A stretch of DNA of 64,000 nt from Nocardioides cynanchi (GTDB lineage: Bacteria; Actinomycetota; Actinomycetes; Propionibacteriales; Nocardioidaceae), in the NCBI RefSeq assembly GCF_008761635.1, contig NZ_CP044344.1, positions 62,001 through 126,000 of the forward strand, in the 5' to 3' direction. Below the pieces are notes generated by a model. That model was not told where the DNA came from, made no database searches, and worked only from the letters and a program-made list of their open reading frames with translations. This document shows positions 1 to 64,000 of this stretch, piece after piece; the first letter of the stretch is position 1, and the number at the start of each line of letters is the position of its first letter. A program made the position numbers and the translations under genes.

Positions 1-2
1 AC

Positions 3-32
3 GGCGGCAACGTCACCTTCACGAAGAAGTAG
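3..32 (+). CDS. 3' end of an upstream gene (partial)
   Basis: An open frame enters from the left edge and stops at TAG 30-32, giving the tail GGNVTFTKK. It overlaps the 3' end of the convergent TetR gene by 14 bases, a spacing common in this compact genome. Too little is visible to name a product, and chance openness over ten codons cannot be excluded. Confidence 0.3.
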   Translation, partial: GGNVTFTKK

Positions 33-714
33 CCTCCAGCGAGCCGGAGCCGAGCTCCACGCCCTGCTCGGCGAGGGCGCGCAGGCCCGAGAGGATGAAG
101 GTGATCGCGACCTCCACCCGCTCGGCCTCGGCGTCGGCGTCCTCCGACGTCGAGACGCTCGTGCCCGACGACGACATCGCCCCGAAGAAGATCCGGGCGA
201 AGGTGTGCTGCAGCTGAGGGTCGAGATCCCACTCGCCCGCCCGCAGCACCGCGCCGACGATGTCGAGCACGTAGGCGAACGTCGACCGTTCCTCCTGCTC
301 CCGGAACCGCTCGTAGCCCAGCACGGACGGGCCGTCCTGGATCACGATCCGGCTGTACGACGGCTGCCGGACCACCTCGAGGAAGGCGTGCAGACCGGAC
401 AGCGCCTTCTGCCAGGGGTCCTGGTGACCCGTCAGCGCCTGCTGGATGGAGGCCGCGCCGGCCGACTCGACGCGTTCGAAGACCGCCTCGAACAGCGCCT
501 GCTTGCCGGAGTAGTGGTGGTACAGCGCACCCTTGGTCACCCTGGCCTCGGCGACGATCGCGTCCAGCGACGTGGCGGCGTAGCCGTGCTCGGTGAACAG
601 TCCCTGCGCGGCGTCGACCAGGGCCCGCCTCGTCGAGGCGGAGTACTGCGCCCGGCGGCTCGTCCCGGGCAGTGACGGGACCTTGGGCGCCAGCCGGCGC
701 GCGCTCTTGGTCAT
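19..714 (-). CDS. TetR/AcrR family transcriptional regulator
   Basis: This 231-residue protein has the TetR helix-turn-helix near residues 30-75 (DAAQGLFTEHGYAATSLDAI, then VTKGALYHHYSGKQALFEAV) and a ligand-binding C-terminal half of unknown specificity. The first 20 residues form a basic extension. A TAGACT hexamer lies six bases before the ATG, so the mRNA may be leaderless. The divergent partner at 868 and the palindromes between the two genes suggest autoregulation and control of that neighbour. The TetR assignment is secure; the effector is unknown. Confidence 0.93.
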   Translation of the reverse strand: MTKSARRLAPKVPSLPGTSRRAQYSASTRRALVDAAQGLFTEHGYAATSLDAIVAEARVTKGALYHHYSGKQALFEAVFERVESAGAASIQQALTGHQDPWQKALSGLHAFLEVVRQPSYSRIVIQDGPSVLGYERFREQEERSTFAYVLDIVGAVLRAGEWDLDPQLQHTFARIFFGAMSSSGTSVSTSEDADAEAERVEVAITFILSGLRALAEQGVELGSGSLEATSS

Positions 715-761
715 CGGCGCAGTCTAGAGGCCGGGGGAGTGGGCTGGGTCACACGCCCCGC

Positions 762-813
762 CTTTGCATACCGCTGGTTCTTTGCATACTCTGAGTACGT
801 ACCAATGGTATGT
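762..813. promoter_or_regulatory. Probable TetR operator region between divergent genes
   Basis: Two perfect 11-bp palindromes lie 13 bp apart: TACTCTGAGTA at 787-797 and TACCAATGGTA at 800-810. A third, degenerate copy (TACCGCTGGTT) is at 769-779. The direct repeat CTTTGCATAC occurs at 762-771 and 780-789. The region lies between the TetR gene and the gene at 868, where an autoregulatory operator is expected. Binding by this TetR is inferred from position. Confidence 0.55.
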
Positions 814-867
814 GAGTCGAGAGCGGGATCGATCGATCCCCTCGACCACCGACGAGAGGGGCAGGCC

Positions 868-1401
868 ATGACCTGGACCACCTTCCACCACCGCGGAGAC
901 GTGCTCCGCGCCGTGACAGCGACCGCCGACGAGCGACGCGACGGCCTCCTGCCGATGGACGTCGACGGCGTCCTCGAGACCTTCGGCGACGAGCTCAGCC
1001 TGCTCGGCGCCCTCCAGCTGCGCTGGCACACCCGCCTGTCGGGGCAGATCGAGCGCGAGCTCCTGCAGCGGCCGCTCGACCTCGAGGCGGCGGTGATCGC
1101 TGCCTGGCACGCGGCGGCGGACGAGCTGCCCGGGACCCGCGCCATCCTGGACCACTACCGGGAAGAGCCGCGCGACGAGCAGATGGCCTTCGTGATGGCC
1201 ACCTCGGAGGCCAAGGAGCGGGTGCTGCTCGCCGCGATGGCCGGGCGGGCCGGCGTGGACACCGCGGCGACGGCGACCGCCGGCCAGGCGCTCGAGGAGC
1301 GGGCCCGGCAGAGCTGGGCGCCGACCACGACTCCGGCCGAGGTCACCGGGCACCGCGGTCCCGGGCTGCTCGGCCGGATCCGGGCGTACGTCGCGGCCTG
1401 A
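868..1401 (+). CDS. Conserved hypothetical protein, TetR-linked
   Basis: This 177-residue protein is of a kind I do not recognise beyond actinobacterial hypotheticals. The ATG at 868 was chosen over upstream codons because a GAGAGGGG ribosome site lies about six bases before it. The protein is largely alpha-helical by composition, rich in Ala, Glu and Arg, with no signal peptide, membrane segment or catalytic motif I can name. It is divergent from the TetR gene and downstream of the palindromes at 787-810, so it is probably regulated by that TetR. Confidence 0.7.
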   Translation: MTWTTFHHRGDVLRAVTATADERRDGLLPMDVDGVLETFGDELSLLGALQLRWHTRLSGQIERELLQRPLDLEAAVIAAWHAAADELPGTRAILDHYREEPRDEQMAFVMATSEAKERVLLAAMAGRAGVDTAATATAGQALEERARQSWAPTTTPAEVTGHRGPGLLGRIRAYVAA

Positions 1402-1425
1402 CCGCCAGGCGGGCAGAATGGACGG

Positions 1426-1995
1426 ATGGGCGAGACCAGGGCCGAGATCCGAGCGGGGATGCTGCTGCTGGCATCGCCCGAGCTGGTCGACCCGAACTTC
1501 GCCGACACCGTCGTGCTCCTGCTCGACGCCGACGAGGACGGCGCGATGGGCGTCGTCCTCAACCGGCCGTCCCCGGTCCCGGTGATCTCGGTCCTGGCCG
1601 ACTGGGGCGACCTCGTCGCGGAGCCCGAGGTCCTCTTCCGTGGCGGCCCGGTCTCGCCGGAGGGGGCGCTCGCGGTCGCCCTGGTCCACGACCCGGCGGT
1701 GGTGCCGCCGGGGCTGAGACCGGTGACCGACCGGCTCGCGATCGTCGACCTCGACGCTTCTGCCGACGACCTCGACGCGGCCGTCGAGGGCATGCGGATC
1801 TTCGCCGGGTACGCCGGCTGGGGGGCCGGCCAGCTGGAGGGTGAGGTCGACGGCGGCGACTGGTACGTCGTACCCGCGCTGGCACCGGACGCCTTCCGTG
1901 CCGACCAGTCGACCCTCTGGCGCGAGGTGATGCGACGCCAGCCCGGAGAGCTGGCGTGGCACATGAACCGGCCGGTCGATCCCGAGCTCAACTGA
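1426..1995 (+). CDS. UPF0301 (YqgE/AlgH) family protein
   Basis: The 189-residue protein matches the YqgE/AlgH family in length and motifs: GMLLLASPEL near residue 12, VVLNRPS near residue 43, RGGPV near residue 72, and a late GYAGWGAGQLE block. The family is widespread and its biochemical role remains uncertain; AlgH was named for an effect on alginate expression in Pseudomonas. A CAGAAT hexamer at 1414-1419 lies six bases from the ATG, so the transcript may be leaderless. It is followed 14 bases later by the DUF3039 gene. Confidence 0.9.
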   Translation: MGETRAEIRAGMLLLASPELVDPNFADTVVLLLDADEDGAMGVVLNRPSPVPVISVLADWGDLVAEPEVLFRGGPVSPEGALAVALVHDPAVVPPGLRPVTDRLAIVDLDASADDLDAAVEGMRIFAGYAGWGAGQLEGEVDGGDWYVVPALAPDAFRADQSTLWREVMRRQPGELAWHMNRPVDPELN

Positions 1996-2009
1996 CGTAG
2001 GCTGGCCGG

Positions 2010-2288
2010 GTGCCTCAGATCGGATTCTCGACCGGAACCGCCGTCGACGAGCGGATCGAGGAGCGCACGGTCCCGACCGACGACGGTGACCACGAGCGCT
2101 TCAGCCACTACGTCGACAAGCACAAGCTGACCGAGGCGATGGTGATGGGCACCCCGGTGGTGGCCCTGTGCGGCAAGGTCTGGGTGCCGAGCCGGGCGCC
2201 GGAGAAGTTCCCGGTGTGTCCGGAGTGCCAGGAGATCTGGGGCGAGATGAAGCCCGGCGGCGGGGACTCCGGGGACTCGACCGAGTGA
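2010..2288 (+). CDS. DUF3039 family protein
   Basis: The 92-residue actinobacterial protein has a conserved core with two zinc-ribbon-like cysteine pairs, ALCGKVW and PVCPECQ near residues 52-75. The N-terminus (RIEERT...DDGDHERFSHYVDK) is typical of DUF3039. The GTG start is six bases after TAGGCT at 1998-2003. Its stop overlaps the GTG of the helicase, so the two are translationally coupled. This pairing suggests a joint nucleic-acid role, which is inference. No function is established for the family. Confidence 0.88.
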   Translation: MPQIGFSTGTAVDERIEERTVPTDDGDHERFSHYVDKHKLTEAMVMGTPVVALCGKVWVPSRAPEKFPVCPECQEIWGEMKPGGGDSGDSTE

Positions 2289-4066
2289 GCGGGCGGCACC
2301 TGCCCGGTCCCGCCGTCCCGCCTTCACCCGCACTCACTCCGGCCTGGCCGGAGCGCGCGGCCTGGGGCACGGCTCCGCTGCTGCGGGCCTGGCAGACGGC
2401 GGCGCTGACCGACTACGTCGCGCGGGCACCCCGCGACTTCCTCGCCGTCGCCACACCCGGGGCCGGCAAGACCACCTTCGCGCTGTCCGCGGCCGCCGAG
2501 CTGCTGGGGCGCCGGATCGTGGACCGGGTCGTCGTGGTCGCTCCGACCGAGCACCTCAAGCTGCAGTGGGCCGAGGCCGGTGCCCGGGCCGGCGTACCGC
2601 TCGACCCGACCTACTCCGCGGGCTCCGGCAAGACGTCGGCCGACTACGTCGGCGTCGCGGTGACCTACGCCGGGGTGTCGGTCAACCCCCTGGCGATGCG
2701 GATCCGCACCGAGCGCTTCAAGACCCTGGTGATCCTCGACGAGGTGCACCACGCCGGCGACGCGCTCTCGTGGGGCGAGGCCGTGCGCGAGGCGTTCGAG
2801 CCCGCGACCCGTCGGCTGGCCCTGACCGGCACGCCGTTCCGCTCCGACGTCAACCCGATCCCGTTCGTCACCTACGCGCCGGGCAGCGACGGGATCCCGC
2901 GGTCGGTGGCCGACTTCACCTACGGCTACGGGCACGCCCTGGCCGACCACGTCGTCCGCCCGGTGCTGTTCCTGGCCTACTCCGGCGAGCTCAGCTGGCG
3001 GACCCGTGCCGGCGACGAGATCGCCGCCCGGCTGGGCGAGCCGCTGACCAAGGACCTGACCGCGCAGGCCCTGCGCACCGCGCTCGACCCCACGGGGGAG
3101 TGGATCCCGTCGGTGCTGGCCGCGGCCGACCGCCGGCTCACGGAGGTACGACGACACGTGCCCGACGCGGGTGGGCTGGTGATCGCCACCGACCAGGACT
3201 CGGCCCGCGCCTACGCCGCTCTGCTGAAGCGGGTCAGCGGCGAGTCGCCCACCGTGGTGCTGTCCGACGAGAAGACCGGCTCCAAGAAGATCGCCGCGTT
3301 CACCGACTCCGACGCACGCTGGATGGTCGCGGTCCGGATGGTCAGCGAGGGCGTCGACATCCCGCGGCTGGCAGTCGGTGTCTACGCCACGAGCACCGCG
3401 ACCCCGCTGTTCTTCGCGCAGGCAGTCGGGCGCTTCGTCCGGGCCCGGGCCCGGGGCGAGACAGCCTCGATCTTCGTGCCCTCGATCCCCAACCTGCTCG
3501 GCTTCGCCGCCGAGATGGAGCTCGAGCGCGACCACGTGCTCGGCCGCCGGATCACCGACGAGGACGACCTCTACGCCGCCGAGCAGGAACTCCTCGCCCG
3601 CGCGAACGCCGACGTCGGGGCCTCCGACGAGCTGGAGGGGTCGTTCGAGGCGCTCGGCTCGGAGGCGCGCTTTGACCGGGTGGTCTACGACGGTGGCGAG
3701 TTCGGGCACGAGGGCGTCGTGCACGTCGGGTCGGAGGAGGAGATGGACTTCCTCGGCATCCCGGGGCTGCTCGACCACGAGCAGGTGCGCGAGCTGCTGC
3801 ACCACCGCCAGCGTTCACGTCGTACGACGTCGGCCGAGGCGGCTCCCGAGCGCGAGCTGTCGACCCACGAGCAGCTGGCGATCCTGCGCCGCGAGCTCAA
3901 CGGGCTGGTCGCGGCGTGGCACCACCGCACCGGGCAGGCCCACGGGATCACCCACTCCGCCCTGCGCAAGGAGCTCGGCGGACCCGCCGCCGCGATCGCC
4001 AACGCCGAGCAGCTCCACGCCCGGATCAACCGCCTCCGCGAGTGGGCCTCCCGCCCCACCGGCTGA
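2285..4066 (+). CDS. DEAD/DEAH-box superfamily 2 helicase
   Basis: The 593-residue protein starts at GTG 2285, overlapping the previous stop as GTGA. Superfamily 2 motifs are in order: Walker A ATPGAGKTT at 56-64, a DEVHH motif II, motif III-like TGTPFRSD, and in the second RecA domain SEGVDIPRL and QAVGRFVRARARGE (motif VI). The C-terminal 150 residues are acidic then helical, without a known domain. It should be an ATP-dependent nucleic-acid translocase or helicase; substrate is unknown. The longer open frame back to 2168 lies inside DUF3039 and is not used. Confidence 0.9.
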   Translation: MSGRHLPGPAVPPSPALTPAWPERAAWGTAPLLRAWQTAALTDYVARAPRDFLAVATPGAGKTTFALSAAAELLGRRIVDRVVVVAPTEHLKLQWAEAGARAGVPLDPTYSAGSGKTSADYVGVAVTYAGVSVNPLAMRIRTERFKTLVILDEVHHAGDALSWGEAVREAFEPATRRLALTGTPFRSDVNPIPFVTYAPGSDGIPRSVADFTYGYGHALADHVVRPVLFLAYSGELSWRTRAGDEIAARLGEPLTKDLTAQALRTALDPTGEWIPSVLAAADRRLTEVRRHVPDAGGLVIATDQDSARAYAALLKRVSGESPTVVLSDEKTGSKKIAAFTDSDARWMVAVRMVSEGVDIPRLAVGVYATSTATPLFFAQAVGRFVRARARGETASIFVPSIPNLLGFAAEMELERDHVLGRRITDEDDLYAAEQELLARANADVGASDELEGSFEALGSEARFDRVVYDGGEFGHEGVVHVGSEEEMDFLGIPGLLDHEQVRELLHHRQRSRRTTSAEAAPERELSTHEQLAILRRELNGLVAAWHHRTGQAHGITHSALRKELGGPAAAIANAEQLHARINRLREWASRPTG

Positions 4067-4079
4067 CGCTTCCTCTCCC

Positions 4080-4142
4080 GATAGTCCGTGACGAACGGCA
4101 GGTCGGTCGAGCGTTTTCGCCTGCGAATGGTCACGGACTATC
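4080..4142. repeat. Long inverted repeat, GATAGTCCG family
   Basis: GATAGTCCGTGAC at 4080-4092 is exactly mirrored by GTCACGGACTATC at 4130-4142, around a 37-base centre with weaker pairing. It fills the gap between the helicase stop and the MarR-GNAT promoter. A second element with the same GATAGTCCG end lies at 5087-5153, on the other side of that gene. It could act as a terminator hairpin; the shared outer sequence points to a repeat family. Confidence 0.75.
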
Positions 4143-4158
4143 CTTCCGTCGTCCCAGA

Positions 4159-4178
4159 TCTCTGACTATGGTCAGAGA
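4159..4178. promoter_or_regulatory. MarR operator overlapping the -10 element
   Basis: TCTCTGACTATGGTCAGAGA is an inverted repeat with perfect 8-base arms and ends one base before the ATG at 4179. Its centre contains TATGGT (4167-4172), a suitable -10 hexamer six bases from the start codon, implying a leaderless transcript. A dimer bound here would block RNA polymerase, so autorepression by the MarR half of the downstream protein is likely. Site geometry is seen; binding is inferred. Confidence 0.65.
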
Positions 4179-5093
4179 ATGCAGACCGAGCTGGATCCGG
4201 CGATCGAGACGCTGCGGAGGTTCAACCGGGCGTGGAGCCAGCGGGTCGGCGCGCTGGAGGACTCCTTCCTCGGCACCGGCCGCTCGCTGGGCGCGTCACG
4301 GCTGCTGTTCGAGATGGGGGTCGAGGGGGCCGGCGTGCTCGATCTGCGTCGCCGGCTCGGGCTCGACTCCGGCTACCTCAGCCGGCTCCTGCGGGGGCTC
4401 GAGGAGGAGGGGCTGATCGCTGTCCGCCGCGACCCTGCCGACCGGCGCCGCCGCGTCGTCGTACCCACGGCGTCGGGGCGCCGGGCGATCGCCCGGCTCG
4501 AGGAGCGGTCGGAGCGTCGGGCGCTCGAGCTGGTCGGGCCGCTCGGGCCCTCCCAGCGCCGGCGCCTGACCGAGGCGCTGGGCACCGCCGGGCGCCTGGT
4601 CCGGGCCGCGACGATGACGTGCGAGGACGTGCCGGCGGGCTCGCCGGACGCTGTCGACGCCGTACGCCGCTACTTCGCCGAGCTGGACGAGCGCATTCCC
4701 GGGGGGTTCGACCCCGGTGACGCCGCGACCTCCGACGTGGCCGGCCTGGCGCCGCCGTACGGCGTGTTCGTGGTCGGCCGGATCGACGGCGAGGTGATGG
4801 CCTGCGGGGGAGTCCAGCGGCACTCGCGCACCATCGGCGAGATCAAGCGGATGTGGATCTCCCCGGAATGGCGTGGCTGCGGGCTCGGTGGCCGGATGCT
4901 CTCGGAGCTCGAGGGGCGGGCGCGCGGGCTGGGCTACCGCTCGGTCCACCTCGACACCAACGGAACGCTGGTGGAGGCGATCGCGATGTACGAGCGCGCC
5001 GGCTACCGCGCCATCGAGCGCTACAACGACAACCCGTACGCGCAGGCCTGGTTCACCAAGCCCCTGCCACGTCGTACCCCCACCCAGGGATAG
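4179..5093 (+). CDS. MarR-GNAT fusion: winged-helix regulator with acetyltransferase domain
   Basis: The 304-residue protein joins a MarR winged helix (about residues 5-140; LDLRRRLGLDSGYLSRLLRG and the wing RRDPADRRRRVV) to a GNAT domain (about 150-295; acetyl-CoA loop WRGCGLGGRM, then GYRSVHLDTN and MYERAGYRAIERY). Such fusions exist in actinobacteria and proteobacteria; substrates are mostly unknown. The ATG abuts a 20-bp operator with no separate ribosome site. The stop codon TAG lies inside the left arm of the palindrome at 5087-5153. Domain calls are secure; the role is not. Confidence 0.92.
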   Translation: MQTELDPAIETLRRFNRAWSQRVGALEDSFLGTGRSLGASRLLFEMGVEGAGVLDLRRRLGLDSGYLSRLLRGLEEEGLIAVRRDPADRRRRVVVPTASGRRAIARLEERSERRALELVGPLGPSQRRRLTEALGTAGRLVRAATMTCEDVPAGSPDAVDAVRRYFAELDERIPGGFDPGDAATSDVAGLAPPYGVFVVGRIDGEVMACGGVQRHSRTIGEIKRMWISPEWRGCGLGGRMLSELEGRARGLGYRSVHLDTNGTLVEAIAMYERAGYRAIERYNDNPYAQAWFTKPLPRRTPTQG

Positions 5094-5146
5094 TCCGGCA
5101 CGCCAGGCACCTCAGGACGGTCCTGGAAGGTGCCAGGCGTGCCGGA

Positions 5147-5153
<7 letters not shown>
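5087..5153. repeat. Long palindrome supplying both convergent stop codons
   Basis: A 26-base left arm (5087-5112, beginning GGGATAGTCCGGCAC) pairs with 5128-5153 (ending GTGCCGGACTATCCC) with one mismatch; the 15-base centre is itself partly palindromic (CAGGA...TCCTG). The TAG in each arm is the stop codon of the gene entering from that side: MarR-GNAT at 5091-5093 and Lrp at 5149-5147. It is probably a bidirectional terminator and shares its outer GATAGTCCG with 4080-4142. Confidence 0.85.
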
Positions 5154-6923
<1,770 letters not shown>

Positions 6924-6947
6924 CCGATTTCCGCTGAGCCGTCATGT

Positions 6948-7119
6948 GACGACTCGGCGGCCTGCGGCTGCTTGTTTGCGCCGACTCGGCGTACTGCAGC
7001 TGCTCGCTTGCGCCGACTCAGCGCCCTACGGACGCCTGTTTGCGCCGACTCAGCGGTCTGCGGGCGCCACTTCGCGCCGAGTCGGCGGGGTGTGGCTGTC
7101 TGTTTGCGCCGACTCGGGG
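6948..7119. repeat. 32-bp tandem repeat, 5.4 copies
   Basis: Copies start at 6948, 6980, 7012, 7044, 7076 and 7108 (partial), with an exact 32-bp period. About 18 bases are conserved (TGTTTGCGCCGACTCGGCG and close variants) and about 14 vary. Each conserved block holds the palindrome GCCGACTCGGC or a near copy. The period is not a multiple of three, so this is not a protein repeat. It lies downstream of hppD and overlaps the 3' end of a small ORF on the other strand. Confidence 0.85.
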
Positions 7120-7220
7120 AGGGGGGCGCCGTCGCAGCAGTTGGCCTTCATGTGGCAGTGCGGGCACAGCCATCTGGTGGAGATGGGGTCGAACTCGACG
7201 CCGCAGTAGTCGCAGGGCAC
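7050..7220 (-). CDS. Small cysteine-rich zinc-ribbon-like protein
   Basis: A 56-residue ORF from a GTG start begins MPCDYCGVEFD and continues STRWLCPHCHMKANCCDG: two CxxC pairs spaced like a zinc ribbon, plus a third cysteine cluster. The spacing of CDYC and CPHC is unlikely by chance. No clear ribosome site is seen, and in-frame codons further upstream could be the true start. The last 20 or so residues are read through the 32-bp tandem repeat and look low-quality, so either the protein ends in repeat-derived sequence or the repeat has altered its tail. Confidence 0.5.
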   Translation of the reverse strand: MPCDYCGVEFDPISTRWLCPHCHMKANCCDGAPLPESAQTDSHTPPTRREVAPADR

Positions 7221-7406
7221 GACGTCGACGGTACGACGCCGCACCGACGCCGGCGCCGTCCCACGCCGCGGTGTGCACGAGGCGCGCCCTCCGGCAGGAG
7301 GCGTCGGCCGCGCCGGTGAACACCGGGTGACGGTCCGGCGTACCCGCTTGACGGGGGCCGCCCGTCGTCCGGTAGACAGTGACCCCACTCTCGGAAGGGT
7401 TCTCGG

Positions 7407-9215
7407 ATGTCTTCAGCTGCCCCCACGCGTCGCGGTGTGCTCACCGGCGCCGCCGCCCTCGCTGCCGCCGGCTATGCCGCGTCGCCTGCCTCCGCAGCCT
7501 CCGGTCACGGCGGCCACAGCACGCGGCTGACGATTCTCGGCACCACCGACCTGCACGGCAACGTCTTCGACTGGGACTACTACAAGAACACCGTGTACGA
7601 CGACGCCGCGCACAACGACATCGGCATCGCCAAGGTGCAGACGCTGATCAAGGCGCAGCGCGCCCGCCTGGCCGGACAGCCGCTGCTGATGCTCGACGCC
7701 GGTGACACGATCCAGGGCACGCCGCTCGCGTACTACTACGCCAAGGTCGAGCCGATCACGTCCGGCGGCACCCACCCGATGGCCACAGCCATGAACCTGG
7801 TCGGGTACGACGCGGCGGCGCTGGGCAACCACGAGTTCAACTACGGCATCCCGCTGCTGCGCACGTACGCCTCGCAGCTCAACTTCCCGTTGCTCGGTGC
7901 GAACGCGGTCGACCCCGTGACCAAGCTGCCGGTGTTCACGCCGTACCTCGTCAAGACGGTCCGGATGCCCGAGGGCCCGGACCTCAAGGTCGGCATCCTG
8001 GGGCTGACCAACCCCGGCATCGCGATCTGGGACCGCGACAACGTCGCGGGCCGGATCGAGTTCCCGGGCCTGGTCGAGCAGGCGACGGTCTTCGTGCCGA
8101 AACTGAAGAAGCTGGGTTGCGACGTGGTCGTCGTCGCCGCGCACTCCGGCGCCGTCACGTCGTCGTCGTACGGCGATGCGTTGCCCTACCCGGAGAACGC
8201 CTCGTCGCTGGTCGCCGCGAAGGTGCCCGACATCGACGCGATCCTGGTCGGCCACGCCCACGTGGACATCCCGCAGAAGCTGGTCACCAACGAGCAGACC
8301 GGGCGTCCCGTGCTGCTGTGCGAGCCCGACTTCTGGGGGATGCGGCTGGCGGTGATGGAGCTCGACCTGGTCCGGCACGGCAACCGCTGGTCGGTGGCCT
8401 CGGCGAGCTCGCAGACGCTGAACTCCAACGAGGCGCTCGAGGACCCCGAGGTGGCCGCCTCGGTGCGCACCCAGCACGACAAGGTCGTCGCCTACGTCAA
8501 CACCGTGATCGGCACCTCCACCCAGGCGATGTCGGCCGCACGCGCGCCGGTCGAGGACGTCCCGATCATCGACTTCGTCAACTACGTCCAGGCGGCCGCG
8601 GTCAAGCAGGGCCTGACCGGCTCGGACGCGTCGCTGCCCGTGCTCTCGATCGCAGCGCCGTTCAACCGCAGCGCGTCGTTCCCGGCCGGCGAGGTGAGCC
8701 GGCGCGACGTGGCCGGCCTCTACATCTACGACAACTTCCTGTTCGCCGTGAAGGTGACCGGGCAGCAGGTCAAGGACTACCTCGAGTACTCCATGCGCTA
8801 CTTCCGGCAGGTCCCCGGGCCCGGCAGCTACTCGATGGACCAGGTGACCAACGCGCCGTCCCAGGGCGTGCCGATCCCCGACTACAACTTCGACACGATC
8901 GCCGGGCTCGACGCCCGACTGAGCTACGACGTCGACCTCGCCCAGCCGGTCGGCTCCCGCATCATCGGCCTGGCCTACGGCGGCAACCCGGTGACGCCCG
9001 CGCAGGAGTTCGCCCTCGCGGTCAACAACTACCGGCAGAGCGGCGGTGGCGGCTTCCCGGCGGTGAGCACCGCGCCGGTGCTCTACAGCAACTCCACCGA
9101 CATCCGGCAGCTGCTGATCGACTGGGTCGGGGCGCACCACACGATCGACCCGACGCAGTTCGCCTCGGTGGACTGGCGGCTGGTGGCGAACGGGCAGCCG
9201 CTCACGATCACCTAG
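7407..9215 (+). CDS. Tat-exported bifunctional nucleotidase / cyclic-nucleotide phosphodiesterase
   Basis: The 602-residue protein starts with a twin-arginine signal (TRRGVLTGAAALAAAGYA; cleavage probably after ASPASAAS). Metallophosphatase motifs follow: TTDLHGN, DAGDTIQG, GNHEFNYG and GHAHVDIP, then a 5'-nucleotidase C-terminal domain from about residue 370. The layout fits UshA/CpdB-like secreted enzymes that remove phosphate from nucleotides, or open 2',3'-cyclic nucleotides, for salvage. Substrate cannot be fixed from sequence. Its stop codon overlaps the convergent MarR pseudogene by four bases. Confidence 0.92.
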   Translation: MSSAAPTRRGVLTGAAALAAAGYAASPASAASGHGGHSTRLTILGTTDLHGNVFDWDYYKNTVYDDAAHNDIGIAKVQTLIKAQRARLAGQPLLMLDAGDTIQGTPLAYYYAKVEPITSGGTHPMATAMNLVGYDAAALGNHEFNYGIPLLRTYASQLNFPLLGANAVDPVTKLPVFTPYLVKTVRMPEGPDLKVGILGLTNPGIAIWDRDNVAGRIEFPGLVEQATVFVPKLKKLGCDVVVVAAHSGAVTSSSYGDALPYPENASSLVAAKVPDIDAILVGHAHVDIPQKLVTNEQTGRPVLLCEPDFWGMRLAVMELDLVRHGNRWSVASASSQTLNSNEALEDPEVAASVRTQHDKVVAYVNTVIGTSTQAMSAARAPVEDVPIIDFVNYVQAAAVKQGLTGSDASLPVLSIAAPFNRSASFPAGEVSRRDVAGLYIYDNFLFAVKVTGQQVKDYLEYSMRYFRQVPGPGSYSMDQVTNAPSQGVPIPDYNFDTIAGLDARLSYDVDLAQPVGSRIIGLAYGGNPVTPAQEFALAVNNYRQSGGGGFPAVSTAPVLYSNSTDIRQLLIDWVGAHHTIDPTQFASVDWRLVANGQPLTIT

Positions 9216-9630
9216 GGCTGCTCGGCCATCACGTCGCGGAGCACGGCCACCGCGGCCGCGACCTCGTCGGCGGTGTGACCGGTGCGCGCCAGGCGCTCCG
9301 CGACGACCGCACCGTTGTCACGTCGCGCGTCGACCAGGCGCTTCCGGCCCGCCACGGTCAGCCGCACCACCGAGCGACGTGCGTCGTCGGGGTCGGCCGC
9401 CTTGGCGACCAGGCCCTGCTCCTCCAGATGGCGTACGGCGCCGGAGACGGTCGGCTGCGAGGAACGCGGTCGACCTCGGCCAGGGCGGTGACCCCCTGCG
9501 GGCCCAGCTCGTCGAGGAGCGCGAGGATCCGGATGCCGGCCGGATGTCCGACCCGACGGCGGATCGCCCGCACCAGCCGCGCGGCGTACACGACGAGCTC
9601 GCCGCTCTGCTTCTCCAGGTCGCTGGGCAC
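9212..9630 (-). pseudogene. MarR family regulator interrupted by a frameshift
   Basis: The first frame (GTG at 9628-9630) encodes MPSDLEKQSGELVVYAARLV through ALAEVDR and loses homology near 9466. A second frame resumes as SQPTVSGAVRHLEEQGLV, the MarR recognition helix, continues through the wing DPDDARRSVVRL and ends at TAG 9212-9214. Together they give a normal MarR of about 139 residues. The break is at 9460-9466, where two bases appear inserted (or one lost). GCCTACATAGGC at 9638-9649 is a likely old operator. Sequencing error is the main alternative. Confidence 0.85.
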
Positions 9631-9690
9631 CGGGGAAGCCTACATAGGCGACCGATGGACCGGCCCCACCGCGAACGGCAGGATGGGCGC

Positions 9691-10221
9691 ATGCCTACGT
9701 ACATCGCGTTCCTCCGTGCGATCAACGTCGGGAAGCGGATGTTCGCCAAGGCCGCCATCGTGGAGGCCTGCGAGGCCGCCGGGTGCACCGACGTCGAGAC
9801 CTACATCAACACCGGCAACGTCCGGGTCACGACGCCGTTGCGCAGCCGGGCCAAGGTGGAGGCCGCCCTGGAGAAGGCGTTCCGCAGTGCGGCGGGCTTC
9901 GAGGTGCCGACCATCGTCTTCACGCCCCGGGAGCTGAGCCGGGTCGCCGCCGACGCCGACGAGCTCGCCGAGGGTCACGACGGCCTGCGCTACGTCTCGC
10001 TGCTGAAGGACGCCCCCACCGCGGCTGCGGTCCGCAAGCTCGACGGAGCCGGCAAGGAGGGTGAGCGGGCCGAGGTGCGCGGTCGCGCGGCGCACCTGCT
10101 GCTCGGCGACGACTACCACTCCGCCAAGCTCGACAACGCGGTCGTGGAGAAGCATCTGGGCGTGGCGACCAACCGCAACGTGAAGGTGGTCCGCACCCTC
10201 GCCGAGAAGTGGGGCGGATGA
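9691..10221 (+). CDS. DUF1697 family protein
   Basis: The 176-residue protein shows the DUF1697 opening YIAFLRAINVGK, a central TYINTGNV and a late RNVKVVRTL block. The family is widespread and uncharacterised. CAGGAT at 9679-9684 is six bases before the ATG, so the message may be leaderless; the longer open frame back to 9379 runs through the MarR pseudogene and is not used. The stop overlaps the next ATG (ATGA), coupling it to the enoyl-CoA hydratase. Confidence 0.88.
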   Translation: MPTYIAFLRAINVGKRMFAKAAIVEACEAAGCTDVETYINTGNVRVTTPLRSRAKVEAALEKAFRSAAGFEVPTIVFTPRELSRVAADADELAEGHDGLRYVSLLKDAPTAAAVRKLDGAGKEGERAEVRGRAAHLLLGDDYHSAKLDNAVVEKHLGVATNRNVKVVRTLAEKWGG

Positions 10222-10991
10222 CCACGACGCTGGGAGTGACGCGCTCCGACGGCGTGCTCACCCTGACCCTGGACCGGCCGGACCAGCTCAACGCGCTGAC
10301 CGACGAGCTCTCCGACGCCGTCGCCCACGAGCTCGAGCAGGCGGCGTCGTACGACGACCTGCGCGTCGTGCTGCTCCGTGGCGCGGGTCGAGCCTTCTGC
10401 GCCGGCGCCGACATCTCGGCGCCGGACGGCCCGATGCAGCTCGACGTGCGGGCTCTGGACCGGGCCAACCGGATCGTACGCGCGATCACCCGACTCGACC
10501 GGCCGGTGGTGGCCGGCGTCCACGGCGTCGCGGCCGGCGTGGGCTGCTCGATCGCGCTGGCCAGCGACCTGTGCGTGGCCTCGGAGTCGGCGTCGTTCCT
10601 GCTGGCCTTCACCCGGATCGGGCTGATGCCGGACGGCGGCTCGAGCGCCACCGTCGCCTCGTCGATCGGCCGGGCCCGGGCGATGCGGATGGCGTTGCTG
10701 GCCGAGCCGTTGACCGGTCGTGAGGCCTACGACGCCGGGCTGGTCAGCCACCTGGCCGAGGACGACGCCTTCGAGACGGTGCTGTCCGAGGTGGCGGGCC
10801 GGCTGGCAGCCGCGGCCCCGCTCGCGTTGGCCGCCACCAAGCGCGCGGTCAACGCGGCGTCGCTCCGAGGACTCGACGACGCGCTGGAGCGCGAGCGCAC
10901 CGGGCAGACGATGCTGTTGCGGACCGCCGACGCGGCGGAGGGGATGCGGGCGTTCGCCGAGCGCCGCCGCCCGGAGTTCGAGGGGGAGTGA
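10218..10991 (+). CDS. Enoyl-CoA hydratase/isomerase family protein
   Basis: The 257-residue crotonase-fold protein has the first oxyanion-hole loop GRAFCAGADIS near residue 60 and the second HGVAAGVGCSIALASD near 105. FTRIGLMPDGGSSA matches the region where one catalytic Glu lies in true hydratases; here it is Asp/Gly-rich, as in many actinobacterial homologues. Substrate is therefore uncertain: fatty-acid or aromatic-acid CoA thioesters are possible. It overlaps the DUF1697 stop and the next start, forming a three-gene operon. Confidence 0.88.
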   Translation: MTTTLGVTRSDGVLTLTLDRPDQLNALTDELSDAVAHELEQAASYDDLRVVLLRGAGRAFCAGADISAPDGPMQLDVRALDRANRIVRAITRLDRPVVAGVHGVAAGVGCSIALASDLCVASESASFLLAFTRIGLMPDGGSSATVASSIGRARAMRMALLAEPLTGREAYDAGLVSHLAEDDAFETVLSEVAGRLAAAAPLALAATKRAVNAASLRGLDDALERERTGQTMLLRTADAAEGMRAFAERRRPEFEGE

Positions 10992-11392
10992 TGGAGCAGC
11001 TGCGCAGGGCCCTGGAGACCAAGGACGCCGCCGCCGTCGAGGCGCTGCTCGCCGAGGACGTGGTGTTCCGCAGCCCGGCGCTGTTCAAGCCGTACGCCGG
11101 CCGGGCAGCCACGATGGTCTTCCTGCGGGCGGCGATGGAGACCTTCGAGGACTTCCGCTACGTGCGGACCTTCATCGAGGACTCCTCCTCCGGGAGCCGG
11201 GGGCACGTGCTGATGTTCACCGCGTCCGTGGGTGGCCGAGAGCTCGAGGGCGCGGACTTCGTGACCGTGGACGAAGTGGGCCTGGTCAGCGAGTTCCGGG
11301 TGATGATCCGGCCGATGAGCGGGCTGGTCGCCCTGGCCGAGGCGATGGCGCCGCGGGTCGCCGGGCCCCTCGCCGACCTCAGTCGAGGGTGA
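10991..11392 (+). CDS. SnoaL-like / NTF2-fold protein
   Basis: The 133-residue alpha+beta protein opens with LRRALETKDAAAVEALLAEDVVFRS, the usual helix-loop of NTF2-like SnoaL proteins, and shows FVTVDEVGLVSEFRVMIRP at the end of the cone. Such folds serve as small isomerases, hydrolases or ligand-binding domains. Its ATG overlaps the hydratase stop (TGATG); GTG at 10988 is an alternative start one codon upstream. It ends 14 bases inside the convergent pncA gene. Function is unknown. Confidence 0.8.
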   Translation: MEQLRRALETKDAAAVEALLAEDVVFRSPALFKPYAGRAATMVFLRAAMETFEDFRYVRTFIEDSSSGSRGHVLMFTASVGGRELEGADFVTVDEVGLVSEFRVMIRPMSGLVALAEAMAPRVAGPLADLSRG

Positions 11393-11954
11393 CGCCGGCC
11401 CCGGCCAGCTCGACGAGCGCCGCCTCGGTCGTCTCGGCCGCGACACCGGCGCACAGGGCGGTCAGCACATGGGTCTCGAACCCCTCCGCCTGCGCGTCGA
11501 GGGCGGTGGCCCGGACGCAGTGGTCGGTGGCGATCCCGCACACGTCGACCTGCTCGACCCCGCGCCGGCGCAGCCACTCGGCGAGGCCGTCCCCACCCGT
11601 CGTACGGCCCTCGAAGCCGGAGTAGGCCGCTGCGTGCTCGCCCTTGAGGAAGATCGCGTCGAAGGGTTGCGGATCGAGGTTGGGGTGGAACGCCTCGCCG
11701 TCGGTCCCGACCTTGCAGTGCACCGGCCACGAGTCCACGAAGTCGGGCTCCCGCGCCCAGTGGGCGCCCGGGTCGACGTGGTGGTCCTTGGTGGCCACGA
11801 CGTGGTCGTACGCCGGGGCGTCAGGCCCCTGCCGGGTCCAGAGGTGCAGGAGCTCGCCGATGTCGCTGGCCACCCGGGCGCCACCGGTCACCGGCAGCGA
11901 GCCGCCCTCGCAGAAGTCGTTCTGCACGTCCACGACGATCAGCGCGCGGGTCAT
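11379..11954 (-). CDS. pncA: Nicotinamidase
   Basis: The 191-residue isochorismatase-fold amidase hydrolyses nicotinamide to nicotinate for NAD salvage. Catalytic residues are visible: Asp9 in VVDVQNDF, Lys in LKGEHAAAYSGFEG, and the nucleophilic Cys in GIATDHCVRAT. The metal site is DHHVDPGAHWA, which fits PncA rather than other isochorismatase-like hydrolases. TAATCT at 11961-11966 is six bases upstream of the ATG. It lies downstream of pncB on the same strand, 76 bases apart, so the two salvage steps are adjacent. Confidence 0.93.
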   Translation of the reverse strand: MTRALIVVDVQNDFCEGGSLPVTGGARVASDIGELLHLWTRQGPDAPAYDHVVATKDHHVDPGAHWAREPDFVDSWPVHCKVGTDGEAFHPNLDPQPFDAIFLKGEHAAAYSGFEGRTTGGDGLAEWLRRRGVEQVDVCGIATDHCVRATALDAQAEGFETHVLTALCAGVAAETTEAALVELAGAGVTLD

Positions 11955-12030
11955 GGGTCGAGATTATCGGGGCCGCTCGTGCGGCGGTGACGCGGAGTGG
12001 ACGGGCTGCCCCGGGGTCCTCCGGGCCCGC

Positions 12031-13314
12031 TCAGACGTGGAGGGTCGGGATCACCGGCTCGCCGCGGGACATCTGCTGGGCCGCCGGGGGCAGCTCGGCG
12101 CGGGCCGCATGGTGGCGGTCCCGGGCGGCGTCGAGGGTTTCGCGACCGACGACCTCGCCACCCCGCACCAGCGGCACGAGCAGCGACCGGTCGTCTCCGT
12201 CGTCGATCGGCGCCTCGCCGATGCCGACCACCTCGGCCTCGGCCACCCCGGCGGCGCTGCGGCGACGCAGGGCGTACTTGCGGCCCCCGATCGAGATCTT
12301 GTCCGTGCTCCGCTTGGCCACCGAGACCATCGCGCCGTCGTCGCCCTCCCGGGAGACCAGCTTGTAGACGAAGCCGCAGGTCGGGTGGCCCGAGCCGGTC
12401 ACCAGCTGCGTGCCGACGCCGTACGCGTCGACCGGCGCCGAGGCCAGCGCCGCGATCGCGAACTCGTCGAGGTCGCTGGTCACCACGATCCGGGTCGAGG
12501 TCGCCCCGAGGGAGTCCAGCTGCCGTCGCACCTGATGGGCCAGTTCGCCGAGGTCACCGGAGTCGAGGCGTACGGCGCCCAGTGAGGTGCCGGCGATCTC
12601 GACGCCGAGCCGCACCGCCTCGCGGATGTCGTAGGTGTCGACGAGCAGCGTGGTGCCCTCACCGAGGGAGGTGACCTGCGCCCGGAACGCGTCGGCCTCG
12701 GTGTCGTGGAGGAGGGTGAAGCTGTGTGCGCTGGTGCCGGCCGTGGGTACGCCGTACCGCTGACGGGCCGCGAGGTTGGAGCTGGTCGCGAAGCCGGCGA
12801 CGTACGCGGCCCTGGCCGCGGCGACCGCAGCCTCCTCGTGCGTCCGGCGCGACCCCATCTCGATGCAGGGGCGGTCGCCGGCCACGCTGGTCATCCGCGA
12901 TGCCGCCGAGGCGATCGCCGAGTCGTGGTTGTAGATCGAGAGCAGCAGCGTCTCCAGCAACACCGCCTCGGCGAACGTGCCCTCGACCACCAGCAGCGGC
13001 GAGTACGGCAGGTACACCTCACCCTCGGCGTAGCCCCAGACGTCGCCGGTGAACCGGTGCGACGCCAGCCATTCACGGGTGCGCTCGTCGACGACGTCGC
13101 GCAGCGCTTCGAGCACCTCGTCGTCGAAGCGGAAGCGCTCCAGCGCGTCGAGCGCCCGGCCGACGCCGGCCACGACGCCGTACCGACGGCCCTCCGGGAG
13201 GCGGCGGGGGAACAGCTCGAACACCGACCGGCGCTGCGCCGTCCCGGAGCCGAGGGCCGCCTGGAGCATGGTCAGCTCGTAGTGGTCGGTGAGCAACGCG
13301 GTCGAGGCGGGCAC
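12031..13314 (-). CDS. pncB: Nicotinate phosphoribosyltransferase
   Basis: The 427-residue enzyme joins nicotinate and PRPP to give nicotinate mononucleotide, the step after PncA. Diagnostic stretches include [15 protein letters not shown] at the N-terminus, [12 protein letters not shown], the phosphate-binding [14 protein letters not shown], and VGTQLVTG. It starts at GTG 13314 with TACGCT six bases upstream. It is divergent from clpS, 50 bases away, in the same order as pncB1-clpS in M. tuberculosis. Confidence 0.95.
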
Positions 13315-13364
13315 GCGCCCAGCGTAGGGCCGGGGCGACGTCCCGGCTGTGCCACCATGGCCCC

Positions 13365-13658
13365 ATGGCGACCACGAGCCCGGTCGAGGTCGAGCCTGAC
13401 CTCACCCCCGACGAGATCACCTTGGTCTCCAAGCCCTGGGTGACCATCGTCTGGAACGACCCGGTGAACCTGATGAGCTATGTGACCTACGTGTTCCGCA
13501 CCTACTTCGGCTACGACAAGAAGAAGGCCGAGAAGCTGATGCTCGAGGTGCACCACGACGGCAGGTCGGTGGTCAGCAACGGCTCCCGCGAGGAGATGGA
13601 GCGCGACGTCCAGGCCATGCACGAGTACGGCCTGTGGGCCACCCTGGAACGCCAGTGA
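13365..13658 (+). CDS. clpS: ATP-dependent Clp protease adaptor ClpS
   Basis: The 97-residue N-degron adaptor binds the ClpC or ClpA N-terminal domain and delivers proteins with bulky N-terminal residues to ClpP. Motifs are canonical: [20 protein letters not shown] with the binding-pocket Asn-Asp, then [19 protein letters not shown] carrying the conserved His. Next to it is DUF2017, its usual actinobacterial partner; the 49-base gap contains a GC-rich palindromic stretch. Confidence 0.95.
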
Positions 13659-13707
13659 ACACAGCACCAGATCGCTCGCTGCGCTCTCGCTCCGGCGGGG
13701 ACCCCGG

Positions 13708-14289
13708 ATGAGCGGCTTCACGCGGCACCGGCGGAGCGGTCACCTGATCGCCACGTTCTCCGGCTTCGAGGCCGACCTGCTGCGCTCCCTGGCCTCCCAG
13801 CTGGTCGAGCTCCTCCGCAACGAGGCCGCCGTACCCCACGAGCACGCCGATCCGCTGGAGGCCATGCTCAGCTTCGACGGGCCGACCACCGAGCCCGAGG
13901 ACCCCGTGCTGGCCCGTCTCTTCCCGACGGCGTACGGCGAGGACGACGAGGCGGCCTCCGAGTTCCGCCGGTTCACCGAGGGCGCCCTGCGCGACGGCAA
14001 GGCGGCGGGCGCAGCCTTCGTCATCGACTCCCTGGAGGAGGCGGGGCTGCCCGCCGAGCTGGGAGAGGAGCGGCTGGTGATCGACGTCGAGCTCGACGAG
14101 CCGGGCGCCCTGACCTGGCTGAAGTCGTTCACCGACCTCCGGCTGGCCCTGGCCACGCGCCTGGAGGTCGTCGAGGGTGACGAGGCCTATTGGGACGCCC
14201 TGCCCGACGACGATCCGCGGGCTCAGGCGCACGACATCTACGAGTGGATCGGGGCGCTCCAGGAGACCCTGGTCGACGCCCTGGGGTAG
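13708..14289 (+). CDS. DUF2017 family protein
   Basis: The 193-residue acidic, helical protein of unknown function is encoded right after clpS across actinobacteria (as Rv1332 in M. tuberculosis). Recognisable pieces are LASQLVELLRNE near residue 35, DPVLARLFPTAY near 70, and the C-terminal ALATRLEV...IYEWIGALQETLVDAL. The conserved neighbour suggests involvement in Clp proteolysis, which is inference. Its TAG stop sits in the motif TAGTCCGAC. Confidence 0.88.
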   Translation: MSGFTRHRRSGHLIATFSGFEADLLRSLASQLVELLRNEAAVPHEHADPLEAMLSFDGPTTEPEDPVLARLFPTAYGEDDEAASEFRRFTEGALRDGKAAGAAFVIDSLEEAGLPAELGEERLVIDVELDEPGALTWLKSFTDLRLALATRLEVVEGDEAYWDALPDDDPRAQAHDIYEWIGALQETLVDALG

Positions 14290-14366
14290 TCCGACGGCGT
14301 ACTTGTGGTCTGGCCCGACTCCGTGTTTGGGTGACCGCACCACACGCACCCACTCGGAGGAACTCT

Positions 14367-15215
14367 GTGAAGCTCACGCTCAAGCGCCCGGCGCGGACCA
14401 CCACCATCGCGTTCGCGTCGCTCGCTGCCGGCATGGCACTGACCGTGCCCGGACTGGCGCTCGCCCACGACGGTCACAAGGCCGTCCCCGCTCCGCCGGC
14501 AGCACCGACCAGCGCCGACCAGATCCAGAACATCGACCAGGTCAAGACCGCGATCAAGGCCTACTACGGCGACACGCCGACCACCACCGTCGCCCCCGGG
14601 ACCGCCACCAACCCGCCGACGTTCATCCACACCTTCAACCCGGACGGCGCCTACGCCCACGAGGTCGAGGGCATCGCCGCCCGCGCTGCCAAGGAGCTCA
14701 GCCACCACCACAAGCGGACCGCGAACAAGGCGATCCTGTTCGACATCGACGACACGACGCTGAACACCTACAGCTACGAGATCTTCAGCAACTTCGTGTA
14801 CAACCCGGCGACGAACGCCAACTTCGTCAACGCCTCCGACCCGCAGGTCTTCCCGGCGGTTCCCGGCATGGTGGGTCTGGAGAAGTCGGCCGAGGCCCAC
14901 GGTTACCAGGTCTACTTCCTGACCGGGCGTCCGATCACCCAGAAGGACGGCACCATCCTCAACCTGACGAGGGCCGGCTACGACGTCGACCCGACCCACG
15001 TCTACCTCAAGGACGCCAGTGGCGCGACCGAGCCGTGGCTGTCCAGCTGCGCCCCGGCCTGCACCACGGTCCAGTACAAGTCGCTGACCCGTCAGCACAT
15101 CGAGAGCCTCGGTGTCGACATCGTCGCCAACTTCGGTGACCAGTTCAGCGACCTGAAGGGCGGCTTCGCGGACTCGACCTACAAGATCCCGAACCCGATG
15201 TACTACCTGCCCTGA
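14367..15215 (+). CDS. Secreted HAD-superfamily (subfamily IIIB) acid phosphatase
   Basis: The 282-residue protein has a Sec signal (KRPARTTTIAFASLAAGMAL, cleavage near ALA-HDG) and the HAD nucleophile motif ILFDIDDTTLNTY, later YFLTGRP and VANFGDQFSD, matching HAD acid phosphatases related to plant VSP proteins and class B phosphatases. It probably scavenges phosphate outside the membrane. GTG 14367 was chosen because GGAGG lies seven bases before it and the signal follows at once. It sits between DUF2017 and mec, where M. tuberculosis carries a different hydrolase gene. Confidence 0.9.
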   Translation: MKLTLKRPARTTTIAFASLAAGMALTVPGLALAHDGHKAVPAPPAAPTSADQIQNIDQVKTAIKAYYGDTPTTTVAPGTATNPPTFIHTFNPDGAYAHEVEGIAARAAKELSHHHKRTANKAILFDIDDTTLNTYSYEIFSNFVYNPATNANFVNASDPQVFPAVPGMVGLEKSAEAHGYQVYFLTGRPITQKDGTILNLTRAGYDVDPTHVYLKDASGATEPWLSSCAPACTTVQYKSLTRQHIESLGVDIVANFGDQFSDLKGGFADSTYKIPNPMYYLP

Positions 15216-15326
15216 TCACCTCGGCGGTCGAGTGACCATCTCGGTGGTCGAGCGACCATCTCGGTGGTCGCGCACCATCTCGGTGGTCGAGCGACCATCT
15301 CGGTGGTCGAGCGAAGTCGAGACCAC
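15216..15326. repeat. Tandem 20-bp repeat, ACCATCTCGGTGGTCGAGCG
   Basis: Four close copies start at 15235, 15255, 15274 and 15294, with a degenerate one at 15216-15234; the copy at 15255 is 19 bp. The array ends with AAGTCGAGACC, forming GGTCGAGCGAAGTCGAGACC, a dispersed palindromic style seen in related genomes. A single copy lies at 18737-18760. It sits directly after the acid phosphatase stop and before the terminator at 15331. Confidence 0.8.
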
Positions 15327-15330
15327 ACGA

Positions 15331-15364
15331 ACGACGCCCCGGGACCTCGGTCCCGGGGCGTCGT
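15331..15364 (+). terminator. Strong hairpin, probable terminator
   Basis: ACGACGCCCCGGGACC at 15331-15346 pairs perfectly with 15349-15364 around a two-base TC (effective CTCG) loop. There is no T-run, which is common for actinobacterial terminators. It separates the acid phosphatase from the mec-cysO operon, whose -10 hexamer begins at 15382. Confidence 0.75.
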
Positions 15365-15394
15365 CGTACCCGGCGGTTCACTACCCTGAACGGC

Positions 15395-15862
15395 GTGCTC
15401 ACCCTCGCGCGGACGACGTACGACGGCATCGTGGCGCACGCCAAGCGGGACCACCCCGACGAGGCGTGCGGCATCGTGGCCGGCCCGGAGGGCAGCGATC
15501 GCCCCGAACGGCTGGTGGAGATGGTGAACGCGGCCGGCAGCCCGACGTTCTACGAGTTCGACTCCACAGAGCTGCTCGCGCTCTACAAGGAACTGTGGGC
15601 GCGCGACGAGGAGCCGGTCGTCGTCTACCACTCGCACACGGCCACCGAGGCCTACCCGAGCCGCACCGACATCGGCCTCGCGAGCGAGCCTGGGGCCCAC
15701 TACGTGCTGGTCAGCACGCGGGAGCACGGGAATAACGACGGCCCCGTGGAGTTCAGGTCGTATCGGATCGTCGACGGTCAGGTGACCGAGGAAGAGGTCA
15801 TCGTGGTCGACGTCCTGCCCGAGACCCCCACCGACCCAGGAGACCAGCCCGATGCCCGTTGA
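15395..15862 (+). CDS. mec: Mec-type JAMM metallopeptidase (M67) for CysO
   Basis: The 155-residue JAB1/MPN protein has a complete JAMM zinc site: Glu23 (DEACGIV), then His79-Ser-His81 with Asp92 exactly ten residues on. In M. tuberculosis, Mec hydrolyses the CysO-cysteine adduct to release cysteine. GTG 15395 is seven bases after TACCCT (15382-15387), so the operon mRNA may be leaderless. Its stop overlaps cysO by 11 bases. Here it may also trim the CysO C-terminus (see cysO). Confidence 0.93.
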   Translation: MLTLARTTYDGIVAHAKRDHPDEACGIVAGPEGSDRPERLVEMVNAAGSPTFYEFDSTELLALYKELWARDEEPVVVYHSHTATEAYPSRTDIGLASEPGAHYVLVSTREHGNNDGPVEFRSYRIVDGQVTEEEVIVVDVLPETPTDPGDQPDAR

Positions 15863-16151
15863 GGTCCGGATCCCGACCATCCTGCGCACCTACACCGCCG
15901 GTCAGAAGGCCGTCGACGCGAGCGGCAGCAGCCTGAGCGCGCTGATCGACGACCTGGAGGCCAACCACCCGGGCCTCAAGGACCGCCTGATCGAGAACGG
16001 CGACCTGCGCCGCTTCGTCAACGTCTACGTCAACGACGAGGACGTCCGGTTCCTCGGCGGCCTGGAAGCCCCGGTCGCCGACGGCGACCAGGTGGTCGTC
16101 CTGCCGGCGGTCGCCGGCGGCGGTCTCGACCGGCTCGCGCACCGGGGATGA
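15852..16151 (+). CDS. cysO: CysO-like sulfur carrier with C-terminal extension
   Basis: The 99-residue ubiquitin-fold ThiS/MoaD protein carries thiocarboxylate sulfur for the CysM cysteine pathway. LIDDLEANHPGLKDRLI, RFVNVYVNDEDVRFL and the tail VVVLPAVAGG mark it as CysO. Unlike M. tuberculosis CysO, the di-glycine (residues 89-90) is not terminal: nine more residues, GLDRLAHRG, follow before TGA. Neither other frame has an early stop, so a small sequencing slip does not explain it. Processing to expose Gly-Gly would be needed. Its TGA overlaps the next ATG. Confidence 0.92.
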   Translation: MPVEVRIPTILRTYTAGQKAVDASGSSLSALIDDLEANHPGLKDRLIENGDLRRFVNVYVNDEDVRFLGGLEAPVADGDQVVVLPAVAGGGLDRLAHRG

Positions 16152-16702
16152 GCGACCCGCGTCGTACCTTCCTTCTCGTCGACGGCGAGAACATCGACGC
16201 GACGCTCGGCACGTCCCTGTTCAACCGGCGGCCCCAGCCCGAGGAGCGGCCCCGCTGGGAGCGGCTGACGTCCTTCGCCGAGGCGACGTGGGGCCAGCCG
16301 GCCATGGGGCTGTTCTTCCTCAACGCCAGCAACGGCAACATGCCCCTGCCGTTCGTGCAGGCCCTGCTGGCAATGGGCTACCGGCCGGTCCCGCTGGCCG
16401 GCAGCTCCGACGAGAAGGTCGTCGACGTCGGCATCCAGCGTACGCTCGAGGCGCTGAAGGGCCACGACGCCGACGTGATGCTGTGCAGCCACGACGGTGA
16501 CTTCGCGCCGCAGCTGGGCGCACTGGACGACGGTCGGCGGCTCGGGCTCCTCGCGCTCCGCGAGTTCGTCAGCGGCCAGCTCACCGGGCTCGACATCCCC
16601 TTGTTCGACCTCGAGGACGACGTGGCCGCCTTCAACGCGCCCCTGCCGCGGGTCCGGATCATCCCGCTGTCCGACTTCGACCCCGAGCACTTCCTGCGCT
16701 GA
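16148..16702 (+). CDS. NYN-domain (PIN-like) protein
   Basis: The 184-residue protein has NYN/PIN-like features: TFLLVDGENIDATL at the N-terminus (first acidic residue plus Asn), EKVVDVGIQRTLEAL in the middle, and MLCSHDGDFAPQL with the late acidic pair. NYN domains are metal-dependent ribonucleases or RNA-binding proteins. It overlaps cysO by four bases and lies 21 bases before cysM, so it is cotranscribed with cysteine-synthesis genes. Its target is unknown. Confidence 0.85.
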   Translation: MSDPRRTFLLVDGENIDATLGTSLFNRRPQPEERPRWERLTSFAEATWGQPAMGLFFLNASNGNMPLPFVQALLAMGYRPVPLAGSSDEKVVDVGIQRTLEALKGHDADVMLCSHDGDFAPQLGALDDGRRLGLLALREFVSGQLTGLDIPLFDLEDDVAAFNAPLPRVRIIPLSDFDPEHFLR

Positions 16703-17671
<969 letters not shown>

Positions 17672-17737
17672 GGGGCGGCTTCGCCGGATTCGGGTTACCC
17701 TGAGCCGACCGCCGAGCCCAGCCCACGTGGAGTGCCC

Positions 17738-18721
17738 GTGCCCGACCGCAACATCGTCGTCTTCAGCGGGTCCGCACACCGTCCCCTGGCCAAGGCCATC
17801 TGCCATGACCTCGAGGTCCCGCTCTCGTCGGTGGAGATGACGCGGTTCAGCAACGACTGCCTCCAGGCCCAGCTCCAGGCGAACTGCCGCCAGCGCGACG
17901 TCTTCATCGTCCAGCCGCTGGTGCCGCCCACGCAGGAGCACCTGATGGAGCTCCTGCTGATGATCGACGCCGCTCGCGGAGCCAGTGCCGGCTCGATCAC
18001 CGCGGTGATCCCGTTCTACGCCTACGCGCGCTCGGACAAGAAGGATGCCTCGCGGATCTCGATCGGCGGCCGCCTCGTGGCCGACATGCTGGCCACCGCC
18101 GGTGTGCACCGCGTGATCACGATGACCCTGCACGCACCCCAGGTGCACGGGTTCTTCTCGGTGCCCGTCGACCAGCTCACCGCGCTCGGCATCCTCGCCG
18201 ACCACTTCCTCGCCCAGGACCTCTCCGACGCGGTCGTGGTCTCGCCCGACTTCGGCAACGCCAAGACGGCCACCCAGTTCTCCCGGCTGCTCGGCCTCAA
18301 CGTCGCGGCCGGCAACAAGCGCCGCCTGGCCGACGACCGGGTGGTGATCGACTCGATCGTGGGCGACGTGGTCGGCAAGCGAGCCATCGTGCTCGACGAC
18401 GAGATCGCCACCGGTGGCTCGATCATCGAGCTCCTCGACCGGCTCGGTGACCAGGGCTGCACCGACGCCGCGATCGCCTGCACCCACGGGCTGTTCGTCG
18501 GCAAGGCCGTCGAGCGGCTGCGTGACCATCCGATGATCTCCGAGGTGGTCACCACCGACACGGTGCCGGCTCCCGCGAACTGGCCGGAGCTGAAGGTGCG
18601 CACCGTGGCCGGGCTCTTCGCCGAGGCGATCGCCCGGATCCATGCCGGCGAGTCGGTCAGCAGTCTGTTCGACGGCGTCGACCCCTCGCTCGGGCCGCCG
18701 CAGGCCAAGCTCTTCGAGTAA
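17738..18721 (+). CDS. Divergent ribose-phosphate pyrophosphokinase-like protein
   Basis: The 327-residue protein resembles PRPP synthetase: VFSGSAHRPLAKAI, IVQPLVPPTQEHLMELLLMI, FYAYARSDKKD, and a PRPP loop VLDDEIATGGSI in place of the usual DDxxDTGGT. It is likely a second synthetase, distinct from the housekeeping one normally encoded beside glmU. GGAG at 17729-17732 fits the GTG at 17738; a GTG at 17732 overlaps that site and is less likely. It may feed the PRPP-dependent salvage enzymes encoded nearby, which is speculative. Confidence 0.85.
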   Translation: MPDRNIVVFSGSAHRPLAKAICHDLEVPLSSVEMTRFSNDCLQAQLQANCRQRDVFIVQPLVPPTQEHLMELLLMIDAARGASAGSITAVIPFYAYARSDKKDASRISIGGRLVADMLATAGVHRVITMTLHAPQVHGFFSVPVDQLTALGILADHFLAQDLSDAVVVSPDFGNAKTATQFSRLLGLNVAAGNKRRLADDRVVIDSIVGDVVGKRAIVLDDEIATGGSIIELLDRLGDQGCTDAAIACTHGLFVGKAVERLRDHPMISEVVTTDTVPAPANWPELKVRTVAGLFAEAIARIHAGESVSSLFDGVDPSLGPPQAKLFE

Positions 18722-18736
18722 GCCCGGCTCGGGCTG

Positions 18737-18760
18737 CTCTCGACATCGCTCGACCACCGA
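18737..18760 (-). repeat. Single copy of the TCGGTGGTCGAGCG repeat
   Basis: Read on the minus strand this stretch is TCGGTGGTCGAGCG followed by ATGTCGAGAG, matching the end of the array at 15294-15326 except for two bases. It lies in the murI upstream gap (18722-18842). It shows the motif is dispersed and not confined to one tandem array. Confidence 0.7.
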
Positions 18761-18842
18761 CCCGCCGGCTGGTCACCGATCCGCGTGACGTCGGTCGCGT
18801 CGGAGTGCGGGCCGGGGGTGGGACCACCTACCCTGTGCGTTT

Positions 18843-19655
18843 GTGTCCCCGTTGTCCCTCGATGCGCCGATCGGGATCTTCGACTCCGGCTTCGGCGGCC
18901 TGACGGTGGCCAGGTCGGTGATCGACCAGCTGCCCCACGAGTCCCTGGTCTACCTCGGTGACACCGCCCGGCAGCCCTACGGCCAGAAGCCGATCGGCGA
19001 GGTCCGCGAGTACGCCCTCGAATGCCTCGACCACCTGGTGGCCCAGGGCGTGAAGGCGCTGGTCATCGCCTGCAACTCCGCCAGCGCGGCGATGCTGCGT
19101 GATGCCCGCGAGCGCTACGACGTACCGGTGGTCGAGGTGATCCTGCCGGCGACGCGTCGGGCCGTGGCGGCGACCCGCAACGGCCGGATCGGCGTGATCT
19201 GCACCCGTGCCACCGCCGACTCGCTGGCCTACGACGACGCGTTCGCCGCTGCGCCCCAGATCGAGCTCACGACCCGCGCCTGCCCGCGTTTCGTGGAGTT
19301 CGTCGAGGCCGGGGTGACCGGTGGGCAGGAGCTGCTCGCCGCGGCGCACGACTACCTCGACCCGCTCGTCGCCGCCGAGGTCGACACGGTGATCCTCGGT
19401 TGCACCCACTACCCCCTGCTCACGGGTGTCATCTCCTACGTCGTGGGCGACGAGGTGACGCTGGTCAGCAGTGCCGAGGAGTGCGCCAAGGACGTCTACA
19501 AGATGCTGGTCGGCCGTGACCTGATGCGCGACGGCGGCGACCCGTCGTACCACTTCCTGACCACCGGCGCGCCCGAGGAGTTCGAGCACATCGGCCGCCG
19601 CTTCCTGGGGCCTGAGCTCGCGATGGCCGCCCAGTTCGCCGGGGGCCTGCGATGA
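18843..19655 (+). CDS. murI: Glutamate racemase
   Basis: The 270-residue enzyme makes D-glutamate for peptidoglycan. Both catalytic cysteines are in place: [10 protein letters not shown] and [10 protein letters not shown]; the N-terminal [13 protein letters not shown] and [10 protein letters not shown] are diagnostic. GTG 18843 lies eight bases after TACCCT at 18829-18834, so leaderless initiation is likely. Its stop overlaps the phosphodiesterase start by four bases, the murI-Rv1339 arrangement of mycobacteria. Confidence 0.97.
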
Positions 19656-20431
19656 GGCTGACCGTGATCGGCTGCTCGGGCTCCTTCGCCGGACCCGGCT
19701 CGGCAGCGAGCTGCTACCTGGTCGAGGCCGACGACGCCGACGGCCGCACCTGGCGGATCCTGCTCGACCTGGGCAGCGGCGCGCTGGGCGCCCTCCAGGA
19801 GTACGCCGACGCCGACGCGGTGGACGCCGTCTTCTTCAGCCACCTGCACCCGGACCACTGCCTGGACCTGTGCGGCTACTACGTGATGCGCAAGTACCAC
19901 CCCGGTGGCGCCCTGCCTCCGATCCCGGTCTGGGGACCGGCCGGCGTGGCGGCGCGGATGACGCGCGCCTACGACCTGGCCAACGAGGACGACATGTCAG
20001 GCGAGTTCGACTTCCACGAGTACGCCGACGGGTCCGCGGAGATCACGCCGGTCGAGATCGGCCCCTTCCTGGTCGAGCCGGTGCGGGTCGCGCATCCGGT
20101 GCCGGCGTACGCCGTCCGGGTGACCGCGGAGGGTCGCACGCTCGCCTACACCGGCGACACCGGCCCCTGCGACGCGCTCGACCGGTTGGCCGGTGGAGCC
20201 GACCTGCTCCTGGCGGAGGCGTCGTTCCACCACGGGGAGGCCAACCCGCCCGACGTCCACCTGACCGGGCACCAGGCCGGCCAGGTCGCCGCGCGCAACG
20301 AGGTGCCTCGACTCGTGATCACCCACGTCCCGCCGTGGTACGACGTCGACGCGATGGTGGCCGAAGCGCGACTCACCTGCGACGGCGAGGTCGTGGCCGC
20401 GGTGCCGGGCGCGTCGTACTCCATTTCGTGA
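19652..20431 (+). CDS. Metallo-beta-lactamase-fold cyclic-nucleotide phosphodiesterase-like protein
   Basis: The 259-residue protein has an MBL-fold metal site, [11 protein letters not shown], then YTGDTGPCD and a late ITHVPPWYD. It is the positional counterpart of M. tuberculosis Rv1339, reported as an atypical cAMP phosphodiesterase. Its metal motif resembles RNase Z, an alternative for distant homologues; synteny with murI and rph favours the phosphodiesterase group. A receiver-cyclase is encoded at 36110, so cyclic nucleotides are plausible substrates. Confidence 0.85.
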
Positions 20432-20484
20432 CTCGGGGTCATCCCTGATCCCTCTGCCTCCCCCGATAGGGCAGGGTGGACCCC

Positions 20485-21408
20485 ATGATCAAGGTGGAAA
20501 GGCTCACTCGGGCCTACGGGAGTTTCATCGCAGTCGACGACATCAGCTTCGAGTGCGAGCCGGGGACGGTCACCGGCTTCCTCGGGCCCAACGGCGCGGG
20601 CAAGACCACGACGATGCGGGTCATGGTCGGGCTCACCCCGGCCAGCCACGGGGAGGTCACGATCGGGGGTCTGCACTACCGCGACATCCCCAACCCGGGT
20701 CGCCATGTCGGGGTCCTCCTCGACGCGTCCGCTCAGCACGCGGGCCGCACCGGCCGGGAGACCCTCGAGCTCGGGGCCCGCACCATGGGGCTGCCCGGGT
20801 CGCGGGTCGACGAGATGCTGGCCCTGGTCTCGCTCGACGCCAAGGAGGCCAAGCGCCGGGTCCGCAACTACTCACTCGGGATGAGGCAGCGGCTCGGCAT
20901 CGCCCACGCTCTCCTCGGCGACCCGACCGTGCTGATCCTCGACGAGCCGGCCAACGGCCTCGACCCCGCGGGCATCCGCTGGATGCGCGGCCTCCTCAAG
21001 GGGTACGCCGACAAGGGCGGCACCGTGCTGCTCTCCAGCCACCTCCTGCACGAGGTCGAGCAGATCGCCGACGAGATGATCCTGATCGGCAACGGCAAGA
21101 TCGTTGCCCGGGGCACCCGTCAGGAGCTGCTCGCGACCGCCACCGGGGGCGCGTCCACCACCCTGGTCACGTCTCTCGACAACGCCGCCCTCGACGCGGC
21201 CCTCACCGCCAAGGGCCTGCACACGACCCCGGCCGGAGCCGGGATCCGGGTCACCGCCGAGCCGGTCGACGTCGGACGCGTCGCCGCCGAGAAGTCCATC
21301 GTGCTCACCGACCTGCGCGCCGGGAACGAAGGCGGCCTCGAGGACCTGTTCCTCGAGCTGACCGCCGACACCCAGCGCGAGCCACTCCAGAGCGAGGTAT
21401 CCGCATGA
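20485..21408 (+). CDS. ABC transporter ATP-binding protein
   Basis: The 307-residue ATPase has Walker A GPNGAGKTTTM, an atypical signature NYSLGMRQRLGIA (consensus LSGGQ), Walker B VLILDEPANGLD and switch His LLSSHLLHE. The C-terminal 90 residues resemble the DrrA-like accessory domain. CAGGGT seven bases before ATG 20485 supports that start; GTG 20476 is an alternative. It overlaps the permease by four bases. The pair interrupts the otherwise conserved phosphodiesterase-rph order. Confidence 0.93.
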   Translation: MIKVERLTRAYGSFIAVDDISFECEPGTVTGFLGPNGAGKTTTMRVMVGLTPASHGEVTIGGLHYRDIPNPGRHVGVLLDASAQHAGRTGRETLELGARTMGLPGSRVDEMLALVSLDAKEAKRRVRNYSLGMRQRLGIAHALLGDPTVLILDEPANGLDPAGIRWMRGLLKGYADKGGTVLLSSHLLHEVEQIADEMILIGNGKIVARGTRQELLATATGGASTTLVTSLDNAALDAALTAKGLHTTPAGAGIRVTAEPVDVGRVAAEKSIVLTDLRAGNEGGLEDLFLELTADTQREPLQSEVSA

Positions 21409-22208
21409 CCACCACCGCCCCCGTCGGCCTCGACATCTCCGGCACCACGTCGATCCCGTTCTCGCGACTGTTCCGGGTCGAGCTGCGCAAGACAGTCGAC
21501 ACCCGAGCCGGCCGCTGGTTGGTCGGCATCACCATCGGGGCCGCGCTGCTGGCCGAGGGGATCTTCCTCGCCGTGGTCGCGACGCACAGCGACGCGACCG
21601 CGCAGTACGGCGACTTCGTGGGCGCCGCAGCCTTCGTGTCCTCGATCCTGCTACCGGTCGTCGGCATCATGCTGGTGACCAGCGAGTGGAGCCAGCGCAC
21701 GGCGATGACGACCTTCACCCTGGAGCCGCGACGGATGCGGATCGTGGTCGCCAAGCTGCTGGCGGGGGTCACCCTGACCGCGTTCGTGATCGCGTTCGCG
21801 TTGGTGGTAGGCCTGGTCTGCAACCTCCTGTACGGCGCCCTCCAGAGCCACCAGAGCATCGACTGGACGTTCGGTTGGTCGGGTTTCGCGGGCTTCGTGA
21901 TCAACCAGACGTTCGCAATGCTGGGCGGCTTCGCCCTGGCCTGCCTGCTCCTGAACACCCCCGCCGCGATCGTGGTCTTCTTCATCTACAAGTGGGTGCT
22001 CCCGGGGCTGTTCGCGCTCGGCGCCGCCCTGATGTCGTGGTTCAACTCGCTCGTGGGCTGGATCGACTTCCAGGCCGCCCAGAACGAGCTCTACGACATG
22101 CCCCTGACCGGGACCCAGTGGGCCCATCTGGCGGTGAGTGGGTTCATCTGGCTCGTGATCCCGCTCGCGATCGGGATCTGGCGGATCCGGCGGGCCGAGG
22201 TCAAGTAG
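21405..22208 (+). CDS. ABC-2 type transporter permease
   Basis: The 267-residue membrane protein has about six hydrophobic segments (for example VGITIGAALLAEGIFLAVVA, AFVIAFALVVGLVCNLLYG, LAVSGFIWLVIPLAIGIW). The sequence SEWSQRTAMTTFTLEPRR after the second segment is typical of ABC-2 permeases related to drug, bacteriocin or sodium exporters. It is coupled to the ATPase by an ATGA-type overlap. Substrate is unknown. Confidence 0.9.
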   Translation: MTTTAPVGLDISGTTSIPFSRLFRVELRKTVDTRAGRWLVGITIGAALLAEGIFLAVVATHSDATAQYGDFVGAAAFVSSILLPVVGIMLVTSEWSQRTAMTTFTLEPRRMRIVVAKLLAGVTLTAFVIAFALVVGLVCNLLYGALQSHQSIDWTFGWSGFAGFVINQTFAMLGGFALACLLLNTPAAIVVFFIYKWVLPGLFALGAALMSWFNSLVGWIDFQAAQNELYDMPLTGTQWAHLAVSGFIWLVIPLAIGIWRIRRAEVK

Positions 22209-22227
22209 GGGTCACTAGGGTCGGGGC

Positions 22228-22971
22228 ATGAACGCCCCCCGACCCGACAGCCCTGCCCGCAGTGACGGCCGCGCCGACGACGCTCTGCGCCACATCACGA
22301 TCACCCGCCACTGGCTCGACCACGCCGCCGGCTCGGTGCTGGTCGAGTTCGGCCGGACCCGCGTGCTCTGCGCGGCCTCGGCCACCGAGGGCGTGCCCCG
22401 GTGGCGGAAGGGCTCCGGGCTCGGCTGGGTGACCGCGGAGTACGCCATGCTCCCGGCCGCCACCAACACCCGCTCGGACCGCGAGTCGGTCCGCGGCAGG
22501 ATCGGTGGCCGGACCCACGAGATCTCCCGGCTGATCGGGCGCTCGCTGCGGGCGGTGGTCGACTACAAGGCGCTCGGCGAGAACACCATCGTCCTGGACT
22601 GCGACGTCCTCCAGGCCGACGGCGGCACCCGCACCGCCGCGATCACCGGGGCGTACGTCGCGCTGGCCGACGCGGTGACCCACCTGCGGGCCCGCGGGGC
22701 GCTGAAGGGCGAGCCGCTGACCGACTCGGTCGCGGCGGTCAGCGTCGGCATCATCGACGGATCGCCGCGCCTGGACCTGCACTACGACGACGACGTCCGC
22801 GCCGAGACCGACATGAACGTCGTGATGACCGGCTCCGGCTCGTTCGTCGAGGTCCAGGGCACCGCCGAGGGCGCGCCGTTCGACCGCGCCGAGCTCGACG
22901 CGCTGCTCGACCTCGCTGCCGGTGGCTGCGCCGAGCTGACCCGGCTCCAGCGGGTCGCGCTGGAGAGTTAG
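22228..22971 (+). CDS. rph: Ribonuclease PH
   Basis: The 247-residue phosphorolytic exonuclease trims tRNA 3' ends. Diagnostic motifs are [12 protein letters not shown], the RNA-binding stretch [25 protein letters not shown] with RIGRSLRA-like [10 protein letters not shown], and [22 protein letters not shown] lies six bases before the ATG. The gene directly precedes rdgB, a widespread pairing. Confidence 0.97.
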
Positions 22972-22974
22972 CCG

Positions 22975-23610
22975 GTGGGCGAGTCGGTGCGGGTGTTCCT
23001 GGCGTCGCGCAACCCCAAGAAGCTGCTCGAGATGCGCCGGATCCTGGAGGCCCACCTGCCCGGCGTCGAGGTGCTCGGCCTCGACGACGTCGCGCCGTAC
23101 GACGAGCCGGTCGAGGACCAGCCGACGTTCGTCGGCAACGCCACCCTGAAGGCGCGGGCCGGGCTGGCCGCGACGGGGCTGCCGAGCGTCGCCGACGACA
23201 GCGGCCTGTGCGTCGACGCCCTGAACGGGATGCCCGGAGTGCTCTCGGCCCGCTGGTCGGGGCCGCCCAAGGACGACGGCCGCAACAACGCCCTGCTCCT
23301 CGACCAGCTCCACGACGTTCCCGACGACCGTCGTGGCGCCCACTTCGCGTGCGCCGTGGCCTTCTGCGCGCCGCCGAGCGCCGGTCGCCCGGAGGGTGCC
23401 GAGCTGGTCGTGGAGGGCCGGATGGACGGCCGGGTGATCCGCGAGACCCGGGGGGGCGGCGGGTTCGGGTACGACGTCCTGTTCGAGGCCGTCGAGTTCC
23501 CTGGACGGACCACCGCCGAGCTCGATGCCGCCGACAAGGACTCCGTCTCGCACCGCGGCCGGGCCCTGCGCGAGATCGCCCCGCAGATCGCCGACCTGCT
23601 GACCCCTTGA
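22975..23610 (+). CDS. rdgB: dITP/XTP pyrophosphatase
   Basis: The 211-residue Ham1-family enzyme removes non-canonical purine nucleoside triphosphates. Motifs: LASRNPKKLLEM, EDQPTFVGNATLKA, VADDSGLCVDAL, GGGGFGYDVLFE and the C-terminal SHRGRALRE. GTG 22975 is three bases after the rph stop; GTG 22987 would still keep the fold. It is probably cotranscribed with rph. Confidence 0.95.
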   Translation: MGESVRVFLASRNPKKLLEMRRILEAHLPGVEVLGLDDVAPYDEPVEDQPTFVGNATLKARAGLAATGLPSVADDSGLCVDALNGMPGVLSARWSGPPKDDGRNNALLLDQLHDVPDDRRGAHFACAVAFCAPPSAGRPEGAELVVEGRMDGRVIRETRGGGGFGYDVLFEAVEFPGRTTAELDAADKDSVSHRGRALREIAPQIADLLTP

Positions 23611-23670
23611 GCCGGGCCACCGGTCCTGGGCGGCGCCGCCCCGGCGGGCTGGGTCGTCGGAAGGCCCGGA

Positions 23671-23739
23671 CTTCCCAGCCGAAATCGTCGCCTCTCGGCC
23701 GGAATTTCGGCTGGGAAGCGACGGTTTCACCGGTGAACC
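23671..23739. repeat. Two extragenic palindromes between rdgB and the UAG tRNA
   Basis: CTTCCCAGCCGAAAT (23671-23685) is exactly mirrored at 23704-23718. It is followed by TTCACCGGTGAA (23726-23737), a perfect 12-bp palindrome extended by GG and CC. No gene is visible in 23611-23798. The first could end rph-rdgB transcription from the left or tRNA transcription from the right; the density of dyads suggests a repetitive extragenic element. Confidence 0.75.
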
Positions 23740-23798
23740 GGGGAAAGCTTCTCCCCGACCCGCCGATCGGCGTGGAGTCGCGGGGGAGTGGGCCGGTG

Positions 23799-23871
23799 TG
23801 CGCTCGGAGAGATTCGAACTCTCACTGGACGGCACCTAAAGCCGTTGCCTCTGCCATTGGGCTACGAGCGC
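23799..23871 (-). tRNA. Class I (short variable loop) tRNA with UAG anticodon
   Basis: The minus strand folds as a full 73-base cloverleaf: acceptor GCGCTCG/CGAGCGC, D stem GCC/GGC, anticodon arm ACGGC-TTTAGGT-GCCGT, five-base variable loop CCAGT, T arm GAGAG-TTCGAAT-CTCTC, discriminator A. Loop position gives anticodon UAG, reading CUA leucine. Bacterial tRNA-Leu normally has a long variable arm, which is absent here. CCA is not encoded. Ten 5' bases overlap the end of the MFS gene. A canonical leucine role is doubtful. Confidence 0.85.
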
Positions 23872-25184
23872 GAGGGGGTCGTGCCGGGCAAGTCTAGAGA
23901 GGCGGCGGCCGACGCCCGGGCGGTGGCGCCGTCCAGGGTGGCGAGCATGAGCAGCCCGGCCACGACGTACCCGACGCCCTGGACGGCCAGGACCGGCATG
24001 ATCCCGACCGACCCACCGAGCAGCCCGGCCCCGAGGGAGCCGAGCACCACGGTGACCGACGACGCCAGGGAGCCGAGCGCGAACACCCGGCCGCGCTCGG
24101 CGTCCACGGTGTGCCGCTGGAACAGGGTCTGGAGGCCGGCCACGGTCACCGCGCCGGGCAGGCCGACCACGATCATCCCGACGGCCGCCGGCCAGGGCGA
24201 GACCAGGAGCAGCGGATAGAGGAAGATCGCCAGGTCCACCAGCCCGAACGCCACGGCACCGGCGCCGAGCATCACCGCCGGCGACCAGCGGGACCCGAGG
24301 CTGGCCACCAGGAAGCCGCCGACGATCCCCCCGATCGCCTGCACGCCGCTGATCTGCCCGTAGACCTGGGCGCCGCCGTGCAGCACCTCGCGGACGTAGG
24401 GCGCGAACAGCGTGCCCATGATCCCCTCGCCGGTGCTCGTGATCAGCGTGAAGACCAGCAACATCCGGATCACCGGCGAGCGCCAGGTGGCGCGGAGCCC
24501 GGTCCGCCACTCCTCGGCCAGCCCGGCGAGCCGGCTACGGACGACGTCGGTGGGGTCGTCGGACGACGCGTCGAGGGGCCGGCCCGAGGTGCGGATCCGA
24601 GAGACCAGGAACGCCGCCAGCAGGAAGGTGACCGCGTCCGCGGCGGCGATCGCGGTGATGCCCCCGAGGGCAGCGGTCACGCCACCCAGCCCGGAGCCGA
24701 GGAGGCGGGCCAGGTTGCGGACCTGGCCGTTCAGCCCGTTCGCCGCGACGAGGTCCTCGTCGGCCACGACCCGGGGCAGCAGGGCCTGCTCGGCCGGGGC
24801 GAAGAAGACCTCCACGACCGACTCCGCGGCCAGCACGACGTACACGAGCCAGATCCGGTGCGCCCCCGAGACCAGCAGCAGGGGGAGCAGGCCGACCGCC
24901 AGCACGAGGTTGGCGACCACCATGGTCCGCTTGCGGTCCCACCTGTCCACGAAGACCCCGGCGATGCTGCCCACCACCACCTGCGGGACGAACGACGAGA
25001 GCAGGGTGGCGGCCGACGCCAGCGTGGAGCCGGTGAGGGCGTAGACCGAGTAGGCGAGACCGATGCCCAGCAGCCAGTCGCCGGTCATCGAGACCAGCCC
25101 GGCTCCGAGCAGGAACCTCAGGTCGGGCACGCTCCGGAGCAGGCGTCCCGGAGCGCGCAGGTCGATCCAAGGCTGTGACGGCAT
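23862..25184 (-). CDS. MFS transporter (DHA3-like)
   Basis: The 440-residue protein has 12 hydrophobic segments and the MFS cytoplasmic signature FVDRWDRKRTMVVAN after helix 2. LLSSFVPQVVVGSIAG and LLPRVVADEDLVAANGLNGQVRNLARLLG place it with DHA3-type drug exporters related to MefA and Tap. Its TAG stop is inside the 5' part of the UAG tRNA on the same strand. An 11-base inverted repeat overlaps the start codon, so dedicated repression is likely. Confidence 0.92.
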   Translation of the reverse strand: MPSQPWIDLRAPGRLLRSVPDLRFLLGAGLVSMTGDWLLGIGLAYSVYALTGSTLASAATLLSSFVPQVVVGSIAGVFVDRWDRKRTMVVANLVLAVGLLPLLLVSGAHRIWLVYVVLAAESVVEVFFAPAEQALLPRVVADEDLVAANGLNGQVRNLARLLGSGLGGVTAALGGITAIAAADAVTFLLAAFLVSRIRTSGRPLDASSDDPTDVVRSRLAGLAEEWRTGLRATWRSPVIRMLLVFTLITSTGEGIMGTLFAPYVREVLHGGAQVYGQISGVQAIGGIVGGFLVASLGSRWSPAVMLGAGAVAFGLVDLAIFLYPLLLVSPWPAAVGMIVVGLPGAVTVAGLQTLFQRHTVDAERGRVFALGSLASSVTVVLGSLGAGLLGGSVGIMPVLAVQGVGYVVAGLLMLATLDGATARASAAASLDLPGTTPSRS

Positions 25185-25220
25185 TGTGACACCGTACAGA
25201 CGTCACTGTGGTGTCGCAAT
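25183..25220. promoter_or_regulatory. Operator overlapping the MFS start codon
   Basis: ATTGTGACACC at 25183-25193 is mirrored by GGTGTCGCAAT at 25210-25220 with one mismatch. The left arm includes part of the ATG at 25182-25184, so a bound repressor would cover the start. No regulator gene is adjacent. Function is inferred from symmetry and position. Confidence 0.5.
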
Positions 25221-25235
25221 GGTGCGGGCGTGATG

Positions 25236-25703
25236 TCAGGCCAGCTTCAGGTCCCGACGCAGCTTGGCGACGTGGCCGGTGGCCTTGACGTTGTACTGCG
25301 CGAGCTCGATCCGGCCCTCCTCGTCGACCACGAAGGTGGAGCGGAGCACGCCCTCGACGGGCTTGCCGTACAGCTTCTTCTCGCCGAACGCGCCGTACTC
25401 CTTCATCACCGCGCGGTCGGCGTCCGAGAGCAGGGTGATCGTGAGCGAGTCGCGGGCCCGGAACTTCGCGAGCTTCGCGGGGGCGTCCGGCGAGATGCCC
25501 AGCACCTCGTAGCCGGCGCCCTTGAGCGAGGACAGCGAGTCGGTGAAGTCGCAGGCCTGCGTGGTGCAACCGGGGGTCATCGCCGCGGGGTAGAAGTACA
25601 CGATCACCTTGTGTCCGCGCAGGCCGGACAGGCTGACGGTGGAGCCGTCGTCGGAGGGCAGCGTGAAGTCGGGAGCCGGGTCACCGGGAGAGAGTCGGGT
25701 CAT
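25236..25703 (-). CDS. bcp: Thioredoxin-dependent thiol peroxidase (Bcp/PrxQ)
   Basis: The 155-residue peroxiredoxin has the peroxidatic Cys in PAAMTPGCTTQACDF, with the resolving Cys five residues later as in PrxQ enzymes, and KVIVYFYP before it. It reduces hydroperoxides using thioredoxin. TAGAGT at 25711-25716 is seven bases before the ATG, supporting this start over the longer frame. Confidence 0.95.
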   Translation of the reverse strand: MTRLSPGDPAPDFTLPSDDGSTVSLSGLRGHKVIVYFYPAAMTPGCTTQACDFTDSLSSLKGAGYEVLGISPDAPAKLAKFRARDSLTITLLSDADRAVMKEYGAFGEKKLYGKPVEGVLRSTFVVDEEGRIELAQYNVKATGHVAKLRRDLKLA

Positions 25704-25746
25704 GGCCCGCACTCTAGGAGGTCGGGGCGGTTGGTAGCCTTCGCGC

Positions 25747-25998
25747 GTGACCAAGGAGACGACCCCGCTCGAGCTCGAGATGGAAGCGACCCGCGAGCGC
25801 CTGGCCAGCACCATCGACCAGCTCGTCCACCGCGCCAGCCCGAAGACCATCGCCAAGCGCGAGCTCACCTCCATGAAGGGCTACTTCGTCGATCTCCAGA
25901 CCGGTCAGCCCCGCACCGACAACATCCTCAAGGTCGCCGGCGGCGTCCTGGGTGTGGTCGTGCTGTTCGCCGTGGTCCGCAAGGTCGCCTCGGACTAG
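25747..25998 (+). CDS. DUF3618 family protein
   Basis: The 83-residue protein has a helical N-terminal part (MEATRERLASTIDQLVHRAS) typical of DUF3618 and a C-terminal membrane helix VAGGVLGVVVLFAVVRKV. The family is actinobacterial and uncharacterised; many members are small membrane-anchored proteins. GTG 25747 is six bases after TAGCCT. It ends six bases before the GroES-like gene. Confidence 0.88.
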   Translation: MTKETTPLELEMEATRERLASTIDQLVHRASPKTIAKRELTSMKGYFVDLQTGQPRTDNILKVAGGVLGVVVLFAVVRKVASD

Positions 25999-26004
25999 GT
26001 GCCG

Positions 26005-26340
26005 ATGGCCACGAAGGTGCCCGACAAGCTGCCGATCAAGATGCTGCACGACCGGATCCTGGTCGAGGTGGACCGCGAGAGCGGTGAACGGCGTTCCTCC
26101 GGCGGCATCGTGATCCCGGCGACGGCCGCGATGGGCGCTCGTCGGCTGGTCTGGTCGCGGGTGGTCGCCGCCGGACCGCACGCTCGCTCGGTCCAGGTGG
26201 ACGACCGGGTGCTGTTCGACCCCGAGGACAAGGCCGAGGTCGAGGTCCAGGGTGAGACGTACGTCGTGATGCGCGAGCGCGACGTCCATGCGGTGGCCGC
26301 GGACCGCCTCGGCGACGAGTCGGCCGGTCTCTACCTCTAG
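26005..26340 (+). CDS. GroES-like co-chaperone family protein
   Basis: The 111-residue Cpn10-fold protein contains KMLHDRILVEVD, SSGGIVIPATA (the mobile-loop region) and a closing ETYVVMRERDVHAV. It differs from the housekeeping GroES in its N-terminal MATKVPDKLPI and its C-terminal tail, and no groEL is adjacent, so it is a GroES paralogue of uncertain partner. ATG 26005 is preferred; GTG 25999 is in frame. The end overlaps the nickel transporter by four bases. Confidence 0.87.
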   Translation: MATKVPDKLPIKMLHDRILVEVDRESGERRSSGGIVIPATAAMGARRLVWSRVVAAGPHARSVQVDDRVLFDPEDKAEVEVQGETYVVMRERDVHAVAADRLGDESAGLYL

Positions 26341-27482
26341 CCGGACAGGTCGGAGGACCAACGCTCCTCGATGCGCCCGAAGCGCCAGACCGCCAGCGCC
26401 ACCACCCAGGTGACCACGAAGAGCCCGACGATGCCGTAGCCGGCATAGTCCAGCGGGATCGACGCGATCGCCGCCAGCGGCCCGGAGCTGATGCCGGCCT
26501 CGTGGACCAGAACGCTGAGCAGCTCGATGGTCCCGATGATCAGGGCCACGGCCACCGAGATGCTGGTGATCGTGATGTTGTAGAAGACCTTGCGGACCGG
26601 GCGTGAGAACGCCCAGCCGTAGGCGACGTTCATGAAGACACCGTCGACCGTGTCGGCCAGGCACATGCCCGCCGCGAACAGGATCGGCAGCACGAGGATC
26701 GCGTAGAAGGGCAGGTTGAACGCCGCGGCCCCGCCGGCCATCACGAGCAGGCCGACCTCGGTTGCGGTGTCGAAGCCGAGCCCGAAGAGCACCCCGATCG
26801 GGTAGATGTGCCAGGGCTTGCGGACGCCCCGGGTGAGACCACCGAGGATGCGGTTCATGAAGCCCCGGTTGTTCAGGTGCTCCTCGAGCTGCGCCTCGTC
26901 GTACACGCCACGCCGCATCTCCCGGAAGACCCGGATGATGCCGAGCAGGACCGCGAGGTTGAGCAGGCCGAGGACCCACAGGAAGACCCCGGAGACCCCG
27001 GCGCCGATCTCGCCCGCGGCCGAGTGCAGCGTCGAGCCGCCGTCGGTGACCGGGCCGACCACGGCCTTCACGCCCAAGGACAGCAGCAGGGCCAGCGCGA
27101 AGACGATGGTGGAGTGCCCCAGGGAGAACCAGAAGCCGAGCGAGAGCGGCTTGCGGCCGGCGTCGTCGGCGAGGAGCTTGCGCGTCGCGTTGTCGACCGC
27201 CGCGATGTGGTCGGCGTCGAACGCGTGTCGCAGCCCGAACGTGTAGGCCAGCACCCCGACCCCGACGGTGAAGACCGGATGGTCGCCACCGATCCGGAAG
27301 TGCTGGGGTGCGACGATCCCGCACAGGATGCCGATGCCGGCCACGTGCAGGAACACGATGAACGCACCCATGCCCCACAGCGCGCGCCGGTCGGCGGCGG
27401 TCAGGCTGGCGCGGAACCGGGTCAGGGCGCGCTCCGACCGGACGCCGGGTTCGGTCAGGGTCGGGGCCACCCACCGATTCAA
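26337..27482 (-). CDS. Nickel/cobalt transporter, NiCoT family
   Basis: The 381-residue permease has about eight membrane helices and the NiCoT signatures RHAFDADHIAAVDN, LGFWFSLGHSTIVFALAL, LFGLGFDTATEVGLL and GMCLADTVDGVFMNVAYGWA. It imports Ni(II) or Co(II). The perfect Nur box upstream argues for nickel. The start is drawn at TTG 27482; GTG 27470 is an alternative four codons in. Confidence 0.95.
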   Translation of the reverse strand: MNRWVAPTLTEPGVRSERALTRFRASLTAADRRALWGMGAFIVFLHVAGIGILCGIVAPQHFRIGGDHPVFTVGVGVLAYTFGLRHAFDADHIAAVDNATRKLLADDAGRKPLSLGFWFSLGHSTIVFALALLLSLGVKAVVGPVTDGGSTLHSAAGEIGAGVSGVFLWVLGLLNLAVLLGIIRVFREMRRGVYDEAQLEEHLNNRGFMNRILGGLTRGVRKPWHIYPIGVLFGLGFDTATEVGLLVMAGGAAAFNLPFYAILVLPILFAAGMCLADTVDGVFMNVAYGWAFSRPVRKVFYNITITSISVAVALIIGTIELLSVLVHEAGISSGPLAAIASIPLDYAGYGIVGLFVVTWVVALAVWRFGRIEERWSSDLSG

Positions 27483-27485
27483 TCG

Positions 27486-27530
27486 CGAATGATCCCTTGT
27501 TGCAAGTGGCTTGCAACAAGGGATCGTTCG
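27486..27530. promoter_or_regulatory. Nur box within a 45-bp palindrome upstream of the nickel transporter
   Basis: TTGCAA-N5-TTGCAA at 27500-27516 matches the published Nur (nickel-responsive Fur-family) box of Streptomyces exactly. It lies in a larger symmetric element: GATCCCTTGTTGCAAG (27491-27506) is perfectly mirrored at 27510-27525, and 21-base arms with one mismatch reach 27486 and 27530. It is just upstream of the NiCoT start, so nickel-dependent repression is the natural reading. Confidence 0.85.
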
Positions 27531-27546
27531 CAGCGTGTTCAGGCGG

Positions 27547-28569
27547 TCAGAACTCGATGACCAGCCGCGCGGCCGCCCGCCCGGCGAGGACGTCGTCGAT
27601 CGACTCGTTGATCTCGTCGAGCTTGCGGGACTCCGCGATCACCCGGGTCCGGCCGTGCGCGTGGAGCTCTAAGACCTCTGTCAGGTCCTGCCGGGTCCCC
27701 ACGATGGACCCGATCACCGAGATCCCCTTCAGCACCGTCGGGAAGATCGGCAGCGCCATCGGCCCCTCGTTCTCCGGCGGCAGGCCGACGCAGACGAGGC
27801 GTCCGCCGCGGCGGAGTGCCGCGAAGGCCTCCTCGAAGACCGACGGGATCACCGCCAGGACGATCGCGACGTCGCAGCCGCCGAGGGCCTCGATCGCCTT
27901 GACCGGGTCCGTCGTACCCGCGTTGACGACGTGGTCGGCCCCGAGCTCGCGGGCCAGGTCCAGCTTGGTCGGCTCGACGTCGACCGCGATCACCGTCGCG
28001 CCGACGATCTTGGCGTACTGCACGGCGAGGTGGCCGAGGCCCCCGATGCCGAAGACGGCGACCCGCTCGGTGGGCTTGATCTGCGCGACCTTGACTGCCT
28101 TGTACGTCGTGACCCCGGCGCAGGTCAGCGGGGCCGCGTCGCGGGAGTCGATGCCCTCGGGCACCGGGACGACGTAGTCGGCGAAGGCGACGGCGTACTC
28201 CGCCAGGGCTCCGTCGATCGCGTAGCCGGAGTTGAGCTGCGACTCGCACAGGGTCTCCCACCCGCTGATGCAGTAGCTGCAGTGACCGCAGGCGTAGCCG
28301 AGCCACGGGATGGCGACCCGGTCGCCGATCCGGCGGTGGGTGACGCCCTCGCCCAGCGCCTCGACGATGCCGACCCCCTCGTGGCCCGGGACGAACGGCG
28401 GGGTGGGCTTGACCGGCCAGTCACCGTGCGCGGCGTGGATGTCGGTGTGGCACAGGCCACTGGCCTCCATCCGGACCAGGACCTGGCCCGGCCCGGGCGA
28501 CGGGATCGCGCGGTCCTGGATCTCCAGTGGCTGGGTGAAGTCGGTGACGACTGCTGCCTTCATGGTCAT
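27547..28569 (-). CDS. adhP: Zinc-dependent alcohol dehydrogenase
   Basis: The 340-residue medium-chain dehydrogenase has the catalytic zinc site GLCHTDIHAAHGDW and GHEGVG, the structural zinc cysteines CGHCSYCISGWETLC, and the NAD-binding FGIGGLGHLAVQYA. It matches AdhP ethanol dehydrogenases. It is downstream of the stress protein and flavodoxin genes and has its own DevR-like box at 28643-28660, suggesting induction under low oxygen. Confidence 0.95.
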   Translation of the reverse strand: MTMKAAVVTDFTQPLEIQDRAIPSPGPGQVLVRMEASGLCHTDIHAAHGDWPVKPTPPFVPGHEGVGIVEALGEGVTHRRIGDRVAIPWLGYACGHCSYCISGWETLCESQLNSGYAIDGALAEYAVAFADYVVPVPEGIDSRDAAPLTCAGVTTYKAVKVAQIKPTERVAVFGIGGLGHLAVQYAKIVGATVIAVDVEPTKLDLARELGADHVVNAGTTDPVKAIEALGGCDVAIVLAVIPSVFEEAFAALRRGGRLVCVGLPPENEGPMALPIFPTVLKGISVIGSIVGTRQDLTEVLELHAHGRTRVIAESRKLDEINESIDDVLAGRAAARLVIEF

Positions 28570-28629
28570 GCCTTCCTGCTGAGATGGTGCTTCCAGCCTT
28601 CAGGTGGCAGACCAGTGACGACAGAGCCT

Positions 28630-29559
28630 TCACGCCCGATCCGGGGAGGACCTTGGCCCCGGATCCGACACCGGGACCACTGCGATCGGCACGGACGCGC
28701 GCTCCAGGATCGCGGTCGCGGTGGAGCCGTGGGTCAGCCGCCCGAGGAGTCCACGCTCGTGGTGACCGACCACGACGAGGTCCATGGAGTCCGCCAGGGT
28801 GAGCAGGCACTCGGCGGGCACGCCGTACCCGATCAGCAGGCGGGTGGGCACCCCGGGGAACCGGGCGGTGGGGCCGGCCAGCGAGTCGACGAGGGTACGA
28901 CGTACCTCCGCCAGGTCGGGGTCGTCCGCGCTGGTGACCCGGGACGGCCGTCGCGCGGCGACCTCGTCCCACACCGTGTGCATGACGGTCAGCGGCAGCC
29001 CGCGCAGGGCGGCCTGCTCGTAGGCGAAGTGCAGCGCCGGGAGCGACACCGGCCCCTCGTCGGTCCCGACCAGCACCCCCTGGGGCTCGATGTGCTCGTG
29101 CCGCGGCCGGATCACGACCACGGGACACGTCGCCCGGCCGACCACCTCCTCGCTGACCGACCCGAGCGCGATGCTCAGCACATGGCCGCGGCCACGGGAG
29201 CCCATCACGATCATCGCCGCGTCCGCGGAGGCGTCGAGGACGGCCTGCCGGGCGTCGGAGCTGCGCACCACCTGGTGCACCACCAGCCCCGGCTGCCGGC
29301 TGACCACCCGGGTGGTGGCGCGGGCGAGCAGCCCGTGGGCTGCGGCCTGGAGGTCGGCGAAGAGGTCGAGCGGGTCGGGGGAGCCCTGGGTCATCGACGG
29401 CAGGGCGACCCCGAGGGGACTGCCCGTGCCGTGCACGAGGACCACATGGCGGTGCTCCAGTGCCGCCAGGTCCGCGGCCCATTCGAGCGCCCACACCGTG
29501 GGCTGGGCGGCGTCGACTCCGACGACGATGCTCCCCGGCGGCAGGTGCTCGGTGTCCAT
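28630..29559 (-). CDS. Universal stress protein with two Usp domains
   Basis: The 309-residue protein has two tandem Usp domains. Each has an N-terminal IVVGVDA or GVLVGTDEG strand and a C-terminal ATP-binding loop: MGSRGRGHVLSIALGSVSEEV and VGHHERGLLGRLTHGSTATAI. Double-domain Usp proteins of this sort belong to the dormancy regulon in mycobacteria. It follows the flavodoxin gene by 25 bases and precedes adhP. Confidence 0.95.
   Translation of the reverse strand: MDTEHLPPGSIVVGVDAAQPTVWALEWAADLAALEHRHVVLVHGTGSPLGVALPSMTQGSPDPLDLFADLQAAAHGLLARATTRVVSRQPGLVVHQVVRSSDARQAVLDASADAAMIVMGSRGRGHVLSIALGSVSEEVVGRATCPVVVIRPRHEHIEPQGVLVGTDEGPVSLPALHFAYEQAALRGLPLTVMHTVWDEVAARRPSRVTSADDPDLAEVRRTLVDSLAGPTARFPGVPTRLLIGYGVPAECLLTLADSMDLVVVGHHERGLLGRLTHGSTATAILERASVPIAVVPVSDPGPRSSPDRA
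28643..28660 (-). promoter_or_regulatory. DevR-like box upstream of adhP
   Basis: GGGGAGGACCTTGGCCCC lies within the last codons of the Usp gene, about 73 bases upstream of the adhP start. Close copies occur at 30213-30229 (minus strand) and 33541-33559. The shared core GGACCTTNGNCC resembles NarL-family DevR/DosR boxes. Binding is inferred. Confidence 0.5.
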
Positions 29560-29584
29560 GACCCCTGGCTCTCCGGGCCGCGGC

Positions 29585-30133
29585 TCAGTGGGCCGGGGTC
29601 AGTCGGCTCCAGGACTCGGTGGCCACGCCGCGCCCCCAGGCGATCGCGCGGTCGAGCTCGTGCGGCTCGAGCGGGCCGGGTACGGCGTGCACGAGGAAGC
29701 CGGTCGGGGCCGCGACGATCTGGTGCCCGTGGTCGTCGAGGATCCGGGCCGCCCGGCGGGACGCCGAGGCCGGCAGGTAGCGCACCTTGGTGACCCGGGT
29801 GTCGAACGTGGCGACGAGGGGGAGCCGGGACGCAGTGACCAGGGTGTCGAGCCACTCGCGCATGCCGATGTCGATGACGACGTCGCGACCGCCCTGGCGT
29901 ACGGCGTCGCGCCGCGTGGCGGGGCGGCTCAGGGAGAAGCCGTGGGTCGGGGCACCGACGACGAGGAGGTCGACGTCCGCCAGATCGGCAGCGCCGGCGC
30001 GTGACACGTCGAGCACCGTCGTGTCGCAACCTTCCAGACGCAGGCCGGCTGCCACGGCTCGGGCAACGCGCTCGGTGTTGCCGAACATGGACTCGTAGGC
30101 CACGAGGGCCTTCACTGCCGGCTGGTCGCCCAT
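29585..30133 (-). CDS. Flavodoxin family protein
   Basis: The 182-residue flavodoxin-like protein has an FMN phosphate loop ALVAYESMFGNTERVARA, the second FMN loop VVGAPTHGFSLSRP, and the third region TFDTRVTKVRYLPASASRRA. It is longer than electron-carrier flavodoxins and resembles the actinobacterial flavodoxin/nitric-oxide-synthase-like group. It leads a likely operon with the Usp gene and has a DevR-like box upstream. Confidence 0.88.
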   Translation of the reverse strand: MGDQPAVKALVAYESMFGNTERVARAVAAGLRLEGCDTTVLDVSRAGAADLADVDLLVVGAPTHGFSLSRPATRRDAVRQGGRDVVIDIGMREWLDTLVTASRLPLVATFDTRVTKVRYLPASASRRAARILDDHGHQIVAAPTGFLVHAVPGPLEPHELDRAIAWGRGVATESWSRLTPAH

Positions 30134-30191
30134 CCTCGTACTCCTCGTCGTCGGTCCGTTCCACCATGGCTCGGCCCACGTGTCCCGGCTC

Positions 30192-30229
30192 GGGTCCCCG
30201 GACCCCGCTCGCGAGGCCGAAGGTCCCTG
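30192..30229. promoter_or_regulatory. Divergent control region with DevR-like box
   Basis: Between the flavodoxin gene and the gene at 30277 are GGGTCCCCGGACCC (30192-30205, palindromic) and, on the minus strand, CAGGGACCTTCGGCCTC (30229-30213). The latter matches the boxes at 28643 and 33541. It is about 80 bases from the flavodoxin start and about 48 from the other gene, so it could serve both. Confidence 0.5.
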
Positions 30230-30276
30230 TCTGGTCGCTCGCGGGTCGGTGAGGCTGGTGGAGACAGGAGTGAGCG

Positions 30277-30582
30277 ATGTACTTCATGTGGGTGCCGCCC
30301 CCGTCGGAGCCCTACGGTTCCGACCCGCCGCCGGCCGAGCACCGGGTGGTGCTCGACCCGGCCGGTGACCCCGAGGCACTGCGACGGGCCGTGGCCCGGC
30401 TCACCCTCGACCAGCTGGCCGGTGCGTGGCACAGCTCGCAGACCGCCCTGGCCGCCGGCCACGACGTACGACGCCAGGCACAGCTAGTCATGCTGCGCGG
30501 CATGGTGCTCGACGAGGTGGAGCAACGCCGCCCCCGGCTCTACCGCCGCTGGCTGCGCGACGGTGGGCCCCGCCTCGGCTGA
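30277..30582 (+). CDS. Conserved hypothetical protein
   Basis: The 101-residue protein has a Pro-rich N-terminus (MYFMWVPPPSEPYGSDPPP) followed by a helical part (PEALRRAVARLTLDQLAGAW; LRGMVLDEVEQRRPRLYRRW). A ribosome site GACAGGAG precedes the ATG. No family is recognised. It shares the control region at 30192-30229 with the flavodoxin gene and may belong to the same stress response. Confidence 0.7.
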   Translation: MYFMWVPPPSEPYGSDPPPAEHRVVLDPAGDPEALRRAVARLTLDQLAGAWHSSQTALAAGHDVRRQAQLVMLRGMVLDEVEQRRPRLYRRWLRDGGPRLG

Positions 30583-30650
30583 CTCGGTCCACGCGGTGGC
30601 GTCGACGCGACCGCTCAGGCCAGGGAGCGCCTCTGACCTGCGAGGATGAG

Positions 30651-30726
<76 letters not shown>

Positions 30727-30858
30727 ATGCCCCGAAGAGCGACCGCAAGACTAGCAGCGGGGCGCGCGCGCTCCCAATCGGATGGGCGGGGTGGAATATC
30801 AAAGATTCAACTACCGTTGCTCCGGGCGACCGCACGACGAAGCAGGAGGTGGGCCCCG

Positions 30859-31806
30859 ATGCCCGCAGTGACCGTTGACGACCTGACCACGCTGACCCGG
30901 CTGCCCGAGCCGGGCCTGGGCGACCAGCCGCGACCCGTCTGGCAGGTGACGACGGCGCCCCAGGGGTACGAGGGTGAGGGCTTCCCGGTCCGCCGCGCCT
31001 TCGCCGGCATCGACCTGAGCCTGCTCGACCCGTTCATCATGATGGACCAGATGGGCGAGGTGGACTACGCGCCGGGCGAGCCCAAGGGCACGCCGTGGCA
31101 CCCGCACCGCGGCTTCGAGACGGTCACCTACATGATCGACGGCGTCTTCGAGCACCAGGACTCCCACGGCGGCGGCGGCACGATCACCAACGGCGACACC
31201 CAGTGGATGACGGCCGGCTCCGGCATCCTCCACATCGAGACGCCGCCCGAGTGGCTGGTCCAGTCCGGCGGTCTCTTCCACGGCATCCAGCTCTGGGTGA
31301 ACCTCCCGCGCGAGGAGAAGATGGTGGCGCCTCGCTACCAGGACATCCGCTCCGGAGAGGTCGCCCTCCTGACGTCGTACGACGCGGGGTCGCTGGTGCG
31401 GGTGATCGCCGGCCGGGTGGGTGCGCAGGCCGGACCCGGCTCCACCCACACGCCGATGGCCCTGGTGCACGCGACGATCGAGCCCGGTGCCCGGCTCGAC
31501 CTGCCGTGGGACAACGAGTTCAACGCGCTGGTCTACGTGCTCAACGGCCAAGGCACGCTGGGGACTGACGCCCGGCCGATCCGGTCCGGCCAGTCGGCCG
31601 TGCTCGGGGCCGGCGACTTCCTCACCATCGCCGCGGACGCCGGCCAGGAGAGCCGCTCGCCGAAGCTCGACGTGATCGTGGTCGGCGGCAAGCCGATCGG
31701 CCAGACCCTGGCCTGGGCCGGGCCGTTCGTGATGAACACCAAGGCCGAGGTGCTGCAGGCCTACGAGGACTTCCAGAAGGGGCGCTTCGGCCACATCCCC
31801 GGCTGA
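30859..31806 (+). CDS. Pirin family protein
   Basis: The 315-residue bicupin has the pirin hallmark PHRGFETVTYMIDGVFEHQDSHG with metal-binding histidines and Glu, then GSGILHIETP and, in the second cupin, an FNALVYVLNG strand. Bacterial pirins are metal-dependent; some act as quercetinases. AGGAGG at 30843-30848 supports ATG 30859. A low-GC dyad (GAAT-N7-ATTC at 30794-30808) upstream could bind a regulator such as MarR. Confidence 0.95.
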   Translation: MPAVTVDDLTTLTRLPEPGLGDQPRPVWQVTTAPQGYEGEGFPVRRAFAGIDLSLLDPFIMMDQMGEVDYAPGEPKGTPWHPHRGFETVTYMIDGVFEHQDSHGGGGTITNGDTQWMTAGSGILHIETPPEWLVQSGGLFHGIQLWVNLPREEKMVAPRYQDIRSGEVALLTSYDAGSLVRVIAGRVGAQAGPGSTHTPMALVHATIEPGARLDLPWDNEFNALVYVLNGQGTLGTDARPIRSGQSAVLGAGDFLTIAADAGQESRSPKLDVIVVGGKPIGQTLAWAGPFVMNTKAEVLQAYEDFQKGRFGHIPG

Positions 31807-31818
31807 GTCACTCCGCTC

Positions 31819-31852
31819 GGAGGCCCCGGACGGCAACGCGTCCGGGGTCTCC
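31819..31852 (+). terminator. Hairpin terminator after pirin
   Basis: GGAGGCCCCGGACG (31819-31832) pairs with CGTCCGGGGTCTCC (31839-31852) across a six-base GCAACG loop, with one G-T pair. It lies 13 bases after the pirin stop and faces the convergent secreted-protein gene, so it may work in both directions. Confidence 0.8.
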
Positions 31853-31936
31853 GATCGTTGGCCGTGACAGGGACAACCACGGGCCATCAAGGGCGGGCAC
31901 ACAGGGGGGTGGCGCTCGCCGCGGAGTCGATCAGGT

Positions 31937-32494
31937 TCAGCCGACCTGCGGGACCGCGATCACCACGGCGGTCGACGAGCAGCTGCTGCTCGAGACCTGG
32001 GCCGTGATCATCCCGGCGGGCCGGTGGTTGCCGGTGCCGATGTACGCCATCGTCTTGACCGTGAAGACGGGTGCGACCGAGCTGTTGCCGGCCAGCGGCG
32101 CTGCGGTCATGAAGGTGAACGTGTAGCAGCCGTTGCCGTCGGGGTCGAGGTGCTTGTTCCCCTTGCCGAGCTGGGTCCAGCCCGCGGGCAGGTTGGTCGT
32201 GTCGGAGTAGGTGAGGTCCTGGATCCCGCAGATCGTCAGGGTGACCGACAGCCCGGTGACCGCGGTGCTGCAGCCGTTGACGACCGACAGCGGAATGTCC
32301 AGGTAGTTGAGGCCGCCGGTGCGCCACCGGGCGCTGCCGGTGAGCGAGATGTCGCAGCACCCGGTGCCGGCGAACGCCGGAGCAGTCGCGGCGATCTGGA
32401 TCATGGGCACGGTCCACGCGACCGTGGCCGTCGTACGGACGAGCCTGCGGCGGGTGATGCGGCGCGGCTCAGCGGTCGAGTTGACAGACGTCAT
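31937..32494 (-). CDS. Secreted protein of unknown function
   Basis: The 185-residue protein has a Tat-like signal (RRITRRRLVRTTATVAWTVP... cleavage near APAFA-GTG). The mature part is Cys-containing and beta-rich: TGCCDISLTG, VVNGCSTAV, LTICGIQDL, GCYTFTF and SSSSCSS, suggesting disulfides in an immunoglobulin-like surface domain. GGGGGA precedes the ATG. No family is recognised. It stands alone between two terminator-like hairpins. Confidence 0.75.
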   Translation of the reverse strand: MTSVNSTAEPRRITRRRLVRTTATVAWTVPMIQIAATAPAFAGTGCCDISLTGSARWRTGGLNYLDIPLSVVNGCSTAVTGLSVTLTICGIQDLTYSDTTNLPAGWTQLGKGNKHLDPDGNGCYTFTFMTAAPLAGNSSVAPVFTVKTMAYIGTGNHRPAGMITAQVSSSSCSSTAVVIAVPQVG

Positions 32495-32665
32495 CGAAGA
32501 TTCCCCCAGGTGAGTGGCCGCCTGTCTCGCCCGTTGCAAGACATCCCCGTCGGCCTGCCGGTCATCCCCCGATGAACCCGGCAACTGGAAGGTACGGGGG
32601 CGGTTGCAGCACTCGTCGGCGAACGCGCCGGATTTTGCCTGGAGGTCGTGAAGACCGTCCGAACG

Positions 32666-32689
32666 GTCCGAGTCGGTAGCGACTCGGAC
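32666..32689 (-). terminator. Hairpin after tRNA-His
   Basis: GTCCGAGTCG (32666-32675) pairs perfectly with 32680-32689 around GTAG. On the minus strand it lies 19 bases beyond the tRNA-His CCA end. A second dyad, GACCGT...ACGGTC, follows at about 32653-32668. It is a likely terminator for the tRNA gene. Confidence 0.65.
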
Positions 32690-32707
32690 TATTCGACGGG
32701 ACCCGAT

Positions 32708-32784
32708 TGGGGTGAGTGACGGGACTTGAACCCGCGACATCCGCGACCACAACGCGGCGCTCTACCAGCTGAGCTACACCCACC
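32708..32784 (-). tRNA. tRNA-His (GTG)
   Basis: Minus-strand cloverleaf: acceptor GTGGGTG/CACTCAC, D arm GCTCAGCTGGTAGAGC, anticodon stem CCGCG/CGCGG with loop TTGTGGT giving GTG, T arm CGCGGGTTCAAGTCCCG. The extra G(-1) typical of histidine tRNA is encoded at 32784 opposite C73, and CCA is encoded at 32710-32708. Confidence 0.97.
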
Positions 32785-32830
32785 ATGCGGCTCCGCCCAG
32801 GGGCGGAGACAGTCAGGAAGTGTAGGGCAA

Positions 32831-33472
32831 TCAGCCCTCGGAACTCCCATCGGGGGCGCCGTGGCCGGGGTCGGTCAGGGAGCCGCCGTGCTCCACGGCC
32901 ATGGCCCTCGCGCCGGCGGTGTCGGGCCCCGGCGTCGGCACGAAGACGGCGGCCCGGTAGTAGCGCAGCTCCTCGATGCTCTCCTGGATGTCGACCAGCG
33001 CCCGGTGGTGGCCGGCCTTGACCGGAGCGGCGAAGTAGGCCCGGGGGAACCAGCGGCGGGACAGCTCCTTGATCGAGGAGACGTCGACGATCCGGTAGTG
33101 CAGGAACGCGTCGAGATCGTGCATGTCGCGCGCGATGAACGCCCGGTCGGTGCCGACGGTGTTGCCGGCCAGCGGCGGGCGCGACCCGTCGGGGCAGTGC
33201 TCGCGCAGGTAGGCCAGGACCTGCTGCTCGGCTTCCTCGAGCGAGATGCCGTCGTCGAGCTCGTCGAGGAGCCCCGACTTCTCGTGCATCGTGCGGACGT
33301 AGTCGTCCATCTGCGCGAGGGCCTCGGCCGGAGGCTTGATCACCAGGTCGATGCCGTCGCCGAGGACGTTCAGGTCGAAGTCGGTGACCACCGCGGCGAT
33401 CTCGATCAGCGCGTCCGCTACATAGTCGAGACCGGTCATCTCGCAGTCGATCCAGACCAGGCGCTCGTTCAC
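32831..33472 (-). CDS. orn: Oligoribonuclease
   Basis: The 213-residue DEDDh 3'-5' exonuclease degrades short RNA and pGpG. Motifs: LVWIDCEMTGLD (ExoI), the ExoII stretch GNTVGTDRAFIARDM, and KAGHHRALVDIQESI (ExoIII with catalytic His). A TAGGGT hexamer is eight bases before the GTG. The last 25 residues are a low-complexity tail not needed for the fold. Confidence 0.96.
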   Translation of the reverse strand: MNERLVWIDCEMTGLDYVADALIEIAAVVTDFDLNVLGDGIDLVIKPPAEALAQMDDYVRTMHEKSGLLDELDDGISLEEAEQQVLAYLREHCPDGSRPPLAGNTVGTDRAFIARDMHDLDAFLHYRIVDVSSIKELSRRWFPRAYFAAPVKAGHHRALVDIQESIEELRYYRAAVFVPTPGPDTAGARAMAVEHGGSLTDPGHGAPDGSSEG

Positions 33473-33540
33473 AAGGAGTCACCCTACCGACGTCGGTCGT
33501 CCTGGGCGCCGGGTCCCCGCAAGGGGAAGGAGGTCTCGCG

Positions 33541-33559
33541 GGGGAAGGACCTTCGCCCC
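33541..33559 (+). promoter_or_regulatory. DevR-like box upstream of the MauE gene
   Basis: GGGGAAGGACCTTCGCCCC contains the 9-bp palindrome AAGGACCTT and shares its core with the boxes at 28643 and 30213. It ends 23 bases before a CAGGCT -10 (33583-33588), the right place for an activator touching the -35 region of the gene at 33596. Confidence 0.5.
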
Positions 33560-33595
33560 GTCCGCGCCGGAACCGCCTCGCACAGGCTGAGAGGT

Positions 33596-34102
33596 GTGAA
33601 GCAGCAGTGGATCGGCTTGGCGTGCCGCGCCGTCCTCGCTGCGGTCTGGCTCAGTGCGGGGGTCCTCAAGTTCCGTGACGCCGCCGGGACCGTGCGGGCC
33701 ACGCGCGCCTTCCGGCTGCTGCCCGAGTCGCTGGTGCCGGCCGTCGGCCACTTCCTGCCCGTGCTCGAGCTGGTGATCGGCGCCTGCCTGCTCCTGGGGT
33801 TGCTGACCCGGGCGATGGCGATCGCGACCGGGGTGCTGATGGTGGTGTTCATCGTCGGCATCGCGTCTGCGTGGGCACGCGGCCTGGAGATCCAGTGCGG
33901 CTGCTTCGGTGGCGGCGGCAACGTGAAGATCGACGCCACCGCCGGCTACGTCCGCGACCTCCTCCGCGACCTCGGTCTGCTGCTGCTGTCCGCCTGGCTG
34001 GTCTGGCGACCCCGCACGTGGCTGTCGCTGGACAACGTCCTGTTCCGCCCCCTCGAGAGGTTCGATGATGTCGACGAAGAACCAGCAGCAGTCCAGGGCT
34101 GA
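33596..34102 (+). CDS. MauE/DoxX-like membrane protein
   Basis: The 168-residue protein has four membrane helices (LACRAVLAAVWLSAGVLKF; FLPVLELVIGACLLLGLL; AMAIATGVLMVVFIVGIASA; LLRDLGLLLLSAWLVWRP) and the MauE-like CGCFGGGG motif after helix 3. MauE proteins act in quinone-linked thiol redox chemistry. It overlaps the DsbA-like gene by 35 bases, which fits a membrane electron donor plus extracellular thiol oxidoreductase pair. Confidence 0.87.
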   Translation: MKQQWIGLACRAVLAAVWLSAGVLKFRDAAGTVRATRAFRLLPESLVPAVGHFLPVLELVIGACLLLGLLTRAMAIATGVLMVVFIVGIASAWARGLEIQCGCFGGGGNVKIDATAGYVRDLLRDLGLLLLSAWLVWRPRTWLSLDNVLFRPLERFDDVDEEPAAVQG

Positions 34103-34820
34103 GCGCGCCCGTCGCGCCCAGAGCCTGATGCGCGAGCAGCAGCGCCGCGAGCGCAGCCGCAACCTGATGGTGGTGGGTGCGGTGGTCGGCGCTCTCCTGG
34201 TCATCGTGGGGGTGCTGTTCTACGTCCAGAGCAAGCGCGACACCACGGGTCAGGCCGCCGGCAGCGTCCCGGGCAACCTCACCGGCGGCTACTCGGTGAC
34301 CGTGGGGCAGGCGTCGGCGCCGACCACGCTGAAGCTCTACGAGGACTTCCTGTGCCCGATCTGCGGTGAGTTCGAGGCCGCGACGAGCGCCCAGGTGGAT
34401 GCCGCGATCGCTGCCGGCAAGCTGAAGGTGGACTACCACATGGCCGGCTTCCTCGATCCGCACTCGACCAACGCGTACTCGAGCCGGGCCCTGAACGCCG
34501 CAGCGGTCGTGCTCGACACCTCCGGGCCCGAGGTCTTCCTGACGTTCCACAACCTGCTCTACCAGCACCAGCCGGCGGAAGGCGGGCCCGGGCCGTCGGA
34601 CGACCAGCTGATCGCGTACGCCGTGCAGGCCGGTGCCCAGGAGTCGGCCGTGGCCGGGCCGATCCGGGACAAGGTCTACGCTCAGTGGGTGCTGAACGCC
34701 AACGACCAGATGTCCAAGGACGGCGTGGTCGGCACGCCCACCGTCTTCATCAACGGCCAGCAGCAGGACCCCACCAACCCGGCGGCCGCAGCCCAGGCAG
34801 TCCTGGCGGCGATCAAGTAG
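34068..34820 (+). CDS. Membrane-anchored DsbA-like thioredoxin-fold protein
   Basis: The 250-residue protein has a charged N-terminus, one membrane anchor (NLMVVGAVVGALLVIVGVLF, about residues 33-52), and an extracytoplasmic thioredoxin fold with active site FLCPICGEF and cis-Pro loop GVVGTPTVFING. It matches actinobacterial DsbA/MdbA-type disulfide enzymes. ATG 34068 is better spaced from GAGAGG than ATG 34065. It is coupled to MauE upstream and to a small membrane gene downstream. Confidence 0.9.
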   Translation: MSTKNQQQSRAERARRAQSLMREQQRRERSRNLMVVGAVVGALLVIVGVLFYVQSKRDTTGQAAGSVPGNLTGGYSVTVGQASAPTTLKLYEDFLCPICGEFEAATSAQVDAAIAAGKLKVDYHMAGFLDPHSTNAYSSRALNAAAVVLDTSGPEVFLTFHNLLYQHQPAEGGPGPSDDQLIAYAVQAGAQESAVAGPIRDKVYAQWVLNANDQMSKDGVVGTPTVFINGQQQDPTNPAAAAQAVLAAIK

Positions 34821-35086
34821 TGCAGGTCGAGCGCGTCCAGCGCTGGGTCATGTCGACCCTCCTGCTCACCGTCTGCGCCCTCTTCGCCACCGGTATGGCG
34901 ATCCTGTCGGGGATCGTCGACCGGGCCGGCGCGCGACCGGGGCTGCTCGGGATCTCCGGCGTGGTCGGCCTGATGGCGATGGCCGGGATGCGGGCGATCA
35001 ACCTCAAGCGGATCCTGACCCCGTGGCTGCTGCTGGGGCTGCTGCCCGCGATCGTCGTTGGTTCGTACTACGCGCTCACCGCCTGA
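34820..35086 (+). CDS. Small membrane protein
   Basis: An 88-residue ORF starts at GTG overlapping the previous stop (TAGTG). It has three hydrophobic segments: MSTLLLTVCALFATGMAILS, GLLGISGVVGLMAMAGM and PWLLLGLLPAIVVGSYYAL. No family is recognised. Overlap with the DsbA-like gene suggests cotranscription and possibly a role in the same redox unit. Confidence 0.72.
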   Translation: MQVERVQRWVMSTLLLTVCALFATGMAILSGIVDRAGARPGLLGISGVVGLMAMAGMRAINLKRILTPWLLLGLLPAIVVGSYYALTA

Positions 35087-35099
35087 CAGACTGCTCCGC

Positions 35100-36125
35100 G
35101 TGAGTCTCGCGTCCTTCATCGCCGGTCTGCCCAAGGCCGAGCTCCACGTGCACCACGTGGGTTCCGCCTCGCCGGCGATCGTCTCCGAGCTCGCCGAGCG
35201 GCATCCGGGCGTGGTCCCCTCCGACCCCGACGAGCTGCGGCGCTTCTTCGAGTTCCGCGACTTCGCGCACTTCGTCGAGGTCTACCTCGCCGTGGTCGAC
35301 CTGGTGCGCACGGAGGACGACGTCCGCTACCTGACCTACGAGGTGGCGCGGGAGCTGGCGACCGGCCAGCAGGTGCGGTACGCCGAGCTCACCTGCACGC
35401 CGTACACCTCGGTGCTGCCGGACGACGACGACCTCGGCATGCCGATCGAGGTCTACACCGAGGCGATCGAGGATGCCCGGATCGCCGCTGAGCGCGACTT
35501 CGGGATCGTCCTGCGCTGGATCTACGACATCCCTGGCGAGAGCGGGATGCCCGCCGCCGACGCGACCCTGTCGTTCGCGCTCAACCACCGGGTCGACGCC
35601 TTGGTCGGCTTCGGGCTCGGCGGCCCCGAGATCGGGGTGGCCCGCGCGCAGTTCAAGCCGCACTTCGACGCCGCCCGCCGGGTGGGCCTGCACAGCGTCC
35701 CGCACGCCGGCGAGACCACCGGCCCCGAGACAGTGTGGGACGCCCTGCAGGTGCTCGGTGCCGAGCGGATCGGGCACGGCACCTCCGCGGCCACCGACCC
35801 GAGGCTGCTGAAGTACCTCGCCAAGACCGGGATCCCGCTGGAGGTCTGCCCGTCCTCCAACGTCGCGACCCGCGCGGTCGCCAGCCTCGAGGAGCACCCG
35901 ATCGCGACGTTCCGCGACGCAGGCGTGACGATCACGATCAACTCCGACGACCCGTCGATGTTCGGCACCACCCTCAACCGGGAGTACGAGATCGCCGCCG
36001 ACCTGCTCGGGCTCGACTCCGGGGGAGTCACCGACCTGGTGCGCGCGGCGGTCCGCGCGTCGTTCGCCCCCGACGAGGTCAAGTGGGCGATCCTCTCCGA
36101 GATCGACGTCTACGCGGGCCGCTGA
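35100..36125 (+). CDS. add: Adenosine deaminase
   Basis: The 341-residue amidohydrolase has the zinc ligands of the family: KAELHVHHVGSAS (usual HxH in ELHxHxxG), HAGETTGPETV, IGHGTSAATD and INSDDPSMFGT. The first motif has His-Val-Gly-Ser where most enzymes read Leu-Glu/Asp-Gly, so adenosine rather than another aminopurine is likely but not certain. CAGACT lies seven bases before GTG 35100. Its 3' end overlaps the convergent cyclase gene by 16 bases. Confidence 0.92.
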   Translation: MSLASFIAGLPKAELHVHHVGSASPAIVSELAERHPGVVPSDPDELRRFFEFRDFAHFVEVYLAVVDLVRTEDDVRYLTYEVARELATGQQVRYAELTCTPYTSVLPDDDDLGMPIEVYTEAIEDARIAAERDFGIVLRWIYDIPGESGMPAADATLSFALNHRVDALVGFGLGGPEIGVARAQFKPHFDAARRVGLHSVPHAGETTGPETVWDALQVLGAERIGHGTSAATDPRLLKYLAKTGIPLEVCPSSNVATRAVASLEEHPIATFRDAGVTITINSDDPSMFGTTLNREYEIAADLLGLDSGGVTDLVRAAVRASFAPDEVKWAILSEIDVYAGR

Positions 36126-37273
36126 GGGCTCTCCTCGAAGGCGGGTCGCGACCCCGGGAGCTCGGCGGCCGAGATGTCGTTCACGTGTACGCCGTGCGCG
36201 AAGCCCTTGGGGGTGATCTTGCCGAGCGGCTCGTGGTCTGCCACCGGCCGGACCAGGGAGTCCAGCACCCGGTCGGTGGTCAGCACCTGCCACGGCTCGG
36301 CGGCCGCGACCAGACGGGCCGCCAGGTTCGTCACGCTGCCGATCGCGGCGTAGTCGAACCGGTCCTCGAAGCCGATCCGGCCGAGCGTCGCGTAGCCCTG
36401 CGCGATGCCCGTCCCGAGGGCGAGGTCGAAGCCGCGGCGCCGCCAACCCTCGGCGAGCTCGCGCACCGTGCGGTTCGCGGCCAGGGCCGTGGCCACCGCG
36501 CGGTCGGCGGAGTCGGAGCACGGGACCGGGTCGTTGAAGAACACCATGGCGCCGTCACCGGTGAAGCGCTCCAGCGTCCCCTCGTGGTCGTGGATCAGGC
36601 GCCCGATGGCCGCGTGGAACTCGCCGAGCACCTGGGTGACCTCCTCCGGCTCACTGGTCTCGGCGAACGGCGTGAAGTTGCGCAGGTCGAAGAACACCAC
36701 CACGATCTCGCGCCGATGGCTCAGCAGGAGACCCTCGTCCGCCATCACCAGCTCGGCGACCTGAGGGGACAGGAAGCGACGGAGGCGGCCGACACGCTCG
36801 AGCTCGCCCAGCTGCTCCTCCACGCGGGCGGTGAGCTCCTGGTTCCAGGCGGCCAGCTCGGCGGCCTGGCGGCCGATGGTGTCGTGGAAGCGCTTGATCC
36901 GTGCCAGTGAAGCGATCCGGGCGAGCAGCTCGCTCTGGTCGAAGGGCTTGGTCACGAAGTCGTCGGCACCGGCCTCGAGCGCCCGCGCCCGCTGCTGCTC
37001 CCCGCTGGCGGTGATCATCACGACCGGGAGGAACTCGGTGGCGGGCTCGCTCCGGATCCGGCGGCACACCTCGTAGCCGTCCAGGCCCGGCATCAGCACG
37101 TCGAGCAGGACCACGTCGACGAGATCGTCCTCGGCGAGCCGCGCCAGGCCCTCGGCTCCCGACGGGCAGACGACGACGTCGTACCCCCGCGGCGAGAGCA
37201 CCGCGTCGATCAGCCGCAGGTTGGCGGCCTGGTCGTCGATGGCGAGGACCCGCACGGCGCGGTGGTGGCTCAC
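36110..37273 (-). CDS. Receiver-class III nucleotidyl cyclase
   Basis: The 387-residue protein has an N-terminal receiver domain (VLAIDDQ; phosphoacceptor in VVLLDVLMPGLDGYE; FVTKPF), a coiled-coil linker (about 125-165) and a class III cyclase domain with metal Asp in VVVFFDLRNFTPF and GDGAMVFFND, and transition-state Asn/Arg in IGSVTNLAARL. The usual adenine-specifying Lys before the second motif reads Arg (LERFTGDG), so ATP specificity is uncertain. It is the last gene of a phosphosignalling operon. Confidence 0.93.
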   Translation of the reverse strand: MSHHRAVRVLAIDDQAANLRLIDAVLSPRGYDVVVCPSGAEGLARLAEDDLVDVVLLDVLMPGLDGYEVCRRIRSEPATEFLPVVMITASGEQQRARALEAGADDFVTKPFDQSELLARIASLARIKRFHDTIGRQAAELAAWNQELTARVEEQLGELERVGRLRRFLSPQVAELVMADEGLLLSHRREIVVVFFDLRNFTPFAETSEPEEVTQVLGEFHAAIGRLIHDHEGTLERFTGDGAMVFFNDPVPCSDSADRAVATALAANRTVRELAEGWRRRGFDLALGTGIAQGYATLGRIGFEDRFDYAAIGSVTNLAARLVAAAEPWQVLTTDRVLDSLVRPVADHEPLGKITPKGFAHGVHVNDISAAELPGSRPAFEESPQRPA

Positions 37274-37644
37274 GGCTGCTCCCGCAGGAACGAGGCCACC
37301 TGGTCGGGCAGCGAGCGGACGCTGATCGGCTTGTTGAGGTAGCCGTCGAAGCCGGCGGTCTCGGCGGCCGCGTGGTCACGGTCCATGACCAGGGCGCTGA
37401 GCGCGATCACGGGTACGTCGTCGGCGAGGACGCCGCTCCGCAGCCGGCGCAGGGTCTCGGTGCCGTCGATGCCGGGCAGCTGCAGGTCCATCAGCACGAG
37501 GTCGGGCGGCAGGTCTCCGGCCAGCAGCAGGCCCTCCTCGCCGGACCCGGCGCCGACGACCTCGTAGCCGGCGTACTCGAGCACGTCGCGGACCAGCTTG
37601 AAGTTCAGGGGGTTGTCCTCGACCACCAGGATCCGCGTGGTCAT
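37270..37644 (-). CDS. Single-domain response regulator
   Basis: The 124-residue protein is a receiver domain only: ILVVEDNPLNFKLVRDVL, phosphoacceptor Asp in LVLMDLQLPGIDG, Thr/Ser in VIALSALVM, and Lys in YLNKPIS. It resembles DivK-like relay proteins. Its start and stop overlap its neighbours by four bases each, so it probably passes phosphate between the hybrid kinase upstream and the receiver-cyclase downstream. Confidence 0.95.
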   Translation of the reverse strand: MTTRILVVEDNPLNFKLVRDVLEYAGYEVVGAGSGEEGLLLAGDLPPDLVLMDLQLPGIDGTETLRRLRSGVLADDVPVIALSALVMDRDHAAAETAGFDGYLNKPISVRSLPDQVASFLREQP

Positions 37645-39893
37645 GGGAGGCCCCCCGTTCCGACATCGGTCCCCCGGAGGACCCCGGCCCCCGCCAGGGC
37701 CTCGAGCAGGTCGGCGCGGCCGATGGGCTTGGTGAGGTAGGCAGACGCGCCGAGCGCCAGACCCCGCGCATGGTCGTCGACGATCGAGGCCACGACCACC
37801 GGAACCTGCGCGGTGGCAGGGTCGCCCTTGAGCTCCTCGAGCACCTGCCAGCCGTCCATCCGGGGCAGCTGCACGTCCAGCACGACCGCGGCCGGTGGGC
37901 TGCGCCGTGCCATCTCCAGCGCCTCGACGCCGTCATGCGCGGTGAGCACGAGGGCGGGGCTGCCGGCGAGGTAGGCGATCATCAGGTCGAGCGAGGCCCG
38001 GTCGTCCTCCACCAGCAAGATCGTGGGCCGGCCGTCCTTCCCGAGGGTGGTCGCGGCCCCGTCGGCCGTGAGGGCCGGATAGACCGGCAGCGAGAAGGTG
38101 AAGGTGCTGCCGCGCCCCTCCTCGGACTCCAGCCACAGCCGGCCGCCGAACAGCTGAACGATGCGCCGCGACAGGGTGAGGCCGAGACCCGTGCCCTCGG
38201 CCTTGGGCGCCCCCCGGCCGCCCTGCTGGAACGAGTCGAAGATCCGCTCGCGGTCCTCCTCCGGGATCCCGGGGCCGGTGTCGCGGACCGCCACGACCAG
38301 GTCGCGGCCCGTACGGCGGGCCGACACGGCCACGGCGCCGCCGTCGGGGGTGAACTTGACCGCGTTCGAGACCAGGTTGAGCACGACCTGCTTGAAGCGC
38401 AGCTCGTCGGCGTCGAGCTCTTCGACGCCCGGACCCACGTCGAGCTCCAGCGCGATCGCATGAGCAGCAGCTCGCTCCCGGACCATCGAGAGCGCGGACT
38501 CGAGCGCCACCCGGATGGAGAACCGGGCCGGCTCGAGCACCATCTGCCCGGCCTCGACCTTGGAGAGGTCGAGGATCTCGTTGAGCAGCTCCAGGAGGTG
38601 CCGGCCCGAGCTCCAGATGTCGCGGACGTACTCGGCCTGGCGTTCGTTGAGGTCGCCGAACATCTGGTCCATCAGCACCTCGGAGAAGCCGATCACCGCG
38701 TTGAGGGGCGTCCGGAGCTCATGGGACATGCTCGCGAGGAACTCCGACTTGTGGCGGCTCGCGACCTCGAGCTCCCGGCGCTGCGAGTCCAGCTCGCCGT
38801 AGAGGCGCGCGTTGACGATGGCCAGGCCGCTCTGGCCTGCAAAGGTCCGCAGCAGGTCGCGCAGTCCCTGGTCGAACAGCCCCGGCGTCCGGCGCCGGAT
38901 CACGAGGGCGCCGACGAGGTCGTCGTTGCGCTGCACCGGGACGGCGAGCGCCGATCGCCAGCCGTCCTCGAACAGTGCCTGCAGGTGCGGGTCCCGGGTC
39001 GGCATCTCGGCCAGGTCGGCCACCTCGAGGGGTTGCCCACCCATCGCCGCCTGCCCGACGAGTGTGGAGTCACGACGGATCTCGATCGAGCGCAGCCGGG
39101 CGATCAGGCGGTCGCTGCTGCCGTAGGCCGCGCGGACGATGAACGTCTCCGTGACCGGGTCGAACTCCATCACCGACCCACCGTCCGCGCCGGTGAGGTG
39201 GACGGCGTTCGCCACGATCCGGGTGAGCACCTCGTCGAGGTCGAGGCTCGAGCTGACCCCGACGCCGACGTCGCGGAGCGCCTCGAGTTGGGCGACCTTG
39301 GTGGCCAGCTCGGCCCCCCTGCTCTCCAGCGCGCCGAGCAGGTCGACCTGGCGGAGCACGATGGCGGCCTGGGCGGCGAAGAGCCCCAGGGTGGCCACCG
39401 CGTCGTCGTCGAACGGGTCGACCTCGGTGCGCCACATGGAGAGGACCCCCACGACCTCGTCGTCCAGCATCATCGGCGCGGTGAGCAGCGAGCGATAGCC
39501 GGCGATCTGCTGCAGGTCGTTCCGGCCGTACTCCTGGTCGGCGAGCACGTCATCGACCCGTTGGGAGGAGCGGTCCACTGCGGCCCGGCCGACCATGGAC
39601 TCCCGGTTGCGGGCGATCGGGTGGTCACGCACGTACTGGCGGAAGTCCTCGGGGAAGTCGCCGGAGATCCGCGACAGCCGGATCACGGTGGGCTCGACGA
39701 GGTAGAGCTGACCGACCTGCGCACCGCACAGGCTCTGGGCACGCTCGACGATCACGTCGAGCAGCGAGCCCGGATCGGCGCCGGCGCGGCTCAGAGCGAC
39801 CAGGATCTCGTGGGTGGCGACAGCCTGCTCGCGAGCCTTGTCGCCACCTGCGTCACCCGGCCTCGGCGCCCGGGTCGGAAGGTCAGGTCCCAC
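37641..39893 (-). CDS. Hybrid sensor histidine kinase (GAF-GAF-HisKA-HATPase-receiver)
   Basis: The 750-residue protein has two GAF domains (about 30-180 and 205-365), a HisKA dimerisation helix with SHELRTPLNAVIGFSE, an ATPase with LNLVSNAVKFTPDGG, RDTGPGIPEED and GTGLGLTLSRR, and a C-terminal receiver (ILLVEDDRASLDL; VVLDVQLPRMDGW; YLTKPIG). No membrane segment is seen, so it is a cytosolic sensor. GTG 39893 follows a GGGGGAGG ribosome site; the frame stays open to 41039 but that part is noncoding or antisense. Confidence 0.93.
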   Translation of the reverse strand: MGPDLPTRAPRPGDAGGDKAREQAVATHEILVALSRAGADPGSLLDVIVERAQSLCGAQVGQLYLVEPTVIRLSRISGDFPEDFRQYVRDHPIARNRESMVGRAAVDRSSQRVDDVLADQEYGRNDLQQIAGYRSLLTAPMMLDDEVVGVLSMWRTEVDPFDDDAVATLGLFAAQAAIVLRQVDLLGALESRGAELATKVAQLEALRDVGVGVSSSLDLDEVLTRIVANAVHLTGADGGSVMEFDPVTETFIVRAAYGSSDRLIARLRSIEIRRDSTLVGQAAMGGQPLEVADLAEMPTRDPHLQALFEDGWRSALAVPVQRNDDLVGALVIRRRTPGLFDQGLRDLLRTFAGQSGLAIVNARLYGELDSQRRELEVASRHKSEFLASMSHELRTPLNAVIGFSEVLMDQMFGDLNERQAEYVRDIWSSGRHLLELLNEILDLSKVEAGQMVLEPARFSIRVALESALSMVRERAAAHAIALELDVGPGVEELDADELRFKQVVLNLVSNAVKFTPDGGAVAVSARRTGRDLVVAVRDTGPGIPEEDRERIFDSFQQGGRGAPKAEGTGLGLTLSRRIVQLFGGRLWLESEEGRGSTFTFSLPVYPALTADGAATTLGKDGRPTILLVEDDRASLDLMIAYLAGSPALVLTAHDGVEALEMARRSPPAAVVLDVQLPRMDGWQVLEELKGDPATAQVPVVVASIVDDHARGLALGASAYLTKPIGRADLLEALAGAGVLRGTDVGTGGLP

Positions 39894-40270
39894 CTCGCAC
39901 CTCCCCCGTGGAGGGACCTGGCCAGTGTGCTGCTCCTCGGCGGGGTGCGCAACGGCGAATTCACGAGCGTCGTACGGCGTGTCGGGGCCGACACGCCGAG
40001 GGCCGGGAAATTGGTGCCGCCAGCGTCTTGTCGGGGACGCTTCCGCGGGATAGAACTGTCCTGTCGGAAGGGCTTCGGCCCCGAAGACATCGAAGGCCCA
40101 CCAACTCATACTTGGTGGGCCTTCACCTATTTCTGCCCCGGTTGCGCCGGGTCTCCGCGAGCGCCGGGAAAAGCACAGGCCCGGCGATCTCATACGTCGC
40201 CGGGCCGAGACCATTGGACCCTGCGGACGCACGAGATGCAGGGATCTGGGCGGCGTGTCGTCCTCCCGGC
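39894..40270. other. 377-bp intergenic region with two hairpins sharing one loop
   Basis: No convincing gene is seen. GAAGGCCCACCAA (40092-40104) pairs perfectly with 40112-40124 across the loop CTCATAC; GGCCCGGCGA (40178-40187) pairs with 40197-40206 across a loop containing the same CTCATAC. The stems differ. The region lies downstream of the methyltransferase and upstream of the kinase, so terminators or a small structured RNA are possible. Confidence 0.7.
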
Positions 40271-41125
40271 TCAGACGACCGTGGCGACCACCATGAGGTA
40301 CTCCCACTCCAGGCTGCCGTCGGGCTGCCGGTTGCGCTCGGCGAGGTCGAACAGTGCCTGGTCGAGCTCGGCGACGCGCTCGGGCTGGTCGGCGATGCCC
40401 CGGTACGCCGCGATGGTGGGGCCGTAGTTGGACTTGAAGTAGTCCCGGAAGGCGCCGGGAGCCTCCAGACCGTCGACCCGCAGCGACTGCTGGGTGACAA
40501 GCACGTCGGTGATCCGATCGGCGAAGAGCTCCCTCAGGTGAGCGACGTCCCCCCACAGCGGCGGTGGCTGTGCGCCGGGCGGGGGCGCCGGAGCGAACGG
40601 CTTCATCGTGGCGAACAGCTGGCCGATGAACCCCGCCGGGGTCCAGCTGATCAAGCCGATCCGGCCGCCGGGACGGGTGACCCGGACCAGCTCGTCGGCT
40701 GCTGCCTGGTGGTGCGGGGCGAACATCACGCCGACGCACGACGTGACCACGTCGAAGGCGCCGTCGTCGAAGGGCAGGCGCTCGGCGTCGGCGACCTGCC
40801 ACTCCAGTCGGAGGCCGCGCCCAGCGGCATCGACCTCGCCCCGGTCGAGCAGCTCGGGGGTCAGGTCGGTGGCGATGACGTGTGCGCCGGTCGCCGCGGC
40901 CGGGATGGCCACGTTGCCGGAGCCGGCGGCGACGTCGAGCACGTGCTGTCCCGGCCCGATCTCGCAGGCCGCCACCAGGGTGGGGCCGAGGTCGGCGATG
41001 AGCTCGGTGGCGACGGCGTGGTAGTCGCCGAGTGCCCACATGGCGCGATGGCGCGCCTTCAGGGCCTGGTCGTCGGTGGTGGTGCGGGTGCTGGTGCTGG
41101 TGATCAGGGTCTTGGTGTCAGGCAT
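40271..41125 (-). CDS. Class I SAM-dependent methyltransferase
   Basis: The 284-residue protein has the SAM loop VLDVAAGSGNVAIPAA, acidic ATDLTPELL and motif II/III VTSCVGVMFAPHHQAAADEL. It resembles the UbiE/Methyltransf_11 group; substrate is unknown. The start at 41125 is preceded by GAGGAGGGACCC; the longer frame to 41197 is not needed. It lies downstream of the hydrolase-LuxR fusion on the same strand, separated by 114 bases. Confidence 0.9.
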   Translation of the reverse strand: MPDTKTLITSTSTRTTTDDQALKARHRAMWALGDYHAVATELIADLGPTLVAACEIGPGQHVLDVAAGSGNVAIPAAATGAHVIATDLTPELLDRGEVDAAGRGLRLEWQVADAERLPFDDGAFDVVTSCVGVMFAPHHQAAADELVRVTRPGGRIGLISWTPAGFIGQLFATMKPFAPAPPPGAQPPPLWGDVAHLRELFADRITDVLVTQQSLRVDGLEAPGAFRDYFKSNYGPTIAAYRGIADQPERVAELDQALFDLAERNRQPDGSLEWEYLMVVATVV

Positions 41126-41239
41126 GGGTCCCTCCTCGGTCGGTGCCGCCGACGCTAGGAGGGGTCGCGGGGTGCCGACATCGGTGCAGGCACCCATCAG
41201 GTGGGGCGGACCGGTCGTCGTACGACTGCGTAGTGACGC

Positions 41240-42331
41240 TCAGCCGGAGGAGAGCAACCGGCCGACGGCGCCGGTGCGGGCCGACTTCCCGCGCAGGCCG
41301 AGCTTGTCGTAGATGTTCTGGAAGTGCCGCTCCACGGTCCGCACGCTGAGGGTCAGCTCAGCGGCGATCCCGGCGTTGTCGTGGCCCCGGGCGGCGAGCT
41401 CGAGGACCTCGAGCTCGCGGGTGCTGAGCACCGAGCGCGGGTCGTCCTCGGGGTCGACCGGGTCGTCGGCGCCGTCCTCGGCCAGGAACTCGGTGACCGT
41501 CTGCAGGAACACCGGCCAGGCCGGCTCATCCTCGAGCACGATGTGGTTCTGGCTCTCCAGGCCCACCAGGCGGGCTCCGTCGATCCGGCTGGCGAGCAGC
41601 CGGGCGTAGTCGAAGTCGTTCATCCGGTCGCCCACGGAGTGGACCACCAGGGTGGGCGCGGAGATCTGCGGCAGCAGGTGGTTGGAGTCCACGGCTCGCC
41701 GCTGGCGCCGAGCCGTGGCCGCGATGCGGCCGGTGACCGCCCGGCGTTGGAGGTCGTCGAGCCAGCCCATCTGCTCCTCGGAGGCGCCGGGGATCATCAG
41801 GTAGGTGAACACCCGGCGGAACTCCGGCGTCGGGCGCTCCCACCCGAGCTCGATCACCGCGTTCAGGGCCTCGTCCAGCTCGCGCTCCTCCGGGAGGTCG
41901 ACAGCGGACGACCCGGGGTAGCTGCCGTAGAAGACGAGACGGCTGACCTGCTCGGGATGGCGTACGACGTACTCGATCGCGACCGGGCCGCCCTGCGACA
42001 TCGCCAGGAGTGCGAACCGCTCGAGGCCAGCATCCTGGACGACGGCTTCGAGGTCGGCGATCCGCGGCTCGAGGCCGTGGTCGGTGACCTCGCGGTCGGA
42101 CAGCCCGTGCCCGCGCTCGTCGAAGCGGTAGACGGTCGCGATCTTGCCCAGCTCGCTGAGGTAGTGCCGCCAGACCGGGCTCTCCCAGTCGTACTGGAGG
42201 TGGCTGAGCCAGCAGGAGTCGATCACCAGCGGCGGCCCCGAGCCGTGCACGGCGTAGGCGATCGTGACGCCGTCGGCGGAGCGGCAGAAGCGCACCTCCT
42301 GCTTCGGCGTGATCCGCGGCGACCCGGCCAT
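41240..42331 (-). CDS. Alpha/beta-hydrolase fused to a LuxR DNA-binding domain
   Basis: The 363-residue protein has an alpha/beta-hydrolase domain (about 10-290) with Ser112 in LLAMSQGGPVAIE, Asp235 in VHSVGDRMND and His263 in LESQNHIVL, the three triad positions. The nucleophile elbow lacks its first Gly. A LuxR/GerE helix-turn-helix follows (about 300-360; STRELEVLELAARG, SVRTVERHFQNIYDKLG). The fusion suggests a regulator that senses, and perhaps hydrolyses, an ester or lactone. TAGCAT lies six bases upstream. Confidence 0.92.
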   Translation of the reverse strand: MAGSPRITPKQEVRFCRSADGVTIAYAVHGSGPPLVIDSCWLSHLQYDWESPVWRHYLSELGKIATVYRFDERGHGLSDREVTDHGLEPRIADLEAVVQDAGLERFALLAMSQGGPVAIEYVVRHPEQVSRLVFYGSYPGSSAVDLPEERELDEALNAVIELGWERPTPEFRRVFTYLMIPGASEEQMGWLDDLQRRAVTGRIAATARRQRRAVDSNHLLPQISAPTLVVHSVGDRMNDFDYARLLASRIDGARLVGLESQNHIVLEDEPAWPVFLQTVTEFLAEDGADDPVDPEDDPRSVLSTRELEVLELAARGHDNAGIAAELTLSVRTVERHFQNIYDKLGLRGKSARTGAVGRLLSSG

Positions 42332-42340
42332 GGGCCGATG

Positions 42341-42958
42341 CTAGCGCCGGCGCAGGGTCACCGTCGTCAGGTCGCGGACCCGCTGGAGCCCGCTGGTGAC
42401 GGGGGCCTCGAGGTCGCCGACGACGACCACCCGGGCGCCGGCGTCGAGGGCCGAGCGCACCCCCGGCTCGGCGTCCTCGAACGCGACGCTGTCGTGGGGC
42501 TCGACACCGAGCAGCGCGGCCGCACGGAGGTAGCCGTCGGGAGCGGGCTTGCCGTGCGTCACCTCGTCGGCGGGGACCAGCACCTCCGGGACGGGGAGAC
42601 CGGCCGCGACCAGCCGTCGTACGGCGAGGACACGGGGGGCCGAGGTGACCACCGCCCAGGGCAGGCGCAGGGAGCCGAGCAGCGCCGCGGCTCCCGGCAC
42701 CTCCCGGATGCCGTCGTCCGCCTCGAGCTCCCGGCGCTCGAGCTCGGTGGTCACCGACCGCAGCCGGTCGGTCGAGGCGTCGGGCAGGAAGCGCCGCACG
42801 ATGTCCGGCGTACGGCGGCCGTGGGAGTAGGCGAGCAACACGGCGGGATCCACGCGGTGCTCGGAGCAGAACTGCAGCCACAGCGACTCGACGACGGCCG
42901 TGGAGTCGACGAGCGTGCCGTCCATGTCGAACCGGGCGGCAGCGACCGTCAGCTCCAC
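42341..42958 (-). CDS. HAD-family phosphatase (beta-PGM-like)
   Basis: The 205-residue hydrolase has motif I ARFDMDGTLVDSTAVV, motif II VVTSAPR, motif III HGKPAPDGYLRAA and motif IV VAFEDAEPGV. It belongs to the beta-phosphoglucomutase-like sugar phosphatases; substrate is not defined. GTG 42958 overlaps the stop of the upstream PPOX gene (TAGTG), giving a two-gene operon. The much longer frame is spurious. Confidence 0.92.
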   Translation of the reverse strand: MELTVAAARFDMDGTLVDSTAVVESLWLQFCSEHRVDPAVLLAYSHGRRTPDIVRRFLPDASTDRLRSVTTELERRELEADDGIREVPGAAALLGSLRLPWAVVTSAPRVLAVRRLVAAGLPVPEVLVPADEVTHGKPAPDGYLRAAALLGVEPHDSVAFEDAEPGVRSALDAGARVVVVGDLEAPVTSGLQRVRDLTTVTLRRR

Positions 42959-43383
42959 TAGCGGTCGCTCAGAGCGCCGTACACATGGTCGGGACGGAGC
43001 CGGATGACGGCGCGCCCGTCGCGGACCATCGCGGCGCGGTAGTCGTCCCAGTCGTCGTGCTCGCCGTTCGCGGCCCGGTAGTAGGCCACCAGCTCCTCGA
43101 CCACCTCGTCGTCCACGGCCGCTGCCGGCTCGGTGACCTCGACCGCACCCTCGAGCACCGCGTAGGACCAGAAGTCCTGGCTGGTCACGTGCAGCGCGGC
43201 CCACGGCGTACGACGGAGGTTGGTGTACTTCGCGCGGTCGGAGGTGGTCGAGATCCGCACCACCCCCTCGTCGTCGACCCAGTGCAGGACGTTGGACAGC
43301 TGGGGCCGGCCGTTGCCGCGCAGGGTGACCAGCACGGATCTGGGGTGGCTGCGGGCGAAGTCGAGCGCCTGGGAGATCTCCAT
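42958..43383 (-). CDS. PPOX-class F420-dependent oxidoreductase
   Basis: The 141-residue split-barrel flavoprotein-like enzyme has SVLVTLRGNGRPQLSNVLHW, RISTTSDRAKYTNLRRTPWAALHV and the C-terminal RAVIRLRPDHVYG. It fits the F420-dependent FDOR-B type. The substrate is unknown. It leads the operon with the HAD phosphatase. Confidence 0.92.
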   Translation of the reverse strand: MEISQALDFARSHPRSVLVTLRGNGRPQLSNVLHWVDDEGVVRISTTSDRAKYTNLRRTPWAALHVTSQDFWSYAVLEGAVEVTEPAAAVDDEVVEELVAYYRAANGEHDDWDDYRAAMVRDGRAVIRLRPDHVYGALSDR

Positions 43384-43555
43384 GTCCCCATCGTGCCAGC
43401 GGGGCCGCGGAGAGGCTCGACGCGACCGCGCCAGATCCTTGGGGATCGGTCAGCCGGCGGATTATCATCGGGCTCGGCCTCGTCAGGGGCCTTGCCATGT
43501 GGGAGGCGCGGGCTCACCGGGAGGGACGCTCGCCGACGTGACCGGAGCGGCTGGG

Positions 43556-44230
43556 GTGTCAGCAAACGATCGTCAGTACGAGCGCGACGACTACGGCGAC
43601 CACGCCGAAGCCCCGGCGCTGGTCGGCGGCTTTGCCTACGACAAGGCGACGGACCGCTGGACCTGGTCGGCGGAGGTCTACCGCATCCACGGGTTCGAGC
43701 CCCACGACGTCGTCCCCACCACCGAGCTGATGCGCTACCACCTGCACCCCGACGAGGGGGAGGCGATCCTGGTGACGCTGTGGCAGGCGATGGCCGCCCG
43801 GGCGCCGTTCAGCGAGCACTTCCGGGTGGTCGACGCGCGCGGTACGACCCGCAACGTGCTGGCCCTGGGCACCGGCGACACCGGGAGCAGGTCGGGTCTC
43901 GGGCTGCGCGGCCAGCTGGTCGACCTGAGCGACATGCACCACGAGATCCTCCGGAACGACGTGGGTCCCGCCGTCGAGGAGTTCCAGGCGCACCGGGCCG
44001 TGATCGAGCAGGCCAAGGGCATCCTGATCCAGATGCTGGCCGTCGACGCCGACGAGGCGTTCGACCGGATGCGCGCCTACTCCCAGCACGCCAACGTGAA
44101 GGTGAGGTTCCTGGCCGAGTGCCTGGTCGCAGCCGCGACCAAGGACCGGACCGACCCGACGGAGGGCCCCGGGCTCACCGTCGACGAGCTCTTCGCGATC
44201 TTCTCCGAGGCGACCTCCGACGAGCGCTGA
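43556..44230 (+). CDS. PAS-ANTAR domain RNA-binding regulator
   Basis: The 224-residue protein has an N-terminal PAS domain (about 20-130; TWSAEVYRIHGFEPHD, YHLHPDEGEAIL) and a C-terminal ANTAR domain (about 145-200; AHRAVIEQAKGILIQMLAVDADEAFDRMRAYSQ). ANTAR proteins bind paired hexanucleotide-loop hairpins in mRNA to prevent termination. GTG 43556 was chosen for its GGAGCGG site; GTG 43538 is possible. No cotranscribed kinase is present, so its input is unknown. Confidence 0.9.
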   Translation: MSANDRQYERDDYGDHAEAPALVGGFAYDKATDRWTWSAEVYRIHGFEPHDVVPTTELMRYHLHPDEGEAILVTLWQAMAARAPFSEHFRVVDARGTTRNVLALGTGDTGSRSGLGLRGQLVDLSDMHHEILRNDVGPAVEEFQAHRAVIEQAKGILIQMLAVDADEAFDRMRAYSQHANVKVRFLAECLVAAATKDRTDPTEGPGLTVDELFAIFSEATSDER

Positions 44231-44256
44231 GCCCGGCCCCCGAGAGAGGCCGGCTC
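44229..44256. terminator. Bidirectional hairpin between convergent genes
   Basis: GAGCCCGGCC (44229-44238) pairs with GGCCGGCTC (44248-44256), with one bulged C, around a nine-base loop. It sits at the stop codon of the ANTAR gene, facing the end of the hemerythrin gene. Confidence 0.6.
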
Positions 44257-44268
44257 AGCAGGGTCCGC

Positions 44269-44769
44269 TCAGTCGACGACGGCCTTGACGACCTTCTTCA
44301 GGGTCCCCGGCTGGGAGGGCCGCTTCGGGGCGCGTTTGCGGCGCTCGGCCATCTCCGCACCGATCTCCTGGAGCTGCTTGCGCCCGAGGCCCTCGCGAAC
44401 CTTGGGGAACCACTCCTTCTCCTCTTCGTCCATGTGATGCTCGACGTTCTCGATCAGCACCGTGGTCTTGGCGGTGAAGCGCTCCGCATCGGGCTTCATC
44501 GTCGACAGCTCCATCACGAGCACGTCGGCGACGTGGTGCTCCTCGTAGGACTCGAGCACGTCGTCTTCCAAGTCGGGCAGGAGCTCGCGCACGCGGGGGT
44601 ACATGACCTCGTTCTCGAGGTAGGTGTGGATCGTCAGCAGCTCGATCATCCGGTCGACGAGGCGACCCTTGACCACGAACGCGTCGTGGCCGGCCTTCTC
44701 GAAGTCGCGGAAGACCTTGCGGATCTGCTTGTGCTCGTCCTTGAGCAGGACGATGGCGTCGGTCGACAT
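44269..44769 (-). CDS. Hemerythrin HHE domain protein
   Basis: The 166-residue four-helix protein has the diiron ligands of the HHE family: LLKDEHKQIRKVF, LTIHTYLENEVMYP, YEEHHVADVLVMEL and IENVEHHMDEEEKEWFP. Such proteins bind oxygen or sense peroxide or nitric oxide. The final 35 residues are basic (AERRKRAPKRPSQPGTLKKV). An AAGGAGC site precedes the ATG. It stands alone. Confidence 0.95.
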   Translation of the reverse strand: MSTDAIVLLKDEHKQIRKVFRDFEKAGHDAFVVKGRLVDRMIELLTIHTYLENEVMYPRVRELLPDLEDDVLESYEEHHVADVLVMELSTMKPDAERFTAKTTVLIENVEHHMDEEEKEWFPKVREGLGRKQLQEIGAEMAERRKRAPKRPSQPGTLKKVVKAVVD

Positions 44770-44937
44770 GGGGCTCCTTGTGGTGGGTTACCCATCAGTA
44801 CCCGTGAGAGCCCGGGCGCATGCCGACCCGGGCGGCCGACCGGGGAGTCGTGCATCACTTCTGGCGGTGCCACGACACCGTTTGTTGGACGGCGGCAACC
44901 GGAACGCGTGGCGCTGCGTCCGAGAAGCGTGGGCAAG

Positions 44938-45921
44938 GTGAGTCGTGGTGTGCGGGCGAGGCTGCCGGCCGGGTTCCTGGTCGTCGTGACGTCGTTGGCT
45001 GCCTGTGCCGTCCACGACTCAGCCGGGCGTCCGAGTGCTCCCGCCGAGACCGCCTCGTCGGGCGTCGAGGTGCAGCCCCGTCCAGCGAGGATGCCGGACG
45101 TGCCGTTGCGGTACCTGTATCTGCGAGCGACCGGCTCCGAGGGTGTCCTGGTCAGTCCCGCGGGGACCACCGAGACCGGGCAGCGCGCCTCGGCCTATGT
45201 GCCGACCCGGACCGGAGTGGTCTTCGCTGCTGGCGACCGCGTCTACGAGCTCGTCGACGGGGGCACGCCCGTCCCGATCGCCACGGTGCCGGAGGATGCC
45301 GTCTCCCTCCAGGTGGATCCGACCCTGCGCTACGTGGCGTGGGACGTGCGCCGGGCCGACGGTGTGCACGCGAGAGCGGTCGTGTACGACGTCGTCAGGC
45401 ACCGGGTCGTTCTGGACCGGGTGCTCCTCTGGGCCGACCGGTCCGGGCCGCTCCGGATGACGGCCTTCGGTGCGGCTCGACTGCGCCTGGTGCACCTGCC
45501 CGGATGGGGTTCCTGGATCTTCGCCACGGTGACGGGCCAGGTGCTGGCCACCCCCGGGGGACAGGTGGTGGATCTGCGAACCCATCGGGTCGAGGGTCCC
45601 AGTGTGAGCCGGGGCGTGTGGTCACCCGGTCTGCGATACCGCGCATCCGAGGCCCGTGGTCGACGTCCCTGGCAGGTGGTCGACCTGACGAACGGCCAGG
45701 ACGTCACGCCCCGTGCGTTGGTGCATCAGCACGGGTACGCCGCCCGGCTGACGGGCTGGCTGGGGAACGCGACCTTCGGGGTGCTCACATCATCGGGCAC
45801 AGTGCGTCACTCGTCTGTCACGGCGTCCGTCTGCGAGGTCGCGGGGCGCTGCTCGGTGGTGTGGCACCTTCGTCTCGAAGCCGCGGACAGCGGCCTCCAA
45901 GGCACCAACCAGATCGACTGA
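44938..45921 (+). CDS. Putative lipoprotein
   Basis: The 327-residue protein has a lipoprotein signal (RLPAGFLVVVTSLAACAV, lipidated Cys in LAAC) and a mature domain of repeated short beta motifs (RYVAWDVRRADG, VVYDVVRHRVVL, WQVVDLTNGQDV) that suggest a beta-propeller-like fold. No named family is recognised. GTG 44938 places the lipobox near residue 22. Slightly lower GC than the flanks hints at an accessory gene. It ends just before tRNA-Arg. Confidence 0.8.
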   Translation: MSRGVRARLPAGFLVVVTSLAACAVHDSAGRPSAPAETASSGVEVQPRPARMPDVPLRYLYLRATGSEGVLVSPAGTTETGQRASAYVPTRTGVVFAAGDRVYELVDGGTPVPIATVPEDAVSLQVDPTLRYVAWDVRRADGVHARAVVYDVVRHRVVLDRVLLWADRSGPLRMTAFGAARLRLVHLPGWGSWIFATVTGQVLATPGGQVVDLRTHRVEGPSVSRGVWSPGLRYRASEARGRRPWQVVDLTNGQDVTPRALVHQHGYAARLTGWLGNATFGVLTSSGTVRHSSVTASVCEVAGRCSVVWHLRLEAADSGLQGTNQID

Positions 45922-45932
45922 GTCGCTCCCGG

Positions 45933-46006
45933 CGCCCCCGGCAGGACTCGAACCTGCGACCTAGAGATTAGAAGGCTCTTGCTCTGTCCAGCTGAGCTAC
46001 AGGGGC
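45933..46006 (-). tRNA. tRNA-Arg (TCT)
   Basis: Minus-strand cloverleaf: acceptor GCCCCTG/CGGGGGC, D arm GCTCAGCTGGACAGAGC, anticodon arm AGAGC-CTTCTAA-TCTCT giving TCT, T arm GCAGGTTCGAGTCCTGC. The pair closing the anticodon loop is a C-T mismatch, and CCA is not encoded. Confidence 0.95.
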
Positions 46007-46093
46007 CGGGCCGGACAGCGAGCACCCGACCAGGCACCATTGTGACGCACGGCGTTGCGCCTCAGCGACGCGACAGACCCCAGGGAGGCCTGC

Positions 46094-47305
46094 GTGACCA
46101 GCTCGACCACCTACGACGTGGAGGCGGTCCGCGCGCACTTTCCCGCCCTGGCCGGGGGTACGGCGTACTTCGACGGCCCCGGCGGCTCGCAGACCCCGGA
46201 CGTGGTGGCGCAGGCGATCTACGACGTGATGACGGGGCCGCTGTCCAACCAGGGGGCGAACACCCCAGCGGAGCGAAACGCAGCCGCCACGGTGGACGGA
46301 GCGCGCCGGGCGCTCGGCGACCTGCTCGGTGCCGACCCGTCGGGGATCGTCTTCGGCCGGAGCATGACCCAGCTGACCATGGACCTCGCCCGGACCATGG
46401 CCAAGGACTGGGGCCCGGGTGACGAGGTCGTGGTCACCCGCCTCGACCACGACGGCAACGTGCGCCCGTGGGTGATCGCCGCCGAAGCGGTCGGGGCCAC
46501 CGTCCGGTGGGCCGACTTCGACCCGGCCACCGCCGAGCTCGACCCCGCAGTGATCGGCGACCTGCTGAGCGACCGCACCCGGCTCGTGGCGGTGACGGCG
46601 GCCTCCAACCTGCTCGGCACGATGCCCGACATCCGGGGGATCGCCGACCTCGTGCACCGCACCGACGCCCTGCTCTACGTCGACGGGGTGCACTACACCC
46701 CGCACGCCTTCGTCGACGTCACCGCCTTGGGTGCCGACTTCTACGCCTGCTCGCCCTACAAGTTCCTCGGCCCGCACTGCGGGGTCGTCGCCGGCCGGTT
46801 CGAGCTGCTGGAGAACCTGCGCCCCGACAAGCTGGCGCCGTCGTCCGACCAGGTGCCCGAGCGCTTCGAGCTCGGCACCCTGCCCTACGAGCTGATGGCC
46901 GGCACCACCGCCGCGATCGACTTCCTGGCCTCGCTGGTGCCGGGCGGCGGCAGTCGGCGGTCCGGGCTGGAGGTGTCCCTCGCGGCGGTCGGGGCGCACG
47001 AGGCGCGCCTCGGCACGAGGGTCGAGGAGGCTCTCGCCGCACTGCCCGGTACGACGCTCTGGTCGCGCGCCGCACGCCGTACCCCCACCCTGCTCGCCAC
47101 GTTCGACGGTCACGCCGTCGCCGACGTCTACGCCCACCTCGGCCGGAACGGCGTGAACGCCCCGGCCGGGACGTTCTACGCCTACGAGGCCGCCCGGTTG
47201 CTCGGACTCGACGAGGGCGGCCTGCGGATCGGCCTGGCGGCGTACACCAGCGACGCCGACGTGGACCGGCTGCTCGACGTGCTCACCGACTACGTGACGC
47301 GCTGA
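46094..47305 (+). CDS. Cysteine desulfurase-like PLP enzyme
   Basis: The 403-residue class V aminotransferase-fold protein has YFDGPGGSQTP at the N-terminus, VTRLDHDGNVRPW, YVDGVHYTPHAFVD with the PLP Asp and the Schiff-base Lys in ACSPYKFLGPHCG. It matches the TIGR01976-type desulfurase-like group, distinct from IscS and SufS; its substrate is not established. GTG 46094 is preceded by GGGAGG. No Fe-S assembly genes are adjacent. Confidence 0.92.
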   Translation: MTSSTTYDVEAVRAHFPALAGGTAYFDGPGGSQTPDVVAQAIYDVMTGPLSNQGANTPAERNAAATVDGARRALGDLLGADPSGIVFGRSMTQLTMDLARTMAKDWGPGDEVVVTRLDHDGNVRPWVIAAEAVGATVRWADFDPATAELDPAVIGDLLSDRTRLVAVTAASNLLGTMPDIRGIADLVHRTDALLYVDGVHYTPHAFVDVTALGADFYACSPYKFLGPHCGVVAGRFELLENLRPDKLAPSSDQVPERFELGTLPYELMAGTTAAIDFLASLVPGGGSRRSGLEVSLAAVGAHEARLGTRVEEALAALPGTTLWSRAARRTPTLLATFDGHAVADVYAHLGRNGVNAPAGTFYAYEAARLLGLDEGGLRIGLAAYTSDADVDRLLDVLTDYVTR

Positions 47306-47510
47306 GCCTCAGTCGTCGTGGTCGACGACCTCTGCCCATCTGTTCCCCGCGCGACTCACCTGACGGCTCGTTGCCTGACGGCGTGTGGCCGGTGCCCTCT
47401 GCCTGCGTGCCGGCCTCGGAGCTCTCCACCGCCTCGTCGATGGTGTCACCGCCCAGGCTCGGCTCGTGATCGTGCAGAGTCTCGGACGAGTCATGCTCTT
47501 CGCGGGTCAT
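47283..47510 (-). CDS. Small acidic hypothetical protein
   Basis: A 75-residue ORF beginning MTREEHDSSETLHDHEPSLG continues with a strongly acidic, Ser/Gly/Thr-rich, probably disordered segment, then turns basic over the last 20 residues where it overlaps the desulfurase gene by 23 bases. The acidic composition in a GC-rich frame suggests a real gene. A different frame ends EVVDHDD, so a frameshift near the 3' end is possible. No ribosome site is clear. Confidence 0.45.
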   Translation of the reverse strand: MTREEHDSSETLHDHEPSLGGDTIDEAVESSEAGTQAEGTGHTPSGNEPSGESRGEQMGRGRRPRRLRLSASRSR

Positions 47511-47559
47511 CTCGTCAGTGTGGCGACAAGGTCGTGCCGCCGCCTCACCCCGACGTGCC

Positions 47560-49167
47560 TCACTGACCCCGCGTCGCCGGGTCGACCCCGGCAAAGCGCA
47601 GGAAGTCGGTGAGCGCATAGCTGCTGCCGGTCGCGCCCAGCGTCGGGTGCCAACCGGGCTGCTGGTTGAGGTAGCTCGACGGGTCGGCGCGGAGCAGCCC
47701 GATCATCACCTCGGCCACGATCCGCCCGCCGACCGGGCCGAGGAACTGGCCGGCGTTGGCCAGCTGGGCCTCGCGCAGCACGTAGAGCCACAGCGGGGTC
47801 GAGCGGTCGAGCCGGAACCCGTGGGCCCCCACGTCGGAGAGGTCGGCCGCGGACAGCACCGGCGCCCGCATCCGACGGGCGACGTCCTGGCCCGACGGCA
47901 GCGACCAGGTCAGGTGCCGCAGCAGGGTGCGCTGGGGCAGCGCGATCGGCCCCGGCGCGCCGGGGACATGCGCGATCGCGCTGGTCGGCAGGGCGAACAG
48001 AGGCGTCGACAGCACGGTGTCGATCACCTTGTTGGGCCGGACCGCGGCGGAGTAGGCACCCCCGAAGTCGAAGAACGTCTGCCAGCCGACGAACCTCCGG
48101 GCCGAGCGGAAGCCGCCTCGCAGGTCGCCCGGGTCGGACGTCGGGTTCTGCCCGTCGGGCACGTCGACGCGGGAGTCGAAGATCAGGCCGAAGAAGGGGT
48201 TGCCGTTGTCGCCGGCCAGGTTGGCGCGGTACGACGGCCGCACCATGCTGTGCCCGAACCGGTAGGCACCGCCCGAGAACTCGACCGGGATGTAGGCGCC
48301 GTGCTGCGGGTGGAAGTAGCGCGGACCCCGCGCGAGGACGTCGTCGACCATCGGCTGGCCGACGAAGTTCGGCAGGACCTGGTTGACCACCAGCCATTGA
48401 TAGTGCCAGGTGGTGAGTCGCCGCGCCGCGAGGAACGTCTCCATCGGGTCGCCGCCGGGAGCGGCCACGGCGTCGACCGCGTTGGTGTGGAACTTCAGGA
48501 AGGCCGCGTGCAGCCCGGAGATGATCAGGTTGGAGTCGTTGCGCGGGTCGCCGACCACCGCGGAGTGGTCGGCACGGCGGGGCAGGTCCTCGAACTGGCC
48601 GCCGGACTCGACCAGCAGCTTGATCGGGTGCGCCGGGTCGTAGAGCTCGGACTGGGCGATCGGGCCGCCGCCGTACACCGAGTCGAGGTCGAAGCGGGCA
48701 GTGCGCGCGTTGGGCGACGTCCTGGGATCGGTGGCGACGCCGAGCCGTGAGGTCGCGTCGAAGGTCAGGTCGTGGTCGATGAACTGACCGACGAAGGTCA
48801 TGCCCGCGGTGTCGTGCGGGTTGTTCTTGTTGACCAGGCTGAGGCTGGGGTCGGTGATCAGCAGCACGGGGCCGCCGTTCGGGCCGAACAGGTCGTCGCC
48901 GGCATCGAGCATCCCGCCGGGTGCGGCGATCTCCAGGAGGGCCTGACGCAGCTCCGGGGTGTTGGCGGCGAAGGGCGGCAGCTCGTCGAAGATCCGGCCG
49001 AACATCGCCGACGGCGTCGCGCCGGACGCCGTACCCCCCATCGGGCAGCCGCCGGACGCGGCGACTGCCGGCGACCCGCCGCCGGACACCGCGACCAGCC
49101 CCGCGCTCGCGGCTCCGGCCGCCCCGGCCTGGAGGAATCGGCGTCTCGACGCGCTCTGCTGGCTCAT
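47560..49167 (-). CDS. Tat-exported animal-type heme peroxidase
   Basis: The 535-residue protein has a Tat signal (SRRRFLQAGAAGAASAGLVA) and a peroxidase domain of the animal (cyclooxygenase/peroxinectin) superfamily: distal His in VGQFIDHDLTFD, the helix AAFLKFHTNAVDAVA, and proximal His in YRFGHSMVRPSYR. Bacterial members oxidise halides or phenols or act in defence. Export folded with heme fits the Tat route. It has no partner gene. Confidence 0.93.
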   Translation of the reverse strand: MSQQSASRRRFLQAGAAGAASAGLVAVSGGGSPAVAASGGCPMGGTASGATPSAMFGRIFDELPPFAANTPELRQALLEIAAPGGMLDAGDDLFGPNGGPVLLITDPSLSLVNKNNPHDTAGMTFVGQFIDHDLTFDATSRLGVATDPRTSPNARTARFDLDSVYGGGPIAQSELYDPAHPIKLLVESGGQFEDLPRRADHSAVVGDPRNDSNLIISGLHAAFLKFHTNAVDAVAAPGGDPMETFLAARRLTTWHYQWLVVNQVLPNFVGQPMVDDVLARGPRYFHPQHGAYIPVEFSGGAYRFGHSMVRPSYRANLAGDNGNPFFGLIFDSRVDVPDGQNPTSDPGDLRGGFRSARRFVGWQTFFDFGGAYSAAVRPNKVIDTVLSTPLFALPTSAIAHVPGAPGPIALPQRTLLRHLTWSLPSGQDVARRMRAPVLSAADLSDVGAHGFRLDRSTPLWLYVLREAQLANAGQFLGPVGGRIVAEVMIGLLRADPSSYLNQQPGWHPTLGATGSSYALTDFLRFAGVDPATRGQ

Positions 49168-49258
49168 GGTGGTGTCCTCTCGTCGAACCAGTAGGAGGAG
49201 TGGCGCGGGCCACTGATACCCGCGTGGTGGGCGAGCCGGAAATGGGTACGGCGCGGGC

Positions 49259-50218
49259 ATGAGACTCGGGTACACGTTGATGTCGGAGCAGTCGGGACCC
49301 CGCGAGCTGGTCGTGCACGCCGCCGCGGCCGAGCGGGCGGGCTTCGAGTTCGAGGTGATCAGCGACCACTACTTCCCGTGGCTCGACGAGATGGGCCACT
49401 CGCCGTACGCCTGGAGCGTGCTGGGCGCGGTCACCCAGGTGACCTCCCAGGTCGAGCTGATGACCTACGTGACCTGCCCGACCATGCGCTACCACCCCGC
49501 GGTCGTGGCCCAGAAGGCAGCGACCGTCGACCTGCTCAGCGGCGGGAGGTTCACCCTGGGGCTGGGCGCGGGGGAGAACCTCAACGAGCACGTCGTCGGC
49601 GCCGGCTGGCCGCCGGTCAACGTCCGCCACGAGATGCTCGAGGAGGCCGTCACGATCATCAAGGAGCTCTTCCAGGGTGGCTACGTGAGCTTCTCCGGTG
49701 ACCACTACCGGGTCGACTCGGCCAAGCTCTGGGACCTCCCGCAGCAGCCGGTGCCGATCGGCATCGCGGTGTCGGGCGAGCAGTCGGTGACGACGTTCGC
49801 GCCGCTCGTCGACCACCTGATCGCGGTCGAGCCCCAGGCCGAGCTGGTCGCCCGGTGGGACGCCGCGGTGGGGCACCCGAACAGCCGCAAGATCGGTCAG
49901 CTGCCGGTCTGCTGGGCTCCCGACCGGGACCAGGCGGTGACCCGGGCGCACGAGCTGTTCCGCTGGTTCGGCGGAGGTTGGAAGGTCAACGCCGAGCTAC
50001 CCGGCCCGTCCGGCTTCGCCGGTGCCTCGCAGTTCGTCCGGCCGGAGGACGTCGCCGACTCGATCCCGTGCGGGCCCGACGTCGACGCGATCGTCAAGGC
50101 GGTACGCGAGTTCGAGGACGCCGGGTTCACCGACCTGGCGCTGGTCCAGATCGGCGACGAGTCGCAGCACGACTTCCTGGAGTTCGCCGAGAAGGAGCTG
50201 CTCCCGGCGCTGCGCTGA
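49259..50218 (+). CDS. LLM-class F420-dependent oxidoreductase
   Basis: The 319-residue luciferase-like protein has GYTLMSEQ, VISDHYFPWLDE, SVLGAVTQVTSQVELMTYVT, LGLGAGENLNEHVVG and IGIAVSGEQS, typical of F420-dependent glucose-6-phosphate dehydrogenase-like enzymes. It ends three bases before the convergent peptidase. Substrate is not defined; the residues that set sugar-phosphate binding are not obviously kept. Confidence 0.92.
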   Translation: MRLGYTLMSEQSGPRELVVHAAAAERAGFEFEVISDHYFPWLDEMGHSPYAWSVLGAVTQVTSQVELMTYVTCPTMRYHPAVVAQKAATVDLLSGGRFTLGLGAGENLNEHVVGAGWPPVNVRHEMLEEAVTIIKELFQGGYVSFSGDHYRVDSAKLWDLPQQPVPIGIAVSGEQSVTTFAPLVDHLIAVEPQAELVARWDAAVGHPNSRKIGQLPVCWAPDRDQAVTRAHELFRWFGGGWKVNAELPGPSGFAGASQFVRPEDVADSIPCGPDVDAIVKAVREFEDAGFTDLALVQIGDESQHDFLEFAEKELLPALR

Positions 50219-50221
50219 GGG

Positions 50222-51688
50222 TCAGGAGCGGGCGCTCCCCATCCACGCCTCGACGTCGGACGACGTACGGGGCAGGGAGTCGGAGAGGTTCCGGAAGCCG
50301 TCGGCGGTGACCAGGATGTCGTCCTCGATCCGGATGCCGATGCCGCGCATCTCCTCCGGGACCAGCAGGTCGTCGGCCTGGAAGTAGAGGCCGGGCTCGA
50401 CCGTGAGCACCATGCCCTCGGCGAGGTCGCCCTTCGGGTAGACGTCCGGCGACGCCTGTCCGCAGTCGTGGACGTCCATGCCGAGCATGTGGCTGGTGCC
50501 GTGCAGGGTCCAGCGCGCGTAGACCTTCGACTCGGGGTCCAGCGCCTCCTCGGCCGAGCAGGGCAGCAGCTTGAGGCCCTCCAGCCCGTGGGCGAGCACG
50601 TGCATCGCGGCGTCGTGCGCGGCGTGGAACGGTACGCCGGGACGCACCGCCTGGATGCCGGCCTCCTGTGCGGCGTACACCAGGTCGTAGAGCTCGCGCT
50701 GGAGCGAGGTGAACGTGCCGTCGATCGGCAGCGTGCGGGTCACGTCGGCGGTGTAGAGGTTGTGGCCCTCGACGCCCATGTCGAGCAGGACCAGCTCGCC
50801 CGGGGTGATCGGCCCGGTGTTGTCGATCCAGTGCAGCGTCGTCGCGTGGGCGCCGCCGCCGACGATCGAGTCGTAGCCGATGTCGTTGCCCATCGCCCGC
50901 GCCCGTCTGAAGAAGGTGCCCTCGACCCAGCGCTCGCCGTACTCGAGCACGCGGTCCCACTCGGCGACCGAGTCGGTGAAGCCGAGCGTGGTGATGTCGC
51001 AGGCGGTCTGGAGCTCGCCGACCTCCCAGGCGTCCTTGACCAGGCGCATCTCGGAGATCACCCGCGCGAAGTCGGCGTCACGGGTCTCGTCGGCCGACAC
51101 GATCCGGTCGACGCCCTCGGAGACACCGCGGTGGACGCGGGTCTTGCCCGAGCGGCCGAGGTCGGCGGGGAGGTCGTCGATGTGTCGCACCTCCAGCCCG
51201 AGGGAGTCGGAGATCTCCTTCAGGGAGGGCCGGCGGCCGACCCAGAGCTCGCCGTACTGGCGGTCGCGGAAGAACTCGTCGGTGGTGCGCTCGGAGCGGG
51301 GCCGTGCGTAGAGCACGGAGTCGCCGGCTCCCGTCTCCGGGACGACGAGCACGGCGTCGCTGGTCTGGTTGCCGCAGAAGTAGGTGTGCGCGGTGTCGGG
51401 ACGGAAGCGGTAGTCGGTGTCGTAGGAGCGCACCTTGAACCCCCCGGCGGGCAGCACCAGCCGCTCGCCCGGGAAGGCCTCGGCGAGCTTCCGGCGGCGA
51501 GCCTCGGCGTACGACGCGATGGGGTGCGCGGGCAGGTCGAGCTCCCGGTCACCCCAGCCCTGGCGCATGAACTGCGAGTAGGCGGGCGGCACGGCCGGGT
51601 CGTGGGACTCTGTCTTCAGCGCGGTCTCCGGAGACTGCTCCGGGCCCGTGGTGGTGGTGGCAACGGCGTCGGGTGTCTGTTCGCTCAC
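50222..51688 (-). CDS. pepP: Xaa-Pro aminopeptidase (M24B)
   Basis: The 488-residue enzyme has an N-terminal creatinase-like domain (about 60-230) and the pita-bread catalytic domain with five metal ligands: LLDMGVEGHNLYTADVTRTL (two Asp), HGTSHMLGMDVHDCG (His), VLTVEPGLYF and GIGIRIEDDIL (Glu). It removes N-terminal residues before proline. TAGGCT is six bases before the GTG. The first 35 residues are an acidic extension. Confidence 0.95.
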   Translation of the reverse strand: MSEQTPDAVATTTTGPEQSPETALKTESHDPAVPPAYSQFMRQGWGDRELDLPAHPIASYAEARRRKLAEAFPGERLVLPAGGFKVRSYDTDYRFRPDTAHTYFCGNQTSDAVLVVPETGAGDSVLYARPRSERTTDEFFRDRQYGELWVGRRPSLKEISDSLGLEVRHIDDLPADLGRSGKTRVHRGVSEGVDRIVSADETRDADFARVISEMRLVKDAWEVGELQTACDITTLGFTDSVAEWDRVLEYGERWVEGTFFRRARAMGNDIGYDSIVGGGAHATTLHWIDNTGPITPGELVLLDMGVEGHNLYTADVTRTLPIDGTFTSLQRELYDLVYAAQEAGIQAVRPGVPFHAAHDAAMHVLAHGLEGLKLLPCSAEEALDPESKVYARWTLHGTSHMLGMDVHDCGQASPDVYPKGDLAEGMVLTVEPGLYFQADDLLVPEEMRGIGIRIEDDILVTADGFRNLSDSLPRTSSDVEAWMGSARS

Positions 51689-51757
51689 GTCGGCAGCCTA
51701 CGCCCGGCGCGGCCGTGTGTGCGAAGGGGAAAGGTGCTCCTCGGATAGGCTGGGGGG

Positions 51758-52879
51758 ATGGGCCGAGCCACCCGCGACGGTGCCGTCTTCACGGTCGTGG
51801 TGACGGCCTCGGTCCTCGTGTGCGCGGTCCCGGTGACCGTGGTCGTGGGCCTGTCCGGGGCTCCGCGCGGCACCGCGCTCGCGGCGCTCCTGGCCGCCGT
51901 ACCGGTCGGGCCGCTGGTCGCCTGCTTCCTCTGGCTGGACCGCTACGAGCCCGAGCCGCGCCGGCTGCTGGCCGGCGGCCTGGTGTGGGGCGTCTTCGTG
52001 GCCACGGCGATCGCGCTGCTCCTCGAAGGTGTCGGCGGCTTCGTCGGCGGGCTCTCCGACAAGCGGATGCTCGAGCTCAGCGCGCCCCTGGCCGAGGAGG
52101 CGAGCAAGGGTCTCTTCCTGCTGCTCCTGCTGTGGTGGCGTCGCGCGGAGCTCGACGGCGTGCTCGACGGCATCGTGTACGCCGGGATGGTCGGGGTCGG
52201 CTTCGCCTTCACCGAGAACATCCTCTACCTGGCCAGTGCGTACGACGGCTCCCCGGACCTGGGCCCCGGCGGGGTCCACGCCCTGACCGGCACCTTCGTC
52301 CTGCGCTGCCTGGCCAGCCCGTTCGCGCACCCGCTCTTCACGGCGTGCACCGGGGTCGGTGTCGGGATCGCGGTGAGCTCCCGCCGCCGGGCCGTGCGCA
52401 TTGGTGCGCCGGTTGCGGGGTACGCCTGCGCCGTGATCGCCCACGCCGCCTGGAACACCGCCACCGTCTACGGTCCGGGCAACTTCGTGACGGTCTACCT
52501 GATCCTGATGGCGCCCGTCTTCCTGCTGGCGGTGGCGCTGGCCACCTGGGTCCGGCAGACCGAGGGCCGGATGCTCGCCGGCGCCCTGGCCGACGCCGCA
52601 CGGCGGGGGCTGCTTCCGGCGACCGACATCGGGTGGGTCGTCGACCTCGCGGCCCGGAGGACGAGCCGGGCGTATGCTCGGGAGACCGGGGGAGCCGACG
52701 CCGAGCGCGCCATGCGCGACTACCAGCAGGCGGTGGTCGAGCTCGGCTTCCTGCACAGCCGCTACCTGCGCGGCGTACCACCCCCGGACTTCGCTGATCG
52801 TGGACGTGGATACGTTGCGCGCATCAGTGAGATCCGGCCCTCGATCGCGTTCCCGGGACAGGTGGTACCCATCCGATGA
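51758..52879 (+). CDS. prsW: PrsW-family intramembrane metalloprotease-like protein
   Basis: The 373-residue protein has about eight membrane helices and PrsW signatures: Glu113-Glu114 in LAEEASKGLF, GFAFTENILYLA with Glu153-Asn154, ASPFAHPLFTA, and HAAWNTA. PrsW in Bacillus cleaves an anti-sigma factor. Here its stop overlaps the start of a dynamin-like GTPase, so its substrate may be membrane-remodelling or stress related. TAGGCT is six bases before the ATG. Confidence 0.92.
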   Translation: MGRATRDGAVFTVVVTASVLVCAVPVTVVVGLSGAPRGTALAALLAAVPVGPLVACFLWLDRYEPEPRRLLAGGLVWGVFVATAIALLLEGVGGFVGGLSDKRMLELSAPLAEEASKGLFLLLLLWWRRAELDGVLDGIVYAGMVGVGFAFTENILYLASAYDGSPDLGPGGVHALTGTFVLRCLASPFAHPLFTACTGVGVGIAVSSRRRAVRIGAPVAGYACAVIAHAAWNTATVYGPGNFVTVYLILMAPVFLLAVALATWVRQTEGRMLAGALADAARRGLLPATDIGWVVDLAARRTSRAYARETGGADAERAMRDYQQAVVELGFLHSRYLRGVPPPDFADRGRGYVARISEIRPSIAFPGQVVPIR

Positions 52880-54645
52880 CGGAGCCGACCCGACCGGGCA
52901 GCGCCCACACGGGCGCCCAGACGAGCGGGACCGAGATGGTCACCGCCCTGGTGCGCCTGCGCTCGGTGCTGCAGGAGGCCGTGCTGCCCCTGGAGCTGCC
53001 GGGCGTCGAGGCGAGCCGCTCCGCCCGCGCCGAGATGGTCGACCAACTCGAGGACTACGTCATCCCGCGGGTGGTCACGCTCGACGCCCCGCTGCTGGCC
53101 GTGGTCGGCGGCTCGACCGGCGCCGGCAAGTCGACGTTGGTCAACTCGCTGGTCGGCACCCGCGTGACCGAGTCCGGCGTCCTGCGCCCGACGACCCGCT
53201 CGCCGGTGCTGGTGCACAACCCCGCGGACGCGCACTGGTTCGGTCCGGGCCGACTGCTGCCCGAGCTGGAGCGGGTCAGCCGGCCGACGGTGGACCCGCG
53301 GGCCCTGCAGCTGGTGCCGCTGGACGTCGTACCCCAGGGACTGGCGATCCTCGACGCTCCCGACATCGACTCCGTCGAGGAGAGCAACCGCCACCTCGCC
53401 GCCGAGCTCCTGGCGGCCGCGGACCTGTGGATCTTCGTCACCTCCGCCGCGAGGTACGCCGACCAGGTGCCGTGGGACTTCCTGCGCCAGGCCGCCGAGC
53501 GCTCGGCCGCGGTCGCGATCGTGCTCGACCGGACGCCCGCGGACGCCGTCGAGACCGTGGCCACCCACCTGGCCCGGATGCTGGCAGCCCGCGGGCTGAA
53601 GGACTCGCCGCTGTTCACCGTCAACGAGACGACGCTGAACGAGCAGGGGCTGCTGCCGCCGCGCCAGGTGGCGGAGATCCGGCGCTGGCTCTCGCAGCTC
53701 GGCGCCGACGCGGACGCGCGGGCGGCCATGGTCAAGCAGACCCTCGACGGTGCCATCCGGGGCCTGGCTCGCCGGGCCCACACCGTGGCGGACGCCTGTC
53801 TGGAGCAGGCGGAGGTCGCCGAGCGGCTGCGCGTGGGCGCCGAGGCGGCGTACGACGAGGAGGTCCGCCGGATCATCGACGCCACCGCCGACGGCACGCT
53901 CCTGCGCGGTGAGGTGCTGGTGCGGTGGCAGGAGTTCGTCGGCACCGGCGAGCTGCTCCGGTCCCTGGAGCAGCGGGTCGGCCGGCTCCGCGACCGGATG
54001 GTCAACGCCGTCAAGGGCAAGCCGCAGCAGGCCGAGCGGGTCAGCGTGGCGGTCGAGTCCAGCCTCGAGACGCTGATCCTCGAGCATGCGGAGGCTGCGG
54101 CCGAGCGCGCCGAGGCCTCCTGGCAGACGCTGGCACCGGGTCAGGAGCTGTTGTCCGACGTCGGCGAGGACCTCGGGCGAGCCTCGCGCGGGCTGCGCCG
54201 CAAGGCCGAGCGCGCCGTCCGCGAGTGGCAGCAGGACGTGCTCGACATGGTGCGCACCGAGGGTGCCGACAAGCGCACGACCGCGCGGTTCCTGGCATAC
54301 GGCCTGAACGGGCTGTCGGTCTCCCTGATGGTGGTGGTCTTCGCCCAGACCGCGGGGCTCACCGGTGCGGAGGTCGGCATCGCCGGAGGCGGCGCGGTGC
54401 TCGGCCAGAAGCTGCTCGAGGCCGTGTTCGGCGACCAGGCGGTCCGGCGCCTGTCCGACCGGGCCCGACGCAAGCTCGAGGTACGGGTCCGGGCCCTGCT
54501 CGACGACGAGCGGGCCCGCTACCTCGACCTGCTCGGCAGCCTCGGCCTCGAGCCGGGCGCGGCCGACCGGGTGCGCGCCGCCGCGCGGAAGGTCGACGAC
54601 CTCCGGTTCGCCGCCAGCGATGGGCCCGCGACCCACTCGCACTAG
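52876..54645 (+). CDS. Dynamin-like GTPase (first of a tandem pair)
   Basis: The 589-residue protein has P-loop GGSTGAGKST at 78-87, switch-like RPTTRSPV, ILDAPDIDS (G3) and VLDRTP (G4-like), then long helical regions and a hydrophobic hairpin near residues 475-515 (YGLNGLSVSLMVVVFAQTAG; AEVGIAGGGAVLGQ) that could insert in membranes. It resembles bacterial dynamin-like proteins and the DynA/DynB pairs of Streptomyces. It is coupled to prsW by ATGA. Confidence 0.87.
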   Translation: MTEPTRPGSAHTGAQTSGTEMVTALVRLRSVLQEAVLPLELPGVEASRSARAEMVDQLEDYVIPRVVTLDAPLLAVVGGSTGAGKSTLVNSLVGTRVTESGVLRPTTRSPVLVHNPADAHWFGPGRLLPELERVSRPTVDPRALQLVPLDVVPQGLAILDAPDIDSVEESNRHLAAELLAAADLWIFVTSAARYADQVPWDFLRQAAERSAAVAIVLDRTPADAVETVATHLARMLAARGLKDSPLFTVNETTLNEQGLLPPRQVAEIRRWLSQLGADADARAAMVKQTLDGAIRGLARRAHTVADACLEQAEVAERLRVGAEAAYDEEVRRIIDATADGTLLRGEVLVRWQEFVGTGELLRSLEQRVGRLRDRMVNAVKGKPQQAERVSVAVESSLETLILEHAEAAAERAEASWQTLAPGQELLSDVGEDLGRASRGLRRKAERAVREWQQDVLDMVRTEGADKRTTARFLAYGLNGLSVSLMVVVFAQTAGLTGAEVGIAGGGAVLGQKLLEAVFGDQAVRRLSDRARRKLEVRVRALLDDERARYLDLLGSLGLEPGAADRVRAAARKVDDLRFAASDGPATHSH

Positions 54646-54685
54646 GCTTGAACGCGTCATCGTCCGGGTCTGTGCGAGGGAGAAC

Positions 54686-56341
54686 ATGTCGTCGCTGGTG
54701 GAAGGGGCCAGGAGACTGGTGTCTCGTGGCTCGGATCTGGGAGACCGGATCGACGGGCTCGGACGGGCGACGGCGGCCGCCCGCGGTCGCCTCCCCGACC
54801 CCGTGGTCGACGAGGCCGAGGCCACGGTCGGCCGGGCCACCCACCGGCTCGGGCTGACCGCCGACCACACCGTGGTGGCGCTCGCCGGGGCCACGGGCTC
54901 CGGGAAGTCGTCGACCTTCAACGCGCTCGCGGGGGTCGAGCTCTCCTCGGTGGGCGTACGCCGGCCCACGACCTCGTGGGCGACCGCCTGCGTCTGGGGC
55001 AAGGCCGGTGCCGACGAGCTGCTCGAGTGGCTCGGCATCGCGCCGCGCCACCAGGTCATGCGCGACTCCCTGCTCGACCTCGGCAAGGAGGACAGCGCGC
55101 TCCAGGGCGTCGTACTCCTCGACCTGCCCGACCACGACTCGACCGAGGTGTCCCACCACCTCGAGGTCAACCGGCTGATCGAGCTGACCGACCTGATGGT
55201 GTGGGTCCTCGACCCGCAGAAGTACGCCGACGCCGCCGTCCACGACCGCTATCTCGCCCCGTTCGCGTCCCACAAGGACGTCATGCTGGTGGTCCTCAAC
55301 CACATCGACGAGGTGCCCGAGGACCGGCGACAGGCGATGCTGGACGACGTACGCCGGCTGGTGGACGCAGACGGCCTGGACGGCGTACCCGTGCTGGCCA
55401 CCAGCGCCCGCACCGGCGAGGGGATCGACGCCCTCCGGAGCGAGATCCAGCGGCGGGTGAAGGCCAAGAGCGTGACCCGGTCCCGGATCCAGGCCGACCT
55501 CAAGGACGCGGCGACCCGCCTACAGGAGGCCAGTGGGACGAGCACCCACCCGGCCCTGTCCAAGGAGCGGATCGCCGCCCTCGAGGACGCCTTCGCCGAC
55601 GCCGCCGGGGTGCCGACGGTGGTGGCGGCGGTCGAGTCGGCGACCCGGCTCCGGGCCGGCCGCGCCACCGGGTGGCCCGTGACGTCGTGGATCTCGCGGC
55701 TGCGCCCTGACCCGCTCCGGAGGCTCCACCTCGACCTCGGCGAGGCCGGCAAGGAGTTCACGCGGCGCGGGCGGACGTCGGTTCCGGCAGCCACATCGGT
55801 GCAACGGGCCAGGGTCGACAGCGAGGTGCGAGCCGTGGCCGACGAGGTCTCGGCGCCCCTGGCCCGACCGTGGGCCGATGCGGTCCGCCGGGCCTCGGTC
55901 TCGCGGCTGCCCGATCTCAACGACCGCCTCGACTCCGCGCTCGCGGGCACGGAGCTGGACGCCGACCGGATCCCGGTCTGGGCCGGCGCCGTCCGGTTGC
56001 TCCAGTGGGTGCTCCTCCTGGCCGCCCTGGTCGGCCTCGGCTGGCTGGGGGTGCTCGCGGGCGATCAGTACCTGAGCGGCTCGAACCCCTCGGCCCCGGA
56101 GGTCGGTGGCTTCCTGCTGCCCACAGCGCTCCTGCTCGGCGGTGTGATCCTCGGGGTCCTCCTGGCCCTGGCCTGCCGGCTGCTGGTCTCGGCCACCGCG
56201 CGCTCCCGTGCCCGCACCGCGGACCGGCGACTCCGTGAGGCGATCTCACGGGTCGCGGACGAGCTCGTGGTGGCCCCGGTGCGCGGTGAGCTGGCGGCGT
56301 ACGACACGGTGCGCGAGGGGCTGGCCGGGGCGCTCAAGTAG
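54686..56341 (+). CDS. Dynamin-like GTPase (second of a tandem pair)
   Basis: The 551-residue protein has P-loop GATGSGKSS at 68-76, LDLPDHDST (G3), LNHIDEV (G4) and ATSARTGEG (G5), then a helical arm and two membrane helices (about 430-455 and 475-500; RLLQWVLLLAALVGLGWLGV, ALLLGGVILGVLLALACRLL). A GAGGGAG site precedes the ATG, 41 bases after the first GTPase. Tandem dynamin-like proteins usually form hetero-oligomers at membranes. Confidence 0.88.
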   Translation: MSSLVEGARRLVSRGSDLGDRIDGLGRATAAARGRLPDPVVDEAEATVGRATHRLGLTADHTVVALAGATGSGKSSTFNALAGVELSSVGVRRPTTSWATACVWGKAGADELLEWLGIAPRHQVMRDSLLDLGKEDSALQGVVLLDLPDHDSTEVSHHLEVNRLIELTDLMVWVLDPQKYADAAVHDRYLAPFASHKDVMLVVLNHIDEVPEDRRQAMLDDVRRLVDADGLDGVPVLATSARTGEGIDALRSEIQRRVKAKSVTRSRIQADLKDAATRLQEASGTSTHPALSKERIAALEDAFADAAGVPTVVAAVESATRLRAGRATGWPVTSWISRLRPDPLRRLHLDLGEAGKEFTRRGRTSVPAATSVQRARVDSEVRAVADEVSAPLARPWADAVRRASVSRLPDLNDRLDSALAGTELDADRIPVWAGAVRLLQWVLLLAALVGLGWLGVLAGDQYLSGSNPSAPEVGGFLLPTALLLGGVILGVLLALACRLLVSATARSRARTADRRLREAISRVADELVVAPVRGELAAYDTVREGLAGALK

Positions 56342-56466
56342 CCCGCTTCCCTTCCACAGCCCCTCTACCGGTCCGCCGTCTCCACAGGTCCTGTCCGGCG
56401 CCGGTGGTCCTGTCGGTGCTCCTCCCGAGGCTCGTCCCAGCAACCGACGAGACCGAGGAGAGACCC

Positions 56467-56880
56467 ATGAACGAAACCTTCGTCACCCTGTCCGGCTGGC
56501 TGGGCAACGACGTCAGCGTGCGTCAGGCCGCCGACGTGCCCGTCGCCAGCTTCCGGGTCGCGAGCACCCCGCGCCGCTTCCAGCGCTCCACCCAGACCTG
56601 GGAAGACGGCGACACCCAGTGGTACTCCGTGAACGCCTGGCGGGCGCTCGCGGAGAACTGCGAGCAGTCCCTGCGGCGCGGCGACCCCGTGGTGGTGCAC
56701 GGCAAGCTGAGCGCCCACGTCTGGACCAACAAGGCCGGGCTGGAGGTGACCACCTTCGAGATCGAGGCCGCGTTCGTCGGCCACGACCTGAACCGCGGCA
56801 CGAGCCGGTTCCAGCGCCGGAAGCCGGTCGTCGCGTCCGACGGCGCGAGCACCGAGGAGGTGCCCGCCGACGCCGCCTGA
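56467..56880 (+). CDS. ssb: Single-stranded DNA-binding protein (SsbB-like)
   Basis: The 137-residue OB-fold protein has FVTLSGWLGNDVSVRQ, VASFRVASTPR, DTQWYSVNAWRALAENCEQSL and GDPVVVHGKL. It lacks the glycine-rich tail and DDDIPF-like tip of the housekeeping SSB, so it is the second, SsbB-type paralogue linked to competence or chromosome segregation in actinobacteria. GAGGAGAG precedes the ATG. Confidence 0.92.
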   Translation: MNETFVTLSGWLGNDVSVRQAADVPVASFRVASTPRRFQRSTQTWEDGDTQWYSVNAWRALAENCEQSLRRGDPVVVHGKLSAHVWTNKAGLEVTTFEIEAAFVGHDLNRGTSRFQRRKPVVASDGASTEEVPADAA

Positions 56881-56931
56881 CGAGTGGCCCCGATCCGGCG
56901 TTTGCGGTGCTCGCGCCGTAGGGTTCGGAGC

Positions 56932-58614
<1,683 letters not shown>

Positions 58615-58623
58615 CGGCAGCGC

Positions 58624-59118
58624 TCAGCTGGGTCGGATGTCCATCTCCGGGTGGCAGGCGATGAGCCGGTCGGAGACGGCGTCCATCACCCGGCCGAGGG
58701 CCGCGAAGTCGGCCGGGTCGACCCGGTCGACGAGGTAGTCGCGCACCCCGGTCACGTGGACGTGCGCTGCGGCGACCAGCAGGTCGTACCCCTGGTCGGT
58801 CAGCCGACAGACGATGCCCCGACCGTCCTCGGGCGAGGTGGTGCGGTAGACCAGCCCGGCCTTCTCCATCCGGGTCACGGTGTGGGTGACCCGGCTGCGG
58901 CTGTGCGCGAGCGCGTCGGCCAGCTGGGCCATCCGGAGCTGCCGCTGCGGACGCTCGGAGAGACGGACCAGGATCTCGTACTCGGTCAGCGACAGGTCGA
59001 AGTCGTGCTGGAGGTCGGCATCGAGCCGGTCGAGCAGCAGGGTCACCCCGACCACGAACGAGCGCCATGACGACTGTTGCTCCACGTCGAGCCAGCGCGT
59101 CCCCCGTCCTTCGGACAT
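58624..59118 (-). CDS. MarR family transcriptional regulator
   Basis: The 164-residue winged-helix protein has SLTEYEILVRLSE, QLADALAHSRSRVTHTVTRMEKAGLV (recognition helix) and the wing SPEDGRGIVCRLTDQG. TACGAT lies six bases before the ATG. It is convergent with ettA and upstream of no obvious operon; the thiolase gene follows it divergently in position but on the same strand. Ligand and target are unknown. Confidence 0.93.
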   Translation of the reverse strand: MSEGRGTRWLDVEQQSSWRSFVVGVTLLLDRLDADLQHDFDLSLTEYEILVRLSERPQRQLRMAQLADALAHSRSRVTHTVTRMEKAGLVYRTTSPEDGRGIVCRLTDQGYDLLVAAAHVHVTGVRDYLVDRVDPADFAALGRVMDAVSDRLIACHPEMDIRPS

Positions 59119-59182
59119 GCCGGAATCGTAGCGAGCAGCCGACGGAATCCGTCGGACACCGCGCCCCGGCGGGTTCGGAGGG

Positions 59183-60406
59183 TCAGGCCAGCCGCTCCAG
59201 GATCAGGGCCATGCCCTGGCCGCCACCGACGCACATGGTGATCAGGCCGAGCGTCTTGTCGTGCCAGTCCAGTGAGTTGAGCATGGTGGTCTGGAGGCGT
59301 GCGCCGGTCATGCCGAAGGGGTGGCCGACCGCGATCGCGCCGCCGTTGACGTTGAGCCGGTCCAGGTCGATGCCGAGATCCTGGTACGACGGCACCACCT
59401 GGGCCGCGAACGCCTCGTTGATCTCGACCAGGTCGATGTCACCGATCGTCATCCCGGCGTTGGCCAGCGCCCGCCGGGTCGCCTCGACCGGGCCGAGTCC
59501 CATGATCTCGGGTGACAGAGCGCTGACCCCGGTGGAGACGATCCGCGCGAGTGGTGTCAGCCCGAGCTCCGCCGCCCGGGTGTCGGACATGATCACCACG
59601 GCCGCAGCGCCGTCGTTCAGGGCACAGCAGTTGCCGGCGGTGACGACGCCGTCGGGACGGAAGACCGGCTTGAGCCGCGAGACCGCCTCCAGCGTGACCC
59701 CTGCGCGCGGGCCGTCGTCGGCGCTGACCACGGTCCCGTCGGGCGTGGTCACCGGGGTGATCTCACGCTGCCAGAAGCCGTCGGCCAAGGCCTTCTCGGC
59801 GAGGTTCTGCGAGCGTACGCCGAACTCGTCGAGCTCGCGGCGGGACAGCCCGCGCAGGGTGGCGACGTTCTCAGCCGTCTGCCCCATGGCGATGTAGGCG
59901 TCCGGGACGTAGTCGTCGCTGCGCGGGTCGTGCCAGGCCTCGCCGGACCCGCTGCCGGCCCGGGTCGAGGTGCGGGCGACGGCGTCGTCGAACAGGGGGT
60001 TGCGGGTGTCGGGCCACGAGTCGGAGCTGCCCTTGCCGAAGCGGGACACCGTCTCCACCCCCGCCGAGATGAACACGTCACCCTCCCCGGCCTTGATCGC
60101 GTGGAAGGCCATCCGGGTGGTCTGGACCGAGGAGGCGCAGTAGCGGGTCACGGTGGTCCCGGGCACGTCGTCCATGCCGTTCATCACGTTGACGATGCGG
60201 GCCATGTTGAAGCCGCTCTCCCCGCCGGGCAGACCGCAGCCGAGGTGGAGGTCGTCGACGGTGTGCGGGTCCAGGGCCGGGATCTTGTCGAGCGCGACCC
60301 GGATGATCTGGGCGACCAGGTCGTCGGGCCTGACCTCGGTGAGTGAGCCTTTGCCGGCCCGGCCGATCGGCGAGCGGGCGGCGGAGACCAGGACTGCTTC
60401 GGGCAC
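59183..60406 (-). CDS. Acetyl-CoA acetyltransferase (thiolase)
   Basis: The 407-residue thiolase has the nucleophilic Cys in VTRYCASSVQTTRMA, the catalytic His in VNGGAIAVGHPFGMTG and the second Cys in ITMCVGGGQGMA. It fits FadA-type 3-ketoacyl-CoA thiolases or acetoacetyl-CoA thiolases. The TetR gene upstream on the same strand (39 bases away) suggests fatty-acid-linked regulation. Confidence 0.94.
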   Translation of the reverse strand: MPEAVLVSAARSPIGRAGKGSLTEVRPDDLVAQIIRVALDKIPALDPHTVDDLHLGCGLPGGESGFNMARIVNVMNGMDDVPGTTVTRYCASSVQTTRMAFHAIKAGEGDVFISAGVETVSRFGKGSSDSWPDTRNPLFDDAVARTSTRAGSGSGEAWHDPRSDDYVPDAYIAMGQTAENVATLRGLSRRELDEFGVRSQNLAEKALADGFWQREITPVTTPDGTVVSADDGPRAGVTLEAVSRLKPVFRPDGVVTAGNCCALNDGAAAVVIMSDTRAAELGLTPLARIVSTGVSALSPEIMGLGPVEATRRALANAGMTIGDIDLVEINEAFAAQVVPSYQDLGIDLDRLNVNGGAIAVGHPFGMTGARLQTTMLNSLDWHDKTLGLITMCVGGGQGMALILERLA

Positions 60407-60445
60407 GAGGATCGCTCCGATCGGGACGGGGAGGTCGGACTCAGG

Positions 60446-61024
60446 TCACCCTAGTCCGCCGATCAGGACCTCGATCGACTGCCGGACGAAGGGCCGACGG
60501 TCCGGCTCCGGCAGGGGGAGGGCGCCCAGGAGGATGCCGTCGAAGGACGCGACCAGCGTGGCCGCGCGCTCGCCGCTGTGGTCCTTGTGCCGGGCGGTCA
60601 GGATCGACTGGACCAGCTCGGTCAGCTGCTGCTGGTTGCTGGCGAGCACGGAGGCGAGCTCGGGGTCGCGAGCCGCCGCCAGCGACAGCTCCATCCGCGC
60701 CAGCAGCCGCTCCCGCTCGTCGAGCCGCCTCATGAAGAACGAGGTGACCAGCTCGATCGCCTGACGGTTCTCCAGGTGGCAGGCGGCGAGGTCCCGGGCC
60801 AGCTGCTCGCAGTCCTCGGTGACCCCGGTGGCGACGTACGACGTCAGCGCGGTGACCAGGGCCCGGCGGGTGCGGAGGTACGCCGAGCAGCTGCCTTCGG
60901 GCAGTCCGGCCTCGCGGTCCACGGCGCGGTGGGTCAGGCCCCGCAGGCCGTGCTCGGCGACGACGTGCAGGGCGGCATCGAGGAGCAGCACCATCCGCGG
61001 GCTGCGCACGCGCTCCTGGGTCAT
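60446..61024 (-). CDS. TetR family transcriptional regulator
   Basis: The 192-residue protein has the helix-turn-helix VLLLDAALHVVAEHGLRGLT, THRAVDREAGLPEGSCSAYL near residues 12-50 and a C-terminal ligand domain with the conserved LVASFDGILLGALP. Tandem palindromes at 61096-61127 lie in its divergent upstream region. A GTGAGG site precedes the ATG. Confidence 0.94.
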   Translation of the reverse strand: MTQERVRSPRMVLLLDAALHVVAEHGLRGLTHRAVDREAGLPEGSCSAYLRTRRALVTALTSYVATGVTEDCEQLARDLAACHLENRQAIELVTSFFMRRLDERERLLARMELSLAAARDPELASVLASNQQQLTELVQSILTARHKDHSGERAATLVASFDGILLGALPLPEPDRRPFVRQSIEVLIGGLG

Positions 61025-61095
61025 CGATCCTCACTCCGGCCGGTGACGCGTGACACTACCCGCCGAGTTGACGTCGTGACGGGCACGGCGTACTT

Positions 61096-61127
61096 TCTAC
61101 ATACGTAGAGATTCTACAGAAGTAGAA
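61096..61127. promoter_or_regulatory. Tandem TetR operators, TTCTAC-N4-GTAGAA
   Basis: Two dyads lie with centres 17 bp apart: TCTAC-ATAC-GTAGA at 61096-61109 and TTCTAC-AGAA-GTAGAA at 61112-61127. They end 10 bases before the ATG of the small membrane gene at 61138, overlapping its ribosome site AAAGGAA, and lie 72 bases upstream of the TetR start. Repression of both genes by this TetR is the simplest reading. Confidence 0.7.
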
Positions 61128-61137
61128 AGGAACTGAG

Positions 61138-61320
61138 ATGGCTGCCTTCGACTCCACACTGCTGGGCGACTACCTCCTCGGTGTCCTCGTCCTCGCCGCG
61201 ATCGCCCTCGGCCTCGCCGTCGGGATGGGCGTGCAGGTCGTCACGAGCCACCGCCGGGTACGGCTCGCACGTCACCAGACGATGCGCACCTACTACGGCC
61301 GGGCCGCGCTGCACCACTGA
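61138..61320 (+). CDS. Small single-span membrane protein
   Basis: A 60-residue protein with one membrane helix (LLGVLVLAAIALGLAVGMGV, about residues 13-34) and a basic cytosolic tail (RRVRLARHQTMRTYYGRAAL). AAAGGAA is well placed before the ATG. The tandem operators overlap its promoter, so it is probably the main target of the adjacent TetR. No family is recognised. Confidence 0.78.
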   Translation: MAAFDSTLLGDYLLGVLVLAAIALGLAVGMGVQVVTSHRRVRLARHQTMRTYYGRAALHH

Positions 61321-61356
61321 CCCGCGCAGTCGCCGGGTGCTGGCAGGATCGTGGCC

Positions 61357-62232
61357 GTGCGCCACGTCTACGAGTGCCCGATGCGACGCGCCGACCTGCA
61401 CCCCGGCGGGACGGTGAACAACGTCGTCTTCGCCGACTACCTCCAGGAGGCGCGGCTCGACCTGCTGCGCCGCCACGACACCCAGGTCTCGCCCCAGCCG
61501 GGCGAGGGCCTGGTCGTGGTCCGCACGACGCTGGAGTACCTCGCCCCACTGCGGCTGTCGTTCGCCCCGCTGCGGATCGAGACGTGGGTGGTCGAGGTCC
61601 GGGCCGCGTCGTTCACCCTCGGCTACGAGCTGACCACGCACGCCGACGGCGAGGAGCCGCTCGTCCACGCCCGCGCCACGACCGTGCTGACGCCGTTCGT
61701 CTTCTCGGCCAACCGCCCGCGCCGGCTCACCGCCGAGGAGCGCTCGCGGCTGGCAGTGGGCTGTGAGCCCTCGACCGTCTCCGAGGTCGAGCGTCGTCGT
61801 CCGGCCCCGTGGGGGGGCGGCGCCTTCACCCGGCCGGTGCACGTGCGCTTCTCCGACATCGACCTGCTCGGCCACGTCAACAACGTGCGTTACCTCGACT
61901 ACCTCCAGGACGCGCAGACCGATCTGGCCGTCGGCGTCTTCCAGGAGGCGCGCATCAACGGGACGGTGGACCTGGTGGTCGCCCGCACGGACATCGACTA
62001 CCTCGGGCAGATGAACCTGCGTCCGGAGCCTTACCTTGTGTGGGGTCGGGTCGAGGAGGTCGGCTCGAGCTCGGTCACCTACGAGCTCGAGCTCCGTGAC
62101 CACGACCGGGTGATGGCCAGGAGCCGGGTGGTCAGCGTGAACATCGGTGACGACGGCCGCGCGGTGCCGATGCACCCGCGCCACCACGAGCTGTTCGAGG
62201 AGCGACGAGAGGCCGCGCGCCTCACGCCGTGA
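61357..62232 (+). CDS. Acyl-CoA thioesterase with two hotdog domains
   Basis: The 291-residue protein repeats the 4-hydroxybenzoyl-CoA thioesterase-type hotdog fold: first VYECPMRRADLHPGGTVNNV...FADYLQEARLDLL, then VRFSDIDLLGHVNNVRYLDY with the catalytic Asp and the signature HVNNxxYLxY. The first copy has degenerated (GGTVNN for GHVNN), so catalysis probably rests on the second. GTG 61357 fits a CAGGAT -10 at seven bases; GTG 61351 is possible. It ends 11 bases inside the sigma gene. Confidence 0.9.
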   Translation: MRHVYECPMRRADLHPGGTVNNVVFADYLQEARLDLLRRHDTQVSPQPGEGLVVVRTTLEYLAPLRLSFAPLRIETWVVEVRAASFTLGYELTTHADGEEPLVHARATTVLTPFVFSANRPRRLTAEERSRLAVGCEPSTVSEVERRRPAPWGGGAFTRPVHVRFSDIDLLGHVNNVRYLDYLQDAQTDLAVGVFQEARINGTVDLVVARTDIDYLGQMNLRPEPYLVWGRVEEVGSSSVTYELELRDHDRVMARSRVVSVNIGDDGRAVPMHPRHHELFEERREAARLTP

Positions 62233-62785
62233 GGACGACGCCCAGGCCACGGAGCCGGCGCAGGCCGCGGTGCCGGGCGACCCGCACGGCGGAGGCCGAC
62301 ATCCCCAGCGCGGCGCAGGTGGAGGGGACGTCCAGGCCCACTACGTCGAGGCAGGCCACGACCTGACGCTCGCGCTCGGGCAGGTGGCTCAGCAGCCAGG
62401 CGACCCACCCGTCGGAGTCGGGACCGGCGCTGGCGTCCGGGGCCGGCTCCCGGGCCGAGAGGTCCAGGATCTCCACCGAGGTGGGTGAGGTACGCCGCCG
62501 GCTCGTCCGGCGCTGGGCGTTGCGCAGGAGGAGCCGGGCGATCCCGAACAGCCAGCCCGCGAACTCGTCCGAGGTGCCGTCGAAGTCTGCGATCTTGCGG
62601 GCGGCGGTGAGCCAGGCGTCGGCGGCGACGTCCTCGGCGCTCACGCCGGCGTCGCGCGTGGGCTGGGTGTCGAGCCAGACGACGAGGCGCCCGGCGTTCG
62701 CCTGGTAGAGGGCGCGCCACGCCGCGTGATCTCCGTCCTTGGCCAGAGCGATCGTCTCGTCATCGGCCGTGACGACGGTGCTAAT
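62222..62785 (-). CDS. ECF-family sigma factor, probable ATT start
   Basis: The 187-residue protein has region 2 (ALAKDGDHAAWRALYQANAG; VAADAWLTAARKIADFDGTS; FAGWLFGIARLLLRNAQRR) and region 4 (LLSHLPERERQVVACLDVVG; TCAALGMSASAVRVARHRGL). The obvious start GTG 62644 would remove half of region 2. The only upstream option is ATT 62785, overlapping the previous stop as ATTAG with GAGGGG eight bases before it. If ATT is right, the sigma factor is translationally coupled to the acidic protein gene upstream. Confidence 0.85.
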   Translation of the reverse strand: MSTVVTADDETIALAKDGDHAAWRALYQANAGRLVVWLDTQPTRDAGVSAEDVAADAWLTAARKIADFDGTSDEFAGWLFGIARLLLRNAQRRTSRRRTSPTSVEILDLSAREPAPDASAGPDSDGWVAWLLSHLPERERQVVACLDVVGLDVPSTCAALGMSASAVRVARHRGLRRLRGLGVVLTA

Positions 62786-63476
62786 CGGCGACGCCCCTCA
62801 GGCCGCTGCCGTCGTGACCACTGATGTCCGAGCTGGTGCCGGGGCTGCTGTCGCCGCCGCCGTCGCTGCCGCCATCAGTGCTGGGGGTGCTGTCGCCGCC
62901 GCCGCCGTCGCCCCCGTCGCCGCCGCTGTCGGACGGCTCACCGGTGGGACTCTGGCTGGGATCGTTGCTGGAGCTCTCGGTGGGCTCGCTGCTGGGGTCC
63001 TCCGTGGGATCCTCGCTGGGGTCCCCGCCACCGTCCGTGCTGGGGTCGCCCGGGCCGGGGTTCGGGCCGGGCAGCGGACCGTCGGTGGTCCCCGACGTGA
63101 CGGTGCCGACGGGAGTCGTGGCCTCGACGTTCCGGGTCGCGGCGTCCGACCGGTGGCGCCGGCCGGCGCCGACCGGGTCGCCACCGCCGTCGCTCGAGGC
63201 GGAGTCCGAGGCGGTGGGCGAGCTGGTCTCCTGGGTGCCGATCGGCGGACTCGGCAGCGGGTGGGAGTGGTTCATCTGCCCTGCGGCCACGGCGGTCCCG
63301 GCCGCGATCGCGGCCACCGCCGCTGCCGCTGCCAGTGAGCGTCCGGTCGCGCCCCCGAGGACGGCGACGCCCGATGGGGTCGGGCGAGAGGCGCGCGCGA
63401 GCTCGGAGAGCCGAGCGACGAAGGCGTCGTCGGGCTCGAGTGTCGGTGCGTCGCACCGCAGGGAGGTGATCGTCAC
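62781..63476 (-). CDS. Membrane protein with acidic low-complexity domain, possible anti-sigma-like
   Basis: The 231-residue protein has a short cytosolic part (LEPDDAFVARLSELARASRP, about residues 14-34), a membrane helix (RSLAAAAAVAAIAAGTAVAA, about 46-65) and a long extracytoplasmic Ser/Pro/Asp/Gly-rich tail (repeats such as DPSEDPTEDPSSEP, GGDGGDGGGG), ending GSGLRGVAD. Cytosolic part plus one helix, coupled to an ECF sigma gene, is the layout of anti-sigma factors, but no zinc anti-sigma motif is visible. Confidence 0.72.
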   Translation of the reverse strand: MTITSLRCDAPTLEPDDAFVARLSELARASRPTPSGVAVLGGATGRSLAAAAAVAAIAAGTAVAAGQMNHSHPLPSPPIGTQETSSPTASDSASSDGGGDPVGAGRRHRSDAATRNVEATTPVGTVTSGTTDGPLPGPNPGPGDPSTDGGGDPSEDPTEDPSSEPTESSSNDPSQSPTGEPSDSGGDGGDGGGGDSTPSTDGGSDGGGDSSPGTSSDISGHDGSGLRGVAD

Positions 63477-63563
63477 CGTCGTACCTCTTTCTCAGGAGCC
63501 GCCGATCGGCGCCTCCCCGCGCCACGTGGGGGACATGGACGGGGAGACGCCGGCGTCAGACAG

Positions 63564-64000
63564 TCAGCGAAGGCCGTCGCCGCTGTCACCGCCACCGCCA
63601 CCGCTGTCGCCGGAGCTGTCGCCGCCGCTGTCACCGGAGTTGTCACCCGAGCTGTCACCGGAATTGTCACCGGAGCTGTCGCCGGAGCTGTCCGTACCGT
63701 CGCTGGAGCCGTCGCCGGGGGTGTCGCCCGAGTCGTCGCCGTGGTCGTCACCGGGGTTGTCGTCACCGGGGTCCTCGCTCGGGTCCTCGGTGGGGTTGTC
63801 CGTCGGGTTGTCGGTCGGCCCGTCGGTCGGGTCCTCGGTGGGCTCCTCCGTCGGTTCTTCCGTCGGAACGTCGGTGGGGTCCTCGGTCGGGTTGTCCGTG
63901 GGGTCGTCCGAGGGGGTACCGGCGGTGGTGCCGCTGGTACCCAGTTGACGCCCATGGCTGTGGATACGAGCGCTGCCGTGGTGTCGGTTCAGACCGTCCT
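63564..64000 (-). CDS. C-terminal part of an acidic low-complexity protein (partial)
   Basis: The frame is open from the right edge to TGA 63564-63566. After about 25 unremarkable residues (RHHGSARIHSHGRQLGTSG) it becomes PT-E/D-DP repeats (DDPTDNPTEDPTDVPTEEP and similar), then GD-SSGDN-type repeats, ending GGDSGDGLR. The tail resembles that of the next gene (DGSGLRGVAD). It is probably an extracellular protein with a disordered stalk; its N-terminal domain is outside the window. Confidence 0.75.
   Translation of the reverse strand, partial: DGLNRHHGSARIHSHGRQLGTSGTTAGTPSDDPTDNPTEDPTDVPTEEPTEEPTEDPTDGPTDNPTDNPTEDPSEDPGDDNPGDDHGDDSGDTPGDGSSDGTDSSGDSSGDNSGDSSGDNSGDSGGDSSGDSGGGGGDSGDGLR

Follow-up and report, generated by a model that had tools for sequence, protein, structure and literature searches.

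An ECF sigma factor gene of Nocardioides cynanchi most likely translated from an ATT codon that overlaps the upstream stop codon

Results

The sigma factor gene and the ATTAG junction

The window, that is, the whole 64,000-nucleotide stretch of the Nocardioides cynanchi genome that was analyzed (contig NZ_CP044344.1), carries a putative operon on its minus strand near the end. The first gene of this operon, of which the window contains a part (63564-64000), encodes a Pro/Thr-repeat protein and starts just beyond the window. The genes that concern us are an upstream partner of 231 amino acids (62781-63476) and a sigma factor of 187 amino acids as counted from an ATT codon (62222-62785), both on the minus strand. 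The sigma protein matches the Pfam models of sigma-70 region 2 (PF04542, residues 46-97, 32.9 bits with a cut-off of 24) and region 4 (PF08281, residues 131-178, 33.8 bits with a cut-off of 25.7), and the occurrence of both regions in a protein of this small size, together with the reading frame and the predicted fold, identifies it as an ECF sigma factor. A sequence search of the Protein Data Bank with this protein gave nine matches, none of which covers residues 1-40. At its 3' end, the gene overlaps a convergent thioesterase-like gene on the plus strand (61351-62232) by 11 bases (62222-62232); the corresponding pair at the sister locus L038, described below, overlaps by 8 bases.

The sigma reading frame is open over 62222-62797, from the TGA at 62800-62798, which is its upstream limit, to its own stop. 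The original prediction held that no in-frame ATG, GTG or TTG lies between the upstream stop and GTG 62644, and the translation of the frame agrees: this GTG is codon 48, 47 codons past the ATT at 62785-62783. The prediction was also right that the sigma homology reaches upstream of this GTG, as both the homology and the first predicted helix start ~40 codons ahead of it.

The proposed ATT start (62785-62783, codon 1) lies within the sequence ATTAG, where the T at 62783 is common to the ATT and to the TAG (62783-62781) that ends the upstream gene, giving a gene overlap of 5 nt. A Shine-Dalgarno-like GAGGGG lies eight bases before the ATT, at 62799-62794, and both the overlap and this element were found where they had been predicted. 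Stop codons begin with T and canonical start codons end in G; therefore, a 5-nt overlap of the ATTAG kind is impossible for ATG, GTG or TTG and, with the upstream gene in its given frame, any start codon that meets the stop by this geometry must end in T. Relative to the upstream frame, that of the sigma gene is shifted by +1, such that GAT (62786-62784) would be followed by AGC (62782-62780) in the sigma frame. A rival candidate start, GTC at 62773-62771, is codon 5 of the same frame.

The upstream partner and a conserved promoter element

The upstream partner has a short N-terminal segment with the motif LEPDDAFVARL, one hydrophobic stretch as judged by eye, a low-complexity tail and a single Cys. 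The N-terminal motif was found upstream of 30 of the 135 loci collected in our survey, a count made with one strict pattern that includes duplicates and leaves looser relatives outside. The partner has no Pfam match over the cut-off and no NCBIfam match, and no anti-sigma domain of Pfam was found in the partner or in three related proteins. From its position and likely topology, our guess is that the partner is perhaps a membrane-type anti-sigma factor.

Upstream of the sigma loci and on the sigma strand, we observed a promoter-like element, GTAAC-N15-YGACARG, at 42 of 128 loci and at 30 of the 38 loci having at least 1300 upstream bases, while control searches at the same 128 loci gave no antisense match and no match to the reversed pattern. 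A slightly longer form of the element has one perfect match in the genome of the window, at G000:C1:126192-126219 (64192-64219 in window numbering, just past the window's end), beside the gene that opens the putative operon. The only other match in this genome, with one mismatch (L214, G000:C1:235835-235862), is followed 58 bases on by a DUF4956 gene, itself overlapping a gene with a VTC domain, and may mark a second target. The element, also written as GTAACGC-N13-YGACARGTA, stands in front of many sigma operons of the genus. Its strictest form gave 21 matches in 118 genus genomes, each in a different genome, while the reversed control gave none; not all of these matches lie at sigma loci (for example, L216, L229 and L230). 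This conserved ECF-type promoter element suggests that the putative operon is autoregulated and that the sigma factor is functional.

Start codons of the related sigma genes

For comparison, 58 related genomes, 215 genus genomes and a public genome collection were searched for sigma loci. The 135 loci examined are the window gene, 15 loci from the 58 related genomes, 22 and 90 from the 215 genus genomes and 7 from the public collection, which held at least 50 loci; the other 43 were at most 40% identical and were left out. Removal of seven duplicates left 128 distinct sigma loci. Two of these were kept in the start count and excluded from the tree: L023, whose coding sequence falls into two frames, and L188, which has a short upstream stretch. 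L023 (G023:C1:3501705-3502215) was matched in two pieces and is perhaps a broken copy. The start of each relative was taken as the canonical codon nearest to position -18, searched from -13 to -26 codons before a conserved Trp.

In this range, 123 of the 128 loci have an ATG, GTG or TTG (22, 95 and 6 loci, respectively). The commonest position is -18 (66 of 123), the position to which GTC codon 5 of the window gene aligns, while a start at -22 is found in one relative. The chosen start is never closer to the Trp than -16, although many of the relatives carry a further GTG at -11 or -12. Among the 123 relatives, 83 have a long upstream frame ending nearby and 42 of these (42 of 123 overall) have an NTGA overlap with it; in the remaining 40, a long upstream frame with a nearby stop is absent. 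In L011 and L050, a stop lies at the same distance as in the window and is followed by GTG.

Five loci have no canonical start in the -13 to -26 range. L116 and L185 have canonical starts slightly further upstream, at -27 and -31, respectively. In L197 (G058:C1), a distant sigma relative, a GTG at -11 is the only ATG, GTG or TTG within 40 codons of the Trp, and this gene may have an odd start of its own. The other two are the window gene (L001), which has no canonical start anywhere in frame before the Trp, and L038, in which the sole canonical codon is an ATG at -12.

The sister locus L038 shares the ATTAG junction

In the 126-row tree, L038 and the window gene are sisters (support 100/99). 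L038 comes from a different species, whose genome is a draft of about 350 contigs with 90% completeness, and its sigma protein is 67% identical to that of the window. No closer relative was found among the matches listed for the 215 genus genomes, 341 family genomes and the at least 50 loci of the public collection. L038 also carries ATTAG, with the ATT in the sigma frame and the TAG closing the upstream frame, and the gene upstream shares its N-terminal motif with the partner in the window. Codons 5 and 12 are GTC and ATC, respectively, in both genes, while codon 11 is ATG in L038 and ACG in the window. The locus is flanked by a gene that we take to be globin-like and by a thioesterase-like gene, as in the organism of the window, where one extra gene intervenes. 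Among the loci examined, the ATTAG feature is carried by these two species only.

The original prediction had named orthologues with a different N-terminus as evidence against an ATT start, and the comparison came out partly against it: in 66 of the 123 relatives, the start lies four codons downstream of the ATT position.

Without gaps, the two genes are identical at 15 of the 30 bases before the ATT and at 32 of the 36 bases from the ATT on, and third-position changes are absent from the first 16 codons. Codons 1-13 offer 9.3 synonymous sites, none of which has changed, as compared with 70 changes in 142.3 sites after them, and the dN/dS of the pair, about 0.36, indicates that the sigma gene is under purifying selection between the two species. 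We considered the conservation as a means of deciding between ATT and GTC because 11 of the 12 bases before GTC codon 5 are identical, but dropped it, as 12 of 28 control sister pairs with canonical starts are likewise identical at 11 or 12 of the 12 bases just upstream of the start. The low synonymous divergence at the 5' end was also rejected as evidence for ATT, since 2 of the 28 control pairs are likewise without synonymous change in 13 codons. The conservation thus supports a start region at the ATT/GTC stretch and chooses neither codon.

Comparison of the candidate start codons

Shine-Dalgarno strength was scored as the strongest 9-base pairing to the 16S tail within 20 bases upstream of a codon; the tail sequence is present in the 16S gene of this genome. 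The ATT has an energy of -7.3 kcal/mol in the window and -6.9 kcal/mol in L038, the GTC at codon 5 has 0 in both, codon 11 has -1.7 and -1.5 kcal/mol, and codon 12 has -1.8 in both. Of the candidates, the ATT alone is preceded by a Shine-Dalgarno-like site in the two species. The starts of the relatives have a median energy of -7.0 kcal/mol and 121 of the 123 are at -1 kcal/mol or stronger; only L014, a near relative with a GTG start that has no Shine-Dalgarno site, and L182 are weaker. Random in-gene positions reach the window's -7.3 in 5.5% and L038's -6.9 in 8% of cases. As an off-start control, -6.9 was reached 12 bases after the relatives' starts in 22 and 12 bases before them in 23 of the 123 (about 18%), and in 26 of the 123 the true start has a weaker site than the position 12 bases upstream. 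The pattern expected of a GTC start, with a strong site 12 bases upstream and none at the start, occurs in none of the 123 relatives and that of an ATT start, strong at the start with nothing 12 bases on, in two. Taken together, the Shine-Dalgarno comparison favours ATT modestly, not decisively. RNA openness was rejected as support for ATT: in the two species, 60% and 77% of the compared stretches are predicted to fold more weakly than the one around the ATT, which is thus not exceptionally open, and in both the predicted fold is weaker around the GTC than around the ATT.

The predicted structure of the sigma protein (mean pLDDT 81, pTM 0.49; residues 1-10 mean pLDDT 65) places helix 1 at residues 7-16. 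Consequently, helix 1 would be truncated if translation began at codon 11 or 12, while in this model starts at the ATT and at the GTC both leave it intact.

The main rival to the ATT is a start at the GTC (62773-62771), which would have arisen by a G-to-C change of the relatives' GTG start, the ATT being merely sequence around the upstream stop. This GTC is retained in both sister species, and GTC is the proven, IF3-repressed start codon of sigR as described for Streptomyces (PMC5472188). Its alignment with the GTG of most relatives and this precedent make it a serious rival, to which the stop followed by GTG in L011 and L050 and the weaker predicted RNA fold also lend weight. However, the sigR GTC is described as having an extensive AGGAGGTG site (PMC5472188), while GTC codon 5 lacks any Shine-Dalgarno-like site in either species, in contrast to nearly all of the relatives' starts. 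On balance, we regard the GTC start as unlikely though well worth keeping in view. ATT is put above GTC because the Shine-Dalgarno comparison, together with the broader record of ATT as a documented start codon in infC, pcnB and cvfC1, outweighs the positional argument.

A start within helix 1, at the ATC of codon 12 (62752-62750) with the sister's ATG one codon earlier, would yield a shortened protein. The ATC is kept in both species, but this start would remove residues 7-11 of the predicted helix 1 and an Asp-Asp pair that is present in many relatives, the ATC has no Shine-Dalgarno-like site, and the starts chosen for the relatives lie upstream of the extra GTG that many of them have at -11 or -12. 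We therefore find this start improbable. It is more doubtful again that the sigma gene is decaying or its sequence wrong, so that the start was simply lost. The window gene does lack the family's usual start; nevertheless, two separate genomes have the identical ATTAG junction, which makes a sequencing error unlikely, the frame is intact and evolves at the dN/dS given above, and the promoter element is retained in both species. Finally, the original prediction offered a -1 frameshift fusion with the upstream protein as the alternative, but the sign was wrong, and the +1 shift needed to enter the sigma frame is highly improbable: in both species the upstream frame does end within that of the sigma gene, but the pair has no slippery codon in common (GAT-TAG and CAT-TAG), the shift in the window would be confined to 62797-62783, the fusion would export the sigma factor if the partner has one membrane helix with its tail outside (topology by eye), and the 123 relatives have canonical starts instead.

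In summary, we consider this an intact ECF sigma gene whose translation most likely starts at the ATT (62785-62783), a reading that we hold with somewhat better than even confidence. The ATT proposed by the original prediction is thus the best-supported single reading, by virtue of the junction in a second species and the Shine-Dalgarno-like site found for it alone in both, while the prediction had overlooked the GTC.

Discussion

Our reading is that the ATT would be decoded as fMet by ribosomes that have finished the upstream gene and restart at the junction, aided by the GAGGGG. Because ATT is a weak codon discriminated against by IF3, only a small share of these ribosomes would restart, and the sigma factor would be produced below the level of its upstream partner, possibly a membrane anti-sigma factor.

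The gene for IF3, infC, also bears on this model. In both genomes, infC (L203:1483 and L202) reads GGAGGACAC-ATC-AGC-ACC, the nearest in-frame GTG lies at least 11 codons upstream, and the gene most likely starts at the ATC. If so, non-canonical initiation and IF3 control of weak codons probably operate in this organism. We also observed that the ATC AGC ACC of infC, which follows a GGAGG, and the ATT AGC ACC of the sigma gene are alike in their second and third codons.

The closest known system is sigR-rsrA of Streptomyces. The GTC start of sigR, repressed by IF3, is described as the first documented GTC start, and the poor start codon is reported to keep the sigma factor below its anti-sigma factor; infC is reported to start at ATC in the same genus (PMC5472188). 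The window gene would share with this system a non-canonical start codon for an ECF sigma factor, a probable ATC start of infC and, likely, a lower amount of sigma factor than of its regulator. It differs in that its start is most likely ATT and not GTC, and in that its partner lies upstream, is apparently membrane-bound and has a single Cys, so that coupling would run from the partner to the sigma factor, the reverse of sigR-rsrA. Judged by the SigH/SigR model TIGR02947, the window gene is not a SigR orthologue: in its genome a separate gene, L204 (C1:1768642-1769187), is the only one that passes, and the listed matches do not include the window gene. The window case would thus resemble the sigR principle with another codon, in reverse gene order and outside the SigR group. 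The original prediction had suggested that an ATT start may keep the sigma level very low or link it to initiation fidelity through IF3, and both ideas, which are inferences, fit the sigR precedent.

ATT starts are known from other genes. In E. coli, infC and pcnB both start at ATT as proposed for the window gene, but neither encodes a sigma factor. The ATT start of E. coli infC and the autoregulation of IF3 are both reported in the sigR paper (PMC5472188). In S. aureus, the AUU start of cvfC1 has been mapped by ribosome profiling, with a reporter activity of about 10% of that of AUG in poor medium (PMC13009471). Unlike the window gene, however, cvfC1 is first in its operon and has a very strong extended Shine-Dalgarno motif, with no upstream stop involved. 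Termination-reinitiation has been tested for 14 gene pairs with ATGA or TGATG overlaps (PMC6728339), where stop and start share bases as in the window, but the 5-nt ATTAG is an overlap that ATG, GTG or TTG cannot form. Among the papers listed in our literature search, none concerned an ECF sigma factor that starts at ATT, and sigR was the non-canonical case found there. The best NCBIfam match of the window protein is ShbA (NF007230), a sigma factor reported to transcribe its own gene in vitro (PMC9205884), but membership was rejected, as the score of 76.4 bits is below the cut-off of 209.

More tentatively, and as a possibility to which we give less than even confidence, the lineage of the two species may have moved to an ATTAG geometry that is barred to canonical starts, tying synthesis of the sigma factor to translation of its membrane partner and to the stringency of IF3. 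This would be a second, independently evolved IF3-limited sigma factor in actinobacteria, with the coupling reversed in comparison with sigR-rsrA. Were the GTC the start instead, the case would be of similar interest, as it would extend the sigR GTC precedent beyond Streptomyces. The stop-overlap geometry also allows one to ask whether restarting ribosomes accept AUU better than fresh initiators do. If our reading of the ATT is true, it would suggest that IF3-limited initiation is a recurring means of keeping sigma factors scarce, and the window gene would mark a class of genes that are missed or truncated by gene finders.
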